Positions 1 to 36,540 of a DNA stretch of 36,540 bases are shown piece by piece; the first letter of the stretch is position 1; each line of letters starts with the position of its first letter. Where the stretch lies: positions 1 through 36,540 of IMG/VR virus record IMGVR_UViG_3300044619_000238; one strand, 5' to 3'. This stretch comes from a virus. A program made the translations under genes and the position numbers. Under the pieces are notes generated by a model, which saw only the letters and a list, made by a program, of their open reading frames with translations, was not told where the DNA came from and searched no databases.

Positions 1-535
1 ACTGGAGTGATACTTCAGGCGGTACAGGTGGGTTTAGTGTGCCAACTAATGTAGATGATGTTTTCTTTGATGCTAATAGTGGTAATTGTACGGTTAATGC
101 TTCTGCAAGAACTGCTAAAACATTAAACTTTACAGGCTATACGAATACTATAACAATGAGTAATACCATTACTGTAAGCGGTAATGTTACTTTAGGTGCT
201 GGTATGGGGATAGCTGGTGCAAGTGCTTTGATAGTAGATGAAACATCAACTTTAACAAGTAACGGTAAAACGTGGAGTGCGCCATTTACATTTTCAGGTA
301 CTTCTAAAACTTTTACTTTAGGTGATAATTGGGCTATATCAGGACAAGTAAATTTATCTGGAACTACCGCAACTACAATAAATAGTAATACTTTAACAAG
401 TAGTGGTAATTTAACTTCTACAACTTCCGCCACAACATCAGGAACTACAAATATATCATTAACTGGTGGTACGTGGTCAAATTCAAGTACAGGAGTTTTA
501 AGAAATAATTTAGCATTTACAAGTGGTACAATAAC
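1..535 (+). repeat. Long direct repeat, copy 1 (partner at 35111-35645)
   Basis: Base 1 aligns with 35111 at a constant offset of 35110. The first 127 bases are identical. By eye I count about 13 substitutions and no gap over about 535 bases (about 97.6% identity). Beyond about 530 the copies diverge quickly and soon need gaps. The repeat covers the 5' part of the two fibre-like genes. Confidence 0.9.
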
Positions 536-1763
536 AGTTTCGGGAACTGTAAGATATGATACAAATACTTTAACATACACCGCAGGAACAGTTACTACAA
601 GTGGAAGCACATTAGCTATTGCTGCTTCAACTACTTTAAATACAAGTGGGATTACTTGGAATAATTTAACTTGGGGTACTGGTGGTAATATTACTATAAC
701 ATTATTGTCTGATATAAACATATCGGGTACTTTAAACAACAATAACAATAACACTATAAACGGAAGTTTTAATATTAATAATACAGGTACAATTACTTTA
801 CCGGGTTCTTTATCGGGAACATCAACACTTAATATGTTAGGTGGAACTATAAATGCTACAACTGGTGCTATTAATATAAATTTAATATTAAACGGAAATA
901 TTACTTTAAGCAATTTTACTTTTAGTACAAATACTTTAACCTATACATCGGGAAATATAACTTTGTCCTCAAACCACACTTTAACTATTGGAAGTGGAAC
1001 GATAAATACAAACACTATTTTATGGAATAATGTAAGTTTCACTGGTGGTAATGTTGTTTATACTTCAGATTTTAATGTTGGAGGTTTAATTTCTATTGCA
1101 AACAATTTTACAATGACGGGTGCGCAATACAATGTAAATGCTTACAATGGTATATCTGTTGGTGCTGGTGAAATATTAAATAATATTAATTCAGTTACAT
1201 TAAATTTATTAGGTGGAACTTGGAGAAATACATCATTAGTTTTTGACGGAAAAATACACATACCAACTAAAATAAATGGAAATATAAATATAGTTGGTAA
1301 TGTTTTTTTTGATACTAATACATTAACTTATGTAAACGGTTTTGTTAATGCTAAAAATGCAACTTTAAATATTTTAACAAATACTACTCTTGTTAATATT
1401 GATAAAGTTAATTTTAATAGAGTTATTATTACAAGTGGTCAAACATTAACAATGAATAGATTTTTTAACGGTACTGCTTCAATTCCTACACGAGTACAAT
1501 GTGCAACTGCAACAGCAACTTATACAGTAGCTTTTCAAGATACATTTGAAAAGATTGCCAATAATGTTAAGATATCGGGATGCACACTATCAAGACCTGG
1601 TCAATTAATAGTAAACGGTGCTAATTCAAATAAAGGAAATAATACAGGAATAAGATTTGGAAATCAATCCCCTAACGGATTGCCTAAAAATACTCCTACA
1701 ATTAAGACAGAAACGATATTTGGAATAGGTAATATAAGCGAGCCAACAATGGTAATAAGTTAA
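1..1763 (+). CDS. Large repetitive tail-fibre/adhesin-like protein, copy 1, 5'-truncated
   Basis: The frame is open from base 3, and bases 1-2 fit the end of an Asn codon. The second copy at 35059 has ATG 52 bases further upstream of the equivalent point, so only about 18 residues are missing if the copies match. The protein is rich in Thr, Asn, Ser and Gly with almost no charge, as in phage fibres and beta-solenoids. After a shared N-terminal part, units of 124-125 residues recur, marked by LxGGTx (glycine codons at 465, 840 and 1212), then NTLTYxxG, then WNN. The C-terminal 100 residues are less repetitive and contain two Cys. It precedes the lysis block. A role in host binding is inferred from composition and position; no enzymatic motif is visible. 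Confidence 0.7.
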   Translation, partial: WSDTSGGTGGFSVPTNVDDVFFDANSGNCTVNASARTAKTLNFTGYTNTITMSNTITVSGNVTLGAGMGIAGASALIVDETSTLTSNGKTWSAPFTFSGTSKTFTLGDNWAISGQVNLSGTTATTINSNTLTSSGNLTSTTSATTSGTTNISLTGGTWSNSSTGVLRNNLAFTSGTITVSGTVRYDTNTLTYTAGTVTTSGSTLAIAASTTLNTSGITWNNLTWGTGGNITITLLSDINISGTLNNNNNNTINGSFNINNTGTITLPGSLSGTSTLNMLGGTINATTGAININLILNGNITLSNFTFSTNTLTYTSGNITLSSNHTLTIGSGTINTNTILWNNVSFTGGNVVYTSDFNVGGLISIANNFTMTGAQYNVNAYNGISVGAGEILNNINSVTLNLLGGTWRNTSLVFDGKIHIPTKINGNINIVGNVFFDTNTLTYVNGFVNAKNATLNILTNTTLVNIDKVNFNRVIITSGQTLTMNRFFNGTASIPTRVQCATATATYTVAFQDTFEKIANNVKISGCTLSRPGQLIVNGANSNKGNNTGIRFGNQSPNGLPKNTPTIKTETIFGIGNISEPTMVIS

Positions 1764-1765
1764 TT

Positions 1766-1942
1766 ATGGAACTAACAGAAGCAAAAGAAATAATAGAAAA
1801 AGAAAAACAAACAAGGATTAACTCTTTTGTTTTAGAGTTAAACGAATTGACTAAAAAATATAATTGTACGTTGTCCGTAGTTTACGAGCAAAAGACTAAA
1901 GAAAAACCCAGCGAAGCTGAAATAATCGTTATAGCGCATTAA
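1766..1942 (+). CDS. Small hypothetical protein (58 aa)
   Basis: ATG lies 2 bases after the fibre stop and the TAA ends 3 bases before the next ATG, so it fits tightly into the operon. The 58-residue product starts MELTEAKEIIEKEKQ, is charged and helical in its first half, and ends in a beta-like segment (CTLSVVYEQK...EAEIIVIAH). No family is recognised. Tight packing and ordinary codon use argue that it is a real gene. Its position between fibre and lysis genes gives no firm functional clue. Confidence 0.6.
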   Translation: MELTEAKEIIEKEKQTRINSFVLELNELTKKYNCTLSVVYEQKTKEKPSEAEIIVIAH

Positions 1943-1945
1943 TTT

Positions 1946-2260
1946 ATGTTACACATCAAAGATATATTATTACTTGCTTTAAGCACAATGCTGGCTATTG
2001 TAGCGTATTTTGCTAAGGGATTTTTAAAAGACATCAAGGATATGCAAAAAGATATTGAAGAACTTAAAAAAGAACTTGCTAAGGTAGAAACCGAAAGTAA
2101 ACGATATTGGTCTGAGCATAAAATGCAAATGGAAAATAATCATAAAATTTTATTAGAAAAAATTAGTAACTTACAAGAGAATAATAAGAACTCAAGTAAT
2201 ATGCTTAAAGACTTTTTTGAACACATAGAACGCAGATTAGAACGATTAGAGAACAAATGA
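1946..2260 (+). CDS. Membrane-anchored coiled-coil protein, possible spanin- or holin-associated lysis protein (104 aa)
   Basis: Residues about 5-24 form one hydrophobic segment. The rest is highly charged with heptad-like spacing (KDIKDMQKDIEELKKELAKV, then RRLERLENK), indicating a long coiled coil. A single N-terminal membrane anchor plus a coiled coil resembles inner-membrane spanins and the XhlA-type proteins found beside endolysins. The gene overlaps the downstream peptidase by ATGA, so translation is probably coupled. The lysis role is inferred from topology and neighbours; a structural or unrelated membrane role is possible. Confidence 0.55.
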   Translation: MLHIKDILLLALSTMLAIVAYFAKGFLKDIKDMQKDIEELKKELAKVETESKRYWSEHKMQMENNHKILLEKISNLQENNKNSSNMLKDFFEHIERRLERLENK

Positions 2261-2706
2261 ATATAAGTAAACACATAACCTATGCCGAAGCTATTAAGAG
2301 CCAACAGGCAATAAGAATGCGGTTAAGCAATGAGCCAACACCAGAACATTTAGATAATATGAAGTATTTGGCTGAGAATATATTTGAGCCATTAAGAAAA
2401 CATTTTAAAAAGCCAATAGCGGTTACATCGTTTTATAGAAGTGAACTTGTTAATAGAGCCATTGGCGGAAGTTTAACCAGCCAACATTTGCAAGGCGAAG
2501 CAATGGATATAGATGCACAGGTGTTTGGAGGTTTAACTAATGCTGAGGTGTTTGAGTGGATTAAAGCTAATTGTACGTTTGACCAACTTATAAAAGAAAA
2601 CGGAACTATAAATGAGCCTGACTGGATACACGTATCTTTAACCAGACGTAGGGCTAATCGAATGCAATGTTTAAGAATGAGTAACAATAAATACTATACA
2701 TTATGA
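2257..2706 (+). CDS. M15-family peptidase endolysin (D-Ala-D-Ala carboxypeptidase-like, 149 aa)
   Basis: This probably cleaves peptidoglycan peptide bonds at lysis. The zinc site of the peptidase M15_3 group is visible: S75-x-H77-x-x-G-x-A-x-D84 (SQHLQGEAMDID) and a C-terminal W-I-H125 motif, giving H77, D84 and H125 as ligands. TSFYRSELVNRAIGG (57-71) is the usual strand/turn before the site. The length (149 aa) fits a bare catalytic domain without a wall-binding module or signal peptide, so a holin should be needed for release. It overlaps both neighbours by ATGA and sits between two membrane proteins, as expected for a lysis cassette. Confidence 0.88.
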   Translation: MNISKHITYAEAIKSQQAIRMRLSNEPTPEHLDNMKYLAENIFEPLRKHFKKPIAVTSFYRSELVNRAIGGSLTSQHLQGEAMDIDAQVFGGLTNAEVFEWIKANCTFDQLIKENGTINEPDWIHVSLTRRRANRMQCLRMSNNKYYTL

Positions 2707-2912
2707 TTAAGGAAACATTAGAAAGGGTTAAAAAACCAACACCCGATTATTTTAAGAAAGTAATAAACATTGGTATTACTTTAGGAGTTATTGGAACAGC
2801 CATTGCAGCAGCACCGATAGCACTTCCAGCGGTTTTAGTAACTGTAAGCGGTTATATGGCAACTGCTGGAATAATAGCAGCAGCGGTAGCAAAGACTACC
2901 GTTGATAAATAA
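2703..2912 (+). CDS. Holin-like small membrane protein (69 aa)
   Basis: The product has a short charged N-terminus (residues 1-20) followed by a nearly continuous hydrophobic stretch from about 22 to 64, broken by Pro and Gly around residues 38-50. This is compatible with two membrane helices, and the protein ends in a short polar tail (KTTVDK). Size, topology and position right after the endolysin (ATGA overlap) fit a class II-type holin. No sequence motif identifies holins reliably, so this is inference from topology and neighbours. The coiled-coil protein at 1946 is the alternative candidate. Confidence 0.55.
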   Translation: MIKETLERVKKPTPDYFKKVINIGITLGVIGTAIAAAPIALPAVLVTVSGYMATAGIIAAAVAKTTVDK

Positions 2913-3010
2913 TGCCTATTGAGTGGAGGTTATTTTGCGTTTTTGTTATCTACGTTGTTGGAATGTGGGTAATTTTAGAATGGATTGATAAAAACGATAA
3001 AAAGAAATAG
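2912..3010 (+). CDS. Very small single-span membrane protein (32 aa)
   Basis: ATG overlaps the preceding stop by one base (TAATG) and the frame ends at TAG 3008-3010, right at the terminator stem. The product begins MPIEWRLFCVFVIYVVG, has one hydrophobic segment (about residues 6-22) and ends in a lysine-rich tail (DKNDKKK). It may be an accessory lysis protein. It is short, so real expression is plausible but not proven; the tight TAATG coupling is the main support. Confidence 0.45.
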   Translation: MPIEWRLFCVFVIYVVGMWVILEWIDKNDKKK

Positions 3011-3030
3011 CCCCTAATTATTGGGGCTTT
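3009..3030. terminator. Bidirectional intrinsic terminator between convergent blocks
   Basis: AGCCCC (3009-3014) pairs with GGGGCT (3023-3028) around an 8-nt A/T loop, followed by a T-rich run on the + strand; A-rich sequence precedes it for the - strand. It lies between the stop of the rightward lysis block (3010) and the stop of the leftward block (3034), where a shared terminator is expected. Confidence 0.75.
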
Positions 3031-3033
3031 AAT

Positions 3034-3312
3034 TCATACCTTACTCATTTTAGTTACCGTATAATATTCATCTAAGACAGGCAAATATAGACTTTTAAAA
3101 CTATCTTCTTGTGTGGCTTCCGGTATTGTTTTAACTATGTATTCTTTTGCAGATTGTTGTAAATAGTGTTGAAGCAAATTACTTACATCGTGATAAGTAA
3201 AATTCTCAAGTTCAGCCAATTCTTTTGCTTTGGTGGTAGTGTATCCCAGTTTAACTAACTGATAAAACACCGAGCCTTTACCGTTGTTTATTGCTTTGAT
3301 TAATCTGCTCAT
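3034..3312 (-). CDS. Hypothetical protein (92 aa), last gene of leftward block
   Basis: This 92-residue protein is mostly helical by composition (KAINNGKGSVFYQLVKLGYTTTKAKELAELENFTYHDV). The 'GYTTTKAKELAELENFTY' stretch could be a helix-turn-helix-like pair, but I cannot assign a family. It overlaps the upstream gene by ATGA and ends 4 bases from the shared terminator, so it is probably the distal gene of the leftward transcript that starts near 3985. The function is unknown. Confidence 0.6.
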   Translation of the reverse strand: MSRLIKAINNGKGSVFYQLVKLGYTTTKAKELAELENFTYHDVSNLLQHYLQQSAKEYIVKTIPEATQEDSFKSLYLPVLDEYYTVTKMSKV

Positions 3313-3524
3313 ATTTTTACTTTTTTACGTTTTAAGTCGTTTATATTTATACTACCTACGTATTCATACCTGGTGCCATCAGGGTAAGCAGTAGAAGCTA
3401 TCCTATGGCTATAAAGCCAATTAGGAGTGGTAGGGTTTTTAGTTGGAAACATTTTAAACGCAAATAGAATGCGGTCTAATATTTTGGCTATTAGCCTAAA
3501 TAGTTTTGTGTAAGTTGTTTTCAT
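3309..3524 (-). CDS. Hypothetical protein (71 aa)
   Basis: The N-terminus is amphipathic and partly hydrophobic (MKTTYTKLFRLIAKILDRILFAFKMF). A short polar beta-like C-terminal half with several Tyr and Arg follows (DGTRYEYVGSININDLKRKK). It overlaps the next leftward gene by ATGA. No family is recognised. The basic, amphipathic first 25 residues might associate with membrane, but no clean transmembrane segment is present. It lies 64 bases downstream of the 123-aa gene's stop and is probably co-transcribed with it. Confidence 0.5.
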   Translation of the reverse strand: MKTTYTKLFRLIAKILDRILFAFKMFPTKNPTTPNWLYSHRIASTAYPDGTRYEYVGSININDLKRKKVKI

Positions 3525-3588
3525 AATTATTAGTTTAGTTGTATAAGCGTGTATTTATAGCGGCAATAAACAAGTTACCAGCAATGCC

Positions 3589-3960
3589 TCAGAACGTAAC
3601 CTTAGTTCCATCTGAATTAGTTGCAGGTTCTAAAAAGTCTTCATTTTTAAATGGCACAAATTCAACTCCCATTTTACCTCCTTCTATATTTGTGTTTCGG
3701 TAAACAGTACCCAACTTTAGGTTTTTATAAGCCAAATAGTATTTATCAAATTCACCTTCTTTTTGAAATCTATGCAAGTCTTTTGCATCTTCTAAAGTTG
3801 GTTCACGTTTTAGTATTTGTCTCAATACTTCTTTAATTACATTTTCCTCTGCCTCTGCAAAGTTCTTAGTAATTTGTGCCATCATATCCGACAAGGCACT
3901 GCTGGTAACAGCACCCTTGTTCAATGCGGGGTTTTCGTCTCCGAAAGAAAGTTTTTCCAT
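3589..3960 (-). CDS. Hypothetical phage protein (123 aa) with its own promoter
   Basis: A 123-residue protein with a helical centre (SDMMAQITKNFAEAEENVIKEVLRQILKREPTLEDAKDL) and a beta-like acidic C-terminus. An exact Bacteroidetes -7 box, TATATTTG, lies 24 bases before the ATG on this strand (3992 down to 3985), which supports both gene and start. No enzymatic motif is visible and no family name can be given. The strong promoter and small size fit an early, host-directed or regulatory phage protein, but that is inference only. Confidence 0.65.
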   Translation of the reverse strand: MEKLSFGDENPALNKGAVTSSALSDMMAQITKNFAEAEENVIKEVLRQILKREPTLEDAKDLHRFQKEGEFDKYYLAYKNLKLGTVYRNTNIEGGKMGVEFVPFKNEDFLEPATNSDGTKVTF

Positions 3961-3984
3961 TTTATTAAGTTTTATTTTTCAAAT

Positions 3985-3992
3985 CAAATATA
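3985..3992 (-). promoter_or_regulatory. Bacteroidetes-type promoter, -7 box TATATTTG
   Basis: The - strand reads TATATTTG, an exact TAnnTTTG match, with a TTG about 22 bases upstream that could be the -33 element. It drives the leftward gene starting at 3960. An imperfect inverted repeat, TAGTGC/GCACTA, overlaps the region just upstream and could bind a regulator. Confidence 0.6.
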
Positions 3993-4029
3993 GTGCTTTT
4001 AAACCCGCACTAAACAAGGCTGCAAACCG

Positions 4030-4248
4030 TTACAACCCACCCTCATACTCCTTGATAATGAGTTCCTGTAAGTTAATAAAATCATTTACGTTAAGCAAGT
4101 CTAAGACTAAGTTAGTAACATCGTTACCATTATAGTAAATTGTTTCAATCTCACACTCCGTTGCTTTAGCTGGTGTGTCGTAAGTGCTGAAGTCTTTGCT
4201 TATGTTGGCATCTATTTCTAATCTATGCCCTTTGAAGTCTATGGTCAT
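4030..4248 (-). CDS. Hypothetical protein (72 aa)
   Basis: A small acidic protein with a beta-rich start (MTIDFKGHRLEIDANI), a central 'ATECEIETIYYNGNDVTNLVLDLL' segment and a helical C-terminus. It looks like one compact alpha/beta domain. Its start overlaps the stop of the upstream leftward gene by ATGA. No family is assigned. About 70 bases containing the promoter for the next gene separate it from 3960. Confidence 0.55.
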   Translation of the reverse strand: MTIDFKGHRLEIDANISKDFSTYDTPAKATECEIETIYYNGNDVTNLVLDLLNVNDFINLQELIIKEYEGGL

Positions 4249-4559
4249 ATTTCTTTGTATTCAGTTGTTGGTTTGTAAATCTTATATCCTAAATTTTTTA
4301 AATAATCAATACATTTTTGCTCGTTTAAATCTGCAAAAGAATTGTTATTTGATTTTATTGTATCTCTTAATAATTTTTTCCATCGTCTTTTACTTAATTG
4401 AACGCAGTTTTTATGTAAAAAATCACCACAATAACCGCTGGCAGTTGTATATTTAGACATACCATATTTACGACAAATAGTTGTAAATTGCTCAGAAGTA
4501 AATTCATTTGGCATATTTGCTAATGAATTTGTTAATATATTTTTATATTCATTATTCAT
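4245..4559 (-). CDS. Hypothetical protein (104 aa), possible DNA-binding fold
   Basis: A 104-residue basic protein. Residues about 17-60 (EFTSEQFTTICRKYGMSK...FLHKNCVQLSKRRWKK) have the helix-turn-helix-strand pattern and basic tail seen in small winged-helix proteins. The C-terminal part (CIDYLKNLGYKIYKP) resembles a short alpha/beta hairpin. These are impressions from the sequence; no family is identified. It overlaps both neighbours by ATGA. Base composition is more A/T-rich than its neighbours. Confidence 0.5.
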   Translation of the reverse strand: MNNEYKNILTNSLANMPNEFTSEQFTTICRKYGMSKYTTASGYCGDFLHKNCVQLSKRRWKKLLRDTIKSNNNSFADLNEQKCIDYLKNLGYKIYKPTTEYKEI

Positions 4560-4708
4560 CTTATCTTAATTATTTCGAGGTTTGACAAAGTACCCCATTT
4601 TGGGTACATTTTAGTAAATTCTTTTAATGCCAGGATTTTATCCAATGCTTTAATCGTTTCCGATACTTGCCGACCTTTGTAGGTGTAGCAAAATTTAAAG
4701 AGTTTCAT
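4556..4708 (-). CDS. Hypothetical protein (50 aa)
   Basis: I prefer the ATG at 4708 (MKLFKFCYTYKGRQ...) because the longer frame starting at 4771 overlaps the upstream gene by 77 bases; the short form overlaps by only 14. The product is basic and ends LSNLEIIKIR. The pattern 'FCYTYKGRQVSETIKALDKILALKEFTKMYP' suggests a strand, a turn and a helix. No family is recognised. Confidence 0.45.
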   Translation of the reverse strand: MKLFKFCYTYKGRQVSETIKALDKILALKEFTKMYPKWGTLSNLEIIKIR

Positions 4709-4949
4709 AGGTAGTAATGGCTTTAGCGTGATAGTTAATATAAACTCGTAATTCATCAAATTGTAGCCCAAACCAATACTGGTTTATTCCCTGTTCAGGC
4801 TCGTATATTTTAGGCTCACCAGCTTCTAAGTGGAGGGCCTTAAAGGCTTCTTTGTCTAAGTCAATAGATATACTATCGACTTTAGTTCTGCATCCCGATA
4901 ATGCTGCCTTTAGCATATCAGCTTTTAGTTTAATGTCTTGTAGTTTCAT
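4695..4949 (-). CDS. Hypothetical protein (84 aa), first gene of leftward block
   Basis: The ATG at 4949 is preferred over the one at 5030. The 27 extra N-terminal residues of the longer frame (rich in Phe, Tyr and Leu) read like translated intergenic DNA and would run through the candidate promoter at 5002-5009. The product starts MKLQDIKLKADMLKAALSG and continues as an alpha/beta protein ending YINYHAKAITTYETL. No family is assigned. As first gene after the divergent intergenic region it is likely expressed early. Confidence 0.55.
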   Translation of the reverse strand: MKLQDIKLKADMLKAALSGCRTKVDSISIDLDKEAFKALHLEAGEPKIYEPEQGINQYWFGLQFDELRVYINYHAKAITTYETL

Positions 4950-5001
4950 TGTGTTTTGTTTTAGTTTGATGGTGTAAAAGTACGGTATTAATTTTAAATA
5001 C

Positions 5002-5009
5002 CAAAAATA
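5002..5009 (-). promoter_or_regulatory. Bacteroidetes-type -7 box TATTTTTG for the leftward block
   Basis: The - strand reads TATTTTTG, matching TAnnTTTG, 52 bases before the preferred start at 4949. It sits in the 136-base divergent region between leftward and rightward blocks. A -33 element is not clear. Confidence 0.4.
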
Positions 5010-5072
5010 ATTTAATCTAAATATTAACATTATTTTGTTAGTAAGTAATTATTAGTATTAAAAAGTATTTAC

Positions 5073-5080
5073 TATATTTG
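5073..5080 (+). promoter_or_regulatory. Bacteroidetes-type -7 box TATATTTG for the replication block
   Basis: TATATTTG is an exact TAnnTTTG match located 5 bases before the ATG at 5086, so the transcript would have almost no leader. The spacing to the nearest TTTG upstream (5034-5037) is too long for a classical -33 element. The same 8-mer forms the leftward promoter at 3985-3992. Confidence 0.5.
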
Positions 5081-5085
5081 TAACC

Positions 5086-5232
5086 ATGAAAACAAAAGAA
5101 ATTAAGAGGGTAATGTCGGTTAAGTTAACCGAGTCCCTAATAAGCAAGTACGAAAAGGAAGCTAAAAAGCAACGTAGAACAGTTCATTTTTTAATGTGTG
5201 ATGCAATAGAAAGGGGGTTAAAAAATGGTTAA
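5086..5232 (+). CDS. Small ribbon-helix-helix DNA-binding protein (48 aa)
   Basis: The product has the compact CopG/Arc-type pattern: a short N-terminal strand (RVMSVKL, about 8-14), helix one (TESLISKYEKEAKKQ), a turn (RRT) and helix two (VHFLMCDAIERGL). These proteins bind DNA as dimers through the strand pair. It is first in the rightward block, next to the divergent promoters, where a repressor or early regulator would sit. It overlaps the following gene by 8 bases. The RHH assignment rests on pattern only; the regulatory target is inferred. Confidence 0.65.
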   Translation: MKTKEIKRVMSVKLTESLISKYEKEAKKQRRTVHFLMCDAIERGLKNG

Positions 5233-5662
5233 GATATATGAAATAATATGTCCTATATCTAATAACCCTGTTTATATTGGTATGACTAAAAATACTGTAT
5301 TAAATAGATTAAATCAACATTTAAAAAATCCACAAGGAACTAAAGAAAAAATTAAATGGACTAATAACATAAATAATTTAGGATTAATTCCTAAAATAAA
5401 TGAATTAGAAACATTAAATTATTTTGATTTAGATATTGAAAAAAATTGGATTGAAAAATATAAAAAATTAGGTTTTAATTTATTTAATGCAAATGGAAAT
5501 ATTAAAAAAGAACAAAAAATAAGTATCACTATTCAACTATCTACGGAGGCCCTAAAGATACTTGAACGTGCAGCTAAACGACAAAAGCAACCTAAACAAG
5601 TAATTATTGATGAACTAATTAAAAACCAAAACAATGAGCAAACTAATCAACCTATCGATTGA
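5225..5662 (+). CDS. GIY-YIG nuclease domain fused to a ribbon-helix-helix domain (145 aa)
   Basis: Residues 3-90 fit a single GIY-YIG nuclease domain: KIYEI (3-7) at the GIY position, VYIG (16-19), Arg28 in NRLNQH, Glu72 in IEKNWI as metal-binding acid, and NLFNANG (85-91) at the end. Residues about 98-135 (KISITIQLSTEALKILERAA...QVIIDELIK) form a second domain with the strand-helix-helix pattern of RHH DNA-binding proteins. The nuclease could thus be directed to a site by its own DNA-binding tail, like GIY-YIG homing enzymes with other tails, or act as a host-DNA or repair nuclease. The first Gly of GIY is replaced by Lys. A/T content is higher than its neighbours. Confidence 0.7.
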   Translation: MVKIYEIICPISNNPVYIGMTKNTVLNRLNQHLKNPQGTKEKIKWTNNINNLGLIPKINELETLNYFDLDIEKNWIEKYKKLGFNLFNANGNIKKEQKISITIQLSTEALKILERAAKRQKQPKQVIIDELIKNQNNEQTNQPID

Positions 5663-5945
5663 CTTGACAAAAATTGACAAGTCAAAAATTAACAACCATC
5701 CAAACGGATCTAAGTATTATTCCATAACAGTTGAACTTAAAGATGAAGCTGATGCCTATGGTAATAATGTTAGTGCCTGGAATGCACAAACTAAAGAAGA
5801 ACGTGCTGCTAAAGCTAATCGCCAATTTATTGGAAATGGCAAAGTAATTTGGGAAAATACTCCCAGTCAAACTGCGCAACCATCCGTTAGTTATCAAGCT
5901 AAGCCAATTACTGATGTAAATGATGATAATCAATTACCTTTTTAA
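5634..5945 (+). CDS. Probable phage single-stranded DNA-binding protein (103 aa)
   Basis: The C-terminus ends DDNQLPF after an acidic linker, the signature tail with which SSBs recruit partner proteins. The body (SIDLTKIDKSKI...GSKYYSITVELKDE...NRQFIGNGKVIW) is beta-rich and short, as in compact phage SSBs rather than full-length bacterial Ssb. It stands directly before the annealing protein and exonuclease genes, completing a recombination set. The start at 5634 overlaps the previous gene by 29 bases. An OB fold is inferred from composition. Confidence 0.65.
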   Translation: MSKLINLSIDLTKIDKSKINNHPNGSKYYSITVELKDEADAYGNNVSAWNAQTKEERAAKANRQFIGNGKVIWENTPSQTAQPSVSYQAKPITDVNDDNQLPF

Positions 5946-5948
5946 CCT

Positions 5949-6590
5949 ATGAGCAATTTACCTACATTAGCCGACCTAAACAAAGATATTCAAGCTGCAT
6001 TTAAACATGATCAGCTTAATACTTTATTAAACCAACAACCACCCCAAACATGGGTTAAGCAAAACAAGTTTGCAAATAATAGTTTGTATTTACCTATTGA
6101 CAAGGTAGAATTTCTTTTAACTCGCATCTTCCAACAATGGAGGTGCGAGGTTATAGAATACAAACAGCTGTTTAATGCTATAAGCTGCCATATTAGGCTA
6201 CATTACTTAAATCCAATAACAGGCGAATGGTCATTCCATGATGGTGTTGGTGCTGCAGATATACAAGTAAAAGCTGGTAGTAGTGCTTCTGAATTGCAAA
6301 ACATAAACCGTAATGCAACCGGAATGGCTTTACCTATTGCTAAATCTTATGCTCTTAAAGATGCGGCCCACCATTTAGGTAAGCTATTTGGAAAAGATTT
6401 AAACCGAGCCGATGCTGTTGAGTTCTCAGGTGCTTATGATATGCCTACTATAGATAATATAGTAGAAGTATTTGAGCAAGTAAAAGATAAGCTAACCATT
6501 ACTGAATTGGATGCAGCAGAACGAATTATTAATAACAAAGAAGCTAATTCTTTTAAAAAATTGTATAACCATTTAAAAACTAAACTATGA
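5949..6590 (+). CDS. Rad52-like single-strand annealing protein (213 aa)
   Basis: The region from about residue 35 to 155 resembles Rad52/Sak-type annealing proteins: a start with WVKQNKFANNSLYLPIDKVE, strands carrying RCEVIEYKQ...ISCHIRLHYLNP, a glycine-rich DGVGAAD segment, and the helical stretch LPIAKSYALKDAAHHLGKLFGKDL, which parallels the 'KEAVTDALKRALRNFG' signature of that superfamily. The C-terminal 55 residues are a charged helical tail. Such proteins pair complementary single strands made by the partner exonuclease, encoded immediately downstream (ATGA overlap). Confidence 0.65.
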   Translation: MSNLPTLADLNKDIQAAFKHDQLNTLLNQQPPQTWVKQNKFANNSLYLPIDKVEFLLTRIFQQWRCEVIEYKQLFNAISCHIRLHYLNPITGEWSFHDGVGAADIQVKAGSSASELQNINRNATGMALPIAKSYALKDAAHHLGKLFGKDLNRADAVEFSGAYDMPTIDNIVEVFEQVKDKLTITELDAAERIINNKEANSFKKLYNHLKTKL

Positions 6591-7288
6591 TAAATAATAT
6601 TAACCGTATTGGTAAATTTACTTCCAGCGAGATTTGGAAGCTTACTAAAAAGGACAGATCAGGTAAAGGATTCGGACAAATAGCTTTAACCTATATTGAA
6701 GAAAAGAAATTTGAGAAACAATTAGGCAGAAGCTTATCTGTTGAATCTGATGCAAGGCCATTGCAATGGGGTAAACTAAATGAAGCTAAGGCTTTTGAAT
6801 TATTAGGATTAGAATATACTTTGACTTCTGATAAAACTATAAACCATTCCAGTTTATCTAATTGGTCTGGTAGTCCTGATGGGGTTAAAGATGGTGTTGT
6901 TATGGACATAAAATGTCCTTATACTCTTAAATCCTTTTGTCAATTATATGAATGTTATGATAAGCAAACATTAATTGATTACACTACAAGTGGTGAAGCT
7001 TATTATTGGCAGTTAGTTTCTAATGCTATTTTAACCGATACTAATAAAGCTGAATTAATTATTTATTGCCCTTATCAATCAGAACTTCAATCAATTAGAG
7101 ATAATGCAGATTTAGAGGGTATTAAATGGATTAGCTATGCCTCTGATGACCAACTACCTTATTTAATTGAGGGTGGTTATTATAAAAATATCAAAGTAAT
7201 TAGCTTAGATATACCTAATGACGATAAACAATTATTAGAAGATTTAACATTTAAAGCTTCTGTTTATTTGGATGGTAATAAGTTTTAA
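6587..7288 (+). CDS. YqaJ/lambda-exonuclease-type recombination nuclease (233 aa)
   Basis: The PD-(D/E)xK core is visible: Glu66 in WGKLNEAKAFELL, Asp98 in SGSPDGV, Asp107-Ile-Lys109 in VVMDIKCPY, and Gln142 in YYWQLVSN, followed by the strand AELIIYCPY. The N-terminal TSSEIWKLT matches the usual start of YqaJ proteins. Such enzymes resect double-stranded ends 5' to 3', leaving single strands for the annealing protein encoded just upstream. The acidic residue of the ExK pair is Asp rather than Glu. With the SSB-like and Rad52-like genes it makes a complete phage recombination module. Confidence 0.85.
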   Translation: MINNINRIGKFTSSEIWKLTKKDRSGKGFGQIALTYIEEKKFEKQLGRSLSVESDARPLQWGKLNEAKAFELLGLEYTLTSDKTINHSSLSNWSGSPDGVKDGVVMDIKCPYTLKSFCQLYECYDKQTLIDYTTSGEAYYWQLVSNAILTDTNKAELIIYCPYQSELQSIRDNADLEGIKWISYASDDQLPYLIEGGYYKNIKVISLDIPNDDKQLLEDLTFKASVYLDGNKF

Positions 7289-7310
7289 TTATATTTAAAA
7301 AAAATTATTC

Positions 7311-7399
7311 GGGCAGGAATAATTAAAAAGTTTAAGGTCCAACCTTAATCACCCCTTTTAGTTGTAGGACTGCCCTCTTACAACTTTTAGGGGTTTTTT
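7311..7399 (+). ncRNA. Structured RNA element: nested hairpins with pseudoknot-like complementarity
   Basis: In the 116-base gap between exonuclease and the next gene, three pairings are visible. TTAAGGT (7332-7338) and ACCTTAA (7342-7348) form a perfect 7-bp hairpin with loop CCA. ACCCCT/AGGGGT and AGTTGTA/TACAACT (7351-7366 with 7379-7394) form a long stem broken by a 3-nt internal loop. The apical loop of that stem, starting GGACTGCCC (7367-7375), is complementary to GGGCA (7311-7315) and GTCC (7337-7340). The last two pairings together would be a pseudoknot. A role as terminator or attenuator is likely; a dedicated ncRNA is speculative. Confidence 0.4.
7351..7399 (+). terminator. Intrinsic terminator after the recombination module
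   Basis: ACCCCT (7351-7356) pairs with AGGGGT (7389-7394) and AGTTGTA with TACAACT inside it, followed by a run of six T (7394-7399). It separates the recombination genes from the replication genes. Confidence 0.7.
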
Positions 7400-7404
7400 A
7401 TCTT

Positions 7405-7557
7405 ATGAAACTTTATAAAATTATATCGCCAAACAATATATCTTTTACAGTTTTTGCTGAATCAATTTATCATGCTGTTGAAAAGGTAAGGTCGCAAGAA
7501 AATTATAAGTTTACAAATGCTCAATATTTAAAGCTAAATGGAAAATATAAATTTTAA
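7405..7557 (+). CDS. Small hypothetical protein (50 aa)
   Basis: ATG follows the terminator T-run by 5 bases and the frame ends inside the next gene (20-base overlap). The product begins MKLYKIISPNNISFTVFAES and has the pattern strand-strand-helix (YHAVEKVRSQENYKF). It resembles many small phage proteins that form one mini-domain, but no family can be named. The clean position and coupling to the primase-like gene support it as real. Confidence 0.5.
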   Translation: MKLYKIISPNNISFTVFAESIYHAVEKVRSQENYKFTNAQYLKLNGKYKF

Positions 7558-8416
7558 TTATTATCCAGCTAATATTAAAGATACTAATGCCATTGGCCTT
7601 GTTAGTTTAAATAGATTTATTAAATCAGTTCAAAATCCTAAATCTGAAACTTTACACATATTTGAACAGATTAAATTAGCTGATGAACGTAATGACCAGG
7701 CAGAAAAGCAAAGACTTAAATCTAAATTATATTACTTTACTCCATGCGTACAAGTAAATCAAAAAAGAATTTATACTGATATAAATCAATTTTCTGGATT
7801 ATTAACTTTAGATTTTGATAAACTTGAAGAAGATTATGCAAAAGAATTTAAACAAGCTTTGTTTGATGAATATAAATTTATTATTGCTTGTTGGTTATCT
7901 GCTTCTAAAAGAGGTGTAAGGGCCTTTGTTTCTATTCCGGTATGTAAATCTATTGAAGAATTTAAACAATATTTTATGGCTATTGAGTTTGAATTAGGTA
8001 TTTACAAAGGTTTTGATGCTGCACCTAAAAATTGTGTTCTTCCAATGTTTATGTCTTATGATAAAGAAATACTATTTAGATCAGACTTTACTACATGGAC
8101 TAAAAAATACATCCCAATAGAAATACCTAAAAAAGAAATATTTATTTTATATGATAAAGATTTTACTAATAATGTGGGTTATATTGTTAAAAAAGCTATT
8201 GATAAGATTGTTAATAATGGCCATCCACAACTTAGAGCAGCGGCTTATGCTTTAGGTGGTTATGTTGGTGCCGGATATATTAACCAAACAGATGCTATTT
8301 ATCTTATTGACAAACTAATAATCAATAATGCTTATTTATCGCAAAAGGCTGATATTTATAAAAAAACTGCAAGAACTATGATTATTAAAGGAATGTTACA
8401 ACCACTAAACTTATAA
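7538..8416 (+). CDS. VirE-N/BT4734-type primase-like protein (292 aa)
   Basis: The centre matches the BT4734-like/VirE N-terminal domain, a Bacteroidetes branch of the archaeo-eukaryotic primase fold. IYTDINQFSGLLTLDFDKL (78-96) carries the DxD pair Asp92/Asp94, and SASKRGVRAFVSIP (121-134) matches the S-x-x-G-x-x-x motif after it. The C-terminal third is helical with Gly/Ala segments (AAAYALGGYVGAGYI). In related proteins this domain is fused to a helicase; here the helicase is a separate gene starting 1 base after the stop. It would prime phage DNA synthesis, presumably together with host polymerase. Confidence 0.75.
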   Translation: MENINFNYYPANIKDTNAIGLVSLNRFIKSVQNPKSETLHIFEQIKLADERNDQAEKQRLKSKLYYFTPCVQVNQKRIYTDINQFSGLLTLDFDKLEEDYAKEFKQALFDEYKFIIACWLSASKRGVRAFVSIPVCKSIEEFKQYFMAIEFELGIYKGFDAAPKNCVLPMFMSYDKEILFRSDFTTWTKKYIPIEIPKKEIFILYDKDFTNNVGYIVKKAIDKIVNNGHPQLRAAAYALGGYVGAGYINQTDAIYLIDKLIINNAYLSQKADIYKKTARTMIIKGMLQPLNL

Positions 8417-8417
8417 T

Positions 8418-9965
8418 ATGAATCCAAAATTTATTAAAGAAGAAAAAAATATTAATCTTAATCCAGTTGATTATTTTAACTTTTATGGCGATTTTAAAAT
8501 AATATTTGCTGATAATATTAAATATCACTTTGTTTCTGATACCGAAGTAGCTAATGTAGATAATCTTACTAAAGTTCTTTTTAAATGCCAAACAAATGGA
8601 ATGGTGCAAATTTTAGCTGATAATGAATTTGACATCGCAATTAATAATAAATGCTCAAAATTTATGCTATTAACAGCTGTTAAGTTTAAAAAGAATTATT
8701 ATGATGCTATGAACTATGTAAGGTTTTTTATAATGAAATTAGAAATACCTTATATCCGAGTGGGAGGTGATTATTATAAAATAATTAATAAAATTGACCG
8801 CTATGGAGGTAAACACCGTTTACTTAAAGCCTGGAAAAAAGAAGAAATTAAACAAGATCACGATAAAACATTATTAAAAATGATTTATAAGTTTGATGAC
8901 TTTGATATTATTCCAGATAATAAAACCTTTATTCCTATTAAAAATGGCTGTTTTAATCTGTATAATAAATTCTCACATGAAGAAGATCAGGCCCTAATTA
9001 ATGATTCAGATATACCTGTTTCATTAGGTATCTTATCCCATATTTTTGGTGAGCAAATAAACTTAGGACTTAAATATATGAAAGTCCTTTATGAATACCC
9101 TAAACAAATACTGCCTATTTTATCCCTTGTTTCTACAGAAAGAGGTACTGGAAAAACCACTTTTCTTAACTGGATACACATGATATTTGGCGAGAATGCT
9201 GTACTGATTAATCCGCATGATCTTACCTCCAGCTTCAACTCAATCTATGCTACGAAGAATATAATAATGGTAGATGAAACTGTAATAGAAAAACTTGCAT
9301 CAGTTGAAAAACTTAAATCAATAGCTACAGCTAAAAGCATATCAGTATCGCAAAAGTTTGTATCTGAATATTCTATCCCTTTTTTCGGTAAGGTAATTCT
9401 TTGTACTAATAAAGAAAAGGATTTTATGAAGATTGATAATGAAGAAGTTAGGTTTTGGGTTAGAAAAATTAGACCGGTAGAAAGACTAAATACAAATATC
9501 GAAAATGACTTATTTAAAGAAATACCTAAATTTCTTAAATATTTATCTCAGTTAGAAGCTATTGACTTTAGTAAATCTCGTATGGTATTTACCATTGATG
9601 AAATAACTACAAACGAATTAACCGAAATAAAAGAAGAATCTAAATCCAGTTTGCATAAAGAATTAGAGATTTTGCTGGATGATTTCTTTAATAATAATGA
9701 TACAATAACCTATTTTGAAGCTACTGCAACCGATATTAAAGACCATTTTTTTAAAAACAACAACAATATTACTCATAATTACATACATAAAGTATTAAAA
9801 AATGAACTAAAATTAGAGCAAAATGGTATGGTTAGATACGTTCCTTTTGGAAATTCTGATCCGTATGCAATTAAAAAAACAGGCAAACCTTTTAAATTTT
9901 TTTCAAAAAGTGCTGAAAGCCCTATAAACATTGAAAAAATACAAAATGAGGAATGTCCGTTCTAA
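8418..9965 (+). CDS. SF3/DUF5906-like replicative helicase (515 aa)
   Basis: An ATPase core is clear: Walker A ERGTGKTT (241-248), Walker B IIMVDE (282-287) and a sensor strand KVILCTN (325-331) followed by RFWVRKI. The arrangement fits the primase-associated helicases of phages and VirE proteins (DUF5906/D5-like), which unwind DNA from the origin as hexamers. The N-terminal 230 residues are helical and unassigned; the C-terminal 130 residues carry a winged-helix-like segment (TATDIKDHFFKNNNNITHNYIHKVLK). It lies between the primase-like gene and the iteron-bearing A/T-rich gap, consistent with an origin next to its helicase. Confidence 0.82.
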   Translation: MNPKFIKEEKNINLNPVDYFNFYGDFKIIFADNIKYHFVSDTEVANVDNLTKVLFKCQTNGMVQILADNEFDIAINNKCSKFMLLTAVKFKKNYYDAMNYVRFFIMKLEIPYIRVGGDYYKIINKIDRYGGKHRLLKAWKKEEIKQDHDKTLLKMIYKFDDFDIIPDNKTFIPIKNGCFNLYNKFSHEEDQALINDSDIPVSLGILSHIFGEQINLGLKYMKVLYEYPKQILPILSLVSTERGTGKTTFLNWIHMIFGENAVLINPHDLTSSFNSIYATKNIIMVDETVIEKLASVEKLKSIATAKSISVSQKFVSEYSIPFFGKVILCTNKEKDFMKIDNEEVRFWVRKIRPVERLNTNIENDLFKEIPKFLKYLSQLEAIDFSKSRMVFTIDEITTNELTEIKEESKSSLHKELEILLDDFFNNNDTITYFEATATDIKDHFFKNNNNITHNYIHKVLKNELKLEQNGMVRYVPFGNSDPYAIKKTGKPFKFFSKSAESPINIEKIQNEECPF

Positions 9966-10201
9966 TTTATTCCATTTACAATTTACACGCAATATATTAT
10001 AAATCAGTTAAATAACTTTGTAAACGAAATTCTGTAAATGGAAAAAACTATAATGTTTTATAAAAAAGATATAAAAAATGAAAGTTTTATTAAATATATT
10101 ATAATTTCATTTACAAATTATATAATATATTTATTATTAATTAGTTATGTGTAAATGAAAGTGTAAATGAGTTGTAAATGGAGTGTAAATGTAAATGAAA
10201 T
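9966..10201. other. A/T-rich iteron region, candidate replication origin or operator
   Basis: This 236-base gap is the longest intergenic region. It holds TGTAAATG or its complement at 9973-9980, 10033-10040, 10108-10115, 10150-10157, 10162-10169, 10173-10180, 10184-10191 and 10190-10197, plus near matches at 9981-9988 and 10019-10026. The last five are in direct orientation at steps of 12, 11, 11 and 6 bases. A 12-base direct repeat, AATATATTATAA, occurs at 9991 and 10093 in very A/T-rich DNA that could melt. Iterons plus an A/T-rich stretch beside the helicase gene are the usual look of a phage origin; a repressor-binding array for the gene at 10202 is the alternative. Confidence 0.6.
10013..10020 (+). 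promoter_or_regulatory. Possible -7 box TAACTTTG
   Basis: TAACTTTG matches TAnnTTTG within the iteron region; no clear -33 element is visible. It could start a transcript for the gene at 10202 with a leader that includes the TGTAAATG repeats, or an origin transcript. Confidence 0.3.
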
Positions 10202-10690
10202 ATGAAACCAACCGAGATTTTAAAACAATTAAAGATTGACAGCCTTAAAGCTAAATACCCTAATTTTCCACCATCAGCTATTCCGGTACCGACTTATTCG
10301 GATAAAACCGCTAATGGATTAACTAAAATGGTTATCGACTGGCTTCAGCTAAACGGACATCAAGCTGAACGGATTAACACAATGGGAGTGGCAAGGGTAA
10401 ACAAAGGACCAAAAGATGAATCCTTTAACCGAAACTTTAACTCAGTTACCTGGACACCATCCGGAAGCACAAAAGGCTCTGCCGACATTAGCAGCGTTAT
10501 AAATGGCTTTTCTGTTAAATTGGAGGTGAAGATAGGTAAAGACCGACAAAGTGAAGCACAGCGCAAATATGAGGCTGATATAAAGAAAGCTGGAGGTTAT
10601 TATTTTATTATAACCGACTTTAATCAATTTTATGAATTATATTTGAAATTAATAGATAAACTTAAACCTTATGACCACTTTACATTTTAA
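10202..10690 (+). CDS. VRR-NUC domain nuclease (162 aa)
   Basis: The C-terminal 75 residues match the VRR-NUC branch of the PD-(D/E)xK nucleases: STKGSADI (89-96) with Asp95, LEVKIGKDRQSEAQ (107-120) with Glu108 and Lys110, then AGGYYFIITD. The N-terminal half (LTKMVIDWLQLNGHQAERINTMG) is the usual helix and strand before the active site. Phage VRR-NUC proteins are thought to cut branched or junction DNA, so a role in resolving replication or packaging intermediates is likely. Its ATG follows the iteron array directly, so the iterons may also control it. Confidence 0.8.
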   Translation: MKPTEILKQLKIDSLKAKYPNFPPSAIPVPTYSDKTANGLTKMVIDWLQLNGHQAERINTMGVARVNKGPKDESFNRNFNSVTWTPSGSTKGSADISSVINGFSVKLEVKIGKDRQSEAQRKYEADIKKAGGYYFIITDFNQFYELYLKLIDKLKPYDHFTF

Positions 10691-10823
10691 AGCCTTTGAT
10701 CAGGCCCACACCGTATTTATTGAAAAAATTATGAATCAACAAGAGATACATGCTTATCTTTCAGATATTTGTAGTACTTTTGTTCTATTATGGTGGGAAT
10801 ATGACTGCACAAATAATAGCTGA
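10671..10823 (+). CDS. Small hypothetical protein (50 aa)
   Basis: This frame begins 20 bases before the end of the VRR-NUC gene and ends TGA at 10821-10823, overlapping the sigma-factor ATG by 23 bases. The product is helical with aromatic residues near the end (STFVLLWWEYDCTNNS). It fills the 110-base gap that would otherwise separate the two genes, and such overlaps are common here. No family is recognised; it could also be an untranslated spacer. Confidence 0.45.
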   Translation: MTTLHFKAFDQAHTVFIEKIMNQQEIHAYLSDICSTFVLLWWEYDCTNNS

Positions 10824-11376
10824 GATTCTTTACAAGGAACCAATTTACAGGCAAATTTGCCGAAAGATTGCCCGAAGTAAAGATTTAGCAGATGATTTGT
10901 TTCAGCATATTGTTCTTAATGTTTTAGAGGGTAAATGTAAAGGGATTGAAGAAGCAGCCGAACAGGGTAACCTTAGATGGTACTTTGTCCGAGTATGTAC
11001 TAACCAATACCGAAGTGAAAACACATCTACATTTAGTAGAGAAATGAAACATTTTGAGCCTATCATAGATTGGAAGTTTTATGATTATAATGATGAAGAA
11101 GAAGAAGCTTATGACACCGAAGAAGATCAGGCATTTGATATTGAGTATCAAACCTGTAAAGAAATAATTGCAGAAAGGGGATGGTATGAGCAGAATTTAT
11201 TTGAACTTCATTTGCAGTATAAATCTATTAGACAATTAGCTAAAAAAACTAAAATACCAGCGAGATCAATATACAACTCAATTAAAGCAACTAAACAATA
11301 TGTCCACAATAGACTTAATTCTACACTCCCTACTTATATCCAGCTTGAGTTGGATATTTGTTATAACAATAGGTAA
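10801..11376 (+). CDS. Phage RNA polymerase sigma factor, sigma-70/ECF-like (191 aa)
   Basis: I chose the ATG at 10801 rather than 10750: the extra 17 residues of the longer frame are hydrophobic and overlap the small gene upstream. The pattern is that of a two-domain sigma factor. A region-2-like helical part includes ARSKDLADDLFQHIVLNVL (24-42) and LRWYFVRVCTNQY (58-70). An acidic linker (98-113) follows. A region-4-like helix-turn-helix spans 131-171 (LFELHLQYKSIRQLAKKTKIPARSIYNSIK). Such a factor would redirect host RNA polymerase to phage promoters, probably the late ones. The gene precedes packaging and structural genes. Confidence 0.65.
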   Translation: MTAQIIAEILYKEPIYRQICRKIARSKDLADDLFQHIVLNVLEGKCKGIEEAAEQGNLRWYFVRVCTNQYRSENTSTFSREMKHFEPIIDWKFYDYNDEEEEAYDTEEDQAFDIEYQTCKEIIAERGWYEQNLFELHLQYKSIRQLAKKTKIPARSIYNSIKATKQYVHNRLNSTLPTYIQLELDICYNNR

Positions 11377-11539
11377 AGAAGTAGATGTTAAACCATTTAA
11401 CTGTACTATCTGTATGGGCTTCTGGTTAGGTTTATTATGGTTTATTATTGTTGAACAAACTATATTGTGTTTACCACTTGCTGGATTTACTTCATTAATT
11501 ACTCAAGTTATTGACCGATGGATGATAAAACTATATTAG
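11300..11539 (+). CDS. Small membrane protein with CxxC motif (79 aa)
   Basis: Two hydrophobic segments (about residues 5-25 and 43-70) flank a short loop with NCTICMGFW, a Cys-x-x-Cys next to Phe-Trp. Similar C..C.GFW.G proteins are common small membrane proteins in phages and bacteria (DUF1360-like pattern). It overlaps the sigma-factor gene by 77 bases in another frame, so the DNA there is dual-coding. The function is unknown; the CxxC may bind metal or form a disulphide. Confidence 0.55.
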   Translation: MSTIDLILHSLLISSLSWIFVITIGKEVDVKPFNCTICMGFWLGLLWFIIVEQTILCLPLAGFTSLITQVIDRWMIKLY

Positions 11540-11790
11540 ATAAACTAATTGCAGCCAAACCTTTGGCCGATTTAATTATTGACCACAATTATTTGCCATC
11601 AGGTAATTATAATGTGGTGGTCAGTTTGTCAGAAATTTATACTTACTTGTATAAAGGTAACGTACAACTGCATTGCCCAAGCTGTGTGAGGGAAATGTTT
11701 ATTAGACTTTACCATTATTACTATGTGGATGCAATTAAAGAACTAAAACCAAAAGAAAATGGAACGAGGCAGACCAAGAAAAATAAATAG
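11518..11790 (+). CDS. Hypothetical protein with CPSC motif (90 aa)
   Basis: The protein carries HCPSC (one CxxC) in its centre, after a helical N-terminus (TILDKLIAAKPLADLII) and before an aromatic, helical segment (FIRLYHYYYVDAIKEL). The basic tail (RQTKKNK) overlaps the small-terminase start by 32 bases. It lies in the packaging operon just upstream of terS, where some phages place HNH or accessory packaging proteins, but no HNH pattern is present. A single CxxC is not enough for a zinc-finger call. Confidence 0.55.
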   Translation: MDDKTILDKLIAAKPLADLIIDHNYLPSGNYNVVVSLSEIYTYLYKGNVQLHCPSCVREMFIRLYHYYYVDAIKELKPKENGTRQTKKNK

Positions 11791-12199
11791 TCCTGAAGAA
11801 CTTTTAGAGTTATTTAATGGATATTTAGATTGGGTTAAAGAAAATCCAGTTAGAAAAATGGTATTTGTAGGTAGAGATGGGAATAAGGAATATGAACTTG
11901 TAGATAGGCCATTATCTATTGATGGATTTGAGGTTTATTGCTATACTAAGGATATTACAGTAGAGCATTATTTAAATAATAAAAATGGTTCTTATGAAGA
12001 TTTTTGCTCTATCTCTACACGTATTAAGCGGATTATCAGGGAGAATCAAATATCAGGAGGCATGGCTGGACTATACAATGCAAGTTTAACAGCAAGGATA
12101 AATGGATTAGCAGAAAAGCAAGAAACGAAAATAGAGGGTGAAGTTGCTATCTTTAAAGGAATAGATTTAGATGTTTCAAAAGACGACAGCACAAGCTAA
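11759..12199 (+). CDS. terS: Terminase small subunit
   Basis: The 146-residue protein starts MERGRPRKINSPEEL. It carries the pattern of phage small terminases: a helix-turn-helix region around DRPLSIDGFEVYCYTKDITVEHYLNN, then an EDFCSISTRIKRIIRENQISGGMAGLYNASLTARINGL segment that matches the oligomerisation part of this family. It would recognise the phage DNA and hand it to the large subunit, whose gene overlaps by 29 bases. The RGRPRK start is an AT-hook-like DNA-binding motif. Confidence 0.75.
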   Translation: MERGRPRKINSPEELLELFNGYLDWVKENPVRKMVFVGRDGNKEYELVDRPLSIDGFEVYCYTKDITVEHYLNNKNGSYEDFCSISTRIKRIIRENQISGGMAGLYNASLTARINGLAEKQETKIEGEVAIFKGIDLDVSKDDSTS

Positions 12200-13340
12200 A
12201 ATAGCCAGTTTAAAAAAACGGATTAGGATAGTTCAAGGAGGTACATCCTCAAGTAAAACATTTAGCATATTACCATTATTAATTACCTACGCTATTCAAA
12301 AACCAATGACTGAAATAAGCGTAGTTAGTGAAAGCATACCACATTTAAAAAGAGGTGCAATTAAAGACTTCTTAAAAATAATGATGTGGACTAATAATTA
12401 CAAAGATGACCGCTGGAATAAATCCAGTTTAAAATATAAGTTTAGTAATAATTCATTTATTGAGTTTTTTAGTGCTGACCAACCGGATAAATTAAGAGGT
12501 GCCAGGAGGGATGTATTATTTATTAATGAGTGCAACAATATAGGTTTTGAAGCATATCAACAGTTAGCGATACGGACTAAGAATTTTATTTATTTAGATT
12601 ATAATCCCTCTAATGAGTTTTGGGTGCATGAGCATTTATTAAACGATAATGATTCTGATTTCATTATACTTACTTATAAAGATAATGAAGCATTGGATTC
12701 TGCCATTGTTAGGGAAATTGAAAAGGCAAAGGATAAAGCAGAAACATCAAGCTATTGGGCCAACTGGTGGAAAGTTTACGGATTAGGTTTATTAGGTAGC
12801 TTACAAAATACTATCTTTGAATTTAATCAAGTTGATAGGATACCAAACGATGCTGAATTTATTGCCTATGGTTTAGATTTTGGATTTAGTTCTGATCCAG
12901 CTGCATTGGTAGCTGTTTATAAAATGAATGGTGAATTATTTGTAGATGAATTGATTTATCAAACAGGATTAACTAATTCAGATTTAACTCAGCGATTTAG
13001 GGCCATTGGCATTAATGAATATGATAAGATTATAGCAGATAGTGCCGAGCCTAAGAGCATTGAGGATATTTACAGAAACGGATATAAGGCAGTTGAGGGT
13101 GCGAGAAAAGGGCCAGACAGTATTAGGGCTGGAATTGATTTAATAAGGCAGCATAAATTAAATGTAACTAAAAGCAGTTTGAATTTAATTAAGGAGTTAA
13201 GGGCTTACCAATGGCAGCAAGATAAGGATGGAAATATACTTCCTAAACCGATTGACTTCAACAACCATGCTATTGATAGTTTACGATATGCTTGTTTAAA
13301 TAGTTTAACACAAAATAAAGGAGATTACTTAATAATATAA
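12171..13340 (+). CDS. terL: Terminase large subunit (ATPase and nuclease)
   Basis: The packaging motor is nearly unmistakable: Walker A GGTSSSKT (23-30), Walker B VLFINE (115-120), and a C-terminal RNase H-like nuclease with Asp236 in YGLDFGFSSDPAAL, Asp290 in IIADSAEPKSI and Asp369 in NNHAIDSLRYA. At 389 residues it is of the compact PBSX/Terminase_3 type. This type usually accompanies headful (pac) packaging, but the mode cannot be decided here. It follows terS, but the portal gene lies 12.7 kb away rather than next door as in most phages. Confidence 0.93.
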   Translation: MFQKTTAQAKIASLKKRIRIVQGGTSSSKTFSILPLLITYAIQKPMTEISVVSESIPHLKRGAIKDFLKIMMWTNNYKDDRWNKSSLKYKFSNNSFIEFFSADQPDKLRGARRDVLFINECNNIGFEAYQQLAIRTKNFIYLDYNPSNEFWVHEHLLNDNDSDFIILTYKDNEALDSAIVREIEKAKDKAETSSYWANWWKVYGLGLLGSLQNTIFEFNQVDRIPNDAEFIAYGLDFGFSSDPAALVAVYKMNGELFVDELIYQTGLTNSDLTQRFRAIGINEYDKIIADSAEPKSIEDIYRNGYKAVEGARKGPDSIRAGIDLIRQHKLNVTKSSLNLIKELRAYQWQQDKDGNILPKPIDFNNHAIDSLRYACLNSLTQNKGDYLII

Positions 13341-13350
13341 ACTACGAAAA

Positions 13351-14367
13351 ATGAAAAAAATACTCGCTATTATTCCATCCCAAGTAGATGGATGTACTTA
13401 CCACCGGATTGAGATACCACTCCACCACTTAACTGGTTTTGATTTAGCACAGGTTAATCAATTAGATGCAATGTCAGATATTGCTTTACGAGAATATGAG
13501 ATTGTATGGTTTAACCGTTTAAATGGCATAGTAGATTCAGATGCACAGATAAATAGATTGAAGTCATTAGGGATTAAATACGTTATTGATTTTGATGACT
13601 TATGGAATTTACCTCAAGACCATTTACTTTATGGCAGTTATAGGTATTATGATATACCAGGTAAACTAATTAGATTGGCTAAAAATGCAGATGCAATTAT
13701 AACTACTCACAGCTATTTAGCTAATAAGCTAAAGAAATTTAATAATAATATTGTTATTGCACCTAATGCTATTGATCCGGAACAACCACAATGGAAAACT
13801 GAAAGCAATGTATTAAATGAGCATACGATATTTGGCTGGTGTGGAGGTGTAAACCATTGGTGCGATTTAGAATTATTAACCAATAGCCTTAGGTTAGCAC
13901 GAGATAATAATTATGGTTTAGCATTAGGCGGTTATAATCCGAGTGCTATTTGGGATCAGTTTGAGAATATATTTACAGGCGGCAAATATGATAGATATGT
14001 AAGGATAGATGGTCAGGATGTTTACAATTATGGTAGGCTTTATGACTTCTTTACAACGGTACTTATACCATTAAAGAAGAATGAATTTAACAGGTGCAAA
14101 AGTGAACTCAAAATGCTGGAAGCTGGATTTAAAAAGAAAGCAGTAATTGTAAGCAATATACATCCTTATTCATTAGTCATTAATGATTCTAACTGTTTAA
14201 AAGTTGATGAAGCACAGGGCAATGGCTGGTTTAAGGCTATGAAGAAGATAAGCGAAAGTAAATTCTATGAGGCAGATTTAGGAGAAGCACTTTATGAAAC
14301 TGTAAAAGACAAGTATCATATTAAGTCAGTTAATAAAATTAGAGAAGAATTATTTAATAGCTTATGA
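13351..14367 (+). CDS. GT4-like glycosyltransferase (338 aa)
   Basis: The protein reads as a GT-B glycosyltransferase of the GT4 type. An N-terminal Rossmann-like half contains YVIDFDDLWNLP (77-88) and IITTHSYLANKLKKF. The nucleotide-sugar half starts with IVIAPNAIDP and TIFGWCGG, then carries FNRCKSELKMLEAGFKKKAVIVS, the usual acidic ExxxxE-type nucleotide-binding region. It would transfer a sugar from a nucleotide donor to a glycan or protein. It lies between terL and the tail genes, in one run with the LpxA-like and GT2-like genes (ATGA overlap downstream). The target may be host surface glycan or virion protein. Confidence 0.75.
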   Translation: MKKILAIIPSQVDGCTYHRIEIPLHHLTGFDLAQVNQLDAMSDIALREYEIVWFNRLNGIVDSDAQINRLKSLGIKYVIDFDDLWNLPQDHLLYGSYRYYDIPGKLIRLAKNADAIITTHSYLANKLKKFNNNIVIAPNAIDPEQPQWKTESNVLNEHTIFGWCGGVNHWCDLELLTNSLRLARDNNYGLALGGYNPSAIWDQFENIFTGGKYDRYVRIDGQDVYNYGRLYDFFTTVLIPLKKNEFNRCKSELKMLEAGFKKKAVIVSNIHPYSLVINDSNCLKVDEAQGNGWFKAMKKISESKFYEADLGEALYETVKDKYHIKSVNKIREELFNSL

Positions 14368-14951
14368 ACAAAATACATCCAACAGCATTAATATATCCCA
14401 ATGTTCAGATAGATGATGACGTTGAGATAGGCCCTTATTGTATTATAGGCGCACCACCTGAGCATACTAAATTTTATAATAGTGTAAATATGGGAGTTAT
14501 TATAAAGAAAGGCACAATAATAACTGGCCACGTAACTATTGACTCAGGGATTTATCTACCTACAATAATTGAAGAAAACTGCTTTATTATGAAAGCGGTA
14601 CACATAGGCCACGATGGCCACATAGGTGCAAATAGTATAATATCAGCGCACACCGTTATGGCTGGTCATTGTAAGATAGGCAATTATACAAACATTGGTA
14701 TTAATTGCAGCTTACATCAATTCAGTTTAATTGGTGGAGGTAGCATGGTGGGAATGGGATCAGTAGTAACTAAGAAAAGCATAATTGAGCCATTTGCTAA
14801 AGCAGTTGGAAGTCCAGCGCATGAGATAGGTACTAATCATTATAAGTTAAATACATTGTTAAATTGGGATATACAAGTAATAAATGAGCAATACAAGTCA
14901 GCCGAAAATAGCGGTATGTTTTATAACACTAAACAGGGAAAGCTTAACTAA
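14364..14951 (+). CDS. LpxA-like left-handed beta-helix acyltransferase (195 aa)
   Basis: Hexapeptide repeats run through the protein (IHPTALIYPNVQIDDDVEIG, IGANSIISAHTVMAGHCKIGNYTNIG), giving a left-handed beta helix. The LpxA signature is strong: HIGHD (80-84), whose second His (83) matches the catalytic base of UDP-GlcNAc acyltransferase, HQF (118-120) and IGGGSMVGMGSVV. E. coli LpxA has 262 residues; this protein is 195, with a shortened C-terminal helical domain. It may modify a sugar nucleotide or lipid A precursor for the neighbouring glycosyltransferases, or O-acetylate a sugar. The substrate cannot be read from sequence. Confidence 0.7.
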   Translation: MNKIHPTALIYPNVQIDDDVEIGPYCIIGAPPEHTKFYNSVNMGVIIKKGTIITGHVTIDSGIYLPTIIEENCFIMKAVHIGHDGHIGANSIISAHTVMAGHCKIGNYTNIGINCSLHQFSLIGGGSMVGMGSVVTKKSIIEPFAKAVGSPAHEIGTNHYKLNTLLNWDIQVINEQYKSAENSGMFYNTKQGKLN

Positions 14952-15618
14952 AGCAACTATTGAAAATGCAAAGGCAAAGGCCGGTATTGACTTTGATTTC
15001 TTTGCTTTGGATCAGGGTAGCACAGATGGAGTATTTAATCTAATTGCGCCTAATGTTACTTATTATGTAAAGAAAAAAGAAAATATAGGTGTAGCATCTG
15101 GATTTAATTTTCTATGGAATATGGCCAAACACATGGATTATGATTTCATTTGTAACATAGGTAATGATATTGATTTACCACAAAACTGGTTAAAGGAATT
15201 TTACGAAACCTATGTAGCAATAGATAAAGAGCATCAGTATTTAGCTATTCATTCAGTTGAAGCTTTACCAAGTCAAAAGATAACAGTAAACAATAAACAA
15301 TATATCCCCTCCGATACTATATTCGGATGTACTTTTTTTAATATATCGTTATTAGATTATGTAGGATATTTTAATACTGCTTATAATCCGTATGGTTTAG
15401 AGGATAGCGAATATACTTACAGATGCCATAAGTCAGGAGTTATTTGCGGATATTTAGATATTGGAACTGCACACCATACCGGAAGTCCTTATGGCCAAGA
15501 TGACAATGGCGAATATAGGAGAATGAAAGATGAAAGCCTTAAAAAGAATGCGGTTATTTATGGTGAAGAAATTGAAAATATGAACAGATTAAATAATTAT
15601 TATAAGCCTTATGTATAA
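14884..15618 (+). CDS. GT2-like (GT-A) glycosyltransferase (244 aa)
   Basis: The N-terminus KIAVCFITLNRESLTKATIENA is the first strand and helix of GT-A family 2 transferases, followed by FFALDQGSTDG (the D.gS.DG motif) and ICNIGNDIDLPQNWL, whose NDID is the metal-binding DxD position. FGCTFFNISLLDYVGYFNTAYNPYGLEDSEY is the typical acceptor-side segment ending in the catalytic ED. The gene overlaps the LpxA-like gene by 68 bases, and this overlap is needed because the first strand lies in it. It is the third gene of the glycan cassette. Confidence 0.78.
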   Translation: MSNTSQPKIAVCFITLNRESLTKATIENAKAKAGIDFDFFALDQGSTDGVFNLIAPNVTYYVKKKENIGVASGFNFLWNMAKHMDYDFICNIGNDIDLPQNWLKEFYETYVAIDKEHQYLAIHSVEALPSQKITVNNKQYIPSDTIFGCTFFNISLLDYVGYFNTAYNPYGLEDSEYTYRCHKSGVICGYLDIGTAHHTGSPYGQDDNGEYRRMKDESLKKNAVIYGEEIENMNRLNNYYKPYV

Positions 15619-15805
15619 CGATCATTATAAAGCAAAAGTACAACCAATAGATTTAATTGAAGCCCAGCAGTTAAATTTTAATAGGGGTAATATAATTAAA
15701 TATGTTAGTCGTGCTGGTAAAAAAGAGGGCGAATGTGAGTTAAAAGATTTAGAAAAAGCGATGTACTATTTAGAACGTGAGATAAATTTATTATCTTTGA
15801 AGTAG
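15611..15805 (+). CDS. DUF3310/SaV-like protein (64 aa)
   Basis: The whole protein matches the DUF3310 pattern: HYKAKVQPIDLIEAQQLNF, GNIIKYVSRAGKK, then LEKAMYYLEREI. These small phage proteins are often annotated as nucleotide-kinase-associated or SaV-like; their biochemical role is not firmly known. It overlaps the GT2-like gene by 8 bases and is the last gene before a strong terminator, closing the packaging/glycan operon. Confidence 0.8.
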   Translation: MYNDHYKAKVQPIDLIEAQQLNFNRGNIIKYVSRAGKKEGECELKDLEKAMYYLEREINLLSLK

Positions 15806-15846
15806 CCTTGTATTCATAGTGTAAGGTGTTTTGTGGTTAATGTAGG

Positions 15847-15875
15847 CCCTCTATTCGCGCAATAGAGGGTTTTTT
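15847..15875 (+). terminator. Intrinsic terminator after the packaging/glycan operon
   Basis: CCCTCTATT (15847-15855) and AATAGAGGG (15861-15869) form a perfect 9-bp stem with loop CGCGC, followed by six T (15870-15875). Transcription must restart before the tail genes at 15914. Confidence 0.9.
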
Positions 15876-15899
15876 ACTTAAACACATATCTGTTTATGT

Positions 15900-15909
15900 T
15901 TATACTTAC
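15900..15909 (+). promoter_or_regulatory. TTATACTTAC box 1, candidate phage late promoter or start signal
   Basis: TTATACTTAC ends exactly 4 bases before the ATG at 15914 and lies 24 bases after a terminator T-run. The same 10-mer with the same spacing precedes the genes at 22675 and 25609. Confidence 0.55.
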
Positions 15910-15913
15910 AGAT

Positions 15914-16501
15914 ATGACCTGGAAAGAAACAACCATTGAACAGTATCAGCAAATACTTGCTATTGCTAAAACTGATTTACCTGATTTTAACAAAGAGATT
16001 GAACTTGTAAGCTATTTATTTAATATCTCAAAAAATGAGATAATGAACTATCCATTAGAGAAATTTAAGTATTTGGCAAAAAAGATAGATTTTTTGGAGG
16101 ATGTTTATGAGGGTGAAATGCAGACTGTATTTAATTTGGATGGTGTGGAGTATGAAGTTCATTGGAAAATGGAAACTAAAACAGCTGGTCAATTTATTGA
16201 TTTATCCGAATTAACAAAGGATCCTGAATTAATTAATGATAATTTACATAAGATATTGGCGGTTATTTGCTTACCTAAAGGAAGTAAATACGATGGCAAT
16301 ATATTAGAACGTGCCGAAGTCTTTAGAAGTAAATTAACAATGGATGTGGTATTTCCGATTGCTGGTTTTTTTTTGACTGTTTTAAACAATTCGTTGCCAG
16401 ATATACAGGATTATTTGAGCAAAAAGATACAGAGCCAACAGAGGGAATTATTGACAATGATAAGGGATTCTATGACCATTGGGGATGGTACTGTACTTTA
16501 G
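15914..16501 (+). CDS. Tail assembly chaperone, short form (gpG-like, 195 aa)
   Basis: I prefer the ATG at 15914 (MTWKETTIEQYQQ) to the one at 15896: the TTATACTTAC box lies within the longer reading and sits 4 bases before 15914, as at two other genes. The product is largely alpha-helical with a small beta part (MQTVFNLDGVEYEVHWKMETK), like phage tail chaperones that coat the tape measure protein during tail assembly. At 16366-16374 a T9 run allows a -1 shift into a frame that continues for 87 codons, giving the longer form. It is first in the tail operon, as expected. Confidence 0.7.
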   Translation: MTWKETTIEQYQQILAIAKTDLPDFNKEIELVSYLFNISKNEIMNYPLEKFKYLAKKIDFLEDVYEGEMQTVFNLDGVEYEVHWKMETKTAGQFIDLSELTKDPELINDNLHKILAVICLPKGSKYDGNILERAEVFRSKLTMDVVFPIAGFFLTVLNNSLPDIQDYLSKKIQSQQRELLTMIRDSMTIGDGTVL

Positions 16502-16635
16502 ATGAATTGGCAAAAGAGGATGTGCTTAGGATTAATGATATTATAAATTTGAATGTAGTTGAATTTCTTAACTGGTTATCATATTTAAAAGACAAAAGGA
16601 AATGGCAGTTGCAAAAGGCGATGTTGCAAAAATAA
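15914..16635 (+). CDS. Tail assembly chaperone, -1 frameshift extended form (gpGT-like, about 240 aa)
   Basis: After about 153 zero-frame codons the ribosome can slip -1 on T-TTT-TTT (16366-16372). The -1 frame is open to TAA 16633-16635 and has no ATG of its own near its beginning. It encodes FDCFKQFVARYTGLFEQKD and then YDHWGWYCTLDELAKEDVL, ending with NLNVVEFLNWLSYLKDKRK. The W-G-W...L..LA..D......I..L.V.E.L.WL.Y pattern is typical for the extension domain of these chaperones. The extended frame overlaps the next gene (ATG 16602) by 34 bases. Without a shift this 130-base stretch would be non-coding in a very compact genome. Confidence 0.7.
16366..16374 (+). promoter_or_regulatory. Programmed -1 ribosomal frameshift site (T9 slippery run)
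   Basis: In the zero frame the run reads GGT TTT TTT TTG, so T-TTT-TTT fits the X-XXY-YYZ slippery heptamer. A shift of -1 enters the open frame that ends at 16635. Confidence 0.7.
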
Positions 16636-17234
16636 TTAGGCAGTTTGGTAATGATTTTAGTAAAGATGACTTGCTAAACAAAGCAACCTTATCAGCTATT
16701 ACTTTGCTTTTAGATGACTATGGCGATGAAATTATTAAAAGGCTTCGTGATAATTTAGAACGCAAAAAGAAAAGGGCCGGAGGTGTTTTAATAGATACAA
16801 TGGAAGCCATTGCATCTGAGGAGGGAGGTAAACCTACATTAGAATTATTACTTGAAGATTATTATAAATATGTTAATGATGGGCGAATAGGTAAGAAAAG
16901 CAAGGGAGGTATTGACCGTAATAGGATTATTAATTTTCCACCTAAAGGCCCTAAAGTACCACCATTTGAGCCAATAAGTAAATGGATTAGATTTCAGTCA
17001 GGATTTAGTTCTGCTAAATTAGGAATGAGAGTTAGACAGACCAGCCGAGTAGCGGATAAATTAAAGAAAAGCAGAATGGTAGATAAGATTAGATGGGGTA
17101 TTTATTGGAACGGTATTGAGCCTACATATTTCTATACTGATGTAATTAATTCTGATTTATACAAAGCAATAGAAGAAGATTTAATAGCCATAACAGGCGA
17201 GGGATTACAGATTAATTTAACAACTTTTAAATAA
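16602..17234 (+). CDS. Probable tail or neck structural protein (210 aa)
   Basis: The protein is basic in its middle (NLERKKKRAGG...RIGKKSKGGIDRNR) with helical ends. It carries a PPKGPKVPPFEPISKWIRFQSG segment, reminiscent of HK97-gp10-like tail completion proteins, which have a basic loop and an 'I..W....' helix. Position between the chaperone and the tail-tip genes supports a tail role. The match to a named family is weak. Its stop overlaps the next ATG as TAATG, so translation is coupled. Confidence 0.5.
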   Translation: MAVAKGDVAKIIRQFGNDFSKDDLLNKATLSAITLLLDDYGDEIIKRLRDNLERKKKRAGGVLIDTMEAIASEEGGKPTLELLLEDYYKYVNDGRIGKKSKGGIDRNRIINFPPKGPKVPPFEPISKWIRFQSGFSSAKLGMRVRQTSRVADKLKKSRMVDKIRWGIYWNGIEPTYFYTDVINSDLYKAIEEDLIAITGEGLQINLTTFK

Positions 17235-18529
17235 TGGCAATAACAGCTAACCAGCAACCTCAATCATTCCAGCCAGTTTACAATCCGTATGTATTTGTGC
17301 TGAGTTCAGATAATTCTGGTAACTTTAATTTTAAGATAAATTTTGTCGTAGTAGATAGCACAAATAGCAGTAATCCTGTAACTGTAGCTACATTGCAGAA
17401 TCCAACTAATACAGATGGATATGCTGTATTTGATTTATCAAGAGTAATAAGAGATTATATTACTGATAATTTTAGTTTAGGAGTTACTTTAGCTTCTAAT
17501 TGTGGTAATTCAATTAAGCGGTTTACTTTTTATGCTCAGGAGGTTTACTCAGCAAGTGCATCTGGAACACCAGCAGCTACAGGTACTATTTATGAATATG
17601 GCGCAATAGCAGATACTACAAGTAAGTACTTATGGAATGCAGCATTGCCTTTTGATGAATTTGCCACATATCAAAAGAATAATTATTTGCTTAAATATGG
17701 AACTTACACAGCAAATAAATGGCTTACTAATGGCCCTATAGATACAGGTATTAATATGTCATCAAATCAAAATGCCTATGGTTATTTGCTTTGTGAAAAT
17801 TTAGATAGTGGAAATGCGAATGAAAGTTTGGTGCAAAGCACTATAATTAAGACTTATAATTCAGCTGGAAGTTTATTAGGTACTTATGAAGTGGATATTG
17901 ATTTTGCTCAAAGTACAACTAATTTAAACGGATTTATGATAAGAATACCAGTAGGAACTTATAATATTGCTCAGATAGGTGCTTTAGATTTTATTAGTGG
18001 AAGTCAGCCTATCATAACAAGTAATGTAGCTTATTATACCGTACATGGTAAACATCCCACCTTTGGCCAGACTTATGGATTTAGAGTTAATATAGTTGAT
18101 TATTGTAACAGTCCGCAAATGTTTAGGCTGCATTGGTTAAACAGATTAGGCGGTTTTGACTGTTTTAATTTTGATAGATACTATACTGAAACTTCACAAA
18201 TTGAACGCAAATTTTATAAAAGACCGTATGGCAATGTAACATCCGGATCATGGTCTTATGCTGTTTCGGATAGGAATAACGTAAATATGATTAATACCAG
18301 TCGTAAACAATTTGTAATTCAAACTAATTGGATCAGTGAAACAGAAGCTGAGTGGTTAGAAGAATTAATGACAAGTCCGGTAGTATATTTAGAAGAATCA
18401 GCAACTGTTTTAAAAGCAGTAAATATAATTGATACTTCTTATGAAACTAAATATAGACAAAAGGATAAAGTATTTAATCTATCCTTAACTATTGAATTAA
18501 CTTATGACTATAAATCACAGACTTACTAA
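17234..18529 (+). CDS. Tail structural protein, possibly distal-tail/baseplate-like (431 aa)
   Basis: The protein is rich in Asn, Ser, Thr and Tyr with alternating beta segments throughout (FQPVYNPYVFVLSSDNSGNFNFKINFVVVD; YAVFDLSRVIRDYI; RMFRL-like repeats; FVIQTNWISETEAEWLEELMTSPVVYLEE). The C-terminal 'ISETEAEWLEELMTSPVVY' segment plus final strands is seen in tail-tip proteins of Bacteroidetes phages. Enzymatic motifs are absent. It is followed with one-base coupling by an even larger tail-tip-like protein; together they could be Dit- and Tal-like. Assignment to a precise position in the tail is inference. Confidence 0.5.
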   Translation: MAITANQQPQSFQPVYNPYVFVLSSDNSGNFNFKINFVVVDSTNSSNPVTVATLQNPTNTDGYAVFDLSRVIRDYITDNFSLGVTLASNCGNSIKRFTFYAQEVYSASASGTPAATGTIYEYGAIADTTSKYLWNAALPFDEFATYQKNNYLLKYGTYTANKWLTNGPIDTGINMSSNQNAYGYLLCENLDSGNANESLVQSTIIKTYNSAGSLLGTYEVDIDFAQSTTNLNGFMIRIPVGTYNIAQIGALDFISGSQPIITSNVAYYTVHGKHPTFGQTYGFRVNIVDYCNSPQMFRLHWLNRLGGFDCFNFDRYYTETSQIERKFYKRPYGNVTSGSWSYAVSDRNNVNMINTSRKQFVIQTNWISETEAEWLEELMTSPVVYLEESATVLKAVNIIDTSYETKYRQKDKVFNLSLTIELTYDYKSQTY

Positions 18530-20865
18530 TGAGGGCTAAGATTTACATAAATGAAACTTTGATTGATGTAAATGATGATTTAAACTTATCGTTTACTTAT
18601 AACATATCAGACATTAGAGAGCCTGAGAGCAGACAAGCAAACTACTCTAAAACAATAACAATTCCAGCAAGTAAGACTAATAATAAATTATTCAGTCAGT
18701 TATTTGAGATAGGTAGGGTAATAGGCAGCACAGGTTTAAATTTTACTCCTGATTTTAATCCGAATAAAAAAGCAAATGCAAGGGTAACTATTGATGATTT
18801 AGAGGTAATGAATGGCTTTTGTCAAGTGCTAAAAGTCAATAAACAGAATTATGAGCCTACGAGTTATGATATTGTAGTAATAAGTAATGTTAAAAATATA
18901 TTTGAGGATATTGGCGAGGATGAATTAACAAGCTTAGATTTATCAGAATTTGACCAGCTTTATACTACTTCAAATGTAAATGCCTATAGTTATGGTAATC
19001 CATCCCCATCTTATACATTAGGATCAGGTGTAATTTACAACTCAACTTATAACGGTGTTGAGCCTATTGGCACTTATAAGGTAGCCCCATATCCGGCTAT
19101 ATTTGTTAAAACATTAGTAGATAAGATATTTGCTAAATATGGTTATCAGTATAGTAGTAACTTTTTTAATACTAATTATTTTAAAAAGCTGTGCATACCG
19201 TTTACTAAAAGCAAATATTCATTAAATAATGCTGAGGTAGTTGAAAGAACTTTTAAACTTTATTATGGTACTATTAACTATGGTGGTTTTTTTGATGTAC
19301 CATTTAGAACTGGTGAAGCCTTTTTTACTAAAAATCCTGGTGTAAATAAAAACAATAGTGCTAATTTATCATGGGGTGAATTATTAGACCAGAGTAATTT
19401 ATATGATAGGACTATAGATGCGTATAGTGTTAAGATAAAAAAAGGAACTAATCATACAGTTTATTTTAGTGCTACAATAAATAGTATAACATTCGACTGT
19501 CCTCAAGCCATTACTAATGGTGATTTAGTATTTACATTAAACTTTAAATTATACAGAAATAGAGCAAGTGTTTTAACATTATTAGCTACTTCAAGCCATC
19601 CATATTATGTAGGTGCAACAACACCCAATCCAGGTACACCAGATAAAATTATAATGGGGCCACAATCATTTGATATTGCTGTTAATGAAACTGCATATCC
19701 GAATGATGAATATATTATGGTACTTAATTATACCACTACAGGCGAATTATACACATCTACAATAGTACCAATGCAAGTATCTATTTATTCAAATGATACT
19801 AATAGTTATGACTTTTATAATGTAGTAAGTAATTCTGGAATAGTTTTAAATACATCACAAACATTAGAAGTTAATAAACTTATCCCAGATAAAATAAAAA
19901 TTAAAGATTTCCTAAGCAGTTTAATTAAGTGCTTTAATTTACAGTTAGAGCAGGATAAACAATTTGCTAAAAAATTAAACATAGAGCCTTATAACGATTA
20001 CTTTGGAAGTGGTACTGAGAAAGACTGGACAAGTAAATTAGATATTGCTTCCATTGATATTATTCCAATGGCTAATTTAACTACTAATGTATTTAAGTTT
20101 GGATTTCAGAATGATGATGACTTAATCAATAAAGATTATTCAGAGAAATATCCTGAAGTTTATGGAGATTATGAGGTGGCCATTGATAATGATTTTGTTA
20201 ATGGCACTAAGGAAATTAAACCAATATTTGCAGCATCCCCAGCAACCAGAAGAAATGTTACAAGTTTTATAGGCGAGGTTACATATTTAGCAAAGGATGA
20301 AGATATACCAAGAGATGCTAAGATTAGAATGGTTTGGTATAATGGATTAGAAACTGATAATATTACAAGTCCTACAGTTGCTATTAGGTTTGATTTAGCA
20401 CCATCCGAGTTATATTATTCGACAAGTACATTAACCAATGCTACCTTATACGGTAAATTTTGGGCCAAGTATATTGATGAAATAACGGATAAGGACAGTA
20501 AAATGGTTATCTGTAATATGGCTTTAACTGCATTAGATATTGCAAATTTTAAATTTACTGACAATATATTTGTAGATGGCCATTTCTTTAGAGTAAATAA
20601 AATTATTGATTTTAATCCATTATCCGAAGGATTGACAAAAGTTGAATTATTAAAGATTAAGTCTTTTGCACCATTACAGGAAGATGTGGTAACTGTTTAT
20701 GAATCGTTTAGAAGTTTTGGAATAATAGATGGAAGTAAGGATGAGGTTAGGTCATTAGGTGCAACAAGTTTCTATAATATAATCGAGGGAAGTTTTAATA
20801 ACGTAAGAAGTATAACCGCAACCAGCACTATAGGTAAAATTGATGGTGGCGAAAATATAATATAA
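18529..20865 (+). CDS. Large tail-tip/tail-associated structural protein (778 aa)
   Basis: It starts MRAKIYINETLIDVNDDLNLSFTYNI, followed by a patch SRQANYSKTITIPASKTNNKLFSQLFEIG, a start shared by large tail proteins of Bacteroidetes phages. Further on is a region like a tail-hub (DKIKIKDFLSSLIKCFNLQLEQDK..., about 455-480), where Tal proteins have a conserved helix, and the C-terminal 60 residues form a short repetitive beta tail (VRSLGATSFYNIIEGSFNNVRSITATS). No hydrolase motif is seen. I read it as the tail-hub protein. It ends two bases before the tape measure ATG. Confidence 0.55.
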   Translation: MRAKIYINETLIDVNDDLNLSFTYNISDIREPESRQANYSKTITIPASKTNNKLFSQLFEIGRVIGSTGLNFTPDFNPNKKANARVTIDDLEVMNGFCQVLKVNKQNYEPTSYDIVVISNVKNIFEDIGEDELTSLDLSEFDQLYTTSNVNAYSYGNPSPSYTLGSGVIYNSTYNGVEPIGTYKVAPYPAIFVKTLVDKIFAKYGYQYSSNFFNTNYFKKLCIPFTKSKYSLNNAEVVERTFKLYYGTINYGGFFDVPFRTGEAFFTKNPGVNKNNSANLSWGELLDQSNLYDRTIDAYSVKIKKGTNHTVYFSATINSITFDCPQAITNGDLVFTLNFKLYRNRASVLTLLATSSHPYYVGATTPNPGTPDKIIMGPQSFDIAVNETAYPNDEYIMVLNYTTTGELYTSTIVPMQVSIYSNDTNSYDFYNVVSNSGIVLNTSQTLEVNKLIPDKIKIKDFLSSLIKCFNLQLEQDKQFAKKLNIEPYNDYFGSGTEKDWTSKLDIASIDIIPMANLTTNVFKFGFQNDDDLINKDYSEKYPEVYGDYEVAIDNDFVNGTKEIKPIFAASPATRRNVTSFIGEVTYLAKDEDIPRDAKIRMVWYNGLETDNITSPTVAIRFDLAPSELYYSTSTLTNATLYGKFWAKYIDEITDKDSKMVICNMALTALDIANFKFTDNIFVDGHFFRVNKIIDFNPLSEGLTKVELLKIKSFAPLQEDVVTVYESFRSFGIIDGSKDEVRSLGATSFYNIIEGSFNNVRSITATSTIGKIDGGENII

Positions 20866-20866
20866 A

Positions 20867-22657
20867 ATGGCAAAAGAGGTAAGTTTAAAGATAGTTGCAG
20901 ATGCGAGTAAAGCAACAGAAGCAGCGAAAGGATTAAAGCAACAGTTAAAAGAAGCTACAAAAGAAGCACAGGCCTTAGTAGCATCCGGAGATACAAGTTC
21001 AAAGGCATATAAAGAAGCAACTAAACGAGTTGCTGAATTAAAAGACGAGTTACAAGATTTTAACGATGAGGTTAAGGCTTTAGATCCAGGACAGAAATTT
21101 CAAACTATTGCCGGAGTAGCAACAAGTATAGCTGGTGGCTTCCAAGCTGCTCAGGGTGCAATGGCCTTATTTGGTGCTGAAAGTAAAGATGTAGAAAAGG
21201 CCTTATTAAAAGTACAAGCAGCCACAGCATTGGCGCAAGGTATTGACCAAGTAAGGGAGTTTGGTAAATATTTTGGTTTAGCAAAAGATGCTATTGGTAA
21301 TAGTATTAAATCATTATTTACTCTTAGAGGTGCATTAATAGCAACTGGTATAGGTGCATTTTCAGTTGCAGTAGGTGTGTTAATAGCTAATTGGAAAGAT
21401 TTAGTATCATGGATTGATAAAACATTTCCAGCATTAGGAGGTTTAGGTAATTTATTCGATAGAATAAAGAAAATAGCGATGGGCAGTTTAGGCTCAATTA
21501 TTGAAAGTTTTAAAGTAGTTGGTGAGGTTATTGGTAATGTTTTTAAAGGTGAATTTAGCAAAGCAGTTGATGTTGCTGGAACTTTTGGAACAAGAGTAAG
21601 TCAGGCATACACAAAAGCATACATTGAAGAAAACAATAAACAGGCTGCTGAAAGAGAAGCTAAGTTATTGGAGGGTATGATTAAAACCCATGAAAGAGAA
21701 GTTAAGTTAATTGAAGCACAGGGTAAAGATAGTTATGCAGCAAAAAAGAAACTATTAGAAGAAGAATTAAAATTATTAGAATTTCAAAAAACTAAAGAGA
21801 GTAACGAGTATAAGGATAAATATCTTGAATTACAGATATTAGAGATAGAGCATCAAAAAAAGATTTCTGATATAAAGAAAAAAGCAGAAGAAAAAGCAAC
21901 TGCTGATTTTTTTAACAATTTAAAATTAGAATATGAAAAACAACAAGGCTTAAATCAAATTAAAGAAGATGCTGCTAAAATTGATGAAGATAGGAATAAA
22001 AAAACTTTAGAAAATGTAACAGCCTTTGCTAATAAAAAAATAGAGATAGCAACTTTTGATGCAGAAAAACAGAAAGAAATAGTTGCTGAAAGAAACAAAC
22101 AAATATTTAACGAAGAAATAGCTATAGCAAATGCAAGATTACAAGTTGCCTCTGATATTACAAATGGCCTTACTGCTTTAGGAAATGCTTTTATAAAAGA
22201 CCAAAAAAAGTTAGAAAAATTTAATAAAGCAGCTGCATTAATTCAAATTGGAATTGATACTGCAAAAGCTATCTCAGCTTTAGTTGCTGCTTCAAATGCT
22301 AATCCAGCTAATGCGGTTACTTTTGGAGGTGCTGGAATTGCTCAATTTGGGGCTGGACTTGCTCAAATATTAACTAATATTGCAAAAGCTAAACAGATAT
22401 TAAGCAGTTCAAGTTCAGGATCAAGTACACCAACGTTAGGCGGTGGCGGTGGAATCCCATCTGCAGGAGGTAGTAATATGCCACAAACAAATGCACCTGG
22501 TGGATTTACTTCAGATGTTAGTGGTCAAAGAGTAACTAATCAATCAGGCGAGGGTGCTAACCAACAAGGTCAATTTAGAGTTTATGTATTAGAATCTGAT
22601 ATTACTGCAACTCAGGATGGGGTGGCTGGTATTAAAAGAAAAGCAAAAGTAATGTAA
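20867..22657 (+). CDS. Tape measure protein (596 aa)
   Basis: The composition is that of tape measure proteins: an Ala/Lys/Glu-rich coiled-coil N-terminus (residues 1-75), a hydrophobic stretch about 150-176 (LRGALIATGIGAFSVAVGVLIANW), a long heptad-rich coiled coil about 255-420, a second hydrophobic region about 455-505 and a Gly/Ser-rich linker with GGGGG near 525. Such proteins set tail length; at 596 residues the tail would be short, somewhere under 100 nm by the usual length rule. It is unusual that it follows rather than precedes the tail-tip genes. Confidence 0.75.
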   Translation: MAKEVSLKIVADASKATEAAKGLKQQLKEATKEAQALVASGDTSSKAYKEATKRVAELKDELQDFNDEVKALDPGQKFQTIAGVATSIAGGFQAAQGAMALFGAESKDVEKALLKVQAATALAQGIDQVREFGKYFGLAKDAIGNSIKSLFTLRGALIATGIGAFSVAVGVLIANWKDLVSWIDKTFPALGGLGNLFDRIKKIAMGSLGSIIESFKVVGEVIGNVFKGEFSKAVDVAGTFGTRVSQAYTKAYIEENNKQAAEREAKLLEGMIKTHEREVKLIEAQGKDSYAAKKKLLEEELKLLEFQKTKESNEYKDKYLELQILEIEHQKKISDIKKKAEEKATADFFNNLKLEYEKQQGLNQIKEDAAKIDEDRNKKTLENVTAFANKKIEIATFDAEKQKEIVAERNKQIFNEEIAIANARLQVASDITNGLTALGNAFIKDQKKLEKFNKAAALIQIGIDTAKAISALVAASNANPANAVTFGGAGIAQFGAGLAQILTNIAKAKQILSSSSSGSSTPTLGGGGGIPSAGGSNMPQTNAPGGFTSDVSGQRVTNQSGEGANQQGQFRVYVLESDITATQDGVAGIKRKAKVM

Positions 22658-22660
22658 TAA

Positions 22661-22670
22661 TTATACTTAC
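22661..22670 (+). promoter_or_regulatory. TTATACTTAC box 2, candidate phage late promoter or start signal
   Basis: An exact copy of the 10-mer, again ending 4 bases before the ATG (22675), here in front of the first head gene. It lies right after the stop codon of the tape measure gene, with no terminator between. Confidence 0.55.
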
Positions 22671-22674
22671 AATT

Positions 22675-23394
22675 ATGAACACATATTATTTAGAAGTAAA
22701 TGAGAATGATGAAACAGGAGTAACTGCTGTTGCATTCGTAGATAAACCAGCCATTGAATTGAACTGGAAGCAATTTAAAAGTGATTTTGTAGTTGAGCCA
22801 AGACATGGCGAAAGTCAAGAAGAATTTGTTAGTAGATGTATAGGTGTTGAAGTAGGCAATGGTAAAGAAACAGATCAAGCTGCTGCTATTTGTTATGCTA
22901 AATGGGATGCTAAATCATTTAGCTTCCAAACTACCGACAAAGAACGTAGAATTGTAAGCGGTGTATTGATGTTAGCCAATACTCCTATCTATAGGAGGGA
23001 TGATAAGATAGGGGAATATAATGTGATTTTTACTCCAGATACCATTGAAAAAATAGTAAATAAATTTTTTAAACAAGGTAATCAAGCATCAGTAAACGGA
23101 ATGCACAATGCAGATTTTACTATTGATGGTGTTTACATGTTTGAATCTTTTATCATTGATAAGTCAAGAGGTATAAAAGCACCAGAGGGATTTGGTGATA
23201 TACCGGAGGGCAGCTGGTTTGGTAGCTTTAAAGTAGAAAATCAAGATATTTGGGATAGCTACATTAAGACCGGAGTATTTAAAGGCTTTAGTGTTGAGGG
23301 CATGTTTAATCAATCACTTACAAAAGCTGATAATGCTTATAGTCAGATGCTAAATTTATTGGATGAGTTACTTCTACTGGCACAAAATAAATAA
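22675..23394 (+). CDS. Prohead protease, XkdF/S78_2-like, with an inserted segment (239 aa)
   Basis: The protein starts with LEVNENDETGVTAVAFVDKPAIE, the usual N-terminus of XkdF-like phage proteases. The catalytic pair is visible: His144 in NGMHN and Ser206 in GFSVEG. It should cut the scaffold and trim capsid proteins during head maturation. Between about residues 42 and 80 lies a Cys-containing segment (RHGESQEEFVSRCIGVEV...ETDQAAAICYAKWD) that is not part of the protease core and looks like a separate short motif. The gene starts the head operon, behind a TTATACTTAC box, and is followed by scaffold and capsid genes. Confidence 0.8.
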   Translation: MNTYYLEVNENDETGVTAVAFVDKPAIELNWKQFKSDFVVEPRHGESQEEFVSRCIGVEVGNGKETDQAAAICYAKWDAKSFSFQTTDKERRIVSGVLMLANTPIYRRDDKIGEYNVIFTPDTIEKIVNKFFKQGNQASVNGMHNADFTIDGVYMFESFIIDKSRGIKAPEGFGDIPEGSWFGSFKVENQDIWDSYIKTGVFKGFSVEGMFNQSLTKADNAYSQMLNLLDELLLLAQNK

Positions 23395-23398
23395 TTAA

Positions 23399-23407
23399 AA
23401 TACTTAC
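23399..23407 (+). promoter_or_regulatory. Weak TTATACTTAC-like box (AATACTTAC) before the scaffold gene
   Basis: AATACTTAC matches the box at all but one of its last nine positions, but lies 17 bases before the ATG at 23425 rather than 4. It may be a weaker member of the set or chance. Confidence 0.25.
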
Positions 23408-23424
23408 TATTAAAGACAAATATC

Positions 23425-24015
23425 ATGTCAGACAAAAACAATTTATTAATCGAAAAATTTGAACAACTTAAAAATGTGTTTACAAGCACATTCAGCAGTC
23501 AATCTGCAGAAGTTGTATCAGAATCTTTTGCAACTGTTAAAACAGCTGAGGGGGTAGAATTAACCATCGAGGGTGAGTTAGCAGTAGGCTCAAAAGTTAC
23601 AATGCAAGATACCAGCGGCCAATTAGTACCAGCACCTGAGGGTGCGCATACGTTGGAAGATGGAACTGTTATTGTTATACTTAATGGGGCTATCTCTGAA
23701 ATAAATCCAAAAGCTGAAGCCCCAAGTGTTGAGGTGGAAGTAGAAAACAAAGGATTGGATTTTACAACACAAATTAATACTATTTCTGAGGTATTAAATT
23801 CTTTAACTGCAAGAATTGAGGGTATTGAAAAAACAGTAGCTGCTCAAACTTTTGCTAAAGTTGAAGATTTAGAAAGCATTAAAGAAGTAGTTACTAAGAC
23901 TTATGCAGTAGTTGAGGGGTTAGTAAATACTCCATCTGCAACAGTTGAAAATAAATTTAGCACTAATAAACGTGCAGATAAAATAAACGAATTAAGAAAC
24001 CTATTAAACAACTAA
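23425..24015 (+). CDS. Probable scaffold protein (196 aa)
   Basis: This acidic protein has a small beta domain in the middle (VELTIEGELAVGSKVTMQDTSGQLVPAPEGAHTLEDGTVIVI) and helical, coiled-coil-like ends (LDFTTQINTISEVLNSLTARIEGIEKTVAAQ). It sits between prohead protease and major capsid protein, the standard scaffold position, and acidic helical proteins are typical there. Assignment rests on position and composition; no family motif is seen. Confidence 0.7.
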   Translation: MSDKNNLLIEKFEQLKNVFTSTFSSQSAEVVSESFATVKTAEGVELTIEGELAVGSKVTMQDTSGQLVPAPEGAHTLEDGTVIVILNGAISEINPKAEAPSVEVEVENKGLDFTTQINTISEVLNSLTARIEGIEKTVAAQTFAKVEDLESIKEVVTKTYAVVEGLVNTPSATVENKFSTNKRADKINELRNLLNN

Positions 24016-24019
24016 GATC

Positions 24020-24931
24020 ATGTCATTTGTAGTATCAAGTTTAACAAATTATACTAACGAGCAAAGCAAAAAATTAATCGCTGCCGTTCAGTTCAAAGCA
24101 GAAACAGCTGCATTAGCTGCAATTCAAACAGGTGTAAAGAGTGCTGCTGCTTTACAAATATTAACAGTTGATCCAGTGCCTCAAGATGGTGCTTCATGTG
24201 GATTTAACGCATCAGGTACAACTACATTCACTCAAAGAACAATAACTGCTAAATCAGTTAAGTTTGAAGAGATTATGTGTTTAAGAGATTTAGAAACTAA
24301 ATGGACACAAATTCTTTTAAGAAACGGTCAGAAATATAGCGAAGCTGATGTACCAGCAGTTATTATTGATGAAATCACTAAGAAAATCATGGCACGTTTA
24401 GAAACTGCGGATTGGCAAGGTGATACTACTTCTGGTAATGCTTACATCAAAACTTATGATGGGTTAGCTAAAATTATTAAGGCTGCTTCTGGAGTAGTAC
24501 AAGCAACTTCTTCTACAATTAACGAAACTAACATCCGTACAATTATGCGTGATATTGTTTCTAAAGTACCAGATGCTTTAAAAGGAAACCCTGAATTTAC
24601 TATATTCTGCGGGTATGATGCTTACACTACTTATTTAAATAAGATTAGTGCTGACAACCATTTCCATATGTTTGATGCTTCTGTTTATGGTGAAATGCGA
24701 GTTGAAAATTCACCTTATAAATTAAAAGCAGTTCATGGATTAGATGGCACAAATGAGATTTATGCTGCTTTACCATCTAACTTAGTATTAGGTGTAGATA
24801 TGGAGGGTGAAGAAGAAAAAGCTGCATTGTGGTATTCTCAAGATGATGACAATGTTAAGTATTCATTCCGTTTCCGTAGAGGCTGGCAGATTGCAATACC
24901 ATCAGAGGTTATTAAATACGCTAACACTTAA
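24020..24931 (+). CDS. Major capsid protein (303 aa)
   Basis: Order (protease, scaffold, this gene), size and composition fit an HK97-fold major capsid protein. It is balanced alpha/beta, with a long helix IIDEITKKIMARLETADWQGD (about 115-135, spine-helix-like), a P-domain-like segment (LKGNPEFTIFCGYDAYTTYLNKI) and an A-domain-like end (NEIYAALPSNLVLGVDMEGE...KYSFRFRRGWQIAIPSEV). Codons are more regular than in its neighbours, as for highly expressed genes. It is followed by a terminator. A direct motif match to a named family is not claimed. Confidence 0.8.
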   Translation: MSFVVSSLTNYTNEQSKKLIAAVQFKAETAALAAIQTGVKSAAALQILTVDPVPQDGASCGFNASGTTTFTQRTITAKSVKFEEIMCLRDLETKWTQILLRNGQKYSEADVPAVIIDEITKKIMARLETADWQGDTTSGNAYIKTYDGLAKIIKAASGVVQATSSTINETNIRTIMRDIVSKVPDALKGNPEFTIFCGYDAYTTYLNKISADNHFHMFDASVYGEMRVENSPYKLKAVHGLDGTNEIYAALPSNLVLGVDMEGEEEKAALWYSQDDDNVKYSFRFRRGWQIAIPSEVIKYANT

Positions 24932-24962
24932 TTAACTAATTAATTTAACCTTAAAGCCCTCA

Positions 24963-24985
24963 CCACCATAATGGTGGGGGTTTTT
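24963..24985 (+). terminator. Intrinsic terminator after the capsid gene
   Basis: CCACC (24963-24967) pairs with GGTGG (24973-24977) around ATAAT, extended by flanking CC/GG pairs, and is followed by TTTTT (24981-24985). It may reduce readthrough into the next gene relative to capsid. Confidence 0.75.
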
Positions 24986-25003
24986 AATTAAAACATAAAA
25001 AAC

Positions 25004-25516
25004 ATGCCTTGTTTATTAACATCCGGATATACATTAGACTGCGCAGATAGCGTAGGAGGTATAAAAAAAATATACATCACAGAGTTAGCGAATAAAGCTT
25101 CGATAACTGCTGCAAGTGGAATTATAACAGCATTTACTTTAAGTGCTGGTAAAAAATTCTTCACTTATGAATTGCAAAAAGAAACTTCAAACTTAGTAGA
25201 AAACATCACTCGCAATAGTGTTAATGGTACTACATTTTATGAGCAAGTATTACAATTTACTATTCGCAAAATGGCTGCATCATTAAGAAACGAGATTAAG
25301 TTATTAGCACAAAATAACGTAATGATTATAGTATTAGACCGTAATGGCAAATACTGGTTATTAGGTGAAAACAACGGATGCGAGATGACTAATTCAACTG
25401 CTGCTACAGGTACTGCAATGGGTGATTTTAACGGATATACTTTGAATTTTCAAGGTATGGAAGAAGCACCATGCCAGGAAGTAAGCTCAGGATTAATCGC
25501 TGCCTTAACAGCATAA
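25004..25516 (+). CDS. Probable major tail tube protein (170 aa)
   Basis: It starts MPCLLTSGYTLDCADSVGGIKKIYITEL, a recognisable start for a frequent Bacteroidetes phage structural protein. The remainder is beta-rich (FFTYELQKETSNLVENITRN...YEQVLQFTIRKM) with a long middle helix and ends in GYTLNFQGMEEAPCQEV, the strand pattern of tail tube subunits. It has its own terminator behind it, as expected for an abundant virion protein. Tail tube is my best reading; a minor head protein cannot be excluded. Confidence 0.6.
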   Translation: MPCLLTSGYTLDCADSVGGIKKIYITELANKASITAASGIITAFTLSAGKKFFTYELQKETSNLVENITRNSVNGTTFYEQVLQFTIRKMAASLRNEIKLLAQNNVMIIVLDRNGKYWLLGENNGCEMTNSTAATGTAMGDFNGYTLNFQGMEEAPCQEVSSGLIAALTA

Positions 25517-25547
25517 CAAAAGTCTTTATCGTAGTTTAGGCTTTTAG

Positions 25548-25575
25548 CCCCATGTTGATGGCATGGGGTTTTTTT
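25548..25575 (+). terminator. Intrinsic terminator after the tail tube gene
   Basis: CCCCATG (25548-25554) and CATGGGG (25562-25568) form a 7-bp stem with loop TTGATGG, followed by seven T (25569-25575). Confidence 0.88.
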
Positions 25576-25594
25576 GTTACATAATACTATTGAT

Positions 25595-25604
25595 TTATAC
25601 TTAC
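25595..25604 (+). promoter_or_regulatory. TTATACTTAC box 3, candidate phage late promoter or start signal
   Basis: The third exact copy of the 10-mer, ending 4 bases before the ATG at 25609 and 19 bases after a terminator T-run. Terminator-then-box repeats the arrangement at 15847-15909. Confidence 0.55.
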
Positions 25605-25608
25605 TAAT

Positions 25609-26007
25609 ATGATACAGATAACAAAGGGAACTACTAATAATGTGGCATTAACCTTAACAGAAAAATGCACATTAACAAGCCCATATTACTTATTTGTTTT
25701 TCAATCAGATGAAACAAGGAATTTATATAAGTTTATCGCTGCTGATACTTCTACCCATCCTGATAGGTATAATTTATTTGCTATTGTTGAAACAGATAGC
25801 AGTCCTGATCCTTTGGCTGGTGAGATTGAGTTGCCGATTGTTGGATTTTATAAATATAAAGTTTATGAGCAAACCAGTTCAACTAACTTAAATCCGGCAC
25901 TTGCAACTGGAATTGTGGAGGTAGGTAAAGTACAAGTAATTGACACACCAGCAGCAGATGACAAATTAAATAATACTAATAATATTAACTACGTTTATAA
26001 TGAGTAG
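25609..26007 (+). CDS. Small beta-rich structural protein (132 aa)
   Basis: The product starts MIQITKGTTNNVALTLTEK and looks like a compact beta sandwich (YYLFVFQSDETRNLYKF...GEIELPIVGFYKYKVYEQTSSTNLNP). An acidic Asn-rich tail follows. It has its own upstream TTATACTTAC box and overlaps the portal gene by 8 bases. I recognise it only as a typical small virion protein of Bacteroidetes phages, without firm function; a role at the head or tail surface is likely. Confidence 0.55.
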   Translation: MIQITKGTTNNVALTLTEKCTLTSPYYLFVFQSDETRNLYKFIAADTSTHPDRYNLFAIVETDSSPDPLAGEIELPIVGFYKYKVYEQTSSTNLNPALATGIVEVGKVQVIDTPAADDKLNNTNNINYVYNE

Positions 26008-28246
26008 AGGTTTAAAAGGCGAATATAAAATTAGCCACATAGCATTTGAAAATCACAAAGTACCAGAATTTAAAGAGGTAAGGGGTAAAGATATAATTCT
26101 GTTTGGTGATAATAATTTATATCCGCAATACTTAATTGAATTAGTTAATAGGTCATCTAAGCATAATGCTATTATAACTGGTAAAGCTGCATTTATAACT
26201 GGTCAAGGTTTTGAAACTTCAGAAGATTCAGCTTTGCAGTCTTTTATAAATAACACTAATGGAGATAATTTAAACAAGGTATTGTATAAGGCTGCATGGG
26301 ATTTAGAGTTATTTGGTGGCTTTGCTTTACAAATAGATTTTGGAATATTGGGTAATAAAATTGCTTTAATTAGCCATATTGATATATCTAAACTAAGAAA
26401 AGTTAAAGATGAAAGTATTATACTTTATTCAGATAATTGGGCATTAGGAAGCAGAGCAGAAAAGATAACTTATAAAGTTTGGGATGCAACTGCTAAAAGA
26501 GAGGGTACTTATATTTATTATTTTAAGCAGTATAGAACTGGCATAGAAACTTATCCAATACCTGAATATATTGGTAGCATAGCAGCTATTGAAACAGATG
26601 TAGAGATAAACAACTTCCACTTAAATAATATTAAGCAAGGTTTTGCAGCTGGTATGATGGTAAACTTCAATAATGGAGTACCTAATAATCCAGAAAAGCA
26701 AAGAGAGATTGAACGTAAATTAAAAGCTAAATTTCAAGGAACTGATAATGCTGGTGGTGTAGTAATTAACTTTAGCGATAGCCCAGAAAAGAAGCCTGAT
26801 ATTTTACCACTTCAGCCAAGTGATTTAGATAAGCAGTTTGAGCAGTTAAGGAAAGATACCAACCAAGAAATATTTACAGGTCATAAGATTACAAGCCCTC
26901 AGTTGTTTGGTGTTGATGGCGAAAGTGCATTTAGTAGAAATGTTATTAATGATGCACAGGAAGCATTCCAAGTTAATTACATTACCCCTAAACAGAGATT
27001 ATTAGAAGAATGTTTTAACTATTTAGCTAAGATTAATGGAATAGTAGTTGAATTAGTTATTGTTAAAAACAAAAGTTTAGGTATAGCCTTTAGTGAGCAA
27101 ACTGTAGTTAGTGTAATGACTAAAGAAGAAATAAGAGAGCATTTAGGTTTACCACCATTAGCGGTTAATGTAGTAGAACAATCACCAGATCAGGCGCAAC
27201 CTCAAGGCATGGTTAATGACCATTTAAAAGGATTAACTGGCAGACAGACACAGAATTTAATGCGTATAGTTAGAAATTATGATCGTGGTAAGATAACTAA
27301 AGACCAGGCATTATTAATGATTAAATCAGGTTTTGGATTGAGTGATGAAGAAGCATTGACTTTTTTAGGCGAAACAAACGACCAGCAGTTTAGCATTGAT
27401 TTATCAGCTGAGCAAACTAAGATATTACAACTATTAGATAAGGCCCCAATGCTGGATGATAAACAGCTAAGTGTTTTATTAAATATACAAATTGAATTTA
27501 TTAAGCCATTAATTTTAAGACTAAAAGAATTAGGATTAATTGAAGAAGTAAACATAGCTGGTGAACATCGCAGATTATTAAGCGAAGCTGGTGAAAAGTA
27601 TGCAGAATTATACTCAGGTGATTTTACTTCAGAGGTAATGGATGACAAGAGAAAGTTAGATATATTTATGTCATTTGGCGAAGAATTTACAAAAGATAAC
27701 TGTTATAAATTTGCTTCTGAATTTGAATTAACTCAATTAGATAAAAGCATTTTAGCAAGTATTAAAGGTAATAAAAGATTAGATATATCAGCACTTTCAA
27801 GGTCATCTAAAGTAAATGAATCAGATATTAATGATAGATTAATCGCATTAAAAGATGAGGGTATAATCAATATCAAAGAGATTAAATCTTATGGCATAAC
27901 GGAATTAGAATATAAGATAACCGATAAGGGTAATTCTATTTTTAAAGATAGTGAGCCTAAAGTAAAAATGATTGAGGTATTTTATAAGTATGGCAAAAAT
28001 CCAACGGTTAAAGGCCCAGCAGTTATTGATACTACAAGAGAATTTTGCAGAGAAATGATTAATGCAACTAATACTGATAATAATAAATTTAAGTTATTTA
28101 GTCGCACAGATATAAATAAATTAAGCAATGTATTGGGTTATAATGTTTGGGAACAGCGAGGTGGTTATTATCATAATCCTAATAATAATACAACAACACC
28201 ATACTGCAGACATATTTGGCAACCTGTTAAAATAGTTAAAAAATGA
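26000..28246 (+). CDS. Portal protein with C-terminal winged-helix-like and CRHxW domains (748 aa)
   Basis: The N-terminal ~450 residues read as a portal: LFGDNNLYPQYLIELVNRSSKHNAII, then membrane-free alpha/beta stretches, LKAKFQGTDNAGGVVI and IFTGHKITSPQLFGVDGESAFS, typical of the wing and stem. Residues about 467-535 (EQTKILQLLDKAPMLDDKQ...RLKELGLIEEV) and 571-650 (LDKSILASIKGNKRLDISA...RLIALKDEGII) each look like a winged helix. The last 90 residues end with TREFCREMI, TDINKLSNVLGYNVWEQRGGYY and YCRHIW, the pattern of the C-terminal domain of phage head morphogenesis proteins. Portals usually have 450-550 residues, so this is a fusion. Confidence 0.75.
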   Translation: MSRGLKGEYKISHIAFENHKVPEFKEVRGKDIILFGDNNLYPQYLIELVNRSSKHNAIITGKAAFITGQGFETSEDSALQSFINNTNGDNLNKVLYKAAWDLELFGGFALQIDFGILGNKIALISHIDISKLRKVKDESIILYSDNWALGSRAEKITYKVWDATAKREGTYIYYFKQYRTGIETYPIPEYIGSIAAIETDVEINNFHLNNIKQGFAAGMMVNFNNGVPNNPEKQREIERKLKAKFQGTDNAGGVVINFSDSPEKKPDILPLQPSDLDKQFEQLRKDTNQEIFTGHKITSPQLFGVDGESAFSRNVINDAQEAFQVNYITPKQRLLEECFNYLAKINGIVVELVIVKNKSLGIAFSEQTVVSVMTKEEIREHLGLPPLAVNVVEQSPDQAQPQGMVNDHLKGLTGRQTQNLMRIVRNYDRGKITKDQALLMIKSGFGLSDEEALTFLGETNDQQFSIDLSAEQTKILQLLDKAPMLDDKQLSVLLNIQIEFIKPLILRLKELGLIEEVNIAGEHRRLLSEAGEKYAELYSGDFTSEVMDDKRKLDIFMSFGEEFTKDNCYKFASEFELTQLDKSILASIKGNKRLDISALSRSSKVNESDINDRLIALKDEGIINIKEIKSYGITELEYKITDKGNSIFKDSEPKVKMIEVFYKYGKNPTVKGPAVIDTTREFCREMINATNTDNNKFKLFSRTDINKLSNVLGYNVWEQRGGYYHNPNNNTTTPYCRHIWQPVKIVKK

Positions 28247-28620
28247 GTTATCAAATCTATAACGATACTGCAACACTTAAAATAGTTGAAAATGGCGCAA
28301 CGAGAAACCTTGCTAAAGCTATTTGTGGTGTTAGAGATTTTGGTGATTATATTGTTTTTAGCTATAATGTTGATAACGATTATTTAAAGATATTATATTC
28401 TGATGTAACTGTACCATCAAGCGCATCAGCAACCGCATTGAGAAATACCATAAATGGATATTTAACACAAACTATATCAACTACTATAGATACAACTGGA
28501 TTAGCTACAAGTGCAAAGCAACAACAAATGATAGCTTTATTGCAACAATTAGTTAATTGTAGTTGTAATACTCAGCCTTGTGGCTCAAATGGTTATGTTC
28601 AAACAATTTTATTAGCGTAA
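28243..28620 (+). CDS. Hypothetical structural protein (125 aa)
   Basis: The protein begins MSYQIYNDTATLKIVENGATRNLAK, a beta-rich start, with a helical middle (ATALRNTINGYL; AKQQQMIALLQQLV) and a Cys cluster NCSCNTQPCG near the end. It overlaps the portal gene by ATGA and the next gene as TAATG. Its beta-helix mixture resembles small virion accessory proteins encoded before fibres. No family name is offered. Confidence 0.55.
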   Translation: MSYQIYNDTATLKIVENGATRNLAKAICGVRDFGDYIVFSYNVDNDYLKILYSDVTVPSSASATALRNTINGYLTQTISTTIDTTGLATSAKQQQMIALLQQLVNCSCNTQPCGSNGYVQTILLA

Positions 28621-30434
28621 TGGAAAAAATAATAATAGGTGTAGGTTATGGCTCATATAGTTTTGATGCTGCTTTAAAACAAGTTACGATAAGCGGTGTT
28701 ACTACTGTTACAATAGAGCAATTTTTGTTAATAGTTAATGTAACACAGGATACTGTTATATATAATCCTACTTGTACTGATTTAGGTGGTACATTATCGG
28801 GTAGTGTTTTAACTTTAGATTATGATACTACTTTATTTAATAATACAGATGATTTACAAATTCATTTTGCATTAAATACAACAACGGATAATTCTCCAAG
28901 TATTTTAGCTACTGAAGCAACATTATTAGATATAAACGAAAATTTAACTGCTGGAATTATAGTAGAGCCAGTACACGATGATATATTAGGTGTTGCGGTT
29001 AGTGGAACAAGAAATAATCAAATAGAAGTAAGCTTTGATACTGCATTTGATAGTTCGGTAGTAACCAATACACATACAAGCACAGGAAGCGCAACAATAT
29101 CAAACGGACACGCATTATATTCAACAGGAACAAACGCTAATGGTACTTCTAAAGCGGTTTCAGTTATTACTTTAAATTATAGACCAGCGCACGAAGAATA
29201 TGTTTATTTTACTGCTGCTTTTACAACTCCAACAAGTGCAAATTCAAACCAACGATTAGGTTTATACGATGCAAATAATGGTTTTTTTATAGGGTATAAT
29301 GGTCTTAATTTTGGTGTTACTAAAAGAACAAGCGGTAGCGATACATTTACAAATAGAACAAGTTGGAATACCGATTTACTTACAGGATTAGCAAGTAGTA
29401 AATTTACACGAAACGGAACACCAGAAGCAATTAACTTAACTTATTCTAATTTATTTAGAATTAGATTTGCGTGGTTAGGTTCTGCTTCGGTAGTATTTGA
29501 GGTGTTTTCTCCTGATGGGAAATGGGTAATTTTTCACACTTTAAAAGTTCCAAACAGCCAATTAAACCCATCCATAACAACTCCTAATTTACCCATAACA
29601 TTAGAAGTTCTAAAATCGGGTGCAGATGCAACTAACTTAATTGTTTATACTGCTTGTTGGGCTGCCGGTACTACTTCAAACTATTCTAAAATAACAGATA
29701 CTCTTACCGATAATACTTTAGCTAATTTAACACGTTCTGTTATAACAGGTAGAGCAAGCACCGGAGGAGGTTCATATTACAATGTAAAAGTTAATCCAAG
29801 CGGTTCATTACAAACTTCAATAGGTGATATAACTGGAGTAGTAGGACAAAACACGATGGCTAATTCATTACCTGTAACTATTGCTTCAAACCAAACAGCA
29901 ATACCTATAAGCGATAATGGAGGTAGCGTAACTGTTGATGGTTCAGTAACTGTTAGTGGAACGGTAACTGCAAATACAGGATTAAGTCAGCCATTAACTG
30001 ATGCACAATTAAGAGCCTCAGCGGTTCCAATATCAGGAACAGTAGCTATTAGTAATTCAAGCGTAGAAATAAGTAATGATGTAGGAAATCCAGTACCAGT
30101 TAGTGGAACAGTAACTATTACTCCAAGTGGAACTCAAACGATAACAGGTAGTGTTTCGGTAAGCAATTTTCCAGCTACTCAACCAGTAAGCGCAGCGAGT
30201 TTACCACTTCCAACAGGTGCAGCAACATCTTCAGAACAAACAACATCAAATAATTATTTAGCGGCTTTAAATTCACTTACACCAACTCAATATGACTATA
30301 TTAATTGTAGTTATACGAGTGGTAATTTAACAGGAGTAGTTTATAAGTCAGGTGGTAGTGGTGGTACAACAGTATCTACACTTACACTTACTTATGATGT
30401 AAACAATAATTTAACTTCAGTAACTAAAACATAA
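28620..30434 (+). CDS. Tail fibre/adhesion protein with lectin-like middle part (604 aa)
   Basis: The ATG at 28620 gives TAATG coupling with the previous gene; the longer frame from 28578 is disregarded. The middle (EEYVYFTAAFTTPTSANSNQRLGLYDANNGFFIGYNGLNFGVTKR...IRFAWLGSASVVFEVFSPDGKWVIFHTLK) reads like a jelly-roll, carbohydrate-binding-type module common in phage fibres. The C-terminal part is a series of short beta repeats around VSGTV and ISGTV (about 445-530). It would contact the host surface. No hydrolase motif is visible. Receptor assignment is not possible. Confidence 0.65.
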   Translation: MEKIIIGVGYGSYSFDAALKQVTISGVTTVTIEQFLLIVNVTQDTVIYNPTCTDLGGTLSGSVLTLDYDTTLFNNTDDLQIHFALNTTTDNSPSILATEATLLDINENLTAGIIVEPVHDDILGVAVSGTRNNQIEVSFDTAFDSSVVTNTHTSTGSATISNGHALYSTGTNANGTSKAVSVITLNYRPAHEEYVYFTAAFTTPTSANSNQRLGLYDANNGFFIGYNGLNFGVTKRTSGSDTFTNRTSWNTDLLTGLASSKFTRNGTPEAINLTYSNLFRIRFAWLGSASVVFEVFSPDGKWVIFHTLKVPNSQLNPSITTPNLPITLEVLKSGADATNLIVYTACWAAGTTSNYSKITDTLTDNTLANLTRSVITGRASTGGGSYYNVKVNPSGSLQTSIGDITGVVGQNTMANSLPVTIASNQTAIPISDNGGSVTVDGSVTVSGTVTANTGLSQPLTDAQLRASAVPISGTVAISNSSVEISNDVGNPVPVSGTVTITPSGTQTITGSVSVSNFPATQPVSAASLPLPTGAATSSEQTTSNNYLAALNSLTPTQYDYINCSYTSGNLTGVVYKSGGSGGTTVSTLTLTYDVNNNLTSVTKT

Positions 30435-30775
30435 TGGCACTAAAGACAGTATTTAATCCGTTTACAGGTCGTTTTGATATGATACAAGACGTTGCGGTGA
30501 TTGACACTACCGTAACTTTTGACTTTGGTAATGAGGAAAATAAAGCAGAAACAACCGTAACAAATAGTTTATTTAGCAATACTATTTTAGCTACAAGCAT
30601 ATTGCCAGTTGATGAAAATGGAACTACATTTGCAAGTTTTGACGATTGGGTTAATAATGGAGTAAATGCAACTGTTATAAGTATTTCGGGTAATAATATT
30701 AATTTAGGCGCAATAGCTAACAATAACGCAACAGGAAACTATAAAGCAATATTAAAAACAACAATTAAACTATAA
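30434..30775 (+). CDS. Small fibre-associated protein (113 aa)
   Basis: The start overlaps the fibre stop as TAATG. The product begins MALKTVFNPFTGRFDMIQDV, a motif frequently seen at the N-terminus of small phage fibre-linked proteins (structural 'NPFTG.FD.V' start). It continues as a beta-rich, Thr/Asn-rich chain ending NATGNYKAILKTTIKL. It may cap or connect the fibres on either side. The function is inferred only from position and composition. Confidence 0.6.
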   Translation: MALKTVFNPFTGRFDMIQDVAVIDTTVTFDFGNEENKAETTVTNSLFSNTILATSILPVDENGTTFASFDDWVNNGVNATVISISGNNINLGAIANNNATGNYKAILKTTIKL

Positions 30776-30779
30776 TAAA

Positions 30780-32240
30780 ATGAGTACAAAAATTCAAGGC
30801 GGTAGTAATACTTCGGGTTTAGCAAACGTAACAAGTGATTACTCTATAAATGCAACATTAGAACGAGATGCATCTAATAATCCAAACTCAGTATCAGCAG
30901 TTAAAATTTATTCAGAAATTGATGACGGTTCAAATCTAAATCCTGCTGGTGATGTATGGTTAGCATCTCCAGAAGTTGATAGTGATTTTAGAACAAGAAT
31001 AGCGGGTGAAACTTTATTAGATGTTGAAACATTTAACTATACTGCTCAAAACACAGGTAAACATTCAACAGCTACTTCTACATTTGCTTTAGCCTGGTCG
31101 GCAGCAGGTTTGAATACTAACTCAGGTTCATCTGTTGCTACTGGAAGTTCTACATTATCTACTTATAATGAATTTCCATTATTAGGTTCAACAAATCTTT
31201 ATTGTGAATTTACAGGAGGTTTAAACACTGCAATGTTTGCCAATTCAGTTGTAGACATAGGATTATTCCGTAAAGGTGGTACAACACCTTTTGCACCTAC
31301 TGATGGAGTATATTTTAGAATTACCTCTGCTGGCGTAACTGGGGTTATAAATTACAACGGTACAGAAGTTCAAACAGGTGTATTTACTAATTATGTTCCT
31401 GCTATTGCAGATAAATCAAGATGGATTATTTCAATTACTGAAAATTCTATTGATTTTTGGATTAACGATATTTTATTTGGAAAATTATCTAAACCTCAAG
31501 CGACTGGACAACCATTTCTTAGTTCTACATTACCATTTGCCATAAGACACGCAAACACTTCACCAACTGCTTCAGCAGTACAATTTATTCTAACTGATTA
31601 TTCAGTTAGTTTGGGTGGTTCTATTTATCAAAGAAGTTTAGGTGAATTAGGTAATGCAGCTTATGGTTCTTATCAAGGCTTATCAGGTGGTACTATGGGG
31701 TCTTTAGCTTCTTATGCTAACTCAACCAATCCTACAGCAGCAGCACCAAGTAATACAGCTTTAACCGCTAACTTGCCAAACGGTTTAGGTGGTCAAGGTG
31801 CAGTAACTGCGGCAGCAGCAGCAGTAACTGATGGTATATGGGGTTCTTATCAAGTACCTATTGGTTCTATTTCTTTACAAGGTAAAAGATTAAAAATTGT
31901 ACGTGTAAAAATAGATGCAATTAATAATGGTGCAGTTGTAGCAACTACCGCAACTACATTACAATTTTCATTAGCATTTGGTCATACTGCTGTATCATTA
32001 GCAACAACAGAAGGAGTTACAACTAAAGCACCAAGACGTGTTGCATTAGGTTTTATGACGTGGCCAGTAGGTTCAACAATAGGTTCTCAAGCAACATCAA
32101 TAATTGTTGATTTTTCAACATCTCCAATCTATGTAGAACCAGGACATTTTGTTGCATTAGTAGGTAAATTTTTAGTAGGTACTGCAACAGCATCTCAAGT
32201 AATTAACTTTGTATGGCAACCCATTTATAGTTGGGAATAA
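30780..32240 (+). CDS. Fibre/adhesin-like structural protein (486 aa)
   Basis: The protein is low in charge, rich in Ser, Thr, Gly and Ala, with long beta stretches (NLYCEFTGGLNTAMFANSVVDIGLF; GVYFRITSAGVTGVINYNG; RWIISITENSIDFWINDILFGKL), which again resemble a lectin jelly roll. It has an Ala-rich linker about 340-360 and a C-terminal globular part ending in YVEPGHFVALVGKFLVG...FVWQPIYSWE. It is placed between two fibre-related regions and is likely a receptor-binding or capsid-surface protein. No catalytic residues are recognised. Confidence 0.6.
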   Translation: MSTKIQGGSNTSGLANVTSDYSINATLERDASNNPNSVSAVKIYSEIDDGSNLNPAGDVWLASPEVDSDFRTRIAGETLLDVETFNYTAQNTGKHSTATSTFALAWSAAGLNTNSGSSVATGSSTLSTYNEFPLLGSTNLYCEFTGGLNTAMFANSVVDIGLFRKGGTTPFAPTDGVYFRITSAGVTGVINYNGTEVQTGVFTNYVPAIADKSRWIISITENSIDFWINDILFGKLSKPQATGQPFLSSTLPFAIRHANTSPTASAVQFILTDYSVSLGGSIYQRSLGELGNAAYGSYQGLSGGTMGSLASYANSTNPTAAAPSNTALTANLPNGLGGQGAVTAAAAAVTDGIWGSYQVPIGSISLQGKRLKIVRVKIDAINNGAVVATTATTLQFSLAFGHTAVSLATTEGVTTKAPRRVALGFMTWPVGSTIGSQATSIIVDFSTSPIYVEPGHFVALVGKFLVGTATASQVINFVWQPIYSWE

Positions 32241-32289
32241 TTAATAATGGAAGAGTTAATTATGTTCAAAGAATATTAAATAGATAAAC

Positions 32290-32880
32290 ATGGCTACATT
32301 ATTTATATCAGAAAACAAGCTAAAAGAAAACTCATTTATTAATGAGAATGTGGATGACAAGCTAATTAGGGCTACTATTATTCAAGTTCAGGATATGCAA
32401 ATTCATCCAATATTAGGCACCGGATTGTATAACGAAATAAAGGCTCAAATACAAGCTAATACAGTTACTAATCTTAATCGTGATTTGCTTCAGGATTATA
32501 TTCAGCCAGTAATAATTTGGTGGGTAATGGCCGATGGCACTATACCATTGACTTATAAATTTATGAATAAGTCAGTAGTAAAAAAGAACTCCGAGAATAG
32601 TCAGTCAGCTGATCTGGAAGAATTAATAACTGTAGCCAATAACTTCAAAAATAAAGCTGAATTTTATACTAAAAGACTTATTAAGTACTTAGAATCTAAC
32701 GAAACAGTTTATCCTTTATACCTTAATCCAGGTAATGATGTAGATACTTTACATCCATACAGGGAAGCTTATCAAACAGGTATGAATTTAGATTTTGATA
32801 CTTATAAACCAAGTAGCATGAAATATAGTGATATTTCGGATAGCAACAGATGTGAGGATAATTATACTTTCTTATTATAA
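32290..32880 (+). CDS. Head-tail connector-like protein, DUF6712-like (196 aa)
   Basis: The pattern of short helices (ENVDDKLIRATIIQVQDMQIHPILGTGLYNEIKAQIQ; YIQPVIIWWVMADGTIPLTYKFMNKSV; NNFKNKAEFYTKRLIKYLESNE) is that of the gp6/DUF6712-type connector proteins that sit under the portal. The IHPILGTGLY segment is characteristic. Its usual place is near portal or capsid; here it lies 4 kb after the portal between fibre genes. It forms a neck subset with the next two genes. Confidence 0.7.
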   Translation: MATLFISENKLKENSFINENVDDKLIRATIIQVQDMQIHPILGTGLYNEIKAQIQANTVTNLNRDLLQDYIQPVIIWWVMADGTIPLTYKFMNKSVVKKNSENSQSADLEELITVANNFKNKAEFYTKRLIKYLESNETVYPLYLNPGNDVDTLHPYREAYQTGMNLDFDTYKPSSMKYSDISDSNRCEDNYTFLL

Positions 32881-32882
32881 GC

Positions 32883-33002
32883 ATGGCGGGAAGAAAAGGA
32901 TATAAACAGGGCCAAAATGAAAAGAAGCTTATGGCTTTTTTAAATATAAAACAGAATGACATTAAACCAGTTAAAGAGCAAATTAGAAAGTCTGGCAAAT
33001 AA
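32883..33002 (+). CDS. Small basic hypothetical protein (39 aa)
   Basis: ATG two bases after the connector stop opens a 39-residue frame (MAGRKGYKQGQNEKKLMAF...PVKEQIRKSGK) that overlaps the next gene by 47 bases. It is strongly basic. It may be a real minor neck protein or a non-functional reading of the intergenic stretch; the near-perfect spacing is the only support. Confidence 0.35.
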   Translation: MAGRKGYKQGQNEKKLMAFLNIKQNDIKPVKEQIRKSGK

Positions 33003-33387
33003 CCATCTACAAATTAAATCCTATGGATGGGGTGATAGTTGGGAGTTTGAAGCAGATGGAGGTGTTAATGCTTCTGTTATGTGGGTTATTCCAAGAGGTT
33101 TTAACATAGAATCTAAGGCTATTGTTTATCAGTTTAATTTGCTGTTTATGGATTTAGTTGATAAAGATGAAGCAAACGAAACAGAAGTATTAAGCGATCA
33201 GACATTAATTTGCATGGATATATTAAGCAAATTAGATGAAGAAGCTGAAAGCGATGACTTTACTATAATTAAAACTAATTCAGCGCAGTATTTTACCGAG
33301 AGATTTGATAATGAATGGGCTGGTGTTTATATTGATTTAAGCATACGAGTAAACTATTTAAGAGATAATTGTAACATACCAGAATAA
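32956..33387 (+). CDS. Probable neck/tail completion protein (143 aa)
   Basis: An alpha/beta protein beginning MTLNQLKSKLESLANNHLQIKSYGWGDSWEF, with strands VMWVIPRGF, YQFNLLFMDLV and a long helix around LSDQTLICMDILSKLDEE, then a final strand AGVYIDLSIRVNYLRDNC. This topology fits small tail-terminator/neck proteins, and it follows a connector gene. The family is not certain. It overlaps the next gene as TAATG. Confidence 0.5.
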   Translation: MTLNQLKSKLESLANNHLQIKSYGWGDSWEFEADGGVNASVMWVIPRGFNIESKAIVYQFNLLFMDLVDKDEANETEVLSDQTLICMDILSKLDEEAESDDFTIIKTNSAQYFTERFDNEWAGVYIDLSIRVNYLRDNCNIPE

Positions 33388-34358
33388 TGGCATTAAGCGT
33401 TCAAGATAGCCGAATCTTATTAAAGAGAAGCACTACAGCGGCCCAAGCACCAACAGCTGCGCCAAGTAATGATTTTACAGATGGCACATGGTCAAGCACA
33501 GATATTTATGCTGGTGAAGCATTTGCTAATTTAGTTGATGAAAAGTTTTATCTAAGATTTAATAATAACATAAGACAAATAGCTGTAGCAAGTGGGCCTG
33601 TAACTAATAGATTAACATATTGGAACGCATCCGGACATTTAGATAATATTGCTGCGCCTATAGATGACAAAATTTTAAAATATACTAATGCTTCTGGCTA
33701 CCATTGGGCTGTGGGTGGAGGTGCTGCTGTTTGGGGGTTAATTACAGGAAATTTAACAGATCAGACAGATTTAACAACTTATGTAGCAAATAATTTATTT
33801 ATAAAAGGTGGCAATACTTTTGGATCTAATGCTATATTAGGTACTAATGATAATTATGCTTTAGAATTAAGAACAAATAGTACTGCAAGGATATCCATTA
33901 ATTCTACTGGTCAAACAGGAGTTCAAGTTGCACCAAGTTCAAGTCATAGATTAACTATTGGGGCTGGTACTACAAGTGTGGCATCATTAAAAATACCATC
34001 AGGAACTTTACTTACAACTCCTATTGATGGATCTATAGAAAACGATGGTACTAATCTATATTATACAGATGATACAGATACAAGATTAACATTATTAACT
34101 ACTACAGCAGCAGCTGCTTCATACCAACCATTAGACGCAACCTTAACCGCACTTGCTGGACTTGCCACAGGTGCAAATAAAATACCTTATTCAACCGGTA
34201 CGGATGTATTTAGTCAATTAGATTTAAGCACAGATGCTAATTTAGGAACATCAGATACTACTTTATCAAGCCAAAAAGCTATTAAGTCTTATGTGGATGT
34301 AAACGTAGTAGCGGCACAAGTACCAGCAAAATTGTTTAATTATTATAATTTTATATAA
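33387..34358 (+). CDS. Tail fibre-like protein (323 aa)
   Basis: The N-terminal part (MALSVQDSRILLKRSTTAAQAPTAAPSNDFTDGTWSSTDIYAGEAFANL, a start common in phage fibre and collar proteins) is followed by Thr/Asn/Ser-rich beta repeats (NYALELRTNSTARISINSTGQTGVQVAPSSSHRLTIG) and ends in a short trimer-like segment with YQPLDATLTALAGLATGANKIPYSTG, a motif seen in phage fibres shortly before the C-terminus. It would be a trimeric receptor-binding protein or side fibre. No peptidase or hydrolase motif is seen. Confidence 0.65.
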   Translation: MALSVQDSRILLKRSTTAAQAPTAAPSNDFTDGTWSSTDIYAGEAFANLVDEKFYLRFNNNIRQIAVASGPVTNRLTYWNASGHLDNIAAPIDDKILKYTNASGYHWAVGGGAAVWGLITGNLTDQTDLTTYVANNLFIKGGNTFGSNAILGTNDNYALELRTNSTARISINSTGQTGVQVAPSSSHRLTIGAGTTSVASLKIPSGTLLTTPIDGSIENDGTNLYYTDDTDTRLTLLTTTAAAASYQPLDATLTALAGLATGANKIPYSTGTDVFSQLDLSTDANLGTSDTTLSSQKAIKSYVDVNVVAAQVPAKLFNYYNFI

Positions 34359-34636
34359 TGGAATTTACAGCACCCGATGGACATATAATAACATTTATAG
34401 ATAGTCCAGTATTTTATGAAATTAACCCCTCTAATTATTATGATGATGGGATTTATATAGATTTATTTACGGAGGGCGATAGCACTCCAATAGGTATAAA
34501 ACAACAACGAGTAATTAAAACTCAAGCTAACGGAGTATTGAATATAGAAATACGCTGGAGTACAAACCAAGAATTATTAGATTATATTGAAAGCGTAAAA
34601 CAAGAACAATTAAGATTATTAAATTTAACACAATAA
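34358..34636 (+). CDS. Small fibre-associated hypothetical protein (92 aa)
   Basis: ATG overlaps the previous stop (TAATG). The 92-residue product, MEFTAPDGHIITFIDSPVFYEINPSNYYDDG, is a small beta protein with a helical C-terminus (ELLDYIESVKQEQLRLL). It may be an assembly chaperone for the fibre before it or a structural adaptor. No family is recognised; it is 3 bases from the next gene. Confidence 0.5.
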   Translation: MEFTAPDGHIITFIDSPVFYEINPSNYYDDGIYIDLFTEGDSTPIGIKQQRVIKTQANGVLNIEIRWSTNQELLDYIESVKQEQLRLLNLTQ

Positions 34637-34639
34637 ACA

Positions 34640-35059
34640 ATGGCAGCTAATACAACACCAATTTTTATTTTATCCCCTAACGTGGGTACTGCAAGGATTA
34701 CAGGAGCAAATACTACTTCGGATGCTTCAAGTACAACTAATTTAGTAACATTAGTTACCGCTGGTGCTGATGGTACTCGTATAGATGCGGTAAGGTTTAG
34801 AAACTCACAAGCAACTGCTGCGGCTTCATCTGCAATGGTGCATAGAGTGTTTTATTTAGTAGGTGGTGTTTATAGACTTGTTGGTGAGGTGGCAACTGCT
34901 GCTGCAACAAGAAGCACAAGTGCGGTGGGTGCAACTTCTATTATTACTTTTGATTTACCTTTATTTATCCCTACTGGTCATAGTTTAGTAGTAGGTCAAT
35001 CCGTTTATGCTGGGGCGCAAGACCAGTTTGATGCAATAGCTTATGCAGGTAATTACTAA
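34640..35059 (+). CDS. Small structural protein, capsid-decoration or fibre-cap-like (139 aa)
   Basis: The protein is low in charge and beta-rich (TPIFILSPNVGTARITGANTTSDAS; TRIDAVRFRNSQATAAASSAMVHRVFYLVGGVYRLVGEV; FDLPLFIPTGHSLVVGQSVYAG). Strand spacing and the C-terminal GH-LVVG/AGAQDQFDAIAYAG pattern resemble the C-terminal end of the 486-aa protein at 30780 (EPGHFVALVGKFL), suggesting a shared structural fold. It precedes the large fibre gene with TAATG coupling. The function is inferred from composition only. Confidence 0.5.
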   Translation: MAANTTPIFILSPNVGTARITGANTTSDASSTTNLVTLVTAGADGTRIDAVRFRNSQATAAASSAMVHRVFYLVGGVYRLVGEVATAAATRSTSAVGATSIITFDLPLFIPTGHSLVVGQSVYAGAQDQFDAIAYAGNY

Positions 35060-36540
35060 TGGCTAATAGATATTTTTTAAATATCGGTGCTAATTGGGGC
35101 GATACTGCTAACTGGAGTGATACTTCAGGCGGTACAGGTGGGTTTAGTGTGCCAACTAATGTAGATGATGTTTTCTTTGATGCTAATAGTGGTAATTGTA
35201 CGGTTAATGCTTCTGCAAGAACTGCTAAAACATTAAATTTTACAGGTTATACGAATACTATAACAATGAGTAATACCATTACTGTAAGCGGTAATGTTAC
35301 TTTAGCTGCTGGTATGGGAATAGCTGGTGCAAGTGCTTTGATAGTGAATGAAACATCAACTTTAACAAGTAACGGTAAAACGTGGAGTGCGCCATTTACA
35401 TTTTCGGGTACTTCTAAAACTTTTACTTTAGGTGATAATTGGGCTATATCAGGACAAGTAAATTTATCTGGAACTACCGCAACTACAATAAATAGTAATA
35501 CATTAACAAGTAGTGGTAATTTAACTTCTACAACTTCCGCCACAACATCAGGAACTACAAATATATCTTTGACTGGTGGTACGTGGTCAAATTCAAGTAC
35601 AGGTGCTTTAAGAAATAATTTAACATTTACAAGTGGTACAATAACAATAAGCGGTACTGTATATTATAATACAAAAACTTTAACTTATACATCAGGAACA
35701 ATTACAACAACTGGAAGTACGTTAATTATAGGTGATTTTGCAAATACTACTTTAAATACCGGTAGTTTATCTTGGAATAATTTATCAATAGCAAATCAAT
35801 TAACTATAACTTTACAAAGCGATTTAAATATAGGTGGATTATTAACAGTAAATTCTGGTAATCATCTCCATACATTTAACGGTACTTTCAATATAAATTG
35901 TAGTGGAGGTTTAACTATAAATTCAACTGGGTTAGTTCAAGGTACTGGTGCAACTACTTTAAATATATTAGGTGGAACTTGGACTGGAGGTCAAATTAGG
36001 TTAAATACAAATATAAACGGTAACGTAACACTTACTAATATTAATTATAGTAATGGAACTTTAACTTATGTTTCTGGAGATATAACTTTAGTTGGTACAG
36101 CTACCGTATCTGGTGCTTTAAATGTGGCTGGTATTTTTTGGAATAATTTAACAACAGGTAATAATACTTTATTATCCGATTTAAACGTAAGGGGATTATT
36201 AACAGCAACAGGTAATATTACATTTAGTGGAGCATATAATGTTAATTTATACGGAGGTATTACGCATCCTGGATATTTACAATGTTTTGGAACTCCTAAA
36301 CCGATAATAAATTTATATGGTGGTATTTTTACTTCAAATCAAATTATAGATACAACTATTAATTTATTAGGTAATGTAACTTGGCAAAGTGTAGGTTTAG
36401 ACTCTAATTCTACAATAAATTATATTTCTGGAATTATTAATGGAACAAATACAAGTTTATTATCAATAAATCAAGGAGGTAATACATTATTAAATTTTGA
36501 TAAAATATCTATTTTAAGACGAGTAAATTTTACAAATAAT
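35059..36540 (+). CDS. Large repetitive tail-fibre/adhesin-like protein, copy 2, 3'-truncated
   Basis: ATG is coupled to the preceding stop (TAATG), and the frame is open to the end of the window, so the C-terminus is missing. The product begins MANRYFLNIGANWGDTANWSDTSGG, a start like that of several phage beta-solenoid fibres. Three repeat units are visible (LxGG at 35575, 35971 and 36319), about 132 and 116 residues apart, with the TLTY-G and WNN elements of copy 1. The first 196 residues are nearly the same as copy 1; after that only the repeat scaffold is shared. It is probably the same gene family and a host-contact protein. Confidence 0.7.
   Translation, partial: MANRYFLNIGANWGDTANWSDTSGGTGGFSVPTNVDDVFFDANSGNCTVNASARTAKTLNFTGYTNTITMSNTITVSGNVTLAAGMGIAGASALIVNETSTLTSNGKTWSAPFTFSGTSKTFTLGDNWAISGQVNLSGTTATTINSNTLTSSGNLTSTTSATTSGTTNISLTGGTWSNSSTGALRNNLTFTSGTITISGTVYYNTKTLTYTSGTITTTGSTLIIGDFANTTLNTGSLSWNNLSIANQLTITLQSDLNIGGLLTVNSGNHLHTFNGTFNINCSGGLTINSTGLVQGTGATTLNILGGTWTGGQIRLNTNINGNVTLTNINYSNGTLTYVSGDITLVGTATVSGALNVAGIFWNNLTTGNNTLLSDLNVRGLLTATGNITFSGAYNVNLYGGITHPGYLQCFGTPKPIINLYGGIFTSNQIIDTTINLLGNVTWQSVGLDSNSTINYISGIINGTNTSLLSINQGGNTLLNFDKISILRRVNFTNN
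35111..35645 (+). repeat. Long direct repeat, copy 2 (partner at 1-535)
   Basis: Exact offset 35110 from copy 1. Mismatches begin at 35238, and about 13 are seen before divergence near 35640; there is no gap in this part. Some changes alter the protein (Asp to Asn, Gly to Ala, Val to Ala), so it is not simply the same DNA read twice without error. Confidence 0.9.

Follow-up and report, generated by a model that had tools for sequence, protein, structure and literature searches.

The window, the whole stretch of DNA analyzed here, is an entire IMG/VR virus record of 36,540 bases. The host of the virus appears to belong to the Bacteroidota; relatives of its terminase in bacterial genomes come chiefly from Mucilaginibacter, Chitinophaga and other Bacteroidota, and a megablast comparison of the window with phage records gave no matches. 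All features described below lie on the + strand. A gene for an ECF-like sigma factor of 191 amino acids (10801-11376, in a reading frame open from 10750) precedes that of the large terminase (12171-13340), which served as the anchor of the sigma neighborhood. Farther downstream lie a tail-chaperone-like gene (15914-16501), a prohead protease gene (22675-23394; Pfam Peptidase_S78_2, XkdF type), a gene in the scaffold position (23425-24015), and a pre-portal gene encoding 132 amino acids (25609-26007), which is the first of the portal unit and whose orthologs carry clade-specific boxes. The portal and terminase were also recognized in homology searches. The chaperone, scaffold and pre-portal assignments rest on gene order; the chaperone-like protein has no PHROG or Pfam match, and the scaffold-position protein has a weak match to an unnamed PHROG.

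The 10-mer TTATACTTAC lies at 15900-15909, 22661-22670, and 25595-25604, and each copy is followed by four bases and the ATG of the gene in the tail-chaperone position (15914), the prohead protease gene (22675), or the pre-portal gene (25609), respectively. These positions had been reported in a first-pass annotation and were confirmed here. In total the 10-mer occurs five times in the window, always on the + strand, against an expectation of 0.37 and a maximum of two in 100 shuffled sequences; the two further copies, at 11637 and 12664, are inside open reading frames. The nine-base box TATACTTAC (15901-15909, 22662-22670, and 25596-25604), followed by four bases and ATG, was observed three times where 0.01 was expected; the observation is real and exceeds chance. 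As had also been noticed, two of the boxes directly follow intrinsic terminators (15846-15870 and 25547-25569), and a weaker form, AATACTTAC (23399-23407), stands 17 bases before the ATG of the scaffold-position gene. This variant is genuine and is kept in relatives whose flanks have changed.

At each of the four intergenic sites, the scaffold site included, we found a second short element whose first base is always 17 bases before the box and which is present either exactly or with one mismatch: ACATA at 15884-15888, which is the same in relatives, AAAAG at 22645-22649 (one mismatch), ACAAA at 23382-23386, and ACATA at 25579-25583. This upstream element was absent from the first-pass annotation. 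At the scaffold site, relatives keep it together with the variant box. All three copies of TATACTTAC within coding sequence (11638-11646, 12665-12673, and 15412-15420) lack the upstream element, and the first of them is probably not a promoter. The bipartite pattern with the exact box occurs four times in the window, each time between genes, and 30 shuffled sequences contained no exact copy. The window satisfies one criterion for phage-sigma-dependent late promoters, namely conserved short elements at fixed spacing before several late or structural genes, and shows a putative two-part promoter of the form ACAwA-N12-WATACTTAC.

Boxes in close and distant relatives

Using 42 loci from a search with the protease as our set of relatives, we found that TATACTTAC-N4-ATG is kept in the seven closest (protease 76-99% identical) wherever the site is covered, and that it stands before the same three genes. 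In the two most diverged of these close relatives (L008 and L010), all three sites are kept and the neighboring bases have changed. The pre-portal site of L008 carries the box twice in tandem. The close relatives also bear on the start of the chaperone gene. In L008 and L010, AGG or ATT takes the place of the ATG at 15896, and neither the box nor the ATG at 15914 differs from the window; because the former codon is not conserved, we place the start at 15914, in agreement with the shift that the first-pass annotation had proposed.

In relatives with 36-44% identity in the protease, TATACTTAC is absent from these gene starts. We considered its absence at about 40% identity as a refutation and dropped that reading upon finding a different box there. 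At the same gene starts, more distant relatives have CTATTTA, ACTTTATA, ACGTTATA, or AGTTATA, 5-8 bases before the ATG. CTATTTA-N5 precedes the chaperone-region, protease and pre-portal genes in L026 and L029, and CTATTTA occurs with N6 or N8 in L012, L016 and their kin. On the contig of L044, ACTTTATA stands at N5 or N8 before eight gene starts, and all ten copies of the 8-mer are on the coding strand. Relatives of the terminase add ACGTTATA-N5 (L179, L220, and L229) and AGTTATA-N5 (L168).

A one-mismatch de novo search for 8-mers was too noisy, and a search for exact 7-mers, combined with control offsets, succeeded. With offsets fixed between 3 and 9, the score of the best exact 7-mer exceeded 6 in 17 of 170 loci; no locus reached this at the control offsets 20-26 and 40-46. 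These 17 loci include pieces of shared contigs and come from some 12 contigs in total, of which two are low-complexity; the high scores of L042 (ATATATA) and L032 (poly-A) were set aside as apparently of that kind. Since the boxed sites share descent, such counts overstate their independence.

The upstream element is likewise visible beyond the close relatives. Among 56 deduplicated sites from all clades, ACA peaks at position -17 relative to the box (14 sites, with 0-5 at every other tested position), although in clade C no peak was seen there. An alignment of CTATTTA sites (n = 24) has a conserved patch from -20 to -13 relative to the box (G, G, T, then A-rich), with A at -17 in 96% and at -14 in 92%, followed by a nearly featureless spacer.

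The pre-portal gene allowed boxes and terminators to be compared across orthologs. A profile of its protein gave 80 loci among the matches listed, with 43 distinct upstream sequences. After removal of near-duplicates, a terminator and a box were detected together in 22 regions, a box without a detected terminator in five, and neither in four, such that the box is present in every one of the 22 distinct regions with a detected terminator. In all four regions with neither, the gene is inside an operon and abuts its upstream neighbor. Within the window, the gene at 25004 has a terminator upstream and no box. This predicted layout recurs in dozens of related viruses, each group using a signal of its own.

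The ECF-like sigma factor and its neighborhood

The sigma protein of the window matches the PHROG sigma-factor family phrog_1740 only weakly (E 1.7e-4) and, taken alone, has no Pfam match. A profile built from 17 homologs matches the ECF sigma factor SigW over both domains (SigW 25-185; E 1.1e-6). Four of the 17 homologs match Sigma70_r2, which the window protein does not, and eight match the PHROG family. A structure model of modest confidence (pLDDT 67) has a sigma2-like part (residues 1-80) and a sigma4-like part (residues 108-176), and it matches almost only sigma factors. By Foldseek alone no match reached an E value under 0.001; the assignment rests mainly on the family profile. By profile and model, again with modest confidence, the protein satisfies the domain criterion for an ECF (group 4) sigma factor, with regions 2 and 4 present and regions 1.1 and 3 absent. 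A further criterion for a phage-sigma-dependent late promoter, that the phage encodes a sigma factor, is fulfilled by homology only.

Of the 38 viral loci with enough upstream sequence, at least 28 have a sigma homolog on the TerL strand, 0.7-7 kb upstream of that gene; the other ten had no sigma match. Homologs are present in contigs of the boxed clades A, C, D, E, and K; the profile missed the clade C protein, which was identified by visual inspection of its location and sequence pattern. In clades B and M the sigma factor was not found, and their contigs end in that region. Loci in bacterial genomes had a sigma match in only 4 of 80 cases. Most prophages with terminase relatives in bacterial genomes have neither sigma factor nor box by these methods, and the system is therefore limited to some lineages. 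The sigma genes of L217, L220, L171, L186, L209, and L230 are preceded by a host-type promoter, TTG-N-TAnnTTTG. This arrangement is compatible with a cascade in which the host sigma factor drives the phage sigma gene and the phage sigma factor in turn reads the late boxes, although evidence from neighborhood is not proof. Likewise, the earlier suggestion that the sigma factor at 10801 reads the boxes is supported by its conserved neighborhood and ECF-type homology, and has not been demonstrated directly.

Inferred start sites and rival readings

The base before the ATG is T at 43 of 50 boxed starts and at 151 of 534 other starts (Fisher p ~1e-15; the sites are related by descent). In addition, 81% of boxed sites have T at -7 and 87% have A at -6, whereas at other starts A leads at almost every position. 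T at -1 fits a pyrimidine/purine transcription start at T/A, were transcripts to begin there. Several sites of clades D and E have G at -1 and a spacing of 6-8. In the host-type promoters of F. johnsoniae, 4-5 nt separate the end of the -7 element from the start site (PMC6847099), and at phiEco32 gp36 promoters RNA starts 6-8 bp after the element (PMC8948821). With either geometry, transcription here would start at the A of the ATG or within a few bases of it. That the 5' end lies at or near the AUG is inferred from spacing and T at -1, without transcript data.

We propose that each repeat forms the downstream (-10-like) half of a late promoter and that the window has four such promoters, ACAwA-N12-WATACTTAC, which the host RNA polymerase core with the ECF-like sigma factor (10801-11376) would read once the latter is made. 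The promoters would restart transcription after terminators (15914 and 25609) or within the cluster (22675 and 23425). At three of them RNA would start at the A of the ATG or within about three bases of it, so that these mRNAs would be leaderless or nearly so; the scaffold promoter would give a leader of about 12 bases. We consider it probable that the boxes belong to late promoters read by host polymerase with the phage sigma factor and that they give leaderless or near-leaderless late mRNAs. The two elements, their fixed spacing and conservation, the link with terminators, and the boxes of other clades at the same genes can be read from the DNA alone. Recognition by the sigma factor, transcription from the boxes, its late timing, its start at the ATG, and leaderless translation are inferences.

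The first-pass annotation had left open whether the box is a phage-specific late promoter with near-leaderless mRNA or a translation start signal, and the comparative evidence, in the absence of mapped transcript ends, favors the former. A signal acting in the RNA would account for the exact N4 before ATG at the three window sites, but across sites the distance from box to ATG varies (4, 5, 6, 8, or 17) while that from upstream element to box remains 17. It is thus the spacing between the two elements that is fixed, and not their distance from the ATG, which befits a promoter and not a translation signal. The box does not pair with the 16S tail (0.7-0.8 kcal/mol, compared with -13.0 kcal/mol for a Shine-Dalgarno control). 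Moreover, boxes follow terminators, the same gene has no box where it is inside an operon, box sequence changes between clades at the same genes, and T at -1 is unlike the A-rich context of other starts. We therefore regard a translation signal as very improbable. We give equally little credence to the box as an operator bound by a phage regulator of the DNA-binding kind. Operon starts that share a sequence-specific repeat could carry such a site, but the box has no apparent palindrome or dyad, its length and register agree between clades, and a second element 17 bases upstream, with the box about 6-13 bases before the inferred start, is the layout of a core promoter.

A less easily dismissed alternative is that these are late promoters read by a sigma factor of the host, either the primary one or an ECF type, possibly aided by an activator from the phage, whose own sigma-like protein would then have another role. 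The phage sigma factor is linked to the boxes by neighborhood only, and some relatives have no detectable sigma factor. The box also partly resembles the host -7 element TAnnTTTG, with its initial TA and internal TT; as the first-pass annotation had pointed out, it lacks the key TTTG, which host promoters carry almost without exception (PMC6847099). The window has no excess of TAnnTTTG (34 on the + strand, 31.4 expected), and the box does not qualify as a sigma-ABfr promoter; a simple sigma-70 promoter scan of the window found no excess. In addition, the box differs between phage clades at the same gene, and the host-type sequence precedes some phage sigma genes instead. We consider reading by a host sigma factor unlikely, though not negligible.

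Relation to known late transcription systems

Late promoters read by a phage sigma factor would have several partial parallels. Like the present virus, phiEco32 combines a phage sigma factor, gp36, with a short AT-rich box (tAATGTAtA) before late genes (PMC8948821); its middle/late promoters have a single element and a different sigma factor, whereas the window has an upstream element too and its box abuts the start codon. Phage 7-11 gp47 late promoters are bipartite (GTAAtg-16-aCTA), and relatives keep the positions and change the sequence, as here (PMC8948821). They differ in their enterobacterial host and consensus, and no coupling to ATG was seen in the portion of the source at hand. T4 likewise pairs a diverged sigma factor, gp55, with a -10-like element at structural genes, but it lacks a -35 sequence and depends on gp33 together with the clamp gp45 (PMC7892883), whereas here a region-4-like HTH is kept and the upstream element is present. 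A T4-type late promoter, with a single -10-like element and no -35, was accordingly rejected, given the second element at -17 from the box. Host sigma-ABfr promoters (TTTG or TAnnTTTG) belong to the same phylum and have a similar distance from element to start (PMC6847099, PMC9723704), but they contain the TTTG that the window boxes lack, and most host mRNAs carry a leader.

The Bacteroidota make hardly any use of Shine-Dalgarno sequences and have few leaderless mRNAs: these make up 5.5% in F. psychrophilum (PMC9723704), 5' UTRs shorter than 10 nt about 3.7% in B. thetaiotaomicron (PMC7366714), and of 37 Bacteroidetes/Chlorobi genomes one had leaderless signals (PMC3160421). Descriptions of late transcription in Bacteroidota phages are scarce, and in the literature searched we found no published description of their late promoters or of leaderless phage mRNA.

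The ECF sigma factors SigW, SigH, and SigL match the phage protein in family profile and in fold over regions 2 and 4, with low identity. ECF promoters have the elements GGAAC and GTC, unlike those of the window. The system is best read as a new variant of late transcription driven by a phage sigma factor. With modest confidence, we lean towards a broader reading as well, of a widespread system in tailed phages of Bacteroidota in which an ECF-type phage sigma factor starts exactly at the AUG and yields leaderless mRNAs for virion proteins, and in which the clades have repeatedly altered the -10 specificity without change to the upstream element or to where the promoters stand. A swap of -10 specificity at kept positions between related phages offers a clean system for the co-evolution of sigma factor and promoter. 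If the proposal is true, the boxes would supply ready-made late promoters, with cognate sigma factors, for a phylum with few known, would provide a means of correcting start-codon calls, and would form a natural test of how Bacteroidota ribosomes initiate on leaderless mRNA.

Terminators and proposed promoters at gene starts

Upstream of the sigma gene, which encodes an ECF-like phage sigma factor, the related loci L217 and L220 carry a terminator followed by a promoter of the host type, TTG-N-TATATTTG, and the leader from this promoter to the sigma start codon is ~10 nt in both. In the related locus L008, a second copy of the box, the -10-like half of the proposed late promoters, lies in tandem upstream of the pre-portal gene (12919-12938).

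Within the window, in the region 24956-25004, a strong terminator separates the gene in the capsid position from the next gene, at 25004, and we found no box between this terminator and that gene. The same boxless arrangement is present in the relative L061. Expression of the gene at 25004 must depend on read-through or on another promoter.

Contig quality and record ends

In the contig that carries L008 (G001; L052, L060), frameshifts and stop codons interrupt the terminase and sigma reading frames, possibly reflecting low sequence quality. The two ends of the window share an imperfect direct repeat (1-668 versus 35111-35784; 675 bases, 92.6% identity). Either part of a gene has been duplicated, or the assembly of a circular or terminally redundant genome overlaps itself here.

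Small cysteine-containing proteins beside the sigma gene

Two of the phage groups compared, clades A and C, encode a small membrane protein adjacent to the sigma factor, and a pair of cysteines is conserved in it (window 11300-11539; L075:9410-9736). Judged by eye, several clades also have a gene for a small Cys-x-x-Cys protein as a neighbour of the sigma gene (window 11518-11790; L220:701-1060; L217:2071-2433; L229:5363-5752; L075:8637-8876), and the sigma factor might have this protein as its partner.
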